Of a DNA stretch of 39,374 nt, positions 1-39,374 are shown piece by piece. Under the pieces are notes generated by a model. It was not told the origin of the DNA, did no database searches, and saw nothing but the letters and a program-made list of their open reading frames with translations. Position 1 is the stretch's first letter, and the number at the start of each line of letters is the position of its first letter. The stretch is from a virus, in the IMG/VR virus record IMGVR_UViG_3300019999_000076, positions 1-39,374 of that record, one strand, 5' to 3'. Both the position numbers and the translations under genes were made by a program.

Positions 1-1
1 T

Positions 2-550
2 GTCAATATCGGTATTGGCGCGGTCGCTAACGTTATAACGATTGGTACAGTCTCAGGTGCTGCTTCCTTGAGCTTGTTAGTAGGCACAGGAAACTTCGCA
101 TTAAACGGTGCTGCAACCTCTACCTATACTGTTGGCGCTGCTACGACCACAGGAACTATTTCTATCGGTGGTACAGCACAGACGGGCACAATGACCATAG
201 CAGGCGGTACAGGGGCTCAAACGATCAATATTGCAAACTCAGGAACTGGTGTAAAAACTGTCAATATTGCTGGAACTGGTGCCGCTAACTTAGTGACAAT
301 CGGTTCAACAACAGGTGCAGCAGCAGTTACCTTGCAAGCCGGAACTGGTCTCATCACTATGTCTGGTAAAGTAGCTCTTAACTCAGCTGCTGGCCCACAA
401 GTATTAGCAGGCGCTGGTGATCCAGGTGGTGTTGTTACAGCTCCTCAAGGATCTCTGTGGTTAAGAACTGATGGATCTAGTACTTCAACAAGAGCTTATA
501 TCAATACAAACGCTGGTACTGGTTGGACAGCTATAACAACAGTTGCATAA
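2..550 (+). CDS. tail fibre protein, C-terminal part (5' end outside window)
   Basis: The reading frame is open from base 2 with no start, so this is the tail end of a longer gene. The first ~70 codons match the 291-bp repeat unit of the gene that runs off the right end (37629-39374), with shared phrases such as NGAATSTYTVGA and GGTAQTGTM. The last ~60 residues differ: a Gly/Ala stretch and then a terminal segment with GSLWLRTDG and NTNAGTGWTAI, a form common at the C-termini of phage fibre proteins. Low-complexity Gly/Thr/Ala/Val beta repeats suggest a fibrous trimer. The inference is that this and the right-hand fragment are one gene, broken at the window ends. Confidence 0.85.
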   Translation, partial: VNIGIGAVANVITIGTVSGAASLSLLVGTGNFALNGAATSTYTVGAATTTGTISIGGTAQTGTMTIAGGTGAQTINIANSGTGVKTVNIAGTGAANLVTIGSTTGAAAVTLQAGTGLITMSGKVALNSAAGPQVLAGAGDPGGVVTAPQGSLWLRTDGSSTSTRAYINTNAGTGWTAITTVA

Positions 551-558
551 GGATTAAA

Positions 559-756
559 ATGATCAAAAATTTTTCAAGAATAGAATATTCATTTAATGGA
601 AAAGAACATTTTTACATGTGTAATGCAGATACATCACTTGCTGATGTAAAAGAAGTTCTTTCTTATTTCATTAAATATGTTAACGAAGTTGAAGATGCTG
701 CTAAAGCTAAAATTTTAGAGAAGCAAAATGAAATGGAAATTGCTAAAGCCGAATAG
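559..756 (+). CDS. small acidic phage protein after the tail fibre gene
   Basis: A 65-residue protein starting at ATG 559 behind an AAGG-type ribosome site. The frame is open upstream to 523, but that would overlap the fibre gene and lacks a ribosome site. The N-terminal half looks like a small beta sheet (FSRIEYSFNGKEHF) and the C-terminal half a charged helix ending in KAKILEKQNEMEIAKAE. No family was recognised. It lies between two tail genes with very short gaps, so it is probably co-expressed with them as an accessory tail or fibre-assembly factor (inference). Confidence 0.7.
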   Translation: MIKNFSRIEYSFNGKEHFYMCNADTSLADVKEVLSYFIKYVNEVEDAAKAKILEKQNEMEIAKAE

Positions 757-764
757 GGGAGTAT

Positions 765-1094
765 ATGCAAACAAATAGAATTGCTTGGGAAACTTTAAGA
801 AGCATAGATTCTTCTACATTTACTGGTTTATATCAGAATGTAGGCACTCCTTTAGCTAATCCCTCTTATATCTGCAAACTTGTCAATAATTCATCTGTCC
901 TTGTGACAATTTCAATTGATGGAATTAATGATATCGATGTAGCTCCTGCGAATTCTTTTTGGCTTTATGATGAAGGAAAAGTAGGCGTATCAGGTGCATT
1001 TCCAGCACTGTCCCAAGGAACACAAATACAAGTAAAAGGATCTGCTGGCACTGGATCTGTTTATCTGGTTTCTCAATACATTATTGTGAGCTAA
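765..1094 (+). CDS. putative tail protein, small beta-sandwich
   Basis: A 109-residue protein behind a clear GGGGAG ribosome site. It is rich in Ser, Val, Ile and Gly with alternating hydrophobic residues (SSVLVTISIDGINDIDVAP, then IQVKGSAGTGSVYLVSQYIIVS), as in a small all-beta virion protein. It has no signal peptide, membrane segment or catalytic motif. It is four bases from the next gene and within a rightward run of tail genes. The tail or head-decoration role comes from context and composition. Confidence 0.65.
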   Translation: MQTNRIAWETLRSIDSSTFTGLYQNVGTPLANPSYICKLVNNSSVLVTISIDGINDIDVAPANSFWLYDEGKVGVSGAFPALSQGTQIQVKGSAGTGSVYLVSQYIIVS

Positions 1095-1097
1095 ACA

Positions 1098-1658
1098 ATG
1101 TCTCAAGCAGGTCAAATCAATTCCTCTTCCGGCCCAGTCCCCCCAACGGTTGCTACATCCTATGTCACAGATAATGGAACAGCTGTACCTGCGGCTAATA
1201 TTTTAATAATTCATGGAACTGATTCAAGCCAAAATTTGGATGCAGGATTAATCGTAAACGGGGGAGTAGTAGGAACAGGGACTTCAAATGAAGTTGATGT
1301 CGTTGTAACAAATCGGATACGCGGAACTGTTACAACAGCAGATGCGACTCCTACAACCCTTTCTAGTTTTGTTATGGGTGCTACTCCAGGAGTATATAAT
1401 TTCGACATTCAAGTTGTTGGATTTGATGTTACTGATACAGCAGGAGTAGGATATTTTATTTCGGGATCAATAAGAACTACTGGAGCTGCTGGAGTGGTTG
1501 TAGGAACACCAGATAAGATTACTAATGAAGAAGCTTCAACGATTGGATGCGATGCAAACCTTATTGTCAGTGGGAATAATGCCATTGTTCAAGTTACAGG
1601 AATTGCAGCAAAGACAATCAATTGGAAAGCTCTAAGTGCATATGTTTTTGTAAGTTAA
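1098..1658 (+). CDS. putative tail protein, beta-rich
   Basis: A 186-residue protein. The N-terminus is loose and Ser/Pro-rich (NSSSGPVPPTVATSYVTDNG). It is followed by a predicted all-beta part with many Val/Thr/Gly, including PTTLSSFVMGATPGVYNFD and a C-terminal KTINWKALSAYVFVS. This pattern of a ~60-residue linker plus jelly-roll-like domain is common in small phage fibre or receptor-binding subunits. It lies between two other beta-rich tail genes with short spacing. No enzymatic motif was seen, and the precise role is unknown. Confidence 0.65.
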   Translation: MSQAGQINSSSGPVPPTVATSYVTDNGTAVPAANILIIHGTDSSQNLDAGLIVNGGVVGTGTSNEVDVVVTNRIRGTVTTADATPTTLSSFVMGATPGVYNFDIQVVGFDVTDTAGVGYFISGSIRTTGAAGVVVGTPDKITNEEASTIGCDANLIVSGNNAIVQVTGIAAKTINWKALSAYVFVS

Positions 1659-1671
1659 AATCGAGGTTAAT

Positions 1672-3333
1672 GTGGCAGGTTTTGATAATGATGTCGTCTA
1701 TGGTACAAACATAGATCTTAGTGGTGCTGGAGGGGGTAGAGGCGGTAATGCGACTATCCTGACAAATGGTCAATTACTCATAGGAACAACGGCATTAAAT
1801 GCTGGAGGAACACATGTTACCGTAGGTGTATTGACTTCCCCTGGTGGTACACTAAATATTGGTTATAGTTCTCCAAATATAACTTTAGACATTGCTGGTG
1901 GCGGACAAGCGTTAGAAACACTTTCAAGCGATATTGGAACATTAATAACTCCTAGCCCAACTCATAATATTCAGCTTGTTGGACATGTCAACGAACAAGG
2001 TGCAACCAAGTTTAGTACTGTTGTTGCTGGCACAAATATAGCCAATATTAATCCTATGTCTTCCTCTAGATGGATTGTAGACCCTCTTGGATTCAATGGG
2101 ACTAGTACTTCAATAGCCGCCGCAATCACCTCTGCAACTTCAGGTGATACGATATTTATCATGCCAGGAACATATACAGAGAATCTTACTCTAAAAGCAG
2201 GAGTAAATCTTACTGCTTATGGATCAGATAGTTCCCTGAATGGCACTGGTCATGTAATCATCAATGGTATATGTACGATGACAACTGCTGGAACCGTAAC
2301 TATATCAGGAATACAGCTACAAACTAACTCAGCAGCTTTATTGGCTGTTACTGGTTCAGCAGCATCTGTTGTAAATATACAAAATTGTTTTTTAAATTGT
2401 TTAAATAATACTGGTATTTCTTTTACGGTAGCTAATGCTTCTGCGGCAATTAATATCTCCGATTCAATGGGTGATATTGGGACAACCGGAATTACATTGT
2501 ATGTCTCTACTAGTACAGGGTCTATATTCACAACCAATCTTTTGATGTTAAATTCTGGTGGAGCAACCACTGCATCTTCAAATTCTGCGGGCATTGTAAA
2601 TTTAACCTATTCTCAATTTAACAATGCTTTTAGTTCCAGCAGTACTGGTGGGATGGGCATTACCAATACGTTTATTACTTGTGGAGCGATAAATACAACA
2701 TGTTTAACTTTAAATGGCACTGGTCAAACTGTTGTTCAGTCCTCCGCAGTAGCAAGTGGTACGGCGTCAGCAATATCAATTGGAACCGGAGTTACCGCAG
2801 ACGTTTATTCCAATAGAATTGCTTCATCGAACACAAATGCGATCACAGGAGCAGGAACAATAAATTATGGTTTGTTAATTTTCTCTGGTACTTCTCAGAC
2901 TATTAATACCACTACACAGGTAGGTGGAACTATTAAAGGCGGCGTTGCTCAAGCTCCTTCAGCTGGATATTTAGGGGAACAAATTCGCGCAAATGCCACC
3001 GGTGTTGTTTTAGTTTCAACTACAGCAAAAACAATCACAAGTATTAACTTAACCCCTGGCATTTGGGACCTATCAGCGGTGGGAGAGGTTGTATTTACAG
3101 GTGGGGGCACAACATTTACAATTAATATAAGCACCACAAACAATACGATAACCGGAACTCAAGGGGATGCATATACAAATACCATTATTGCTGGGATGGG
3201 TGAAATGGCTGGCTCCATTCCTTCTTACCGAGTGACTGTGACAGCGACAACCACCTATTATTTAGTTATGACAGCTACTTTTGTCACTACAGGAACAGCA
3301 TATGGCAGAATTAGTGCAACAAGGGTTGGTTAA
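1672..3333 (+). CDS. tail fibre/tailspike-like protein with beta-helix
   Basis: A 553-residue protein starting with GTG at 1672. The N-terminal ~100 residues hold a short Gly-rich segment and a beta block (NGQLLIGTTALNAGG). Residues ~130-400 look like a right-handed beta-helix of the pectate-lyase type: a SIAAAITSATSGDTIFIMPGTYTEN-like opening, then repeated short strands such as VTISGIQLQT and VVNIQNCFLNC. The last ~120 residues (from AGYLGEQIRANATGV) form a separate beta domain. Beta-helix spikes often bind or cleave surface glycans; no catalytic residues can be assigned by eye. Its last 23 bases overlap the convergent methyltransferase-like gene. Confidence 0.75.
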   Translation: MAGFDNDVVYGTNIDLSGAGGGRGGNATILTNGQLLIGTTALNAGGTHVTVGVLTSPGGTLNIGYSSPNITLDIAGGGQALETLSSDIGTLITPSPTHNIQLVGHVNEQGATKFSTVVAGTNIANINPMSSSRWIVDPLGFNGTSTSIAAAITSATSGDTIFIMPGTYTENLTLKAGVNLTAYGSDSSLNGTGHVIINGICTMTTAGTVTISGIQLQTNSAALLAVTGSAASVVNIQNCFLNCLNNTGISFTVANASAAINISDSMGDIGTTGITLYVSTSTGSIFTTNLLMLNSGGATTASSNSAGIVNLTYSQFNNAFSSSSTGGMGITNTFITCGAINTTCLTLNGTGQTVVQSSAVASGTASAISIGTGVTADVYSNRIASSNTNAITGAGTINYGLLIFSGTSQTINTTTQVGGTIKGGVAQAPSAGYLGEQIRANATGVVLVSTTAKTITSINLTPGIWDLSAVGEVVFTGGGTTFTINISTTNNTITGTQGDAYTNTIIAGMGEMAGSIPSYRVTVTATTTYYLVMTATFVTTGTAYGRISATRVG

Positions 3334-4450
3334 AATTATAAATTTCTTCAGTATAACCTTTTCTCATCCAATGGATATTTCTTTCTTTAGAACTAAGATT
3401 GAGTAAATTATCTGCAAAATCACCGACAGTGAATTTATTCGTTTCGTGATTTATTGAGATAAATTTTGGTGTAGATAGAGCTATCTTTTTTACATAAGCT
3501 TGCATATTTTTCTCATCTAGCTCTGTCAGGGAATCCACGTTAATAATTAAATCATAATGCTGATCTTTTTCATTTAAAAATTGGTCTGGTGTCAATATTT
3601 TAATTTGATTTGTTGAACTTTTTTCTCCTAGTAAAGCGACTTCATTTTCTCCTAATACCTTACCTAAAAAGTAAGCTTGAGCCATGTTGCTGATAGGAAT
3701 ATCTATGATAGTGTAGTCTTTAATTCCAAATATTCGTGCATAATAAGCGTTTCTACCTAGCCCAGCACCTATTTCAAGAACCTTAGGATTTTCTATGCCT
3801 TTAACATGATGAGCTATTAAATATGCTTGATATATAGCCCAAATAGATCTTTCAGATGCAATCCCTTTCGGGGTAAAAATACCGATTTCATCTTTAAAAG
3901 GATTAGGGAATAAAATTTCTTTGCCAAGTTTATTTTCAATACAACTCAAAACTTCATTGGCTATCCATTTTCTTGGCGCAGATCCATAGGCTTCAGGATT
4001 ATCAAGTCTAATTGCTGAAATTGATTCTCCAAATCTCACTAGAAAATCTAAATTTCTTAAGCCAAAATAAACAGAATTATATGTCCTTACATATGCAAGG
4101 CCTTCTTTTGACATCAATTCAAATCCGTAAAACAACTCATTTTTTTCTGGGTTCCGGAGTATATTTGCACATTTATTAAAATCCCCAGAAAGAAAGGTAT
4201 TATGAATTTCTCGTTGCTGATCAAAAAATCCTTGCCACATGGAATTGCCTAAATGCTCTTTTTTTGCTAATTGATATGATGAAATTATTCGCTTTATCAA
4301 TTTGGTATCATTTATAGCATATCCTTCTGCAAACGCTGTGAAAATAGGTACATTAAGATCAAATTCTTCAGGTCTTCTAAAATATTCCTGGGCAAAACAA
4401 TTCATCATCGTGGTAATGCAAAGCAATAAAATAATCAAATATTTTTTCAT
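3311..4450 (-). CDS. exported SAM-methyltransferase-like protein
   Basis: A 379-residue protein. Residues 1-20 form a Sec signal peptide (KK, then a LIILLLCITT core, likely cleavage after CFA-Q). Residues ~195-345 are a Rossmann-type methyltransferase domain: motif I VLEIGAGLGRN at 224-234, an acidic residue ending strand 2 (IIDIP, D250) and DLIINVDSLTELDE at ~300-313. The whole resembles 'putative sugar O-methyltransferase' proteins. It is the last gene of a leftward accessory cassette next to the tail fibres, so it may be a host-modifying (moron) gene. The odd point is a SAM-dependent fold behind an export signal, since SAM is cytosolic. The fold is fairly sure, the substrate unknown. Confidence 0.75.
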   Translation of the reverse strand: MKKYLIILLLCITTMMNCFAQEYFRRPEEFDLNVPIFTAFAEGYAINDTKLIKRIISSYQLAKKEHLGNSMWQGFFDQQREIHNTFLSGDFNKCANILRNPEKNELFYGFELMSKEGLAYVRTYNSVYFGLRNLDFLVRFGESISAIRLDNPEAYGSAPRKWIANEVLSCIENKLGKEILFPNPFKDEIGIFTPKGIASERSIWAIYQAYLIAHHVKGIENPKVLEIGAGLGRNAYYARIFGIKDYTIIDIPISNMAQAYFLGKVLGENEVALLGEKSSTNQIKILTPDQFLNEKDQHYDLIINVDSLTELDEKNMQAYVKKIALSTPKFISINHETNKFTVGDFADNLLNLSSKERNIHWMRKGYTEEIYNFNQPLLH

Positions 4451-4468
4451 GTTGTACCCTTAGGAATA

Positions 4469-4795
4469 TTAATGTGTATTTTGACGCAATAAATCAATCG
4501 TTGAAAAAATTTCCTTGTATGCTTGCATTTTACCTTGATGCATCCAATAGAAACATTTTTGATCTCTATTCATCTTTCTAGGAAAAGAAGCAATGATTTT
4601 TTCAAGATTATCTATACGTTCGTTTAAATAAGAATGGAGGGGATAAATATCATATATTGGAAAATTATTCTCCCCAGTCATAGCTAAATCGGTATCTGAT
4701 TCTTGTGGGAATTCCACATTTTCAGCATAAAGTGGCTTAAAAGAAAAAAAAGATAACATTGCAAGTGTTAAGAATGCTAACATATTTTTTTTCAT
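4469..4795 (-). CDS. small exported protein of unknown function
   Basis: A 108-residue protein with a clear signal peptide: MKKN, hydrophobic LAFLTLAMLSFFSF, then PLYA-EN as a signal peptidase I site (~residue 24). The mature ~84 residues are charged and helical (LNERIDNLEKIIASF, then MNRDQKCFYWMHQGKMQAYKEIFSTID), with no family recognised. Its start overlaps the stop of the upstream zinc-ribbon gene (ATGA), so the two are probably translationally coupled. The next gene downstream is the exported methyltransferase-like protein, so the pair may act together in the periplasm (inference). Confidence 0.75.
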   Translation of the reverse strand: MKKNMLAFLTLAMLSFFSFKPLYAENVEFPQESDTDLAMTGENNFPIYDIYPLHSYLNERIDNLEKIIASFPRKMNRDQKCFYWMHQGKMQAYKEIFSTIDLLRQNTH

Positions 4796-5010
4796 ATTTC
4801 CTCTCTTAATGGTTTTTTAGGTCTGTCACTACATTGAGGACAGCCCTCCTTTGTATCAGCGTAAATACATTTTTCACTACGCCATTCGTTACATTTCATG
4901 CAATAAATTGCAGCATAAGATCCACTGTAACATACCCTAGTTTTACATTTATAGCATTCAAGTTTTTTGAAAAATTGTTTTAATGTCAGTTCATCCATTC
5001 TGATCTTCAT
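4792..5010 (-). CDS. small zinc-ribbon protein
   Basis: A 72-residue protein starting at ATG 5010 (MKIRMDELTLKQ); a second in-frame ATG at 4998 is possible, and an upstream TTG is less likely. It carries Cys pairs YKCKTRVC, YCMKCNEW and, after KCIY, GCPQCSD, enough to bind one or two zinc ions. The C-terminus is basic (DRPKKPLREEI). Such proteins may bind nucleic acid or stabilise complexes; no specific role is visible. It overlaps the preceding 57-residue gene and is coupled by ATGA to the exported protein after it. Confidence 0.65.
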   Translation of the reverse strand: MKIRMDELTLKQFFKKLECYKCKTRVCYSGSYAAIYCMKCNEWRSEKCIYADTKEGCPQCSDRPKKPLREEI

Positions 5011-5164
5011 TATGAAGGATTCTATAGGCAAAGATCAAGGCAGCTCGTTCTTCATCATCTAATTTACATGCCCAAAGGATTAGATTTTGAATATCCCGAG
5101 GTTGGTCCGATAATAATTCGACTGCATCATCCAATAGTTCGGTAAAGTCTTGTCTTTTTTCCAT
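4991..5164 (-). CDS. 57-residue acidic helical protein
   Basis: A short reading frame from ATG 5164 to TGA 4991: MEKRQDFTELLDDAVELLSD at the start, a middle with QNLILWACKLDDEERAALI, and HNEDQNG at the end. It looks like a compact acidic three-helix protein. Its end overlaps the start of the zinc-ribbon gene, as expected in a tight leftward operon, and it fills a gap that would otherwise be empty. No family was recognised. Support is the coding-like composition and operon fit, with no homology. Confidence 0.55.
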   Translation of the reverse strand: MEKRQDFTELLDDAVELLSDQPRDIQNLILWACKLDDEERAALIFAYRILHNEDQNG

Positions 5165-5227
5165 ATTTTACCATAACGTCTGATAATGACGCTTATGTAG
5201 CTATTTTTATGCTGTCCTTAGTGGGAG

Positions 5228-5449
5228 TTATGTAATTTTGGTCAAGGCTTTTTCACCGATCATGATTTCTTCATATGATGAACCAAAACGCCTAAAATAA
5301 AACCATTCTTGCGCTTGTTGTCTTAAACACACTAAATACAACTTGTTTGCCAAATCATATTTTATTTGCATTTTTCGCATAAGGAAAGCGACACTTATAA
5401 TACCTCGCTCTTTGAAAAAAGCAAATGCTTTATCTTGATCTGACTCCAT
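5228..5449 (-). CDS. winged-helix protein resembling the FtsK gamma domain
   Basis: The start is ATG 5449, preceded by AGGAG at good spacing; upstream in-frame codons are AT-rich filler. The product has 73 residues. By eye residues 3-36 align with the FtsK gamma (DNA-reading winged helix) domain: DKAFAFFKERG against the DxAxxF..E pattern, then ISVAFLMRKMQIKYDLANKL against the S....R...I.Y..A form. This predicts sequence-specific DNA binding without the FtsK motor. It is the first gene of the leftward cassette and divergent from the gene at 5596, so it could be a regulator, or act on host dimer-resolution or segregation sites (inference). Confidence 0.6.
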   Translation of the reverse strand: MESDQDKAFAFFKERGIISVAFLMRKMQIKYDLANKLYLVCLRQQAQEWFYFRRFGSSYEEIMIGEKALTKIT

Positions 5450-5546
5450 TAGGAACTCCTGTTTTTGATTGTGGGAAAGGGGAATGTAAAAAAAGGATAT
5501 GCCAATGGGAAAAATAGGTAAAGAAAATTTTTGTAAAAATATATTG

Positions 5547-5575
5547 AAAATAGGTTGGAAATTCTGTAATGTGAA
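5547..5575 (-). promoter_or_regulatory. candidate sigma-70 promoter for the leftward cassette
   Basis: On the minus strand, TTCACA (5575-5570) is 17 bases from TATTTT (5552-5547), pointing at the gene starting at 5449. It matches consensus at 5 of 6 and 4 of 6 positions. It lies in the divergent gap with the gene at 5596. Confidence 0.4.
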
Positions 5576-5595
5576 AAAAAATTCAAGGAGTGAAT

Positions 5596-5763
5596 ATGCC
5601 ACAAGCACCTAAAATAAAAAAAGTCATGACAGAGTTTAAGGCAGGAAAATTACATAGTGGAAGCAAAAAAGGCCCTGTAGTCAAAAATCCAAAACAAGGG
5701 ATTGCAATAGCTTTATCGGAAGCACGAAAGTCGGGAGCTAAAATTCCAAAAAAAGGTAAGTGA
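5596..5763 (+). CDS. DUF6496-like small basic protein
   Basis: A 55-residue protein from ATG 5596 with AAGGAG just upstream. It contains KVMTEFKAGKLHSGSKKGP and KQGIAIALSEARKSG, the signature of a small basic family (DUF6496-like) common in phage and bacterial genomes. The function of the family is unknown to me; the high lysine content suggests nucleic-acid contact. It starts a three-gene rightward run in which each start overlaps the previous stop, so translation is probably coupled. Confidence 0.75.
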   Translation: MPQAPKIKKVMTEFKAGKLHSGSKKGPVVKNPKQGIAIALSEARKSGAKIPKKGK

Positions 5764-5900
5764 TGGATAAGCAAATTAATAAAATAAAAAAAGATCTTGA
5801 TAAAGGTGGCAAAGACACTAAAACCTTGCTCAAGATGGACAAGAAACAAGATAAAAAAATTGAAAAATACGACAGGAAGATGAAAGGAAAAAAAAAATGA
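5763..5900 (+). CDS. 45-residue lysine-rich helical protein
   Basis: ATG 5763 overlaps the TGA of the preceding gene (TGATG). The product is extremely charged (KKDLDKGGKDTKTLLKMDKK, ending in MKGKKK), like a single amphipathic helix or coiled coil. Similar tiny lysine-rich proteins often accompany DUF6496 genes in phages. No function is known. Its stop overlaps the start of the lipoprotein gene. Confidence 0.6.
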   Translation: MDKQINKIKKDLDKGGKDTKTLLKMDKKQDKKIEKYDRKMKGKKK

Positions 5901-6097
5901 GGAACAGCTTCAAAGGCTTATTACTCATTCCAATTCTCTTCATGCACTCTTGCGCCGCTTTTACACCGATAATGGATGATGTAGAGAAAATTGCCGATAA
6001 TGATGCAATTACGCTAAAGTGTGACAAAGATACTTTCCAAAAAAATACTGATGTTCATATAGCCATCGATGTAATTAATAAAGATCCTTTAAAATAA
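5897..6097 (+). CDS. small putative lipoprotein
   Basis: A 66-residue protein starting at ATG 5897, overlapping the preceding stop. The N-terminus is a short signal (RNSFKGLLLIPILFMHSC) with a near-lipobox MHSC, giving Cys19 as the probable lipidated residue. The mature part is ~48 residues (DDVEKIADNDAITLKCDKDT, ending NKDPLK). Small phage lipoproteins act as outer-membrane spanins (Rz1 type) or superinfection-exclusion factors. No Rz partner is beside it, so exclusion is slightly favoured, but neither is shown. Confidence 0.65.
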   Translation: MRNSFKGLLLIPILFMHSCAAFTPIMDDVEKIADNDAITLKCDKDTFQKNTDVHIAIDVINKDPLK

Positions 6098-6102
6098 TGT
6101 GT

Positions 6103-6134
6103 GGATCATTTCGTTAAATGCCTCGAAATGATCC
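6103..6134. terminator. perfect 11-bp hairpin between convergent operons
   Basis: GGATCATTTCG (6103-6113) and CGAAATGATCC (6124-6134) form a perfect 11-bp stem with a 10-base loop. It sits between the end of the rightward lipoprotein run (6097) and the end of the leftward erf gene (6167), the expected place for a two-way terminator. There is no strong T-run on either side, so it may instead protect RNA 3' ends or bind a protein. Confidence 0.5.
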
Positions 6135-6166
6135 CCATTGGGCTGCCGGAAGGGGTAAGTCAATAT

Positions 6167-6886
6167 TTATGCTTTAGAATTTTTTGCCAACCATGCAATG
6201 AATGTTTTGGTTGTGTGTTCTTTATGTGTATCAAATATATTGATACAGGTACGATAATTCCATTTTTTAACCGCCATTGTTTCAGCCATAAATAATTTGA
6301 AGTTTTCTAAATCATGGTGCCAATTTTTCTCAAGATAAGCATTAACTTCTTCAGGCTTAAAATCTTCTTGAGTAAATTCTTCTTCATAAGGCAGGGATAT
6401 TGGTTCCTCTTTCTTTGCTTTTTCATATTTCTTTGGGGCTTGATAACCCATTGCAGAATTTCCGTCATCGTCTTCATCAGGAGCTACACCAACAATTGCA
6501 GCCAGTGCATATCTTCTTAAATAGGTCAGGCAAGAACCTAACAATTGAAGTTCATTTACTTTTTTAGGTTTTCCCCATTTATCTGTCTCAGCATTTTCAG
6601 GCACTTTAATCTTAATAGGTAAATAAGAACGCATCCATTGTCCGCTAGCATGGCCTAAGGTAGTTGCCAAGTACATTTCTCCATCATCGGCCTTATTCAT
6701 CGTTTGTATAACAGCTAATCCATGTTGGCTGAGCGCATCTCGGCAAGCATTCCATACGCTACTTAAATCTGCATATTTAGATCCAAAAAAAGGATTGTTT
6801 GAATCTTTAGCAGCCGCAGACATTTCACCTTGAGCTTTTGATAATGCGGTAATCAATTCATTTATATCATTGCTATGGAAATTCAT
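6167..6886 (-). CDS. erf: Erf-family single-strand annealing recombinase
   Basis: A 239-residue protein with AGGAG shortly before ATG 6886. The N-terminal ~150 residues carry Erf-family signatures: EMSAAAKDSNNPFFGSKYAD near 20-40, and the diagnostic GSCLTYLRRYALAAIVG followed by APDEDDDGN at ~117-143. Erf proteins form rings on single-stranded DNA and anneal complementary strands; in P22 this circularises the genome. The C-terminal ~90 residues are charged and linker-like, then helical (EEVNAYLEKNWHHDLENFKLF). The preceding 56-residue ORF overlaps its start (ATGA). A RusA-like resolvase is encoded elsewhere in the window, which fits a recombination role. Confidence 0.92.
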   Translation of the reverse strand: MNFHSNDINELITALSKAQGEMSAAAKDSNNPFFGSKYADLSSVWNACRDALSQHGLAVIQTMNKADDGEMYLATTLGHASGQWMRSYLPIKIKVPENAETDKWGKPKKVNELQLLGSCLTYLRRYALAAIVGVAPDEDDDGNSAMGYQAPKKYEKAKKEEPISLPYEEEFTQEDFKPEEVNAYLEKNWHHDLENFKLFMAETMAVKKWNYRTCINIFDTHKEHTTKTFIAWLAKNSKA

Positions 6887-7053
6887 AATTCTCCTTGTCC
6901 ATTTATTTTTTTAAGTTTAAACTTAGTAATGTCAAATTCATTGAACAGCTCCTGTTCATGCGGGAGAGAAGTCGGGGAAAGCTTCTCTTCCTTCCTTTTT
7001 ATAGGCACTCTAATTTTTTGGCGAAAACCTCTTACCCATTGCTTGTCCCCCAA
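6883..7053 (-). CDS. small basic protein coupled to erf
   Basis: An open frame of 56 residues from TTG 7053, or 41 from GTG 7008, ending with TGA over the erf ATG. It reads as a basic start (QWVRGFRQKIRVPIKRKEE), then PTSLPHEQELFNEFDITKFK and a KINGQGEL end. No good ribosome site marks either start, so it may depend on translation of the upstream gene, whose last codons it overlaps. No family was recognised. The overlap with erf and composition favour a real gene; the start is uncertain. Confidence 0.45.
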   Translation of the reverse strand: MGDKQWVRGFRQKIRVPIKRKEEKLSPTSLPHEQELFNEFDITKFKLKKINGQGEL

Positions 7054-7340
7054 TTATCCAAAAAATCTTCGTTGCTTTCAATTTCTATAAATTTATCTAT
7101 GTCTTCGTTAAGAATAACGATATCTTTCTTGTCTAAATTAAATTCTTTAGCAATTTTCATTGCATGTGGTTGGTCGTTATCTAAAGAAAAGAGAAACATT
7201 CCTAAAAAATCTTCCATGTAAGGATCTTTAGCAATTCTCGATAGCTGGTATATAAGCGATTCTTTGCTATCAGATAACCTTATTACAGCCTGATCATGAA
7301 AGATCCCTTCCAAAGCATCTTCGTCATAAGGTCTAAACAT
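7032..7340 (-). CDS. acidic early protein of unknown function
   Basis: A 102-residue protein with AAGGAG shortly before ATG 7340. It is strongly acidic (MFRPYDEDALEGIFHDQAV, later DIDKFIEIESNEDF) and looks all-helical. It is the first gene of the leftward erf operon and divergent from the HTH regulator at 7550, so it is probably an immediate-early gene under the control region at 7341-7549. Position corresponds to small recombination-accessory or anti-host genes of lambdoid phages. No family was recognised. Confidence 0.7.
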   Translation of the reverse strand: MFRPYDEDALEGIFHDQAVIRLSDSKESLIYQLSRIAKDPYMEDFLGMFLFSLDNDQPHAMKIAKEFNLDKKDIVILNEDIDKFIEIESNEDFLDNWGTSNG

Positions 7341-7363
7341 AAACTCTCCTTTAAAAATTTAAA

Positions 7364-7373
7364 TAACATGTTA
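7364..7373. promoter_or_regulatory. perfect 10-bp palindrome
   Basis: TAACATGTTA lies 24 bases upstream of the leftward gene start at 7340, in the divergent control region. It could be an operator half or a regulator site; a related inverted repeat occurs at 19424-19441. Confidence 0.35.
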
Positions 7374-7450
7374 AAGCAATTGTCTTTTTTTAGCACTTGC
7401 CGTGTTGTACTGCTGAAGTATAAGACAAACTCTTTTTTTCATGTTTGGTG

Positions 7451-7478
7451 TTGACCTTTATGAAAAGGCTGGTATAAT
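7451..7478 (+). promoter_or_regulatory. strong sigma-70 promoter for the HTH regulator
   Basis: TTGACC (7451-7456), 16 bases, then a perfect TATAAT (7473-7478). It is the best promoter match in the control region and points at the regulator gene at 7550, giving a ~65-base leader that contains the palindrome at 7500-7520. Confidence 0.75.
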
Positions 7479-7499
7479 TAATGCACAAATTGTAAAGCT

Positions 7500-7520
7500 T
7501 ATTGCCCATTTCGCGCAATA
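7500..7520. promoter_or_regulatory. operator-like 21-bp element, copy 1
   Basis: TATTGCCCAT, five bases, GCAATA: a dyad of TATTGC and GCAATA. The same 21-bp layout, 17 of 21 bases identical, recurs at 37011-37031. This copy sits just downstream of the promoter at 7451, where a bound repressor would block transcription. Confidence 0.5.
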
Positions 7521-7549
7521 CTTTTTCCAAATAAAATAAAAGGCTACTC

Positions 7550-7747
7550 ATGAAATTAAGTGATTACCTAGAGGAAAGGGGAATTTCAGCCCGAAAATTC
7601 GCTGCCAAGGCTAACATTACCGCTCCCACTCTTAGAAATGCGATCAAAGGTAAAGATATTCTATTAAGCAATGCTTTGAAAATCGAACGTGCATCCGAGG
7701 GAAAGGTAAAATGTAAAGATTTGATCGATGACGACCTTCTGAAATAG
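7550..7747 (+). CDS. Cro/CI-type helix-turn-helix regulator
   Basis: A 65-residue single-domain DNA-binding protein. Residues ~3-50 form an HTH of the XRE/Cro type: LSDYLEERGISARKFAAKA (helix 1 and start of the HTH), then NITAPTLRNAIKGKD as the turn and recognition helix. There is no dimerisation or RecA-cleavage domain, so it resembles Cro or small plasmid repressors more than CI. The promoter at 7451 and operator-like repeat at 7500 suggest autoregulation. It lies between the leftward recombination operon and the rightward replication operon, the usual site of the lysogeny switch. No CI-type partner was seen. Confidence 0.8.
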   Translation: MKLSDYLEERGISARKFAAKANITAPTLRNAIKGKDILLSNALKIERASEGKVKCKDLIDDDLLK

Positions 7748-8010
7748 GTTGGAATCAAAAAAGTATTTGTATAGTATTTGACGGAACTACGCAACCGTTA
7801 ATTGCGGAGCTCTAAAAACAAACCTAGGATTATTAGGTTACATGATTTATTTAGTATTACAGCCGAAAACCATACCTCATCCACGATTTTTTTTCCATAC
7901 ATTTATGTGGCTGATAATAAAAAGTTTTGATGAAGAAGAACAGTTTTGTCACTTCTGCAAATTTTCTGGGATCGATTCTGATTGATTTAGAAGACTTGCA
8001 GTGCTATGGT

Positions 8011-8045
8011 TTAAAAAAGAAAAGGCCAGTTTGTCGCTGGCCTTT
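8011..8045 (-). terminator. intrinsic terminator, leftward
   Basis: AAAGGCCAG (8021-8029) and CTGGCCTTT (8037-8045) make a perfect 9-bp stem with a 7-base loop. Read leftward it is followed by TTTTCTTTTTT-like sequence (the A-rich 8011-8022), a textbook terminator. Read rightward it has only a short T stretch. Confidence 0.75.
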
Positions 8046-8076
8046 CAGAGAAACTTAGCTATGTGCTGATACTGTA
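8012..8076 (-). ncRNA. candidate OOP-like antisense small RNA
   Basis: A leftward promoter (TTGTGA, 17 bases, TATGAT; 8111-8083) would start RNA near 8076, and the terminator at 8045-8011 would end it near 8012, giving ~65 nt. There is no protein-coding content. Position and size match lambda OOP RNA (77 nt), which runs leftward between the regulator and the O replication gene. It would be antisense to the leader of the rightward replication transcript. The function is inferred from position only. Confidence 0.55.
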
Positions 8077-8082
8077 TTCATT

Positions 8083-8111
8083 ATCATAGCTCAGTGAAAA
8101 CATTTTCACAA
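8083..8111 (-). promoter_or_regulatory. leftward sigma-70 promoter beside the replication gene
   Basis: On the minus strand TTGTGA (8111-8106), spacer 17, TATGAT (8088-8083; 5 of 6). It drives the candidate small RNA. The palindrome at 8094-8109 covers the spacer and most of the -35. Confidence 0.55.
8094..8109. promoter_or_regulatory. 7-bp palindromic operator candidate
   Basis: GTGAAAA and TTTTCAC separated by CA form a near-continuous palindrome between the replication gene start (8127) and the leftward -10 box. A protein bound here could control both the small RNA and translation or transcription of the replication gene. Confidence 0.45.
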
Positions 8112-8126
8112 GAGGTTTTTTTGGCT

Positions 8127-9050
8127 ATGACCACCAAGAATAAAATTCCATTTAATTTTGTAGCTATCCCTGAATATTTTTTTAGATCCGGTTGGATTCC
8201 CAAGGATGATGAGAAAAAATATTGTAAAATGATGAAATTTCTTCATTGGGCTTTTGGCAAATGCTCTTCTTATCAAAAAAGAATACCTCATGATAGGAAA
8301 ATGATTACCCTTCAACCATACGAATTTATTTTTGGAAGAACATCAAGTGCTGAAGAATCCGGTCTCTCAGAAGGTGAAATTCGCAACCAGCTGAAATTGC
8401 ATATTGAAGCAAAATTGATAGAAAAAACAACCAGCTCAGTAACCAGCCGATTTACCGTCTATAGATGGGTGACAGACAACTTTTGCGAAAATCACAACCA
8501 GCTGAGCAACCAGCTGAGCAACCAGCTGAGCAACCAGCTGAGCACCCACAAACTATACGAAGAGAACGAAGAACTAGAAGAAGAATACGTTAAAAAAGAA
8601 ACGAAGAAAGAAAAAGAAAAAGAAATCGTTCCGTCTAAAATCGTTTCGTTGCCTTCTAAAGAAAAAATGGACGAAATAATCGAGGCATGCGAAGCTTACG
8701 TCGATGCAAATAATCTTAGAATAGCACCCAAAACCTTGAGGCTATGGGTAAAAAAATTCGATGAAGGATTAATCGTCCAGCAGTTGGCTAATTTGAACGA
8801 AAAGAAACACTTGATCACAAAACATGAGGCCTGGGTGGAGGTTTCATTGGCAGCAATTCAAAACTTTACATTAAACAAAACTTTTATCGAAGAATTTAAG
8901 GTCAAATCCAACATAACATCTATTATCACCCTCAAAAATTATTGTCGGGACGAAAAGACCGGTAACGATTATCAATATAGTCTTCCTCATGAGCAATTTA
9001 AGTCAATTATCACGCGAAAATACAATCACAAACTCGAAGGCGTTTTATGA
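8127..9050 (+). CDS. phage replication initiator, O-like, with internal origin
   Basis: A 307-residue protein from ATG 8127, with AGAGG at 8111; a GTG at 8094 is in frame but lies in the palindrome. Residues ~10-110 look like a winged-helix replication domain (MITLQPYEFIFGRTSSAEES then GLSEGEIRNQLKLHIEAKLI). A linker of NQLS repeats (124-139) follows, then a highly charged stretch (KKETKKEKEKE) and a C-terminal helical domain that would contact a helicase loader or host helicase. The repeats in the linker correspond to DNA direct repeats, as in lambda O, where the origin lies inside the gene. No helicase gene is next to it, so host replication proteins are probably recruited. Confidence 0.75.
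   Translation: MTTKNKIPFNFVAIPEYFFRSGWIPKDDEKKYCKMMKFLHWAFGKCSSYQKRIPHDRKMITLQPYEFIFGRTSSAEESGLSEGEIRNQLKLHIEAKLIEKTTSSVTSRFTVYRWVTDNFCENHNQLSNQLSNQLSNQLSTHKLYEENEELEEEYVKKETKKEKEKEIVPSKIVSLPSKEKMDEIIEACEAYVDANNLRIAPKTLRLWVKKFDEGLIVQQLANLNEKKHLITKHEAWVEVSLAAIQNFTLNKTFIEEFKVKSNITSIITLKNYCRDEKTGNDYQYSLPHEQFKSIITRKYNHKLEGVL
8385..8543. other. candidate replication origin with 12-bp iterons
   Basis: Four perfect tandem copies of AACCAGCTGAGC lie at 8496-8507, 8508-8519, 8520-8531 and 8532-8543. Diverged copies lie at 8385-8396, 8429-8440 and 8441-8452, the last two again 12 bases apart. Directly after them the + strand is almost all purine and A-rich to about 8630, like the DNA-unwinding part of the lambda origin. 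The initiator gene encodes both. Confidence 0.65.
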
Positions 9051-9367
9051 AATCAGGCGATCATGAATTTTTCAACAAATCGTGCGGAATCGCACATATC
9101 AAAAACGACAAAGAGGATATCTTTTGCGTATTTTCAGATTCTTTTGATAATCATGATCAAGCTCATTTGGGGTATATAATCGCTTACGGAGAAACAAAAG
9201 AGGATGCGCTCATAAATACAATAAAAGTATTGATAGAAGAAAAGAAAAAACTTTCTTTGAAAATAAAAAATATTTTTGTATCTCGAGAAGCTTGCACAGG
9301 GGAAAGGGTTGTTTTACTGGAAAATAAAGCAATTTACGATGTTGATCCGCAGTTTGTAAACAAATAA
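9047..9367 (+). CDS. hypothetical protein in the replication operon
   Basis: A 106-residue protein whose ATG overlaps the stop of the replication gene (ATGA), so it is translationally coupled. It looks like a small alpha/beta domain: strands CGIAHIKNDKEDIFCVFSDSF and LGYIIAYGETKEDALINTIK, then a lysine-rich helix (EEKKKLSLKIKNIF). No family was recognised. The tight coupling suggests it works with the initiator. Confidence 0.7.
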   Translation: MKSGDHEFFNKSCGIAHIKNDKEDIFCVFSDSFDNHDQAHLGYIIAYGETKEDALINTIKVLIEEKKKLSLKIKNIFVSREACTGERVVLLENKAIYDVDPQFVNK

Positions 9368-9400
9368 ATTTATTTGAATTGGAGACAAAAATTTACCACA

Positions 9401-9429
9401 TTGGTACGATGGCATGGGTAAGGTATAAA
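9401..9429 (+). promoter_or_regulatory. sigma-70 promoter before the SpoVG-like gene
   Basis: TTGGTA (9401-9406), spacer 17, TATAAA (9424-9429), 33 bases before ATG 9462. The spacer contains CATGGGTAA, a word also found at 37566-37574, so a shared regulator is possible. Confidence 0.6.
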
Positions 9430-9461
9430 TACATCAACCAATTCAATCATATTGAGAATTT

Positions 9462-9770
9462 ATGGATAAACTAAAAGTCACTCGATACCACAAAACCAAG
9501 GGGAATAGCGCACTTGTCGGAATCTTCAGTATCGTCGTTCCAAAATGGGGATACTTTTTCATAAACAACATGAAACACTTTGAGAAAAATGGCCATTACT
9601 TTGTAGGATTTCCTGATAAAGAATATGAAGAAGAAGGGAAAAAAAAGCATTTTCCTTACACGGGATTTACCGAAAGAAAGATTTCAGATGCTTTCCAACA
9701 AGAAGTTTTGAAAGCCATAGAACAATACTTTTTGGAAGCTTCAAGCAAAAGTGCTTTAGAGGTCAAATAG
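9462..9770 (+). CDS. SpoVG-like nucleic-acid-binding protein
   Basis: A 102-residue protein. The order of strands and the phrase NGHYFVGFPDKEYEEEGKKK followed by HFPYTGF, then FQQEVLKAIEQYF, matches the general layout of SpoVG-type proteins (beta sheet, conserved 'NG.F...P.K' turn, C-terminal helix). SpoVG proteins bind DNA and RNA. In a phage replication operon this could be a single-strand binding or regulatory protein. The match is by pattern only. It has its own promoter and lies between the initiator operon and the RusA-like gene. Confidence 0.5.
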   Translation: MDKLKVTRYHKTKGNSALVGIFSIVVPKWGYFFINNMKHFEKNGHYFVGFPDKEYEEEGKKKHFPYTGFTERKISDAFQQEVLKAIEQYFLEASSKSALEVK

Positions 9771-9833
9771 ACATATTTATGACATACAAAGCATATCAAA
9801 ATGGTGTAATTTATAACGATTTATACCTAGAAC

Positions 9834-9863
9834 TGGGTATATGTGGCTATAACTGGGTATAAG
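9834..9863 (+). promoter_or_regulatory. promoter-like region with repeated CTGGGTATA
   Basis: AACTGGGTATA occurs at 9831-9841 and 9851-9861. TGGGTA (9834-9839), 18 bases, TATAAG (9858-9863) would act as -35/-10 for the gene at 9876. The repeats may also be operator half-sites. Confidence 0.45.
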
Positions 9864-9875
9864 TTTAAATAAGTT

Positions 9876-10280
9876 ATGGAAATCAAATTCACTATCCCTA
9901 TGACTAAAAATCTGATTGTATCCGAAGCTAATAGAACTGGCGAACATTGGACAAAAAAAAGTGAACGTCATCGAACGCAAAAGTTTTTGATAAATTCATA
10001 TATGAGAAAGCATATGAATTCCAAAAAAGAAGCTTTACCTTGCACTATATCAATGACTAGAATAGCCCCTCGATCTTTAGATGAAGAGGAAAATCTGCCA
10101 ATGGCTTTCAAACATATCAAAGATTATATAGCTGATTTTTTAATTCCAGGACAAGCAATGGGTAGAGCAGACGGGGATAAGCGAATCCGATGGGAATATT
10201 CTCAGGAAAAAGGAAAACCCAAAGAATATGCTATTAGAATTCAAATCAAGAATAATGAAGAAGTAACCACTGCCATATAA
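9876..10280 (+). CDS. RusA-like Holliday junction resolvase
   Basis: A 134-residue protein of about RusA size (120 in E. coli). The N-terminus is basic (NRTGEHWTKKSERHR). The central part LDEEENLPMAFKHIKDYIAD gives the RusA pattern of acidic residues, Asn and a following Lys and Asp, and GRADGDKRIRWEYSQEKG gives the second acidic motif. RusA proteins are dimeric endonucleases that cut Holliday junctions and are common in lambdoid replication modules. With Erf it would resolve recombination intermediates or packaging branches. Length and motif spacing fit; catalytic identity is not proven. Confidence 0.65.
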   Translation: MEIKFTIPMTKNLIVSEANRTGEHWTKKSERHRTQKFLINSYMRKHMNSKKEALPCTISMTRIAPRSLDEEENLPMAFKHIKDYIADFLIPGQAMGRADGDKRIRWEYSQEKGKPKEYAIRIQIKNNEEVTTAI

Positions 10281-10338
10281 CAGCACATATCCCTATGCCC
10301 ACAATTACAAAAGCTTTAGGCCATCCAAAATTATCCAT
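10246..10338 (-). CDS. 30-residue single-span membrane peptide
   Basis: ATG 10338 is preceded by AAGGAG and overlaps the stop of the upstream coiled-coil gene. The product is MDNFGWPKAF then a membrane span VIVGIGICAVIWQWLLL and a short tail. It overlaps the 3' end of the convergent RusA-like gene. It resembles other tiny membrane peptides in this genome (11118, 18928, 18787). The role is unknown. Confidence 0.5.
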   Translation of the reverse strand: MDNFGWPKAFVIVGIGICAVIWQWLLLHYS

Positions 10339-10543
10339 TTACTTCTCCTTTGCAAATATTCCTCTCAAGGATATCCAGTCTTAGTTTTAAATCCCAGTTT
10401 TCTTTCTTAAGCTCATTGATAGAAGCATAGGTTCCTTTCCTGACTTTATCCAAAGTTTTTCTTGCCGCTATCAAATCGGCTTTAAGAAAATCAATTTCTG
10501 TTGGTCTTGCTTCAAAAATATCCAATTGGAAGATCGCGCTCAT
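10331..10543 (-). CDS. small coiled-coil protein
   Basis: A 70-residue protein behind AAGGAG. Residues ~18-65 have heptad-like leucines and many charges (FLKADLIAARKTLDKVRKG, then INELKKENWDLKLRLDILER), predicting a coiled coil. It runs leftward inside the otherwise rightward replication region and is divergent from the ParB-like gene, with the palindrome at 10562 between them. No family was recognised. Confidence 0.65.
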   Translation of the reverse strand: MSAIFQLDIFEARPTEIDFLKADLIAARKTLDKVRKGTYASINELKKENWDLKLRLDILERNICKGEVNG

Positions 10544-10561
10544 ATATCTCCTTTCAGCAGG

Positions 10562-10574
10562 TTACATTTTGTAA
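10562..10574. promoter_or_regulatory. TTACA-N3-TGTAA palindrome, copy 1
   Basis: A 13-bp palindrome in the divergent gap between the coiled-coil gene (10543) and the ParB-like gene (10647). A sister site with the same half-sites and spacing lies at 36994-37006. Confidence 0.4.
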
Positions 10575-10597
10575 TCTACTCGTTTTTCAAAAAATGA

Positions 10598-10626
10598 TTG
10601 ACTTTTTACGATTTACGATTAAAAAT
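10598..10626 (+). promoter_or_regulatory. weak promoter before the ParB-like gene
   Basis: TTGACT (10598-10603) is followed 17 bases on by AAAAAT. The spacer contains a direct repeat of TACGATT. The -35 is good and the -10 is poor, so an activator could be needed. Confidence 0.3.
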
Positions 10627-10646
10627 ATGTTTTCAATCGAGGGATT

Positions 10647-11108
10647 ATGATTAATTGGAGACTAGAACGCAAGTCAATTAAAGATTTACAAAAATTTAAA
10701 AAAAACCCTAGAACATTATCTAAAGATCAATTCCGACAACTAAGAACTTCATTAGAAAAGTTCGGGCTTATTGATAAACCCATTATCAACCTAGATAATA
10801 CCATTATCGGGGGTCATCAACGCATAGAAGTTTTGAAAAAAACAGGGTCAAAAGATGTAGAATGCTGGGTACCAGATAAAGAACTTAGCAGTCATGATAT
10901 CGAAGAGCTAAATATCCGCTTAAACTTAAATCAAGGTGGTTTTGATTTCGACGCTTTAGCAAATGAATTTGAAATCCCTGATTTACTTGAATGGGGATTT
11001 GATCCCGAAGATTTGATGGGTGCTTGTGCTGAAGAACTCGAATCGAAAGATAAAGAAGAAAAGAAAAAAAAACTCCATGAATGCCCGAATTGCGGGTTTG
11101 AATTTTAA
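10647..11108 (+). CDS. ParB/Srx-type nuclease-domain protein
   Basis: A 153-residue protein. Residues ~8-80 match the ParB N-terminal domain: NPRTLSKDQFRQLRTSLEKFG, then KPIINLDNTIIGGHQRIEVL with the GGHQR motif. In phages this domain is usually fused to a DNA methylase. Here the methylase is missing and the protein ends in a lysine-rich stretch and a single CPNCGFEF knuckle. It may therefore be a stand-alone DNA-binding or nuclease factor, or the remnant of a modification enzyme. It lies just before the small terminase. It is not next to the ParA gene and is not the likely partition partner. Confidence 0.8.
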   Translation: MINWRLERKSIKDLQKFKKNPRTLSKDQFRQLRTSLEKFGLIDKPIINLDNTIIGGHQRIEVLKKTGSKDVECWVPDKELSSHDIEELNIRLNLNQGGFDFDALANEFEIPDLLEWGFDPEDLMGACAEELESKDKEEKKKKLHECPNCGFEF

Positions 11109-11117
11109 AGGAAAACT

Positions 11118-11222
11118 ATGACCCCCCATGACGAAGCAAATATTTATCTCATCTCAGGATTTGTGATTTTTTTAATGGCATCATTTTACATAATTTATGT
11201 AGTAGCATGTAAATTTTTATAG
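11118..11222 (+). CDS. 34-residue single-span membrane peptide
   Basis: ATG 11118 with AAAGGA upstream. Product: MTPHDEANIYL then a hydrophobic span ISGFVIFLMASFYIIYVVA and a CKFL tail. It fits exactly between the ParB-like gene and the small terminase gene. A holin role is possible but unsupported. Confidence 0.55.
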   Translation: MTPHDEANIYLISGFVIFLMASFYIIYVVACKFL

Positions 11223-11228
11223 GAAAAA

Positions 11229-11675
11229 ATGCCGAGAAGAAAAAAAGAAAACCCAAAACCAGTTGGTAATCCACAAAAAGAGATCGATTGGAAAATCGTC
11301 GACAATCTCCTTATTGCGGGTTGCACTGGTGTTGAAATAGCCGAAAGATTAGGCATTCATCCCGATACACTTTATCAAAGATGTACTATGGAGAAAGGTT
11401 CTGATTGGTCGGCTTATTTGCAGAGTAAGAGAGCTAGAGGCAATAGTTTATTAAGAGAAAAACAATATCATCAAGCTGTGGTTAAAGGAAATACGACAAT
11501 TCTTATGCATTTATTTAGGCATCGTTTAGGGGAATGGGATAAGGTTCCGGATCAAGAAGCTGGAGAAGAACAAGAAAATCAATATAATGCTTTAATGACT
11601 TTATTAAGCGCCATTCAGTCGCAGTCAGCTTTAAAAATCTCTAACAACAATTGTAATGAAGAACACAAATCATAA
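11229..11675 (+). CDS. small terminase subunit (DNA recognition)
   Basis: A 148-residue protein with a basic N-terminus (MPRRKKENPKP) and an HTH at ~18-50 (VDNLLIAGCTGVEIAERLG then IHPDTLYQRC). A helical oligomerisation segment follows (KARGNSLLREKQYHQAVVKG-like), and then a LMHLFRHRLGEWDK segment typical of small terminase proteins. The C-terminus is acidic and Gln-rich. Small terminase subunits form rings that recognise the packaging start. The large subunit starts 2.2 kb downstream, separated by a leftward cassette, which is unusual because the two are normally adjacent. Confidence 0.75.
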   Translation: MPRRKKENPKPVGNPQKEIDWKIVDNLLIAGCTGVEIAERLGIHPDTLYQRCTMEKGSDWSAYLQSKRARGNSLLREKQYHQAVVKGNTTILMHLFRHRLGEWDKVPDQEAGEEQENQYNALMTLLSAIQSQSALKISNNNCNEEHKS

Positions 11676-11776
11676 TGCGTAACAGGTGCATGCAATGCTT
11701 CTGTTGGGAAGTTCTCATAGCTAGAGATCATCTGTTCTAGCATTAAAATCAAATGTGCTTTTTCATTATTACTCAT
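11615..11776 (-). CDS. 53-residue hypothetical protein
   Basis: Starts at ATG 11776, overlapping the end of the HAD gene (ATGAGTAA), so probably coupled. The product is helical: MSNNEKAHLILMLEQMISSY, then a Pro-containing turn and YDLCSSLQLLLEIFKAD. The last 61 bases overlap the convergent small terminase gene. The frame extends upstream to 11887 but that part is inside the HAD gene. No family was recognised. Confidence 0.55.
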   Translation of the reverse strand: MSNNEKAHLILMLEQMISSYENFPTEALHAPVTHYDLCSSLQLLLEIFKADCD

Positions 11777-12338
11777 TGGTTTGCCTACAATCAAATACGA
11801 ATACACCGCGTCTCTTCCACATAGCAATTGATTCTGGGTGCGCATCGAAGACCATATCGATACAATGAATCTTTGGGTCACAGGCAAAGCTGTTGCCTGT
11901 GTTTTGTTCTGCCCAACGCATATCTAACCACCCTTCTTTGAGCACTTCAATTGGTTCTGTGTTGCCTATTGGACGCATTTTTAAAACCAGTTTAAAATTC
12001 CAACCTAGGTAAGGATGCCGTATATGTTTTTCAAACCATTCTTCTGTTTTCTTTCTTACAGATTCGGATCGGCTTGTCCAGACTTCTACATTTTGTGTAT
12101 CTACCATAAAGGAATTTAAAACATAACAAACAGGTTTAATCAGCTCATCCTTATCACAAGCTTCGTGGTATGCCTGCCAGTCGGGTTTCCATTCTCTAAT
12201 AATTGGATAGCCATCAATGTCATCATTTACATAGTATCTTCCATCTTCCATTTTCCTAGCAAAAGCTATATCAGAATCAACAAAGTGCCTTCTATGCGCG
12301 CAATCGGCTAACACTCCGTCTAGGTCAAAGATTATCAT
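11769..12338 (-). CDS. HAD-superfamily phosphatase (polynucleotide 3'-phosphatase-like)
   Basis: A 189-residue protein. ATG 12338 is chosen because GAGG precedes it and the HAD motif begins right after (MIIFDLDGVLADC); an upstream frame to 12386 adds nothing. Motif I is DLDGVLAD (5-12) with the nucleophile Asp5. Motif II is VEVWTSRSES. The LKMRPIGNTEPIEVLKEGWL stretch resembles the RPD...VK region of T4 Pnk phosphatase. The enzyme would remove phosphates from DNA or RNA 3' ends or from nucleotides. No kinase domain is present, so repair partners may be host enzymes. It is in a coupled leftward run. Confidence 0.75.
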   Translation of the reverse strand: MIIFDLDGVLADCAHRRHFVDSDIAFARKMEDGRYYVNDDIDGYPIIREWKPDWQAYHEACDKDELIKPVCYVLNSFMVDTQNVEVWTSRSESVRKKTEEWFEKHIRHPYLGWNFKLVLKMRPIGNTEPIEVLKEGWLDMRWAEQNTGNSFACDPKIHCIDMVFDAHPESIAMWKRRGVFVFDCRQTNE

Positions 12339-12871
12339 GAGTCCTCGGGTGGTTTTGTTAATCGCTTTTCCTTGTCTTCGAACCATTCTAAAGCATCCTC
12401 ATACCAATAATACACTTCAGCCAGTTCTCCAGTTGGTGAGTAATACCAAATTTCTTCAAAGGATTTGTCAATGTTGAATTTTTCTTTGAAATATTTGGAT
12501 ATCAATTCGCACATTTGCTGACCTGTGACAGATATGGATATCGTTTCTTTGACTGAAACTGTTTTAAATTCTTTTCCTATTAAATCTTTTCCGCGAACTT
12601 CCTTATCATCAACAAAATAGCGAGGTTTATTGTTGTGTAAATATATTTCTAGAAATTGGCAGCATTCACATTCCAAAGCATGTTCGTCGCACTCATCGCT
12701 TTTCCTTGAGGAATCTACAATTTGAATTGCAGCGGCGAAAGCTGCAAAATATAAATTTGAAGCTTCTTCTATAGGTATTCCCATTGATTCACTCATTTCT
12801 TTGATTTTTTCATCAGGCATAGGATATCTTTTGAATTTTATGTAATATTTCTTTTCGCTGTCTTCACTCAT
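12335..12871 (-). CDS. hypothetical protein with internal HALEC module
   Basis: A 178-residue protein from ATG 12871, which overlaps the preceding stop (ATGAGTGA). The N-terminal ~65 residues are helical (EKIKEMSESMGIPIEEASNL, AAFAAAIQIVDSS). Next comes a Cys/His cluster, SDECDEHALECECCQF, a copy of the start of the next gene upstream. The C-terminal half is alpha/beta with many aromatic residues (IWYYSPTGELAEVYYWYEDA). Function unknown. The internal copy points to local duplication and fusion. Confidence 0.7.
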   Translation of the reverse strand: MSEDSEKKYYIKFKRYPMPDEKIKEMSESMGIPIEEASNLYFAAFAAAIQIVDSSRKSDECDEHALECECCQFLEIYLHNNKPRYFVDDKEVRGKDLIGKEFKTVSVKETISISVTGQQMCELISKYFKEKFNIDKSFEEIWYYSPTGELAEVYYWYEDALEWFEDKEKRLTKPPEDS

Positions 12872-13205
12872 CGCTTTTCCTAATTTGCTCATATAATTCT
12901 GGAAGATATTTTTTAAATTCTTCTAAGGTGCCATAAAAGCGGAATTCATTACTTGTATCAGGCTTCACGGGTTTTATATAATCTGGTATAGGCGTTCCCC
13001 ATAGTTTTTTAAGATCTTCTATACTTAAACCAGTGTAACAAGCGGAACACATCATTTTGCCATTTTCATCTCTTCTGTCTTTATAAAGTCTTCCACATTC
13101 GCACCATTGACATTCATATAAATTATGCGGGTTTTGAGCGAACCAGTCAAGATTACAGGAACACTCCAAAGCATGCTCGCCGCACTTGTCGCATTCACCG
13201 CTCAT
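12864..13205 (-). CDS. zinc-ribbon protein
   Basis: A 113-residue protein. It opens with MSGECDKCGEHALECSC, followed by QWCECGRLY and MMCSACYTG, enough Cys for two zinc sites. The C-terminal part is EFRFYGTLEEFKKYLPELYE, helical. ATG 13205 overlaps the stop of the gene before it, and its stop overlaps the next start. The opening module recurs in neighbouring reading frames (12335-12871 and 13717-13752). The role is unknown; an adaptor or nucleic-acid-binding role is plausible. Confidence 0.7.
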   Translation of the reverse strand: MSGECDKCGEHALECSCNLDWFAQNPHNLYECQWCECGRLYKDRRDENGKMMCSACYTGLSIEDLKKLWGTPIPDYIKPVKPDTSNEFRFYGTLEEFKKYLPELYEQIRKSDE

Positions 13206-13458
13206 CGAATCTTACCTTTTTAGCAGTTTCCATTGCTCCCCACTGACATCCCATAGCTATTGCTATAGCCTGTAATTGTGTTTTAGTTGTCCAAGGCAAT
13301 GAATTTCCCTTCCAAAATATATTGTAATGAATTCCTTCTACTTCTTCATCGGAGCCTATTTCATCATCAATAGGTTTGTTGGATCGAATTTCTAAAGATT
13401 CGTTAAAAGGCATCGAAAAACGCAAATGGATGGTTGTGTTCATGCATTCACCGCTCAT
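13195..13458 (-). CDS. hypothetical protein of the coupled leftward cassette
   Basis: An 87-residue protein if started at ATG 13458 (MSGECMNTT), which overlaps the preceding stop like its neighbours; ATG 13443 (MNTTIHLRFS) is the alternative and has GGTGA upstream. It reads as a beta-rich start (TIHLRFSMPFNESLEI), an acidic loop (DDEIGSDEEVEGIHY) and a C-terminal helix (TKTQLQAIAIAMGCQWGAME). No family was recognised. Confidence 0.65.
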   Translation of the reverse strand: MSGECMNTTIHLRFSMPFNESLEIRSNKPIDDEIGSDEEVEGIHYNIFWKGNSLPWTTKTQLQAIAIAMGCQWGAMETAKKVRFDER

Positions 13459-13711
13459 ATGCATTCCAGTCAAAATCGGGAAACCTTTCTTTTAGTTCAT
13501 GATAAACATCGTCAGTCACATCCTTGAACTCATGCTCTTCATAAGTTGAAACATCATCAACTATTTCAAAGTTGAATCCTTGACAATTTTTCATTGCGAT
13601 CATTTGAGGCAGAGGATGATGAGGATGATAGATACATTTATCTGAAAAAGATTTTGGGGCCCATATCTGTTGTTTTATTGAATAATCGACCGCAAAATAA
13701 TATATTCCCAT
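13448..13711 (-). CDS. hypothetical protein of the coupled leftward cassette
   Basis: An 87-residue protein with GGAG eight bases before ATG 13711. It carries MGIYYFAVDYSIKQQIWAPK, a His/Pro-rich turn (YHPHHPLPQM) and an acidic C-terminus ending in ELKERFPDFDWNAYER. The sequence resembles small phage proteins that handle or mimic cofactors, but no family can be named. Its stop overlaps the next start by ATGAGCGGTGA. Confidence 0.65.
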   Translation of the reverse strand: MGIYYFAVDYSIKQQIWAPKSFSDKCIYHPHHPLPQMIAMKNCQGFNFEIVDDVSTYEEHEFKDVTDDVYHELKERFPDFDWNAYER

Positions 13712-13716
13712 TTTAA

Positions 13717-13752
13717 TTACTCCAAAGCATGTTTACCGTATTTATCGCTCAT
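13717..13752 (-). pseudogene. micro-ORF: truncated copy of the HALEC module
   Basis: An 11-codon frame MSDKYGKHALE then stop, overlapping by ATGA the end of the 31-residue gene upstream. It matches the openings SGECDKCGEHALEC (13205) and SDECDEHALEC (within 12335-12871). It contains TTTGGAG, which also serves as the ribosome site for the gene at 13711, so it may act as a leader peptide or be a decayed copy. Confidence 0.5.
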
Positions 13753-13844
13753 AATAGGAGAATTTCATTTTCTTCCTCAGAACGCTCATCTCTTTCCTTT
13801 TTCAATAAAAAGTCTAATGCTTCCGCCGGAGAAAGTTGTTTCAT
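13749..13844 (-). CDS. 31-residue acidic peptide, first gene of leftward cassette
   Basis: ATG 13844 to TGA 13749: MKQLSPAEALDFLLKKERDE then an acidic tail ending in ILLL. It is helical and coding-like, and its stop overlaps the next micro-ORF. It is divergent from the large terminase gene, whose start lies 30 bases away. Confidence 0.5.
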   Translation of the reverse strand: MKQLSPAEALDFLLKKERDERSEEENEILLL

Positions 13845-13874
13845 TTCATTAACCTATATAGTAAAATATTTATC

Positions 13875-15161
13875 ATGCAAATTCCATTAGCACCAAAACA
13901 GACCGAATTCATCATCAACAGCACCGCTCATTGGAATTTAGCTCACGGTTCGGTCCGTTCAGGAAAAACTATAGGGACTCTTTTCCGTTTTATGCAAGCA
14001 GTAAATGATTGCCCAGATAGCCAAATCTGGATGGTTGGCCATAGTTCAGATACTATATATCAAAATGCCATACGTTTGCTACTAGAAAGCGATCAATTAG
14101 CTATCTTTCGACCATTCTGCACATGGTATTCTGGTAAGAGACAACTAAAATTCCGGGATAAAACAATTGCCACTCTAGGAGCAAAAGATGAAGGAGCCAT
14201 AGGAGGATTTCAAGGTAAAACATTCAGCTTAGTTTATTGTGATGAGATGACACTTTATCCTGAATCGATCATTGATATGATTGATACAAGGCTTTCAAAC
14301 CCACATAGCATGGGATTTGCAAGTATGAACCCTTCACACCCTAACCATAAGTTAAAGAAATGGATAGATAGGGCAGAAGCAGGAGATAAAAACTATTATT
14401 CATTGCATTTTACATTGGACGATAACCCTTATGTGGAAGAAACCTACAAGCAACGTATTCGTGATAGTCTATCTGGTCTTTTTTATAAGCGTAATTACCT
14501 TGGTTTGTGGTGCCTTGCTGAGGGAAGTATCTTCGACTTTTTTGACCCATCCATCCATATACTTAAAAGACCTCCCACTGCGGCTGAGTATTGGGTAGCA
14601 GGCATTGATTATGGGAGTGTCAATGCTTTTTGTTGCTTGTTAATTGGGGTGAGCACAGGAAGACATACCCAGACAGGCAAAAGGATGTGGGTAGAGAAAG
14701 AATTCTATTGGGATCCCAAAGTTATGGGAAGACAAAAGGTGAATAGCGAGTTTGCGGAAGATGTATATAATTTTCTTGAACCTTATAGCATAAGAGGAAT
14801 CTATCTTGATCCTTCAGCCGAAGCATTCCAATTGGAACTTAAAAAGAGGGGAATGCATGTCATGCATGCCAATAATGACGTGGAAAATGGCATTCAAATG
14901 ATGACAACAGAGATGAAAAAAGGTAATCTTTATGTTCTTGAAGAATGTAGGAATACGATTAGAGAACTCCAAGGCTATGTATGGGATCCAAAGGCTGCAG
15001 ACAAAGGATATGACCAACCGCTGAAAAAGGATGACCATGCATGTGATGCTCTTAGATATGTCATGGCAACACATAAAGTAGCAAGTTACAGCCAAATAGA
15101 ACAATCACCAGGAAACCAAGAGTATTTTAGAAATAGATTTCAACCGACAAGGAGATTTTAG
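13875..15161 (+). CDS. large terminase subunit (packaging ATPase/nuclease)
   Basis: A 428-residue protein from ATG 13875; the longer frame from 13836 adds 13 residues and lacks support. ATPase domain: Walker A GSVRSGKT at 25-32, Walker B LVYCDE at 119-124, and a coupling motif region FASMNPSHPNH. The RNase H-like nuclease domain begins with AGIDYGS, followed by YLDPSAEAF and DDHACDALRYVM, giving the catalytic acidic residues. It drives headful or site-specific DNA packaging through the portal encoded downstream. The PBSX/terminase-6 type fits. Its stop overlaps the GTG of the next gene (TAGTG). Confidence 0.95.
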   Translation: MQIPLAPKQTEFIINSTAHWNLAHGSVRSGKTIGTLFRFMQAVNDCPDSQIWMVGHSSDTIYQNAIRLLLESDQLAIFRPFCTWYSGKRQLKFRDKTIATLGAKDEGAIGGFQGKTFSLVYCDEMTLYPESIIDMIDTRLSNPHSMGFASMNPSHPNHKLKKWIDRAEAGDKNYYSLHFTLDDNPYVEETYKQRIRDSLSGLFYKRNYLGLWCLAEGSIFDFFDPSIHILKRPPTAAEYWVAGIDYGSVNAFCCLLIGVSTGRHTQTGKRMWVEKEFYWDPKVMGRQKVNSEFAEDVYNFLEPYSIRGIYLDPSAEAFQLELKKRGMHVMHANNDVENGIQMMTTEMKKGNLYVLEECRNTIRELQGYVWDPKAADKGYDQPLKKDDHACDALRYVMATHKVASYSQIEQSPGNQEYFRNRFQPTRRF

Positions 15162-15412
15162 TGGAAATAGGTCAGTTAAAACTTTCACCGGAAGATATGG
15201 TATATTTTACAAAATTATTCGAAGATTACATTAAAACAATTATTGAAAAAGGATATTCCTATAGTGAAGCACTTGGTATTGCAAGACAACCTATGATCTT
15301 AACTTTTATTGCTCATTCAGTACCAAAAGATCAATTTTTGAAGGTTGTTGGTTGTGAATATGACCTGTATGATGAGCAATGGGAAAACTATTGGAAAAAA
15401 AATCATGTCTAG
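15161..15412 (+). CDS. hypothetical protein between terminase and portal
   Basis: An 83-residue protein starting with GTG 15161, overlapping the terminase stop. It is helical with LSPEDMVYFTKLFEDYIKTI, EALGIARQPMILTFIAHSVP and a Trp-rich end (EQWENYWKKNHV). No family was recognised; coupling to the terminase suggests late expression. Confidence 0.65.
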   Translation: MEIGQLKLSPEDMVYFTKLFEDYIKTIIEKGYSYSEALGIARQPMILTFIAHSVPKDQFLKVVGCEYDLYDEQWENYWKKNHV

Positions 15413-15572
15413 AGAAGACAAATTAGAAATAGCCAAGATGGCATATAAAGAAATCATGTTAGCCTTGAAGTCAGTATCGATTTATAAAGATGTCGATGTT
15501 AGTTTTTTTTGGTTTGGTGTATTATCAGTTGACGGAGATTTTTTTATTGAAAGTGATATGAAGGAAGCATGA
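15405..15572 (+). CDS. 55-residue hypothetical protein
   Basis: ATG 15405 overlaps the previous stop (ATGTCTAG). Product MSREDKLEIAKMAYKEIMLA, then an aromatic beta-like part (DVSFFWFGVLSVDGDFFIES). The frame extends upstream to 15345 but that is inside the previous gene. Function unknown. Confidence 0.6.
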   Translation: MSREDKLEIAKMAYKEIMLALKSVSIYKDVDVSFFWFGVLSVDGDFFIESDMKEA

Positions 15573-15794
15573 ATGTTTAACTTTTTCAAAAAGAAACGGC
15601 ATAATTGGGTTTATAGCGATTACATGGGTCAATGGCTTAATCTCGACCATGTTCGTTATATAAGATATACTCAAACAGAGAAAGAGGGCATCCACAATAT
15701 TCAATTCATTTTTTCTGATGGGACAATGATTAATTTTTTCTCAGGTCGCGATAAGAAAACGGCGGCGAAGAAATACAAGGAAATTTTAAGCTAG
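15573..15794 (+). CDS. 73-residue hypothetical protein
   Basis: ATG 15573 follows an AAGGAAG ribosome site. The product has a basic start (FNFFKKKRHNW) and then a small beta domain (HVRYIRYTQTEKEGIHNIQF, DGTMINFFSGRDKKTA) ending in a short helix. It is reminiscent of small PH-like or DUF-type domains, but none can be named. It is the last gene before the portal leader hairpin. Confidence 0.6.
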   Translation: MFNFFKKKRHNWVYSDYMGQWLNLDHVRYIRYTQTEKEGIHNIQFIFSDGTMINFFSGRDKKTAAKKYKEILS

Positions 15795-15811
15795 ATATAG
15801 GTTCTTGCCAT

Positions 15812-15836
15812 AATAAAATATTTATTGTATTTTATT
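15812..15836 (+). promoter_or_regulatory. leader hairpin ending in the portal start codon
   Basis: AATAAAATA (15812-15820) and TATTTTATT (15828-15836) form a perfect 9-bp stem with a 7-base loop. Its right arm runs into the TTG start (15835-15837) of the portal gene, and no clear ribosome site is present. The stem could hold back translation. Confidence 0.4.
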
Positions 15837-17988
15837 GCCATCAAACCTGAAGGTTTCGGAGGCTCTTATTTCTTTTTATCTCCCTCCCTGGGAAAATAAT
15901 CTAGAACCATCTCAAGGAAATGTTAGGCATTGGCTAGATAACTTATCGGCCAAACTCCAGCCTATGGAACAATCACGCTGGAATCAAGCAAATATCGATA
16001 CTCTGTTTTATGCTGGTAATCAGACATATATTAACCAAAATCTTAACTTTTCTCCTGGTATTTCTCCTCAGCAATACTATTTCAATCTGGTTCAGCAGCC
16101 TGTGAATATGATCACGGGAAGACAAAGACAGCATAGAAAATCTATTGTTTATATGCCAGCCGATGGAGCTGATCCACTCACTACAGATCAATATACACGA
16201 CTTATAAAGAATATCTGCCGTAAAGAGAGTATTAACGAACAATTCTCTAAATCATGCGAACTGTCTGCTATCGCTGGAATGAATTTAATGCAGCCATATC
16301 TTGATTTCACTGGAGATGATCCCGCTCAAGGCCAGCTAAAGCTGAAAATCTGGGAATACAACTCCTTTATGGTTGATCCCTATTTTAGAAATCCTGATAT
16401 GTCTGACGCGCAAACGATATGGTGTCAAGAATATATCAGTAAATTGGAGTCGCGAGTTAGATTCGGGGAAGATAAAGTTAGGAATGTATCTCCTCTTAGT
16501 GGTACACCTCAAAATTATGGAAGATTTTACTTCCTGCCTGAAAACCAAAACATGAATAGAAATGATTTATATGTCTTATCTTATGTCTGGTATAAGGCGG
16601 TTAAAAAGAAGAAACGTCTTTACAGTAGAAAAAGAAACCAATTCTTTGATTTTGCAGGTGGCGATGGCCAATTAGAACAAATTCTTTACCATATTGAAGA
16701 CATGGAAGAAGTTTCAGTAGATAGTACATGCTGGAAAGTCGCTGTCGTGTTAAATGATCAACTCATGTACCAAGATGTAAATCCTCTTTGGGATGGACCA
16801 GAATGTCCTATGATTCCAAATTTTTGGAATTATGATCCTCACATCAATCAATATGATTTACGTTCTAGATCTCTTATATTCGCTATGCGCTCCCCCCAAT
16901 TCCTTTTTAACTACAAGGTGATAACTAACAATGATATCGCCGCTGCTACAATTAATGCAGGCTGGAAACGTAAAGTTGGAGCTGTAGCGAATGAGGATAA
17001 CCTAAAGAAATCAGGGCAGGGCTATGATGTTATCATCAATCCCGAATATGAATTAACTGATTGCGAAAAGATAATTCCTAGCGCTGTTCCTGAGTCGGAT
17101 TTAGCTTTAGCGCAGCAAATGGCTGATTTGATCCATCAAGTTTGTGGCATTAATATGGAGAATTGGTCAGGGCAAAACGATAAACAAATATCTAGCCTTA
17201 CCATGTTATTGAAGCAAGATGCAAATCTCATGGTATTCCAGAAGTATTTCGATCAATGGGATAATGCTCTAAAGCTTTTAGGTGAGAGAATGCTTCAAAT
17301 CGGTCTAAACAACTGGAATGCTGAGAAAGTCGCCTTGTTAATCGGCGAAGAACCAAGCCCCCATTTTTACTCTAAGGTTTTTGCTAAATATCAAACGCAT
17401 GTAGAAGAAGCTGATTTAACTCCTACGCAGCAGAATCTACAAGCGCAGCAAATGATGGACATTAACTCAGCCTTTCAAAGAGAAGTGTTTCCTCCTTCAA
17501 TGATTATCCCTAAGTTAAATATCACAGGAAAAGGGGAAATCATTCCATTCTTACAACAACAAGAGCAGCAAGCACAGCAATTGCAACAAGAGCAAACGGC
17601 AGTACAGCATGCATTTGAAGATGCGAAGCTTAAAGAACTCTATACAAAAGCTGCTGGAAATCTAGCCACCGCTAGGGAACGTTCAGGTCGTGCAGAGGCA
17701 AACATAGGCTTGTTCGAGGAAAGATTAAGTGAAATTACAAGAAATAGAGCACTTGCTACTAAAGATAAAATGGAAGCCTTAGAAAAGTTGGTTGATGTTA
17801 TAGCTAAGTACGGAGAGATTGAAGCAGCTCTTAAAATGAATCAAATTGAATCGTTTGATTATCAACAACAAAACAATGAAGATAGAGAAAAGGTAGATGC
17901 CAAAATGACAGCAGAATCTTCAAGGTTTATGGAACAAATTATGGGCAATCAACAAAACTCTTCGCAAAATCAACAACAAGCTATATAA
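15835..17988 (+). CDS. portal protein, P22 type
   Basis: A 717-residue protein, close to P22 portal length (725). It starts with TTG; the next in-frame ATG is at ~43 and would remove conserved sequence. Matching features are ARFYAGNQ-like LFYAGNQTYINQN, QPVNMITGRQRQHRKSIVYM, MDP-like FMVDPYFRNPDMSDAQTIWC, and a long Gln-rich helical C-terminus (LQQEQTAVQHAFEDAKLKEL) like the barrel or crown helices. It forms the dodecameric DNA channel at the head vertex, binding the terminase and then the tail proteins. The stop lies just before a run of small genes. Confidence 0.9.
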   Translation: MPSNLKVSEALISFYLPPWENNLEPSQGNVRHWLDNLSAKLQPMEQSRWNQANIDTLFYAGNQTYINQNLNFSPGISPQQYYFNLVQQPVNMITGRQRQHRKSIVYMPADGADPLTTDQYTRLIKNICRKESINEQFSKSCELSAIAGMNLMQPYLDFTGDDPAQGQLKLKIWEYNSFMVDPYFRNPDMSDAQTIWCQEYISKLESRVRFGEDKVRNVSPLSGTPQNYGRFYFLPENQNMNRNDLYVLSYVWYKAVKKKKRLYSRKRNQFFDFAGGDGQLEQILYHIEDMEEVSVDSTCWKVAVVLNDQLMYQDVNPLWDGPECPMIPNFWNYDPHINQYDLRSRSLIFAMRSPQFLFNYKVITNNDIAAATINAGWKRKVGAVANEDNLKKSGQGYDVIINPEYELTDCEKIIPSAVPESDLALAQQMADLIHQVCGINMENWSGQNDKQISSLTMLLKQDANLMVFQKYFDQWDNALKLLGERMLQIGLNNWNAEKVALLIGEEPSPHFYSKVFAKYQTHVEEADLTPTQQNLQAQQMMDINSAFQREVFPPSMIIPKLNITGKGEIIPFLQQQEQQAQQLQQEQTAVQHAFEDAKLKELYTKAAGNLATARERSGRAEANIGLFEERLSEITRNRALATKDKMEALEKLVDVIAKYGEIEAALKMNQIESFDYQQQNNEDREKVDAKMTAESSRFMEQIMGNQQNSSQNQQQAI

Positions 17989-18028
17989 TTTAAAAAAAGA
18001 GCTATTATGCTCAAAACACGGGGTAGTT

Positions 18029-18280
18029 ATGGCAGACAGTCAAAAAATGGGTAGAGCATCTTCAGGCGGTCAACGCATTGATGATCATAAATTCTGGGCA
18101 GGCGGGCCAGGTAAAGATATGGTAATGCCGCAAGGCGCGCACACAAAGAACGAAAGTTCAGCAGAAGGCGCTGGATCGGAAATGGACTATGAAGATACAA
18201 CAGAAAAAGTTAAAGCACAGCAAATGGCTGGTGTAGGCAAAATTAAAGGCCGTCCTATGAAGCCTTTATATAGAAACTAA
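18029..18280 (+). CDS. small hydrophilic late protein
   Basis: An 83-residue protein rich in Gly, Lys and Met (MADSQKMGRASSGGQRIDDH, GGPGKDMVMPQGAHTK, ending GRPMKPLYRN) and probably disordered. Proteins like this often follow the portal gene in P22-type gene orders and may be minor head proteins. No family was recognised. Confidence 0.6.
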   Translation: MADSQKMGRASSGGQRIDDHKFWAGGPGKDMVMPQGAHTKNESSAEGAGSEMDYEDTTEKVKAQQMAGVGKIKGRPMKPLYRN

Positions 18281-18290
18281 TTTACGCCCA

Positions 18291-18339
18291 GGAGCTAGGC
18301 ATGTTTAGGTAAGACGCTAATCACGGATTACCAGGCTCC
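18291..18339 (+). promoter_or_regulatory. nested stem structure between small late genes
   Basis: GGAGC (18291-18295) pairs with GCTCC (18335-18339), and inside it GGTAA (18308-18312) pairs with TTACC (18328-18332). An alternative inner hairpin, TAATC-ACG-GATTA, would compete. This is the only sizeable gap in this run of late genes and may hold an RNA processing or attenuation element. Confidence 0.35.
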
Positions 18340-18359
18340 ATTTTATTAAAAGAGGTATT

Positions 18360-18614
18360 ATGAAAACAGGTTTTAACGATCCTGCGGCTATAAAGAATCA
18401 AAAACCAAAAGATAAGCCTGTTGATGGCAAAAAATCACCTTGGGATTTCACCTGTCCTCAATACGATCAAAGATCTAGTTGTTTTGTAAAAGCTGGAACT
18501 CATTATGGAGTAGGATATAGACAGCCCGTAGGTCATCCAGGAAATCCTAAGACAACAGCATCAACTTTACCTTTTGGAAGACCAAATACTTTGGAAGTTG
18601 ATGAAAAAGAGTAA
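18360..18614 (+). CDS. small late protein with YGxGxRxPVG motif
   Basis: An 84-residue protein with AGAGG before ATG 18360. It is hydrophilic with many Lys/Pro (NQKPKDKPVDGKKSPWDFTC) and contains HYGVGYRQPVGHPGNPK. The same YGxGxRxPVG pattern appears in the next gene. Probably disordered with a short binding motif; role unknown. Confidence 0.6.
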   Translation: MKTGFNDPAAIKNQKPKDKPVDGKKSPWDFTCPQYDQRSSCFVKAGTHYGVGYRQPVGHPGNPKTTASTLPFGRPNTLEVDEKE

Positions 18615-18765
18615 GGCACCAAAGACAGCTCATACATCCAATTCTCAAAAAGGAATGGGCGATTACTATGGAACTGGGATAAGAAATCCTGTAGGCAAGC
18701 TAAGAGATGTTTCAGGAGAGAAATCTCCTAGCAAGCTTAGAAAGCCTCCTAAGTCTTTAGCCTAA
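18601..18765 (+). CDS. 54-residue late protein with YGxGxRxPVG motif
   Basis: ATG 18601 overlaps the end of the preceding gene in another frame. Product MKKSKAPKTAHTSNSQKGMG, then DYYGTGIRNPVGKLRD and a basic end (SPSKLRKPPKSLA). It is a short paralogue of the preceding gene by motif. Function unknown. Confidence 0.6.
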   Translation: MKKSKAPKTAHTSNSQKGMGDYYGTGIRNPVGKLRDVSGEKSPSKLRKPPKSLA

Positions 18766-18786
18766 CTTTTCCATAAAAATATATAG

Positions 18787-18906
18787 TTATTTATCTAAAG
18801 AATCAGATTTTTCTGATTTTTCTAATTCTCTAAGTATATATCTGCATGCGGATATCCAACCTAAACCGAAGATACATATGCAAAGGAAGATAATGTTTAT
18901 AATCAC
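18787..18906 (-). CDS. 39-residue single-span membrane peptide
   Basis: A GTG start at 18906 gives a hydrophobic span (IINIIFLCICIFGLGWISA) and a charged tail (LRELEKSEKSDSLDK). The ribosome site is weak, and the preceding membrane peptide gene lies just upstream, so re-initiation is possible. Position suggests a pair with that gene. Confidence 0.4.
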   Translation of the reverse strand: MIINIIFLCICIFGLGWISACRYILRELEKSEKSDSLDK

Positions 18907-18927
18907 AATGACACTTCTTTCATGAGA

Positions 18928-19056
18928 TTATTTCTCGACAAAATCATCATGTATTTGTTCTTTTAGAATTTCAATAACGCGATTGCCTCCGCAGTGATAG
19001 CCAAGAAGGAAGACAAATCCACAGATTACCAATGCCACTAGTAATGTCATAATCAT
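18928..19056 (-). CDS. 42-residue single-span membrane peptide
   Basis: ATG 19056 with GGAA upstream. The product has a hydrophobic span (MTLLVALVICGFVFLLGYH) then a charged tail (GGNRVIEILKEQIHDDFVEK). It lies directly downstream of the partition cassette. Tiny membrane proteins like this could be holins, toxins or exclusion factors; none is shown. Confidence 0.55.
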   Translation of the reverse strand: MIMTLLVALVICGFVFLLGYHCGGNRVIEILKEQIHDDFVEK

Positions 19057-19114
19057 AGGGTTCCTTTAAATAATTTTAGGAGGCCAAGGCTTAGGATGAC
19101 AATCTGCACACATT

Positions 19115-19363
19115 TTACCCTTCCTTATCTAATATAGCCAAAATAGATTGAAGAATAAAGGCAGTTCTACTTTGGTATCTTTCCTTGCAGTGCCTATCTA
19201 TTCTATCTATGAGAGTTTTAGGAAGTCTTAGCGTCGTCACAATTAATTCAGGTTTTTCTTCCTCGACTTTGCCTCCTTTATTAATAAAGCTATCAATCTG
19301 AGACTTGTTGATATTGTTTCCAATTTTTGGTGGTGGTTTAACTGCCATGAATTCATTCTCCAA
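19115..19363 (-). CDS. ribbon-helix-helix partition partner of ParA
   Basis: An 82-residue protein. The N-terminal half is a flexible basic/acidic tail (AVKPPPKIGNNINKSQIDSF). The C-terminal half is a ribbon-helix-helix domain: strand ELIVTTLRLPKTLIDRID, then helices around CKERYQSRTAFILQSILAIL. This layout (mobile N-tail plus RHH) is that of ParG/Omega-type centromere-binding proteins, which work with the small ParA ATPase encoded just upstream. It probably binds repeats near 19364-19441 and represses the operon. Confidence 0.75.
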   Translation of the reverse strand: MENEFMAVKPPPKIGNNINKSQIDSFINKGGKVEEEKPELIVTTLRLPKTLIDRIDRHCKERYQSRTAFILQSILAILDKEG

Positions 19364-19423
19364 GCTTTTAGTGTTTTAATCATAAAGATACCTTATATAT
19401 GTCGTTATGCCATGAATATTATA

Positions 19424-19441
19424 TAACATAGATATATGTTA
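19424..19441. promoter_or_regulatory. inverted repeat between parA and the RHH gene
   Basis: TAACATA, GATA, TATGTTA: a 7-bp inverted repeat overlapping the end of parA. ATATATGT also occurs just downstream at 19395-19402. This cluster is the best candidate for the partition centromere or operator. Confidence 0.4.
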
Positions 19442-20083
19442 GCAATCATTTTGATATATGAAGTCATAAATATTTTTAATTTCTGAAATGGCTTTTTTAT
19501 CGACTTTTTTGCTTTCTATCACGCCTAAACCTTCGCACGCAGCATTTTTGAAAGCTTTTCTTTGGCAAATCACAAATGGTAAACATATAAATTCAGAGCA
19601 TTCTCTAAGAATTTCGATTGAATCTCCATTATCATTCCCTTGAATATCTCCACGATTGATAAAAGCATAAATTTTTACTTTAGGATTTATAATAGAAAGC
19701 TGAGCGCAAATACGTTTTAAATTACCCACCCTCCAAATATCAAGAGAACTTGGTTGAAAAGGAATTAAATAGACATCAGCTAAAACCAATGCAGAACGCT
19801 GAGAAATAGTATTACTTCCAGCTACATCAATAATGATGTCATCGTAATCTTTATACATTCTTTTTACTTGGTTTTCTAAGGCATCTGCTGAAAGCTCAAT
19901 AGTGGTCCATGACGTCGGTATTTTTTGAAGTTCTCTTTGTTGATTCCAAATGGCAGCTGATTTATCTTCATCAGCATCAATTAAAAGAACTTTTTTCTTA
20001 GCGGCTGCTCTTAAAACAGTCAGATTTGTAGCAACAGTAGTTTTACCACTACCGCCTTTAACACCCCCGGTAACTAAAATCAT
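19439..20083 (-). CDS. parA: ParA-family partition ATPase
   Basis: A 214-residue protein from ATG 20083, which has AGGAGG upstream; the frame open to 20137 is not needed. It has a deviant Walker A KGGSGKTT at 9-16, LLIDADEDKSAAIWN (A' motif), DIIIDVAGSN (Walker B) and VYLIPFQPSSLDIWR. Size and lack of an N-terminal HTH place it with the small ParF/ParA type Ib ATPases that pair with ribbon-helix-helix proteins. These segregate low-copy plasmids. In a phage genome it implies a plasmid-like prophage state. Both partition genes run opposite to the surrounding late genes, so they can be expressed separately. Confidence 0.9.
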   Translation of the reverse strand: MILVTGGVKGGSGKTTVATNLTVLRAAAKKKVLLIDADEDKSAAIWNQQRELQKIPTSWTTIELSADALENQVKRMYKDYDDIIIDVAGSNTISQRSALVLADVYLIPFQPSSLDIWRVGNLKRICAQLSIINPKVKIYAFINRGDIQGNDNGDSIEILRECSEFICLPFVICQRKAFKNAACEGLGVIESKKVDKKAISEIKNIYDFIYQNDC

Positions 20084-20163
20084 ATATATACCTCCTGTAT
20101 ATCTTTTTACCATCATTAAGATGGGAAAAAATGGCAAAAAGAAATCAGGGATATATCATTTTG

Positions 20164-20688
20164 CTATAAGGAAGGCAAGAGATTTTTTGGTTGATATAAG
20201 GCATCCATTTGTTTTTCTATAAATGCTGCTTGTCTTATCTCTGCATAGATGGATTTGATTTTTTCTTCTGGTAAATCATCTGGTTCACTTTTTTCCAAAG
20301 AGCCACGATTATTTTTAAATTGATTGATAGACCATAAAACATACTGATTTTCTGTTACATTTCCTGTTTTGTATTGATCCCACATCTCACTTGGAGGCAA
20401 TAACCAGCATATTTCTAGGATATCTGTTTTGGATTGTGCTCTGAATAGATAGGAGTTTGTCTGGGCTTTAGGTTTAGTTAACCTAGGTTGCCAAAGCATT
20501 CTTTTGCTTAGGCCATCATCACTAGTCCTAGGATGAGCAAAAATATAAACATAAGGTGACCTATCTTGCATGGCTAAGGAAAGGGGATTTACTTTTAGAC
20601 AATCGTTAGCACCTTGAGCAATACTGGCCGATTGATCTGCTATAAGATGTTCTAATCTATCGTGCGTTTCAAGTCTATTTATCTTCAT
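20164..20688 (-). CDS. hypothetical protein upstream of parA
   Basis: A 174-residue protein with GGAGA before ATG 20688. It has a helical start (ETHDRLEHLIADQSASIAQG), a conserved-looking core (SPYVYIFAHPRTSDDGLSKR, WQPRLTKPKAQTNSYLFRA, DILEICWLLPPSEMWDQY) and a C-terminal helical tail. No family was recognised. It is the first gene of the leftward partition operon and divergent from the scaffold gene, so it may be a third partition component or a regulator. Confidence 0.7.
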   Translation of the reverse strand: MKINRLETHDRLEHLIADQSASIAQGANDCLKVNPLSLAMQDRSPYVYIFAHPRTSDDGLSKRMLWQPRLTKPKAQTNSYLFRAQSKTDILEICWLLPPSEMWDQYKTGNVTENQYVLWSINQFKNNRGSLEKSEPDDLPEEKIKSIYAEIRQAAFIEKQMDALYQPKNLLPSL

Positions 20689-20702
20689 TTTGTCTCCATT
20701 TC

Positions 20703-20731
20703 TTGCCTTATAATGTCAATTTTAGTTTAAT
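20703..20731 (+). promoter_or_regulatory. promoter for the scaffold-coat operon
   Basis: TTGCCT (20703-20708), spacer 17, TTTAAT (20726-20731), 34 bases before ATG 20765. A TATAAT also lies in the spacer (20709-20714) without a good -35. Confidence 0.45.
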
Positions 20732-20764
20732 ATGTTCAAAATTCTTTTATAACCAAAGGACACT

Positions 20765-21415
20765 ATGACAGCTCTTACACAAGAAAATCAAGCACAAGAA
20801 AACAAACCATCAGATAAAGAATTGAATTTTCGCAAACAAGAGGCCATGTATCAGAGGCAACTTGCAGAAAAAGAAGCACAGCTTGCAGAAGCACTTAAAC
20901 TAGCTCAACAAAAACAGGTTCAAAAAGATGATGAAGACGATGAAAACGAGCCTTACGTTGATCACAAAAAACTTAATAAAACACTCAATAAATTTGGCCA
21001 AAACACTCAAAGCGAAATTCAAAAAGCTATGCAAATGGCTAAAGAATCGGCTAAAGAAGAGCTGAAAAAAGAAATGTGGTTAGAAAATAACCCAGATTTT
21101 TACGATATCTTACAACATGCAGAAAGATTTGCTCAAAGAGCTCCTAAATTAGCAGAAACAATCTTAAGAATGCCAGAGGGGTTTGAGAGACAAAAACTAG
21201 TTTATCAAAACATCAAAGAGCTTGGTATTGATAAACCTGAGCAGAAAGCACCTTCTATTCAAGAAAAGATCGATTCAAATAGAAAAGGACCCTATTATCA
21301 GCCAACTGGTGTAGGAACAGCACCATATTCGCAATCAAGTGATTATAGTGATAATGGGCAAAAACAAGCTTATGCCAAGATGCAAGAGCTTAAGAATAGA
21401 TTGAGACTTGGATAA
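20765..21415 (+). CDS. scaffolding protein
   Basis: A 216-residue, highly charged, helical protein with an N-terminal coiled coil (NFRKQEAMYQRQLAEKEAQL), an acidic patch (KDDEDDENEPYVDH) and a basic C-terminal helix (KQAYAKMQELKNRLRLG). It lies directly before the coat gene. This composition, size and position are those of phage scaffolding proteins, which organise coat subunits into a procapsid through a basic C-terminal helix and then leave. No protease gene is nearby, so it may exit intact as in P22. Confidence 0.8.
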   Translation: MTALTQENQAQENKPSDKELNFRKQEAMYQRQLAEKEAQLAEALKLAQQKQVQKDDEDDENEPYVDHKKLNKTLNKFGQNTQSEIQKAMQMAKESAKEELKKEMWLENNPDFYDILQHAERFAQRAPKLAETILRMPEGFERQKLVYQNIKELGIDKPEQKAPSIQEKIDSNRKGPYYQPTGVGTAPYSQSSDYSDNGQKQAYAKMQELKNRLRLG

Positions 21416-21418
21416 AGT

Positions 21419-21448
21419 TTGACAATAAAATTATATATAATGTTATAT
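21419..21448 (+). promoter_or_regulatory. promoter before the coat gene
   Basis: A perfect TTGACA (21419-21424), 18 bases, TTATAT (21443-21448), starting just after the scaffold gene. It would give the coat gene its own strong transcript with a ~135-base leader. Confidence 0.55.
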
Positions 21449-21454
21449 TGAAAC

Positions 21455-21575
21455 TTCCGCTAGCCTTGCGTTACAGGCACTCGCGTAGAGGAATTCGCAC
21501 CCTCACTAGATATGATAGAAAACGGACGTAGTAGGCTGCGTCGTCCACCGATCTACATGTCATCATAACATTTAA
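21455..21575 (+). promoter_or_regulatory. GC-richer structured leader of the coat gene
   Basis: This leader is less AT-rich than its surroundings and contains several possible stems: GCCT/AGGC around 21464-21479, GACG/CGTC around 21524-21541, and a long-range AGCCT/AGGCT pairing. It has no coding frame. It may be a regulatory or stabilising 5' UTR for the most abundant virion protein. The fold is not established. Confidence 0.35.
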
Positions 21576-21589
21576 ACCAATAGGTTTTT

Positions 21590-22933
21590 ATGTCGATCAC
21601 GACCACAGGTAATCTGGGGCCGATGATTCTGCAATCACTAGCACCTGCTATGCTTTATGTACCCACTCCCACGATGAATTATATCACCGTGTGCGATAAG
21701 GTTTCTATGCCAGCAAATGGTGGAACTACTTGCAGATTCATGCGCCCAAGAGCTTTGACCCCACCAACAGTGCAATTGGGGAATAGCGGTATAGATCCGC
21801 CAGCTCAAGTGCCACAACGCGACATCATTGATGCGCAAATGGCTTTTTTCGGTACTGGATGTATTATTAACGAACAAGTTATTTTGCAAGACCAAGAAGG
21901 CGTACTCGCATGGGTATCCGAAAGATTGGCTGTTGCAATGAGACAGGCTAGAATGTTTGGTCTGTATAAATCTTCTTTGATTGACTTGGAACTCCTAACT
22001 GCATGAAAACGATTGAAGTCTATTTTAAAAGTATCAGTGATTTCAAAAATCGGATCGCTGCCCTTTGGCAAAATCAAAATGATAATGAAATTTATGAATT
22101 TTCATTTGCTGATAAAGAAATAGAAGATGCTTTTAATAATTTGATTCGATGTTTTAATGAGAAGGAAGACAAGGCGGAAGCGAAAGCACCGTGAACGACT
22201 AAGTAAGAAGACCTCGAAAGAGGAAGCGATAGTCTGAGCACCATAGAGATATGGTGAGGTTGATCCGAAGAGGTTGGCCCGCCTAGAAATAGGTCATAAA
22301 AGTAACAGATTGGAAGATCTTATTTTAAGAGACTACATAGTCTCTGCTGCTTCGCAAATTAACGCGGGCGGTGGCTCAAATGGATTTAACCCAACTAATT
22401 TGGGTATTTCTGATTTTAGCCTAGTAGCTACTACACTCGATACTAACAATGCTTATAAATTTATGAGCGGTATCGAAGGTATGGATAGATTTGGGACTGG
22501 CCCTGTAAGAAGCGCATATTTTATGCTCTCTTCTACAGAACTCCAGTCTGATTTCGATTCTTTGGTTGGTTCTGGCTTTTTAAGTCAATGGAACTACCCA
22601 ACGAATGCTTCTGCTCTTCCAGCTGAGTATGGTTCAGTATTCAATACTCGTATATTGACAAGCTCTGAAGCGCCAGTTGCTAGAAATGCGGCTATTAACA
22701 ACGTTGGAGTTACTAACGATGTTTATTATAATACCGTATTAGGTAAGCAAGCACTTACACATATAAATCAAGATGGATTTTCCATGAACTTGATTTATCG
22801 CGATCCTTACTATTCTGGAATGCTAGCGCAAAACGCAACTTTGGCGGTTAAATTCGCCCAAGCTCAAGCGATTACGCAAGATACAGCGATTAGAAACCTA
22901 TTAAGCACACGCTTAAGCAACTTGGGAGTATAA
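21590..22933 (+). CDS. major coat protein, N4-gp56 type, interrupted by a group I intron
   Basis: The coding parts are exon 1 (21590-21949, 120 codons) and exon 2 (22313-22933, 206 codons plus stop). Joined they give 326 residues, running ERLAVAMRQA into EDLILRDYIVSAASQINAGG, which is continuous with the N4-gp56 coat pattern (RQxED..LRD). Exon 1 begins MSITTTGNLGPMILQSLAP. Without splicing it reads into the intron and stops at 22006 as a 138-residue fragment. Exon 2 alone would need a TTG at 22274 inside the intron. The coat forms the icosahedral head with the scaffold encoded upstream. Splicing would control how much capsid is made. Confidence 0.88.
21950..22312 (+). mobile_element. group I self-splicing intron in the coat gene
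   Basis: Length is 363 nt, and its removal joins the exons in frame. P1: exon end ACAGGCT (21943-21949) pairs with GGTCTGT (21959-21965) with the required U-G pair at the splice site. P7: GACTA (22197-22201, within GTGAACGACTA) pairs with TAGTC (22230-22234). P8: CCTC-GAAA-GAGG (22212-22223). P9: CACCATA-GAGA-TATGGTG (22239-22256). A likely P3 is TCTTC (21971-21975) with GAAGA (22207-22211). The last base is G (22312), as in all group I introns, and the end AACAGATTG resembles that of T4 td. The P4-P6 region lies within the small ORF and was not resolved. Confidence 0.9.
22003..22194 (+). CDS. intron-encoded 63-residue ORF, no endonuclease motif
   Basis: ATG 22003 overlaps the stop that ends unspliced coat translation (ATGA), so it could be translated by coupling only from unspliced RNA. 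The product (MKTIEVYFKSISDFKNRIAA, later FSFADKEIEDAFNNLIRCF, acidic/Ala end) has no LAGLIDADG, GIY-YIG or HNH motif. Its stop sits in the P7 strand of the intron. It may be a remnant, an accessory factor or non-functional. Confidence 0.45.
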   Translation: MKTIEVYFKSISDFKNRIAALWQNQNDNEIYEFSFADKEIEDAFNNLIRCFNEKEDKAEAKAP

Positions 22934-22935
22934 TT

Positions 22936-24066
22936 ATGGCTGAATATTCTAGATTAGCAAGAGGTAAATTTACTTCTACAGGCGGAGCGCAAATCGTTAA
23001 TTTGCCTTTCCAGCCTGATTATGTAAGAATTTTGAACTATACTGTAGCCAATTCTGCTGCTGCTTCACAAAACGTTGCTGCTGCCGAGTGGGATGCATAC
23101 ATGGGTCAAGGTTTTGCTGTACAGCAAGGTTACAATGCAACGCCAGCATTGATTTATGATACTGTTATTGCAAATGGTATCAGTACATTTTCAGCAGGAC
23201 AATTGCTCCAATTTGGACCTACGCTTATAGTAAACGTTGTTTCAAAGGCAAGTCCTGCTGCTGTAACGACAAGTACAGCCCATGGTTTAACAAGCGGTGA
23301 TGTTGTAATTTTCGAAGGACTCTTTGAAACTTCAACAACTGGTATGCCACAAATAAACGGTATCCCATTCACTGTTACAGTAACAGGTGCAACAACCTTT
23401 ACAATTCCATGGAACACAAACCAATCTAATTACACTGCGATAAGTGCAGGTAGCACAGGAACACCTAGAGTTAAGAAAGTTTTATACCCTTATCTCTATT
23501 TCCCAGGACAAACATTTATCAGTGCGATTACTCTTGGTACAACCACAACAATTGATACAACAGATGCTCATAACTTTGTCGTAGGACAAGAAGTGGCATT
23601 TCGTATTCCATCACAATGGGGTACAACTCAATTGAATTCATTACCTAATACATTAGTGCCAGGATCTCCTGTGTATGGTTATGTTATTGCGGTAACGGAT
23701 TACAACACTGTTGTAGTGAATATTGATTCTAGTGCTTACACAGCATTTAATAGCAACCAAACCGTGGCGAGTGTCCCAGGACTCTCTTACCCACAAATTG
23801 TTGCTGTTGGTGATGTAAACACTGGTGGTGTGGCTATTTCAAGTGGATCGGTATTATATCCTCCTCCACAATTTTCACCAATTGGTACAACCCTTGTAAA
23901 TACAATTAACGGACCAGCGATTAAAGGCGCTTTCGTTAACAATACTTCACAAGGCTTTATCGTTGGTATTGGAGCTGGAACGGTATTGACTACTTCAGTT
24001 TTAGTTGGTGCTACTGGAAACGTTATAATTTGGGAAGCTAAGCTTCACGATTATAGTTCGCCTTAG
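22936..24066 (+). CDS. virion protein with FCCH-like beta-barrel repeats
   Basis: A 376-residue protein three bases after the coat gene. The N-terminal ~100 residues are a beta domain (ARGKFTSTGGAQIVNLPFQP). Two similar barrels follow: VTTSTAHGLTSGDVVIFEG with INGIPFTVTVTGATTFTI (~115-150), and ITLGTTTTIDTTDAHNFVVG with YGYVIAVTDYNTVVVNI (~200-255). This 'T.HGL..GD.V' form is often annotated in phages as similar to the ubiquitin-E1 FCCH domain. The C-terminus is Gly-rich (GIGAGTVLTTSVLVGATGNV). It is likely a head-decoration or head-to-tail protein. Confidence 0.7.
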   Translation: MAEYSRLARGKFTSTGGAQIVNLPFQPDYVRILNYTVANSAAASQNVAAAEWDAYMGQGFAVQQGYNATPALIYDTVIANGISTFSAGQLLQFGPTLIVNVVSKASPAAVTTSTAHGLTSGDVVIFEGLFETSTTGMPQINGIPFTVTVTGATTFTIPWNTNQSNYTAISAGSTGTPRVKKVLYPYLYFPGQTFISAITLGTTTTIDTTDAHNFVVGQEVAFRIPSQWGTTQLNSLPNTLVPGSPVYGYVIAVTDYNTVVVNIDSSAYTAFNSNQTVASVPGLSYPQIVAVGDVNTGGVAISSGSVLYPPPQFSPIGTTLVNTINGPAIKGAFVNNTSQGFIVGIGAGTVLTTSVLVGATGNVIIWEAKLHDYSSP

Positions 24067-24121
24067 TATTTGAATGATATATGGGTGGGGGCGGATTGTC
24101 CCTACCCTTTTTGGAGAGTTT

Positions 24122-24556
24122 ATGACCTCAGTTGGAACAGTTATATCGTATCCTATTCCGCTTTATGCCAATTTTCCAATTGATGCTGATTTTTATCAGC
24201 CAAGTCGTTTTGTTATTTCAAATATAACCCTTGGTGAAACCACCATTGTAACAACAAATGTAGATCACAATTATGTTGTGGGGCAAAAAATAAGATTATT
24301 GATCCCAGCTAAGTTTGGATCATATCAGTTGAATGAAACGCAAGGTGATGTTTTATCAATTCCTTCAAGCACACAAGTCGAAGTTTCGATTAACTCTCTC
24401 AGAGATGTAGATTCATTTATTTCAGCTACAGCCACGACTGCATCACCTCAAATTCTTGCTATAGGAGACATTAATTCAGGAATAATTAGCAGTTCTGGTA
24501 ATATACTGCCAAGTACGAATATACCGGGTGCTTTTATAAACATATCCCCACAATAG
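24122..24556 (+). CDS. virion protein, short paralogue of the preceding gene
   Basis: A 144-residue protein from ATG 24122, with GGAGA upstream; the frame from 24074 lacks a ribosome site. ISNITLGETTIVTTNVDHNY, VGQKIRLLIPAKFGSYQLNE and ILAIGDINSGIISSSGN match ISAITLGTTTTIDTTDAHNF, VGQEVAFRIPSQWGTTQLNS and IVAVGDVNTGGVAISSG of the 22936 gene. It is therefore a duplicated single barrel plus tail, probably a minor head or neck component. Confidence 0.7.
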   Translation: MTSVGTVISYPIPLYANFPIDADFYQPSRFVISNITLGETTIVTTNVDHNYVVGQKIRLLIPAKFGSYQLNETQGDVLSIPSSTQVEVSINSLRDVDSFISATATTASPQILAIGDINSGIISSSGNILPSTNIPGAFINISPQ

Positions 24557-24563
24557 GAAAAAC

Positions 24564-25148
24564 ATGACAGAAAAAAAAACAAGAGTAAATTCTGAATCAC
24601 AAAAGCAACTGCAAGAAGCAGAAAAACAATTTGAAGCTTTTGATCAGAACATAAAAGATATGACAATGGACCGCATGAATGCAGCTCCAAAGCAAGAAGT
24701 GGAGTCTCAAACAAAGATGTCTCAAACTGACATTCAAAAATCTACAGATATTTATCTAAAACCTTTTAGATCCATTGGGTCAAAGGAGAAATTCAATGAA
24801 GATTATCGAGATTCGTGGAATTTTGATAAAGAATATGTTCAATTTATTGCAGAAAATAAAGAAATCATTGGAGAAGCTATAGATATTTGGACAAAACCAT
24901 ATGCTGGCCTACCTGCTGAATGGTGGAAAGTACCAGTGAATAAACCAGTATGGGGACCACGACATTTAGCGGAACAAATTAAATCTAGATCTTATCATCG
25001 CTTAGTTATGCAGCAAAACGTTTCCGCTGGTTCAGATGGAATGGGTCAATATTATGGTTCTATGGCTGTGGATACTACAGTTCAAAGATTAGATGCGATC
25101 CCTGTGAGTTCAAAAAAATCAATTTTTATGGGAGCTAAGAGCTTTTAA
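24564..25148 (+). CDS. hypothetical late protein
   Basis: A 194-residue protein. The first ~75 residues are charged and helical (QKQLQEAEKQFEAFDQNIKD), with a middle FNEDYRDSWNFDKEYVQFIA and a Trp/Pro-rich part (AGLPAEWWKVPVNKPVWGPR). The C-terminus is flexible (GSDGMGQYYGSMAVDTTVQR). No family was recognised; the position between coat-associated and connector genes suggests a minor structural role. Confidence 0.65.
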   Translation: MTEKKTRVNSESQKQLQEAEKQFEAFDQNIKDMTMDRMNAAPKQEVESQTKMSQTDIQKSTDIYLKPFRSIGSKEKFNEDYRDSWNFDKEYVQFIAENKEIIGEAIDIWTKPYAGLPAEWWKVPVNKPVWGPRHLAEQIKSRSYHRLVMQQNVSAGSDGMGQYYGSMAVDTTVQRLDAIPVSSKKSIFMGAKSF

Positions 25149-25170
25149 TCACTACTAAGGAGTAAGAAGA

Positions 25171-25506
25171 ATGAAATTTATAGAAACTTCGAATGCAACT
25201 TTTGTAAATTTAGATAATATCTCTCACATAAACCATGAATGGGATAAAAATGAAAAACATCTTTTTTCAATGCTTTATCTTAAAAATGGAGAGATATTCG
25301 ATTTTCTTGAAGTTCCCAATAGTTTTAATGATGATACAGGAAAAACTCATGTTTTTGATTCTGATCATCTTATCTCTTTACATAGACATGCGATTCATTT
25401 AATCGGGCACTATGATCTTAATGTCATTCCAATAAAGACTTTAGAACAAGATGCATGGCAAATATTTTTAGCAGAATTTAATGCTTTTATAGCAAAGGCA
25501 GGATAA
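25171..25506 (+). CDS. hypothetical late protein
   Basis: A 111-residue protein with AAGGAG before ATG 25171. It is a mixed alpha/beta sequence with many His (NLDNISHINHEWDKNEKHLF, DSDHLISLHRHAIHLIGHYD) and no Cys. No family was recognised. One base separates it from the TTG of the connector gene. Confidence 0.65.
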   Translation: MKFIETSNATFVNLDNISHINHEWDKNEKHLFSMLYLKNGEIFDFLEVPNSFNDDTGKTHVFDSDHLISLHRHAIHLIGHYDLNVIPIKTLEQDAWQIFLAEFNAFIAKAG

Positions 25507-25507
25507 A

Positions 25508-26698
25508 TTGAATTTGTTATCCGACATCATAACGTATATACGAAGGATCATCAAAGCTCCTTCTAATGCTCAAGTCACAGATGATCTACTTATTGATTAT
25601 ATCAATCGATTTTGGCTAATGGATGTTGATGCTCGCATGCAATTATTTGATTTAAAAACAAAATATCAATTTCAAACGACTCCTGGTGTGGATCAGTATA
25701 ACATGCCTTTGTATGATGTGCAGATCCAACCAGGAAATCAACCAATTGGTATGTTTCCTGTCTATCAAGGTTTTTTAGGGCCTGCTTTTGTGAATGGGGT
25801 TCCTATATCCTTCTCGACACAAAAAAATTCATTTTTTAATGTATGGCCCAATGTAGTGCAGAATTTACAAGCTGTTGCTGTTGGAGATGGTACAACGACG
25901 TCATTTTCTTTTAATTTGCCAATTCTTGGGAATACAACACCTCCCAATCCTCCTGTTCAAGGTATTTTGAGAGGGCATGTGGATATCGCAGGGATAATTT
26001 CCACGGGGAACAATGTTGACCCTCCTGTATTAACTACTTTAAATACAACTATACCTACAACAAGCACATTTCCAGCTTTTTATATTACATCTTCTGATGC
26101 TACTGGAGAGAATATAATTGTAGCGGATAGCGGTCAGTTTTTAACAGGAAATATCAATTACGGCCTTTTAATGTCTCCTGGTAATGCTCCTATAGGCAAT
26201 ACTGCATTGGGTTCAGGGATATATAGCACGACAGCAAATACAGTTAACTATCTTACTGGCGGAGTTAATGTTACCTTTCCGGTTCCTCCTGCAAATGGAG
26301 TTAACATCAATGTGCAATGCTATTATTTTCAAACGGGTCTTCCTAGGGCTGTTCTTTATTACAATAACACACTAACCCTCAGAGCACCTCCAGCACAGCA
26401 ATATCTAGTGGAATTAGATGCTTATCTTACACCAACAGCTTTTTTAAACACCGAATCAGCTATTCCTTTTGGTTATATGGGTGAATATATTGCTAGGGGA
26501 TCGGCACGTAAGATTCTTGCTGATACAGGAGATATAGAACAATTTCAATTTTATGAGTCTTTATTCAAAGAGCAGGAAATACTTGTTTGGAAGCGAAGCC
26601 AAAGACAATGGACTGCTACACGCACAGAAACAATATATAGCCAAGGGAGCACTAACCGATTTGGTGCACTGAACAATTTAGGAGGGGGATCAATATGA
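25508..26698 (+). CDS. head-to-tail connector/tail adaptor protein
   Basis: A 396-residue protein starting with TTG 25508. The N-terminal helical part (LLSDIITYIRRIIKAPSNAQ, DDLLIDYINRFW) is like P22 gp4-type adaptors, and the C-terminal part has helices (YMGEYIARGSARKILADTGD, FYESLFKEQEILVWKRSQRQ). A ~220-residue beta-rich insert rich in Thr, Asn and Gly lies between. Adaptors bind beneath the portal and form the tail ring. The insert is larger than in P22 gp4 (166 residues), so this may carry an extra surface domain. Its stop overlaps the next ATG. Confidence 0.65.
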   Translation: MNLLSDIITYIRRIIKAPSNAQVTDDLLIDYINRFWLMDVDARMQLFDLKTKYQFQTTPGVDQYNMPLYDVQIQPGNQPIGMFPVYQGFLGPAFVNGVPISFSTQKNSFFNVWPNVVQNLQAVAVGDGTTTSFSFNLPILGNTTPPNPPVQGILRGHVDIAGIISTGNNVDPPVLTTLNTTIPTTSTFPAFYITSSDATGENIIVADSGQFLTGNINYGLLMSPGNAPIGNTALGSGIYSTTANTVNYLTGGVNVTFPVPPANGVNINVQCYYFQTGLPRAVLYYNNTLTLRAPPAQQYLVELDAYLTPTAFLNTESAIPFGYMGEYIARGSARKILADTGDIEQFQFYESLFKEQEILVWKRSQRQWTATRTETIYSQGSTNRFGALNNLGGGSI

Positions 26699-27270
26699 GT
26701 TTTACTTTCAATACAGGTATTCCTGCTGCCAATAACGATCCTTCTGTTGATCAGCCTGATATGTTGAGCAATAACGTCTCTACTAATGCAATACTTGCAG
26801 TAGATCATGTTACTTTTAATACAGCTAATGGGGGGACTCATAAGCAAACGACTTTCATTGGAAAGAATCCTCCAGGTGCTCAAGTTGATCCTACAGCTGT
26901 TCTTTATACAAATGATGGAGTAGCTAATGCTACGCATCCTCAGTTAAGATATAGAAATTCCCAAGGAATTTTTCCAATAAGTGCTCTTCGAGCAGCAGCT
27001 GTCTTTCAATTAGTTGCAGTTAATGGCGCTGTAATTCCTACAAATGCTTTCAATATTGCTTCTATTGTTGCTTCAGGACCGCCTGCAGGAAAAATTTATA
27101 CAATAACTTTAAATGCGAATTCTGTTAATAGCGATGATGTAATCGTCAGTATAGATTTTTCAAATATAAATACGGGCGCTAACTATACTTTTATTGGTGG
27201 CGTATTAACTATAAATACTACTAACCGATTTCCTGGAGATTTAGCAAACTTTAGTATTTTACAATTTTAA
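26695..27270 (+). CDS. tail/neck protein, beta-rich
   Basis: A 191-residue protein whose ATG overlaps the adaptor stop. FTFNTGIPAANNDPSVDQPD, HKQTTFIGKNPPGAQ and SQGIFPISALRAAAVFQL are typical of small tail proteins in P22-like metagenomic phages, and the C-terminal part (NINTGANYTFIGGVLTINTT) is beta. Context places it between adaptor and tail-hub genes. No enzyme motif was seen. Confidence 0.65.
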   Translation: MSFTFNTGIPAANNDPSVDQPDMLSNNVSTNAILAVDHVTFNTANGGTHKQTTFIGKNPPGAQVDPTAVLYTNDGVANATHPQLRYRNSQGIFPISALRAAAVFQLVAVNGAVIPTNAFNIASIVASGPPAGKIYTITLNANSVNSDDVIVSIDFSNINTGANYTFIGGVLTINTTNRFPGDLANFSILQF

Positions 27271-27281
27271 AGAGTTTCTTT

Positions 27282-30008
27282 ATGGGTGAAAAAATAATCG
27301 TTGGCCCAGTCGGTAAAGGCTTAAGAAACGACGTTACTCCCTTTAATATCGATAACGATTCTTTTCCTGTTTTATTAAATGCTTATCAGTGGAGAGGAAG
27401 GGCTAAAAGAAAAAGGGGCGCATCTTTCTTAGGAAGGTTGCAAAGATATATAGGCACAACCGATGCTGGTGGTAATCAAGTAATTTTTATACTTCCTATA
27501 CCGATTGCTTCAGGTATTGTTTCATTCACAATTGATAACGATGTTTTTGTCGACCCCGGTGGTGCAAGTCCGGTCAATTTAATCACGAATAGTTCGGGAA
27601 CAGGAACTCTTAATCGTGCTACAGGTGTTTTAACAATTACTGGTTCAATACCTTTAACGCCTATTATTTTTTACCCTTCCCTACCAGTTATGGGTCTTGA
27701 AGATTTTGTTTTATCTTCAAGTGCTTTTCCTGGAACAATAGGCTTTGATACCGATTATGCTTATAATATATCACCAACATTTCCTTATAGCATTACAGAT
27801 GTGAGTTTTTACAAAAATCCAGCCGTCGATCCAATAGCTTTACCTGGATATGTTCCAAAAGCTACATGGACGCCTACAACATGGAATGGTCAAGATTATC
27901 AACAATTCTGGACTGTGAACTATCAAGGTGCTCTATGGGTCACTAATGGCATTAACGTGCCTTTTTCCACCACAAATATTGGGATGCAATACAACACTAT
28001 CACTGGCGTGATAATAGACGCTGCGGGACCACCTGCAATTGTTACTATAACCACAACCACAAATCATGGTCTAGTCATAGGTGATTTTGTTTTTATTAAT
28101 GAAATTGTGGGTATTACTGGAATAAATTTTCAAACTGGATATGTTATTGCTTTTCCTGCCGTTAATCAAATCCAAGTCGAATTTCCAAATGCTACCATAG
28201 CAGGAGCGTGGATATCGGGTGGTATCGTTCAATACCTTACCAATCGTTCAGATACTACTAAAGATAGTTTAAGATGGTATGATGGTGATCCTACAAATGG
28301 GGGCGTACCCCCTTCATTTATTCAAGGTAAAGGATGGGTAAATTTTGCACCTCCTCTTTCACAATCTAATTTTTCAATTGCTGATCTCCCTCCTGCGCAA
28401 TACTATCTTGTCGGCGCTAGAATGATTGTTCCTTTTAAGGATCGATTGCTTTTTGTAGGGCCTGTGGTACAAACTTCATCAGCAAATAGTCAGGTCTATT
28501 TACAAGATACCGTAATATATAGCCAAAATGGTACTCCCTATTACACAGCTTCCTATACAAATACTCCAAATGCAGCGATAGATACACCTGCAAGTGCTAC
28601 AAATGTTTTCAATCCTATTTTAGTTCCTACAAATCAGACAGCCACTTCCACTGCATATTTTGAAGATGTGACAGGATTCGGTGGATTTATAACCGCTGGA
28701 ATAGATCAGCCAATTTTGACAACAGGATCTAATGGCGATGTTTTGATAATGGGCTTTAGGACTATTCAAACAAGGCTTGTTTATAGTGGTAATGATATTG
28801 TTCCTTTTAACTTTTTCGTGATTAATTCTGAATTAGGCTCAGGCAGTACTTTCTCTGCTGTCAATATGGATAAAGGCATCATAAGTCGAGGAGAAAGGGG
28901 ATTTATCATCACTGGACAAACAGAGGTACAAAGAATTGATTTAGAAATTCCAGATGAGGTATTTCAGATTAGATTAACGAATAATGGGGAAGAAAGGGTT
29001 TGTTCCCAAAGAGATTTTATCAACGAATGGCTTTATGAAACCTATCCTGTGAATTCTATTAACTATAAATTTCCCACTCAAACACTCCAATATAATTATA
29101 GGGATAGTTCCTGGGGTATTTTTAGAGAAACTTATACGACTTATGGTGCTTTTAGGAAGCGCACAGGATTTACATGGGCTACGGTAGGAACTGTTTATCC
29201 GACATGGGCTTCATGGAATCAACCTTGGAATGCGGGGGCTTCCACTCTTTTACAACCCGAAATAATTGCAGGAAATCAGCAGGGTTTTATTCTTGTAAGG
29301 GATGATGGAACAGATGAGGGAAATTCATTGTATATTCAAAATATCTCTTCAGGAGTTATTACATGCCCAAACCACTGTCTTAACGTAGGGGATTATATCG
29401 TCATAAGTGGGGCATTAGGCACTATAGGAGCGGAAGTTAACGGTAAAATATTCTCAGTTTCCACAACAACTCAAAATACCTTTGTCTTGAATCCTCCAAT
29501 ATCGACAGGAACTTATTTAGGCGGAGGCCTAATTAAAAGAATGTATGTTCCTTTTATTCAAACAAAACAATTCCCAGTTGCTTGGGGAATGGGAAGAAAA
29601 ACAAGACTCGGACCACAACAATATCTCTTCACCACAACGAATACAGCGGAAATTCAGCTTTTGATATATTTAAGCCAGAATGCTGATAGTCCTTATAATG
29701 CTGGACCTATCGTACCTTTACCCAATTCAATCAATAATTCCCTTATATATAGTACTGTTCTTTACACATGCCCCGAAAGCACTAATCTTGGTTTAACTCC
29801 TGCAAATGTCAATTTGAATCTTATCACAGCTGAATTCCAAGCACAGACATGGCATCGTATGAATACTTCTTTAATAGGGGATACGATACAAATAGGGTTT
29901 ACATTATCAGACGTTCAGATGCGTGATACAAATTTCGTAAATCAATTCGCTGAAATAGAATTGCATGGATTTATCTTGGATGTTAGCCCTTCACAGGTGT
30001 TAGCATGA
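27282..30008 (+). CDS. large tail hub/DNA stabilisation protein, P22 gp10-like
   Basis: A 908-residue protein. The start GKGLRNDVTPFNIDNDSFPV then NAYQWRGRAKRKRG is like the N-terminus of packaged-DNA stabilisation proteins (P22 gp10, 472 residues). Two FCCH-like barrels are inserted: VTITTTTNHGLVIGDFVFIN (~245-310) and VITCPNHCLNVGDYIVISGA (~685-745). A core with FIITGQTEVQRIDLEIPDEV and a C-terminal beta part follow. In P22 gp10 forms the hexameric hub that seals DNA and holds the needle and tailspikes. Nearly twice that length suggests added surface domains. Confidence 0.7.
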   Translation: MGEKIIVGPVGKGLRNDVTPFNIDNDSFPVLLNAYQWRGRAKRKRGASFLGRLQRYIGTTDAGGNQVIFILPIPIASGIVSFTIDNDVFVDPGGASPVNLITNSSGTGTLNRATGVLTITGSIPLTPIIFYPSLPVMGLEDFVLSSSAFPGTIGFDTDYAYNISPTFPYSITDVSFYKNPAVDPIALPGYVPKATWTPTTWNGQDYQQFWTVNYQGALWVTNGINVPFSTTNIGMQYNTITGVIIDAAGPPAIVTITTTTNHGLVIGDFVFINEIVGITGINFQTGYVIAFPAVNQIQVEFPNATIAGAWISGGIVQYLTNRSDTTKDSLRWYDGDPTNGGVPPSFIQGKGWVNFAPPLSQSNFSIADLPPAQYYLVGARMIVPFKDRLLFVGPVVQTSSANSQVYLQDTVIYSQNGTPYYTASYTNTPNAAIDTPASATNVFNPILVPTNQTATSTAYFEDVTGFGGFITAGIDQPILTTGSNGDVLIMGFRTIQTRLVYSGNDIVPFNFFVINSELGSGSTFSAVNMDKGIISRGERGFIITGQTEVQRIDLEIPDEVFQIRLTNNGEERVCSQRDFINEWLYETYPVNSINYKFPTQTLQYNYRDSSWGIFRETYTTYGAFRKRTGFTWATVGTVYPTWASWNQPWNAGASTLLQPEIIAGNQQGFILVRDDGTDEGNSLYIQNISSGVITCPNHCLNVGDYIVISGALGTIGAEVNGKIFSVSTTTQNTFVLNPPISTGTYLGGGLIKRMYVPFIQTKQFPVAWGMGRKTRLGPQQYLFTTTNTAEIQLLIYLSQNADSPYNAGPIVPLPNSINNSLIYSTVLYTCPESTNLGLTPANVNLNLITAEFQAQTWHRMNTSLIGDTIQIGFTLSDVQMRDTNFVNQFAEIELHGFILDVSPSQVLA

Positions 30009-30481
30009 CAGCTAATGTGGTCAATCAAGTTGCTTATCTTAGAACTTCAAGGGAATTTCCTGAAGAAATTCATCAGTTGACAGTGGAAGTGAACAAAGCT
30101 TATATCGACATTGCTAATACTGTGAACAACCGCACAATTTCCATCTTTCCAACAAATCGACCTGCCATAACAGGGGAGTCTTGGTTTTTTAATAATCAAA
30201 GACAGCAAACTTTGCGTCAATTTTATCCCTTTACATCAACTGCAAATATTGCTCATGGAATCACTTTTACCAATATATCTCAATTTACGAGGTTGTATGG
30301 ACAATATACAGATAGACCTCCAGGAACTAATTGGTATGGTCTTATTGCTGGTAGTAATGTGGCTATTGCTGGTCAAGTGTCATTCTACATAACGCCGACA
30401 GATATTGTTTTTCTAGTCGGTGCAGGTGCGCCAACCGTGACACAAGGAACTGTGATTTTAGAATGGCTTTCTTCAGTATGA
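30005..30481 (+). CDS. tail-associated protein
   Basis: A 158-residue protein with ATG overlapping the previous stop. It opens with a helical segment (FPEEIHQLTVEVNKAYIDIA) followed by a beta domain (TANIAHGITFTNISQFTRLY, GQVSFYITPTDIVFLVGAGA, VTQGTVILEWLSSV). This combination is frequent in small tail proteins coupled to the gp10-like gene. It may be a needle, plug or collar component. No named family can be assigned. Confidence 0.65.
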   Translation: MTANVVNQVAYLRTSREFPEEIHQLTVEVNKAYIDIANTVNNRTISIFPTNRPAITGESWFFNNQRQQTLRQFYPFTSTANIAHGITFTNISQFTRLYGQYTDRPPGTNWYGLIAGSNVAIAGQVSFYITPTDIVFLVGAGAPTVTQGTVILEWLSSV

Positions 30482-30516
30482 AATATTATAGTAAAGAAAA
30501 TAGTTTGAGGTAAATT

Positions 30517-31251
30517 ATGACTTCTATGACTGGATCAATGGGTATGAAGGGGCCAACTGGTGCTATGGCTGGTCAAAAGCTTGCTGGTGGATATAAACAA
30601 GGACAAATGCCTAACTTCACGCCTGAACAAATGCAATTGTTCCAAAGTCTATTTTCTCAAGTAGCACCTGATAGTTATACATCAAGATTAGCAGGTGGAG
30701 ATGAATCTTTATTTCAAGAAATGGAAGCTCCTGCATTAAGACAATTTTCTGGATTGCAAGGTAACCTTGCTTCTAGATTTAGCGGAATGGGGGGATTAGG
30801 AGCTAGAAGAAGCAGTGGTTTTCAAAATACAATGAATCAAGCCTCATCTGATTTCGCTCAAGATTTGCAATCAAGACGTCAAAGTTTGCAACAGAACGCA
30901 ATTAAAGACCTTATGAGCATGAGTAAGGATTTATTAGGGGAAAGACCTAATGAAAACTTTTTGATTGAACCAAACAAGCGCAAATCATTTTGGCAACAGT
31001 TTGCTTCTGGAGCACTGCCAATAGCAGGAGCTGCAGCTGGAGGATTCTTTGGAGGACCAGCAGGTGCAGCAGTTGGAGGTCAATTAGGTGCAGCAGCAGG
31101 AAGAGGATTTTCTGGGGAAGAAGGCGGTCAAATGGATTTTTCAGGAATGGGTAATCTCCCTACTAGTTGGGGTAATATGGGAAATCGTCTTTCTGGAGCA
31201 ACTGCTCAATATGGCGGTCAACAAAGACAAATTTATGCTGGCGCATATTAA
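30517..31251 (+). CDS. ejection (internal virion) protein, Gly/Ala-rich
   Basis: A 244-residue protein. It opens with a Gly/Met-rich stretch (MTGSMGMKGPTGAMAGQKLA) and has a helical middle (PEQMQLFQSLFSQVAPDSYT, FQNTMNQASSDFAQDLQSRR). A glycine-zipper membrane-like segment follows (AAAGGFFGGPAGAAVGGQLG, ~170-195), then a Gly/Ser tail. Glycine-zipper stretches are typical of P22 gp7/gp20-type and T7-type ejection proteins that insert in the host envelope to form a DNA channel. It is followed by two further ejection-type genes. Confidence 0.7.
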   Translation: MTSMTGSMGMKGPTGAMAGQKLAGGYKQGQMPNFTPEQMQLFQSLFSQVAPDSYTSRLAGGDESLFQEMEAPALRQFSGLQGNLASRFSGMGGLGARRSSGFQNTMNQASSDFAQDLQSRRQSLQQNAIKDLMSMSKDLLGERPNENFLIEPNKRKSFWQQFASGALPIAGAAAGGFFGGPAGAAVGGQLGAAAGRGFSGEEGGQMDFSGMGNLPTSWGNMGNRLSGATAQYGGQQRQIYAGAY

Positions 31252-31260
31252 GGAGATAAC

Positions 31261-32028
31261 ATGCCTCAAATCATAAAAGAATATAGAGAACCTTCAACAT
31301 CCGAAAAATTCGGGAAAGCTTTCTCTAATTTAGGACAAGCTGCTGGTCAAGCAATTCCTGAATATTTGATGGCGCAAGAAAAGAAGAAAAATTTATCCAA
31401 AGAAAAAGAGGCTGCCAAACGGTTAGGAATTGATCCTGATTTAGATGAAAAAAGTAGACAGAAAGGTATTGAACTTGCTCTTCAAGGAAAAACACAAAAT
31501 CAAATTCAAGCTAAAGAAGCTGCTCTTTTACCTAAAATGAAAGAATTTGCAGATCAATTAGAGCATAATAATCCAGATAGTCCTATGCATAGGACTATAG
31601 CTGATATTTATCGTTCTGGACTGCCAATGGATGAAAAATCAAATATTATAAAGTCATTAACTGGTGTAGATCCTTTTAAAATGCAGCAGCAAAATAGATT
31701 GCAGATGGATAGCGTTTTGAGAAGATATAATTCCAGGATCAAAGAATTAAGGGATGAAATAAAAAATTCTAGATTTTCCGATAGAGAACCATTGAAGAAA
31801 CAATTGGGAGATCTTAAATCAGAAAGAGATGAACTTTTAGACTTTAGAGCTTTGCAAGGTATTCAGGAAGAGGAAGAAGAAATAGCAGAGGAAGAAGAGG
31901 AAGCTTCTAAAGTTAAATTCAATCCAAACAACAAAGAACATCAAGCAAAAGCTAAACAACTTTATAATAAATTTAAAGATAAAGAAAGAGTAAGACAAGA
32001 ATTATCTAAGGAATTTAGTGGTTTATAA
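31261..32028 (+). CDS. ejection protein, coiled-coil
   Basis: A 255-residue charged helical protein behind AAGGAG. It has EKFGKAFSNLGQAAGQAIPE near the N-terminus, a long coiled coil (LRRYNSRIKELRDEIKNSRF then LKKQLGDLKSERDELLDF, ~155-200), an acidic patch (EEEEEIAEEEEEAS-type, ~203-220) and a basic end (KDKERVRQELSKEFSG). Its stop overlaps the ATG of the 1522-residue gene. Size, charge pattern and place fit a second internal virion protein, as in P22 gp20 (471 residues) or T7 gp15. Confidence 0.65.
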   Translation: MPQIIKEYREPSTSEKFGKAFSNLGQAAGQAIPEYLMAQEKKKNLSKEKEAAKRLGIDPDLDEKSRQKGIELALQGKTQNQIQAKEAALLPKMKEFADQLEHNNPDSPMHRTIADIYRSGLPMDEKSNIIKSLTGVDPFKMQQQNRLQMDSVLRRYNSRIKELRDEIKNSRFSDREPLKKQLGDLKSERDELLDFRALQGIQEEEEEIAEEEEEASKVKFNPNNKEHQAKAKQLYNKFKDKERVRQELSKEFSGL

Positions 32029-35000
32029 TGCCCAAAGATCCATTAGCTTTTTTGGATGTAGAATCCGAACAAGCTCAATCAGACCCTCTATCATTTCTTA
32101 ATGAAACTGAAAATTCATCAGATCCTCTCTCTTTTTTAGACGAACCCAAAAAAACTGGCTTTTTAGATAAAGTTTCAGATTACTTTTCGAGTGGTAAATT
32201 CGGAGAGGCTTTATCTTTTCAAATGCAAAGCGGGGGGCCAGCAGGTGCACCAGCATTATCACCAGAACAAGCAAAAAAAGTCGGAACAGAAGTTGCAACA
32301 ATTGCAGCTGTTGAAGGTGCTTTTGCTCCTGTGTTGGGAGCAGCTATAGCTTCTAAAGTTGCTCCAAGATTATTAGAAAGTGTTGTTAGATTGACTCAAG
32401 CAGGGACAACAGGTGCAGCGGTTGCTACTACATCCAAATTAGTGGAAGAAGGGGAGTTTCCTACTCAAGAAGAATTATTAGAAAATGGCTTACAATGGAT
32501 GGCTATTGACGGGATTATGCAGGGATTGCATCTTGCAGCAGCAGGAGGAAAGAAAGCTTATGATTTTGGTAAAGCTGTAGATAAAATAGCAAAAGAAGAC
32601 AAGATCCCTAGAGTTCAGGTATTGAAAAACTTATGGGATGCTACCAAAGGATACATTAGAAGCAAATTTGGGCGTGAAATCAAGACACCTGATGATATAA
32701 CTCCACAAGATGTTGAATTACTTATAGATAAGACTAAAGAAGCGGAAGCCAAACCTAGTGAAATGGATATTGAGATTAAACCTATAGAATCTGAAAATAC
32801 CACAGAAAAATCTGTATCAGATATAAAAGAATTCATTACTGAGAAAGGATCGTCATACAAAGTAAACCAAGATGGAACAACTACAAGAAATAAAGCAAAA
32901 CGAGCTGGAGATTCTGAATTTGGAGAACAACCAGTTAGTGAAAAAACCTACTATGTCTCTCCAGAAGATGCAAATAAACTCAGTGAAATAAACCAATCCA
33001 ATAAAGAAATACCCAAATCTGAAAAATTACCTGAGAATAAAATTCAAGAAATCAAACGACAAGATATTTCCAAGGAAGGATTAAAAACACAGAAACAATA
33101 TATTTTAGAAAAAATCTATGATGCTTTGAACAATCCTCAAAAATACAAAGGTCAAGAAAAAATATTATTAGATGTGCCTGGAGATGGACAATTCAAAATC
33201 CATAATAATGAAAAAGCACTTAACCAATTTGCTAAAGAGGTTGAAAAAAGATGGCCAGATAAACCATTAAGAAAATTAAAGCTTGAAAGAACACCCAAAA
33301 AGATTAAAAAATCTAAAGAAGAAAAACCACTAAAAAGTGAACTTCCTAAAAAACCAACTCAAATTCCACCAGAAAAAACTACTCGTCGCCAACCTAAAAT
33401 GGGCAAAGAACAGGCTGTTGCTCGCTCTAAGATTTTGAAATTATTTAGGAAAGCTTTTAAAGATCCCATACGGTTAGGCAAATTTAAGCAGAGAGCTGCT
33501 GGTATACACAAGTTATGGCCGAGAGTTACACGTCTTTTAAAAGATAATGACGTTGAGACAGCGGCACATGAAATTGGACATAATCTACATACTTTTCTCT
33601 ATGGAGGAGATTCAAAAACTCCAGAAGATCAAATCAAGAATATAGAAACAGCTCTTAAACCTTACCTTGTTGAATTAAAGCCATTGGCATTTTATGAACC
33701 CTGGGGGATGGAAGGTTTTGCAGAATTTACCCGCCTTTATATCACTAATCCCGATGTTGCTTTAGAGCTAGCTCCTAAATTTTATGCTAAGTTTGAAGCC
33801 GATCTGGAAGCTCAATATCCCGAACTTAAAAATGCGCTTTTGGAAGCTAGAGACTATTACGATAAATATTTGCATGGAACCCCACAGTCACGCATCAGGG
33901 CACAAACAAATTATGTTAACGATCAAGGAAGGCTGGCAAATATTATTGATAGCGTAAAAAAGAATCTAGATTTAGATAATCTGAAAACACAATTTCTTGA
34001 TGATGTTTTCCCTGCTAAGAGACTAGTAGCAGAAGCATTCGGTATCCCACTTACAGAAGTTGAAAATCTTAAAGATGAACGCAATCTATATAGATCTTTA
34101 AGGTTATTAAAAGGGGCTGTTGGAAAAGGAGATGTTTTTGTCTTACATGAGACATTTGATGCTAAAACACTAGATAAGATTAATGGAAGTTTAAAAGATA
34201 TTTTGAAACAACTTCCTGATGAAGAATCTTACCGTGAGTTCAATGATTATCTGATTGCTCGTAGAACTGTTGAAAAATCAGGTCAGTCTATAGAAACAGG
34301 AATTAACATAGGTGATGCAATACAGGTAGAGCAAGAACTAAGAGATAAGTATGGAAAATTAGCCACAGAGCTGGATAGATATAATGATTCTCTTTTAAAA
34401 TATGCTAAAGACTCTGGTCTTCTTTCCAAAGAGCAATATACTGAAATTAAGAAAAATAATGTTATGTATGCTCCTTTCCAAAGAGTGATGGAGAAAGAAA
34501 AAGGAAACGTAGCATCTGGCGCAGGAAAACTCCAAGCTGGAAAACCAATCAAAAGGATGAAAGGCTCGACAAGAGATATTATTGCTCCTCTGGAATCTAT
34601 TTTGAAGAATACATACAGCATTATTATAAATTCAGAGAAGAATCTTTCAGGACAAGTTTTAGCTAAGCTAGCTAAAATGAAAGGTGTTGGTTCCTATGTA
34701 GAAAAAGTTCCAACGCCGATCAAACTTAAGGGAAAAATTGAAGGAGAGATTGTAGAAGAAAAGATAGCTTCTCAATTAATGAAATTGGGAATGACTGATC
34801 TTTTAGAAGCTAAAGTTATTAATGGTAAAGCTACAATAGGCTTAAGAAAAGATATTGCATCCGCAATTCCAGACGCTTTCCTAAAATTTGGCGCAGGAAG
34901 TTATCCTGCTGGAGAAAATATTGTCACTGTTTATTTTGATGGCAAGCCTAACTACTATGAAGTCTCTCCTGAAATTTATGAAATGTGGACTAAAGGGATT

Positions 35001-36596
35001 GCTCCATATACTGCTGATATTCTAACTAAAATTCTTCGTATTCCAGCAAGATCATTAAGAGCCGGCGCAATTTTAAACCCAAAATTCATGGAAAAGAATT
35101 TTATCCGTGATACATGGGGTAACTTCTTATTCACTAAATATGGGAAGTCAATCAAAGACCCTGCTGGTTTATTGATTGATACTCTATACAGTCCTTTAGC
35201 AATGTTAGCAACATCGGCTAAAAAGGCTCCTCTTTACGTCGAATGGCTTAAGAGTGGTGGAGGTATGTCCACTATGCAATCTTTGGACAGAGACGCTGTA
35301 AATAAGAAATTAGAGGAAGTTCGCTTCGGATATCAACCACATCAAATTATTAAATGGTTAAGATTAGTTGCTGAGATTTCAGAAGAATCCAATAGACTGG
35401 CTGAATTTGGGAAAGCTTTACAAGTGGAAGGAAACACAAGATTAGGAAGAGAAATAGCTGCTTTCGCTGCTAGAGATCTGAGTATTGACTTTGCTAAAAT
35501 TGGACTTCAGACAAAGGCATTAAATCAGATTATTCCATTCTTTAACGCCACAATACAAGGTGGTGATAAGCTTTTACGTACTTTAGGAAATGCTGATGAT
35601 AGAAAATCTTTTATCCCTAGGATTGTTGGTTTTATCATGATTCCTTCTCTTATTCTGGCATGGCTAAATAAAGATGATGAAGATGTAAAGGAATTTTATG
35701 AAGAGGAAAAAGACTTCAATTTCATTACCAAAATTGGCGGGAAGTATCTAAAAATTCCTGTGCCTTTTGAAACAGGAGTTTTGGTACATGGTTTGACACA
35801 ACGCTTATACAATTACTTTATGAAGAAAGATCCTGAAGCCTTTGAGAAGTTTATGGAAAGCATCTTAAGAGCTATGTTGCCTAATTTCTTACCTGCTTTT
35901 GCTAATCCTATCTTTGAAACGATGGCCAACAGAAGCTTTTTCACAGGTGGAAGAATTATCCCTGCTGGTAAAGAAGATTTGATTTCTAAGTATCAATATA
36001 AAAATCATACATCTGCAACTGCACGTTTAATAGGCAGAGGGATGACTTATATGTTAGGCCAAGAGACACGCTCTAAAGCAGCGTCACCTGCTGTAATCGA
36101 TCACTTTATTAATTCATGGGGAGGAGGATTAGGAAGGCTTTTACTTAATATTTCTGATGCTTCTTTAGAAGCAGCCGGGTTAAGTGATAAAATTCCTGGG
36201 CCTTCTCAAACGATTATAGAAAAATTAGGAATAGATGGATTTACTGCTAGGTATCCAAGATCTAGCACACGTTCTATTGAAAAGTTCTATGATAATTATC
36301 AGGATGCAACAGCTAGACAAAAGTCATTTAAATATGCTGAAAAAATGGATTTAGAGACGGAGCAAACACAAGAACAGGCTTATCACAGATTTGATAAGAT
36401 TTATGATTATCCTACTCTTCAAAATGCATATAAAGCGATGCAGTCTTCTCAGAAAGAAATCAACAATATCTGGAACGATCCTAGTATAGATGCCGATCTA
36501 AAAAGACAAATGATTGATGATTTATATTTTCAACAAATTGAATTTGCTAAGGCAGCAAATGAAGATATTAAAAAGTATCGTCTAGCACAAGATTAA
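32028..36596 (+). CDS. giant ejection protein with zinc metallopeptidase motif
   Basis: A 1522-residue protein, the largest in the window. The N-terminus has a repeated DPLSFLDE-type phrase (~1-40). A Gly/Ala hydrophobic segment lies at ~75-130 and a lysine-rich low-complexity part at ~230-470. A zincin site follows: HEIGH at 514-518 within AAHEIGHNLHTF, with EGFAEF at 562-567 as third ligand. After that comes a long helical part; from ~1010 it reads GAILNPKFMEKNFIRDTWGN, consistent with the LPD38-type domain of 'large polyvalent proteins'. Such proteins are injected with the DNA. The peptidase may cut host envelope or target proteins. Confidence 0.75.
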   Translation: MPKDPLAFLDVESEQAQSDPLSFLNETENSSDPLSFLDEPKKTGFLDKVSDYFSSGKFGEALSFQMQSGGPAGAPALSPEQAKKVGTEVATIAAVEGAFAPVLGAAIASKVAPRLLESVVRLTQAGTTGAAVATTSKLVEEGEFPTQEELLENGLQWMAIDGIMQGLHLAAAGGKKAYDFGKAVDKIAKEDKIPRVQVLKNLWDATKGYIRSKFGREIKTPDDITPQDVELLIDKTKEAEAKPSEMDIEIKPIESENTTEKSVSDIKEFITEKGSSYKVNQDGTTTRNKAKRAGDSEFGEQPVSEKTYYVSPEDANKLSEINQSNKEIPKSEKLPENKIQEIKRQDISKEGLKTQKQYILEKIYDALNNPQKYKGQEKILLDVPGDGQFKIHNNEKALNQFAKEVEKRWPDKPLRKLKLERTPKKIKKSKEEKPLKSELPKKPTQIPPEKTTRRQPKMGKEQAVARSKILKLFRKAFKDPIRLGKFKQRAAGIHKLWPRVTRLLKDNDVETAAHEIGHNLHTFLYGGDSKTPEDQIKNIETALKPYLVELKPLAFYEPWGMEGFAEFTRLYITNPDVALELAPKFYAKFEADLEAQYPELKNALLEARDYYDKYLHGTPQSRIRAQTNYVNDQGRLANIIDSVKKNLDLDNLKTQFLDDVFPAKRLVAEAFGIPLTEVENLKDERNLYRSLRLLKGAVGKGDVFVLHETFDAKTLDKINGSLKDILKQLPDEESYREFNDYLIARRTVEKSGQSIETGINIGDAIQVEQELRDKYGKLATELDRYNDSLLKYAKDSGLLSKEQYTEIKKNNVMYAPFQRVMEKEKGNVASGAGKLQAGKPIKRMKGSTRDIIAPLESILKNTYSIIINSEKNLSGQVLAKLAKMKGVGSYVEKVPTPIKLKGKIEGEIVEEKIASQLMKLGMTDLLEAKVINGKATIGLRKDIASAIPDAFLKFGAGSYPAGENIVTVYFDGKPNYYEVSPEIYEMWTKGIAPYTADILTKILRIPARSLRAGAILNPKFMEKNFIRDTWGNFLFTKYGKSIKDPAGLLIDTLYSPLAMLATSAKKAPLYVEWLKSGGGMSTMQSLDRDAVNKKLEEVRFGYQPHQIIKWLRLVAEISEESNRLAEFGKALQVEGNTRLGREIAAFAARDLSIDFAKIGLQTKALNQIIPFFNATIQGGDKLLRTLGNADDRKSFIPRIVGFIMIPSLILAWLNKDDEDVKEFYEEEKDFNFITKIGGKYLKIPVPFETGVLVHGLTQRLYNYFMKKDPEAFEKFMESILRAMLPNFLPAFANPIFETMANRSFFTGGRIIPAGKEDLISKYQYKNHTSATARLIGRGMTYMLGQETRSKAASPAVIDHFINSWGGGLGRLLLNISDASLEAAGLSDKIPGPSQTIIEKLGIDGFTARYPRSSTRSIEKFYDNYQDATARQKSFKYAEKMDLETEQTQEQAYHRFDKIYDYPTLQNAYKAMQSSQKEINNIWNDPSIDADLKRQMIDDLYFQQIEFAKAANEDIKKYRLAQD

Positions 36597-36739
36597 CGTT
36601 TAGAATCAGACCACTTGCAATAGCTGTAAGTTGCGATTACTATTAAGACCCAAGTTGTCATTTTTCCTCTAGCAAAAAAACTTAAAATAGCTATTGTATC
36701 GGCATGTTTTTTGAACCAATTTGAGCGATGATCTTCCAT
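36593..36739 (-). CDS. 48-residue single-span membrane protein
   Basis: ATG 36739 with AGGAG upstream. The product has FKKHADTIAILSFFARGKMT, then a span TTWVLIVIATYSYC and a charged end (WSDSKR). The last bases overlap the end of the ejection gene. With the gene at 36761 it makes a pair of small membrane proteins, the sort of set that can contain a holin; no lysis gene is otherwise visible. Confidence 0.6.
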   Translation of the reverse strand: MEDHRSNWFKKHADTIAILSFFARGKMTTWVLIVIATYSYCKWSDSKR

Positions 36740-36760
36740 ATTAACTCCTGTTCACTATTT

Positions 36761-36970
36761 TTACTCTTTTATCCCATAAGTTCTATCTAAGATAACTTTA
36801 TATAGCCCATCCATACGCATATTCATTCGTTTCATATCATCGCGGAATTCTTTATGTTCACTATCAAATCTTGCTATTTCTTTGTGAATATCTCTTAAGA
36901 GAAATTTCATAAAAGCAAAATTAGCCCCAATTATTACAATAACAGCTGATAAAGTCTGAATCCAATCCAT
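36761..36970 (-). CDS. small membrane-anchored coiled-coil protein
   Basis: A 69-residue protein with AGGAG before ATG 36970. Residues 4-26 form one membrane span (WIQTLSAVIVIIGANFAFMK). The remainder is a charged helix likely to form a coiled coil (DIHKEIARFDSEHKEFRDDM, MRMDGLYKVILDR). Topology resembles small holin-like or spanin-like phage proteins. It is preceded by two operator-like palindromes (36994 and 37011), so expression is probably repressed in the prophage state. Confidence 0.65.
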   Translation of the reverse strand: MDWIQTLSAVIVIIGANFAFMKFLLRDIHKEIARFDSEHKEFRDDMKRMNMRMDGLYKVILDRTYGIKE

Positions 36971-36993
36971 ATATCTCTCCTGTTCACTATCTA

Positions 36994-37006
36994 TTACATA
37001 ATGTAA
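36994..37006. promoter_or_regulatory. TTACA-N3-TGTAA palindrome, copy 2
   Basis: TTACATAATGTAA, a 13-bp palindrome 24 bases upstream of the membrane-protein gene start at 36970. It matches the site at 10562-10574 in half-sites and spacing. Confidence 0.45.
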
Positions 37007-37010
37007 AATA

Positions 37011-37031
37011 TATTGCCCATATTAGGCAATA
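37011..37031. promoter_or_regulatory. operator-like 21-bp element, copy 2
   Basis: TATTGCC, seven bases, GGCAATA: a perfect 7-bp inverted repeat. It shares TATTGCCCAT at one end and GCAATA at the other, at equal spacing, with the element at 7500-7520 before the HTH regulator. Confidence 0.5.
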
Positions 37032-37084
37032 AGAATCTAACCCGTTAATGATTAAATTATTATATATTATTTTTCTTAAATTTC

Positions 37085-37288
37085 TTAACACAAAACACTT
37101 TTTTGATCTACACCTCTTCTTTCTATAAACTTCCATCCGATGATAGTTGCCCCTTCCTTATATTTTCTTTTTCCTGTTTCTATATCATAACGATCGGAAA
37201 AAACTCCAATGTCATATTTTATTAAAATCCCTCTCACATCTTCTGGTACGGGATGTTCTATCCAATCAATCCATTCCATATTTTTCAT
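37085..37288 (-). CDS. DUF551-like small protein
   Basis: A 67-residue protein with GAGGAAAA before ATG 37288. The phrase EWIDWIEHPVPEDVRGILIK, then YDIGVFSDRYDIETGKRKYK and IIGWKFIERRG, follows the 'W.....P.d...vLv.......' pattern of DUF551-type phage proteins, whose function is unknown. It lies six bases after the excisionase-like gene, in the same leftward direction. Confidence 0.6.
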   Translation of the reverse strand: MKNMEWIDWIEHPVPEDVRGILIKYDIGVFSDRYDIETGKRKYKEGATIIGWKFIERRGVDQKSVLC

Positions 37289-37294
37289 TTTTCC

Positions 37295-37528
37295 TCAAAT
37301 GTTTCTTTCTTGAATCATCTTTTCGATCATTTCCCTTAGGTCAAAAAGCGCAATACGATTGATTTCACTGTAGGGGATTCGATAAATGGACTTTACCCCT
37401 ATGCCTACCCGGAAAGCCTGAATACGGCCATTTTTGATGGCTCTGCGTATGGTATTCCCATGTACACCCAGTTTGGAGGCAAATTCCTTAATTGAATAGA
37501 AGCTTGGATCCAGATCTTTATTTTCCAT
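37295..37528 (-). CDS. excisionase-type MerR-like DNA-binding protein
   Basis: A 77-residue protein with a typical HTH-17/excisionase layout: SIKEFASKLGVHGNTIRRAI, KNGRIQAFRVGIGVKS, then YRIPYSEINRI. Helix-turn-helix plus wing is visible across residues ~12-60. Such proteins act as excisionases or small transcription regulators. No integrase is visible, so regulator is the better guess. It is divergent from the tail fibre gene, and an 8-bp inverted repeat (37537-37575) lies directly upstream as a possible autoregulatory site. Confidence 0.75.
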   Translation of the reverse strand: MENKDLDPSFYSIKEFASKLGVHGNTIRRAIKNGRIQAFRVGIGVKSIYRIPYSEINRIALFDLREMIEKMIQERNI

Positions 37529-37536
37529 TCACCAAT

Positions 37537-37575
37537 ATTACCCAAATGCGAGAAATAAGTACATACATGGGTAAT
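37537..37575. promoter_or_regulatory. inverted repeat ATTACCCA/TGGGTAAT
   Basis: ATTACCCA (37537-37544) and TGGGTAAT (37568-37575), 23 bases apart, sit just upstream of the excisionase-like gene. The CATGGGTAA end recurs in the promoter at 9401-9429. Winged-helix proteins of this type often bind spaced repeats. Confidence 0.45.
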
Positions 37576-37599
37576 TCCAATTCAAATTTTAATTGAATA

Positions 37600-37622
37600 C
37601 TCTTGTTCCATATTAACAAGAG
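37600..37622 (+). promoter_or_regulatory. leader hairpin before the tail fibre gene
   Basis: CTCTTGTT (37600-37607) and AACAAGAG (37615-37622) form a perfect 8-bp stem with a 7-base loop. The right arm takes in part of the GAGGTGG ribosome site of the gene at 37629, so translation could be controlled by it. It resembles the portal leader hairpin (15812-15836) in layout. Confidence 0.4.
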
Positions 37623-37628
37623 GTGGAT

Positions 37629-39374
37629 ATGTCTAGTCTAGTTTACGGTATAGGTGGTTTAGTTAAAACAGCGCCTGGCGCAATAACTGGAAGTGGCGCA
37701 CCTCCAGCAAGTTTTAAAGGGATATTAGGACAACAATACTTCGATACATCTGTTTCCCCACCTGCTCAATATGTTTATAACGGGTTAACTTGGGTATCTG
37801 GAGGTAATGCATATGCTACTACTTCTACACCAGGTATTGTTCAGCTTTCAGCTAACGTCACAACAGATCAAACCTCACAAACATTAGTTCCTACGGCAAA
37901 AGCTGTATTTGATTACGGGCAAGGATTAGTTCTTGCAGGGGCAAATCCTTGGTCAGAAACAGTATCGGGTATTGGTCAATTATCTACAAACGCTGAAGCT
38001 GTAGCAGGAACAGATGATAATACTGCAATGACACCACTAAAAGTAGCTGCTGCTTTAACAGCAGGGCTTCCAGTAACTGGGGGTGCGGGATCTTTTACAA
38101 CTCTTGCAGCTAGCGGACTTGCCTCTTTATCAGGTAGTGCAACAATCACAACTGGAGCTACAGCCCTTAATCTTGCTTCGGATGCATCTACTGGTGCTGT
38201 TAATCTGGGTACAGGAGCAGGAGCCAGAGTTATTACAATCGGTAACGTTACAGGCGCAACAGCTGTAGCTATCAATACAGGAACAGGCAGTTTTACCGTT
38301 ACTTCAACAGGAGCCGGAGACATTGTTCTTAACTCGGCTGATACTGTTCTCATTGATTCAGCTGGGGTTTTAGAATTAAATTCTTCAGCTGGTGTGATTG
38401 GCATTGGTAATGATGCTGTAGCACAGAATATCAATGTGGGCACAGGTGCTGCGGCTAGAGTCATTACTATTGGTAATTCTACAGGTGCAACACAAGTAGT
38501 TGTTAATGGTGGTACAGCCGGTATTAATATCGGTGCTAATGCTGTCGCCCAAACAGTTACAGTAGGTAACCAAACTGGTGCCTCTGCTGTTGTTATTGAT
38601 TCAGGCACAGGCCCAATTACTATTGGGACAGCGATTGCAAAAACAATCACGATTGGTAATGTCACAGGAGCTACTGCTGTAGCAATTAACGTAGGTACAG
38701 GAAACTTTGTCGTAAACGGGGCGGCTTCTTCACTTTATAATATTGGTGCAGCTACTACTACAGGCACAATAATCATTGGTGGTACGGCTCAGACTGGTAT
38801 AATGACATTAGGTTCTTCATCAGGAACTAACATTGTAGCAGTAGGCGCTGGTACTGGTGCTACAACGGTCAATATAGCTGGAGGTGCTGGTTCTGCTAAA
38901 GCGGTGAATATTGGTACTGGTGCGGTTGCGAATGTAATCACTATAGGCACAGTATCAGGAGCTGCTTCTTTAAGTCTTTTAGTCGGTACTGGTAACTACT
39001 CATTAGACGGAGCAGCTACTTCAACTTACACTGTAGGTGCTTCAACAACTACAGGAACGATCACCATTGGTGGTACAGCACAGACCGGTACTATGACATT
39101 AGGATCAAGCTCTGGTACTAATATTGTGGCGATTGGAGCTGGCACAGGCGCAACCACAGTTAATATCGCAGGTGGTGCAGGTTCAGCAAAAGCAGTGAAC
39201 ATTGCAACTGGTGCTGTCGCCAACGTTACAACTATCGGTACCATCTCTGGTGCATCTTCACTGACCGAGCTAGTAGGAACAGGGAACTACATCTTAAATG
39301 GTGCTGCTACTTCTACCTATACAATAGGCTCTTCTACCACAACTGGTACATATACATTAGGCGGTACAGCACAA
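37629..39374 (+). CDS. tail fibre protein, N-terminal part (runs off the window)
   Basis: ATG 37629 follows GAGGTGG. At least 582 residues are present. The N-terminal ~60 residues (GAPPASFKGILGQQYFDTSV then YVYNGLTWVSGG) look like a virion-attachment domain. Residues ~65-150 carry a fibre motif TTDQTSQTLVPTAKAVFDYG. From ~160 the sequence is Gly/Thr/Ala/Val repeats with short phrases like ARVITIGNVTGATAVAIN. From ~355 it settles into 97-residue repeats that continue off the end. The C-terminal end is probably at 2-550. It should form a long thin trimeric fibre for receptor binding. Confidence 0.85.
   Translation, partial: MSSLVYGIGGLVKTAPGAITGSGAPPASFKGILGQQYFDTSVSPPAQYVYNGLTWVSGGNAYATTSTPGIVQLSANVTTDQTSQTLVPTAKAVFDYGQGLVLAGANPWSETVSGIGQLSTNAEAVAGTDDNTAMTPLKVAAALTAGLPVTGGAGSFTTLAASGLASLSGSATITTGATALNLASDASTGAVNLGTGAGARVITIGNVTGATAVAINTGTGSFTVTSTGAGDIVLNSADTVLIDSAGVLELNSSAGVIGIGNDAVAQNINVGTGAAARVITIGNSTGATQVVVNGGTAGINIGANAVAQTVTVGNQTGASAVVIDSGTGPITIGTAIAKTITIGNVTGATAVAINVGTGNFVVNGAASSLYNIGAATTTGTIIIGGTAQTGIMTLGSSSGTNIVAVGAGTGATTVNIAGGAGSAKAVNIGTGAVANVITIGTVSGAASLSLLVGTGNYSLDGAATSTYTVGASTTTGTITIGGTAQTGTMTLGSSSGTNIVAIGAGTGATTVNIAGGAGSAKAVNIATGAVANVTTIGTISGASSLTELVGTGNYILNGAATSTYTIGSSTTTGTYTLGGTAQ
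38691..39374 (+). repeat. 291-bp tandem repeats in the tail fibre gene
   Basis: Units start at 38691, 38982 and 39273, exactly 291 bp (97 codons) apart, with the third cut by the window end. Each unit reads VGTGN...NGAA(T/S)S..Y.(V/I)GA then GGTAQTG.MTLGSSSGTN, TGATTVNIAGGAGSAKAVNI and VANV.TIGT(V/I)SGA. Bases 1-~190 are part of another unit. The copies are similar but not identical. Confidence 0.85.

What the first reader, a model, noticed from the sequence alone, without database searches (positions are those of the whole stretch)
21950..22312. Group I intron splitting the major coat gene
The coat gene is broken into two frames that only make sense together. The interruption carries a full set of group I hallmarks: P1 with a U-G pair at the 5' splice site, P7, P8, P9, a possible P3 and a terminal G. 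Removing 21950-22312 restores one 326-residue protein with a clean family-like junction (RQA joined to EDL). Phage group I introns are known mostly from replication, nucleotide and lysis genes; one in the most highly expressed late gene is notable because it makes capsid supply depend on splicing.
Basis: partly seen in the sequence, partly recalled or inferred. Interest (0 to 1): 0.78.

Follow-up and report, generated by a model that had tools for sequence, protein, structure and literature searches.

The report
Capsid-gene introns that encode destruction tags
The window's coat-protein gene is interrupted by a self-splicing type (group I) intron, and in its relatives such introns, along with tiny companion introns too short to splice themselves, are written so that coat protein made from unspliced RNA ends in the bacterial 'destroy me' tag (..LAA), which the window's own copy matches only nearly.

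Summary
Confirmed. Window 21950-22312 is a 363-nt group I intron in a phage major coat gene. Uninterrupted relatives show the exact predicted junction RQA|EDL. P1, P3, P4, P6, P7 and P8 are present, and the core helices covary across 27 related introns. Rfam RF00028 misses the family, so it is not a fair test. Capsid introns as such are already known (LittleE, Tuc2009; PMC3706429).

Two further patterns came out. (1) 149 related coat genes hold 200 interruptions. Reading from the exon into the unspliced intron, the peptide ends in ..AA* in 116 of 200 cases, usually ..LAA like the ssrA degradation tag, against 1 and 1 in the other two frames. Early introns never do this (0/17); late ones nearly always do (64/70). 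The window's copy is a near miss..LELLTA*. (2) At four sites there are 53 'mini-introns' of about 30-80 nt. They carry only the splice-site guide (P1, P10) and a terminal G, no catalytic core. All 53 are followed by a full intron, and guide and exons covary. They are probably excised by the neighbour's ribozyme. Splicing and tag function are inferred; no RNA or protein data were available.

The parts
21590..21949 (+). exon 1 of the coat gene (residues 1-120)
   Evidence: mostly 93-100% identical to uninterrupted relatives
21943..21949 (+). P1, exon strand ACAGGCT, ending in the splice-site U
   Evidence: pairs with 21959-21965, 7 bp, U.G at the junction
21950..22312 (+). group I intron, 363 nt
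   Evidence: absent from uninterrupted relatives at exactly this point; covarying core
21956..21958 (+). possible P10 strand (UUU, pairs with exon-2 GAA 22313-22315)
   Evidence: sequence only; 3 bp, not conclusive
21959..21965 (+). internal guide sequence GGTCTGT
21971..21977 (+). P3 5' strand (UCUUCUU)
   Evidence: pairs with 22205-22211; covaries
21985..21988 (+). P4 5' strand (CUUG)
   Evidence: pairs with 22170-22173; covaries
22004..22006 (+). in-frame TGA: end of the unspliced read-through product ..RMFGLYKSSLIDLELLTA*
   Evidence: same-site relative L013 ends ..LELLAA*
22003..22194 (+). 63-aa intron ORF in the P5 region, its ATG overlapping the TGA (ATGA)
   Evidence: no Pfam or PHROG match
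22170..22173 (+). P4 3' strand (CAAG)
22174..22192 (+). P6 (GCGG 22174-22177 / CCGU 22189-22192)
   Evidence: covaries
22198..22201 (+). P7 5' strand (ACUA)
   Evidence: pairs with UAGU in 22230-22233; covaries
22205..22211 (+). P3 3' strand (AAGAAGA)
22212..22223 (+). P8 hairpin CCUC-GAAA-GAGG
   Evidence: covaries
22230..22234 (+). P7 3' strand (UAGUC)
22239..22256 (+). P9 hairpin CACCAUA-GAGA-UAUGGUG
   Evidence: predicted fold
22258..22293 (+). two further 3'-domain hairpins (P9.1/P9.2-like)
   Evidence: predicted fold; conserved layout in relatives
22312..22312 (+). terminal G of the intron
   Evidence: sequence; all 103 full introns have a T|..G| placement within 3 nt
22313..22933 (+). 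exon 2 of the coat gene (residues 121-326 and stop)
   Evidence: PHROG 1357 major head protein 2.7e-9

Best explanation
Window 21950-22312 is a group I intron in the coat gene of an uncultured tailed phage. Supported by comparison: it is one copy of an intron family that has settled at about 40 positions in this one gene across relatives, each copy with its guide adapted to its site. Inferred: it is excised from the mRNA by the usual two-step group I reaction, and ribosomes that meet RNA before splicing stop 18 codons inside the intron. Shown as a sequence pattern in the relatives: the tail added to the truncated coat fragment ends in ..LAA, like the ssrA tag, when the fragment is long. Inferred: this sends useless coat fragments to ClpXP-type proteases before they poison capsid assembly. 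The window's own tail ends ..LELLTA, a near miss. In some relatives the tail is carried by a separate core-less mini-intron just upstream of a full intron. The most likely reading (inferred) is that the neighbour's ribozyme core removes it, so the gene stays shut by stop and tag until that ribozyme has been made and folded.
For: Intron: exact empty sites in relatives; P1 of 6-9 bp with U.G in 93 of 103 full introns; core covariation; LAGLIDADG homing-endonuclease ORFs in sister introns. Tag: 116/200 interruptions end ..AA* in frame against 1 and 1 in the other frames; 25 different codings of LAA, so the peptide rather than the RNA sequence is kept; late full introns 64/70, early (aa 49 or before) 0/17, p=2e-13; introns directly behind a mini 5/56. 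All 19 minis without an internal stop have length 2 mod 3; at site 88 this makes the next exon read ..RLAA* or similar. Tags such as ..NEYALLAAA*..EQYALAA* and ..ANDQSFALVA* resemble ssrA tags. Two mycobacteriophage introns with reported RT-PCR evidence of splicing give ..VATAAA* and ..DDLAAAAA*, and a GenBank phage gives ..YFLLAA*. ALAA behind a linker is degraded by E. coli ClpXP (PMC8512704). Minis: guide and exon covary at P1 (25 C:G and 7 T:A, no mismatch) and at P10 (T:A, A:T, G:C, C:G; 30 of 32), and 53/53 are followed by a full intron.
Against: No RNA or protein data. Rfam RF00028 gives no hit. The window's tail ends ..LELLTA rather than ..LAA. Six of 70 late introns lack the tag. No pairing between minis and the neighbouring intron was found (150 six-mers observed, 174 expected). 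Related sequences are not independent, so p-values overstate. The hosts, and thus their proteases, are unknown. Tuc2009 and T4 do not show the tag (for Tuc2009; T4 from own knowledge).
Confidence: 0.82

Rival explanations
1. An ordinary group I intron; the ..LAA tails are a by-product of conserved core nucleotides (GAACUCGCAGC and the like) and have no function.
For: Part of the tail, SSLIDLEL, is encoded by the conserved P3-P4 sequence.
Against: The tag appears in one frame only (116 against 1 and 1). It is encoded from the L1 loop, guide, P5 loop, P6 loop or even the out-of-frame next exon, with 25 synonymous codings. It is absent at early sites although the same core nucleotides are present, and it is moved to the mini where one precedes the intron.
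Confidence: 0.14
2. No splicing: the coat is made as two separate proteins, or the gene is dead.
For: Two ORFs exist in the window.
Against: All uninterrupted relatives have one continuous protein; both exons are closely similar to theirs; structured, covarying insert.
Confidence: 0.02
3. The minis in relatives are not introns but translational bypass elements (as in T4 gene 60 or yeast-mitochondrial byps), skipped by the ribosome.
For: Similar size range (about 30-80 nt; byp sizes from own knowledge); often not a multiple of three; hairpin-like pairing with the flanks.
Against: The last triplet of the insert matches the take-off codon in 0 of 53. Pairing has group I P1/P10 register with U.G at the junction and a terminal G, and full introns at nearby sites use the same scheme. 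Every mini sits in front of a full intron.
Confidence: 0.04
4. The minis are recently decayed full introns that lost the core and are tolerated because another intron core in the same cell rescues them in trans, without any tag or gating role.
For: Core-less site-104 elements can carry a LAGLIDADG gene in L1 (L043, L049, L051, L075), as a mobile intron would.
Against: 53 of 57 core-less elements (53 minis plus the four with an endonuclease gene) end in the tag while the full intron behind usually does not (5/56). Four separate sites, always directly upstream of a full intron.
Confidence: 0.25

Closest known systems
Group I introns of phage structural genes (mycobacteriophage LittleE capsid, BAKA minor tail; Tuc2009 capsid)
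   Same: Group I type intron in a highly expressed late gene; U before and G at the end; LittleE carries a homing endonuclease. LittleE and BAKA read-through products also end in ..AAA and ..AAAAA.
   Different: Here about 40 sites in one gene, up to six interruptions per gene, one intron family with re-programmed guides, and companion core-less minis; the tag had not been pointed out in the papers held.
tmRNA/ssrA tagging with ClpXP
   Same: A C-terminal ..(A)LAA or ..LVA tail on an incomplete protein.
   Different: Encoded in the intron and translated from the mRNA itself, ending at a normal stop codon; no tmRNA needed.
Engineered trans-excision-splicing ribozymes and 'spliceozymes' (PMC6155759, PMC4094466)
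   Same: A group I core removes an internal RNA segment it does not belong to.
   Different: Natural candidates; the guide lies in the excised segment, not in the ribozyme.
T4 td, nrdB and nrdD introns
   Same: An in-frame stop just inside the intron keeps ribosomes out of the core (reviewed for group I introns in PMC3073962).
   Different: From own knowledge they stop at once without an AA tail.

Membership tests
Group I intron (window 21950-22312) | P1 with U.G at the 5' splice site | tested here: met
   ACAGGCU/GGUCUGU, 7 bp
Group I intron (window 21950-22312) | P3-P8 and P4-P6 core with the P7/P3 pseudoknot | tested here: met
   covariation on 27 sequences
Group I intron (window 21950-22312) | terminal G at the 3' splice site | tested here: met
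   22312 = G; all 103 full introns have a T|..G| placement
Group I intron (window 21950-22312) | P10 pairing with the 3' exon | tested here: inconclusive
   only 3 bp (GAA/UUU) in the window
Group I intron (window 21950-22312) | match to Rfam RF00028 (detection aid, not a defining feature) | tested here: not met
   no hit at E up to 5 to 10; eight sister loci with further introns of the family also missed at E up to 0.5
Group I intron (window 21950-22312) | GTP-dependent splicing | not testable with these tools
   -
Mini-introns in relatives as group I introns | P1/P10 guide and terminal G | tested here: met
   P1 6-9 bp in 53/53, P10 of 3 bp or more in 51/53
Mini-introns in relatives as group I introns | own catalytic core P3-P8 | tested here: not met
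   about 30-80 nt, far below the shortest full intron here (196 nt). They work like group I splice substrates but are not autonomous group I introns.
ssrA-like (ClpXP) C-degron | C-terminal ..LAA or a close variant | tested here: met
   family: 116/200 end AA in frame against 1 and 1 in the other frames
ssrA-like (ClpXP) C-degron, window copy | C-terminal ..LAA or a close variant | tested here: not met
   ..LELLTA*
ssrA-like (ClpXP) C-degron | protease-dependent degradation | not testable with these tools
   -

The most novel reading that the evidence does not exclude
Phage introns carry a built-in protein quality-control tag (an ssrA mimic) for the fragments made before splicing. In addition there is a natural class of core-less 'satellite' mini-introns of about 30-80 nt, excised by the ribozyme of the next intron, that act as a stop-and-destroy gate in the capsid gene until that ribozyme is ready.
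Probability: 0.55. Interest if true: 0.93.

Novelty: new variant of a known kind. Interest (0 to 1): 0.82.

Why it matters
If right, introns in bacteria and phages are not only silent passengers that must leave in time: their sequence also disposes of the protein made when they leave too late. This would answer how a phage can tolerate several introns in its most highly expressed gene under coupled transcription and translation. The mini-introns would be natural examples of introns without a ribozyme that depend on a neighbour's catalytic RNA, a step long discussed for the origin of spliceosomal introns and so far built only in the laboratory (as far as the papers held show). Both are directly testable with short constructs.

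Tried and rejected
Rfam RF00028 search of the window and of eight sister loci: no hit, model insensitive. Nucleotide search of the intron in GenBank phages: mostly weak matches, one 56-nt core match in MW202674 that turned out to be a P22-coat intron. First loose mini-intron pattern was too unspecific. Host from genome contigs: six hits in MAGs of unrelated phyla, read as mis-binned phage contigs, so host unknown. AlphaFold model of the coat: mean pLDDT 31, useless. Pairing between mini tails and the partner intron: no excess. Test whether the P6 pair type follows the reading frame: motif matching too noisy to decide. Apparent lone minis in L444/L090: artefact of stretches cut inside an intron. 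Paper searches for an intron-encoded degradation tag or natural core-less group I introns: nothing relevant in the held library; subscription papers are not covered.

Full report
OBSERVATION. The window's coat gene is split into ORFs 21590-22006 and 22274-22933. Eighty IMG/VR relatives of exon 2 were fetched. In about 48 of them exon 1 and exon 2 are directly joined at RQA|EDL with a gap of zero (L001: 99% and 97% identity), so the 363-nt insertion 21950-22312 is exact. Exon 2 matches PHROG 1357, major head protein (2.7e-9); upstream lie a P22-type portal gene and a terminase gene about 36% identical to those of Streptomyces phages.

IT IS A GROUP I INTRON. A spliced-alignment program written for the purpose located all interruptions in 149 related coat genes (66 uninterrupted in this sample). 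All 103 full-size introns of the first set have a T|...G| placement within 3 nt, and 93 have a P1 of 6-9 bp with U.G at the splice site near the 5' end; several of the other ten are long elements whose guide lies further in. On an alignment of 26 short introns and the window, P3, P4, P6, P7 and P8 show 97.2% paired cells and 20 of 23 pairs with two-sided changes; 0 of 500 shuffles reach this, and slid controls give 33-52%. Examples are P4 CUUG/CAAG, CUCG/CGAG, GGUG/CACU; P6 GCGG/CCGU, GGGC/GCCU, GCCG/CGGU; P7 ACUA/UAGU, AGCA/UGCU. Rfam RF00028 does not see the window or eight sister loci, so its silence says nothing. Sister introns of 400-1200 nt often carry LAGLIDADG homing endonucleases on either strand; the window has a 63-aa ORF of unknown kind whose ATG overlaps the read-through stop (ATGA).

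ONE INTRON FAMILY, ABOUT FORTY SITES. Full introns occur at about 40 positions of this one gene, and genes hold up to six interruptions (L185, L432). For 46 of 103 introns the nearest relative sits at a different site; L185 holds two introns (aa 60 and 144) sharing an identical 96-nt stretch with different guides. The guide is therefore re-adapted repeatedly.

THE TAIL. Translating from the exon into the unspliced intron, the peptide ends ..AA* in 116 of 200 interruptions, against 1 and 1 in the two other frames (first set 79/141 against 0 and 1). ..LAA alone is encoded by 25 different nine-base sequences and all three stop codons. The tail is written from the L1 loop, the guide itself (GCCCTCTTAGC = ALLA), the P5 loop or the P6 loop (..NEAQAEQYALAA*). 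Full introns at aa 49 or earlier never have it (0/17); later ones not directly behind a mini have it in 64 of 70 (p=2e-13); full introns directly behind a mini have it in 5 of 56. The window is one of the six late exceptions..KSSLIDLELLTA*, where the same-site relative L013 has ..LELLAA*. An unbiased scan for the conserved P3-P4 sequence in all viral contigs gave 60 hits, some of them in this same coat family, with a clear upstream exon frame: LAA 10, LVA 4, IAA 3, QAA 2, AVA 2, against none of these among the listed most common endings of 120 control frames. They include a P22-type coat gene (PF11651, 3e-31) with ..ANDQSFALVA* and relatives with ..ANDSSFALVA*..ANDEKFALVA*, which look like whole ssrA tags. 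Outside metagenomes, the capsid intron of LittleE and the minor-tail intron of BAKA, for which PMC3706429 reports efficient splicing and shows RT-PCR, read through to ..NSVATAAA* and ..SDDLAAAAA*; GenBank MW202674, itself a metagenome-derived record, has ..QDAYFLLAA*. Tuc2009, whose truncated product is 55 residues, does not. It is known that group I introns carry an early in-frame stop (PMC3073962); no held paper found here speaks of a tag. ALAA behind a linker is degraded by E. coli ClpXP (PMC8512704). Inference: the tail marks truncated coat for destruction; truncated coat may otherwise poison capsid assembly.

MINI-INTRONS. While checking relatives, insertions of about 30-80 nt were found after codons 88, 92, 104 and 114. 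The site-88 set was collected by a pattern that asked only for an insertion of suitable length. All 53 minis have a guide whose G faces the last exon U and pairs 6-9 bp, and 51 also pair 3-9 bp with the 3' exon; 49 beat shuffled inserts at p<0.01. At synonymous exon positions the guide follows the exon: P1 C:G 25 and T:A 7 with no mismatch; P10 T:A 20, A:T 4, G:C 4, C:G 2, two exceptions; at site 104 GTGTTA/TAACAC, GTATTA/TAATAC, GTACT/AGTAC. All have a placement that ends in G. None has room for a core. All 53 are followed directly by a full intron; for site 88 a full intron at aa 90-145 is present in 30/30 mini genes against 15/99 others. 53 of 57 core-less elements end in the tag; the 19 minis without an inner stop are all 2 mod 3 long, so that at site 88 the next exon is read out of frame into ..RLAA* or similar. 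Four core-less elements at site 104 carry a LAGLIDADG gene in L1. Bypassing by the ribosome is unlikely: the landing triplet never equals the take-off codon (0/53). Inference: the core of the next intron removes the mini, in cis or trans, as designed trans-excision ribozymes do (PMC6155759). No specific contact between mini tails and partner was found, so this step is the least supported.

WHAT IS SHOWN AND WHAT IS NOT. Shown by sequence comparison: intron identity and boundaries, frame-specific ..AA tails, mini-intron guides with covariation, and adjacency to full introns. Inferred: splicing in vivo, proteolysis, gating, and the source of the mini's catalysis. Caveats: no RNA or protein data; host unknown; sequences are related, so p-values overstate; the loci were picked by similarity to the window or by mini patterns, so frequencies do not describe the whole family; the window itself has no mini and only a near-tag.

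Noticed in passing
window 21416-21589: Leader of the coat gene holds a block conserved in most relatives (agatatgatcGAGAActGACGTA..AGGCTCGTCtACCGATC) with variable hairpins upstream; looks like an unassigned leader RNA, not part of the intron (fold z only -1.1).
   Followed up: partly
L310 1700-2050; L395, L420, L326: P22-type coat gene intron whose read-through tail is a nearly complete ssrA tag (ANDQSFALVA, ANDSSFALVA, ANDEKFALVA); resemblance to betaproteobacterial tags is from memory.
   Followed up: partly
L315, L316: A tape-measure-like gene with an intron of the same family and read-through ..NTMGALAA* / ..NNMGALAA*, so the pattern is not limited to coat genes (gene identity from the look of the sequence).
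   Followed up: no
L319, L323, L331, L345, L362, L376, L393: Another group of read-through tails ends ..VVAFS*..EVAIS*..EVVFN*..VVALS* in the same frame; possibly a second kind of tail.
   Followed up: no
many intron ORFs, e.g. L013, L122, L185, L245, L298: Short unrelated intron ORFs share a (N)QPERSKRED-like stretch where the frame crosses conserved ribozyme sequence.
   Followed up: no
L185 aa60 and aa144 introns: Two introns in one gene share an identical 96-nt stretch with different guides: a sign of recent movement to a new site.
   Followed up: no
MW202674 16569-18084: The GenBank record annotates the two halves of an intron-split P22-type coat gene as two proteins.
   Followed up: partly
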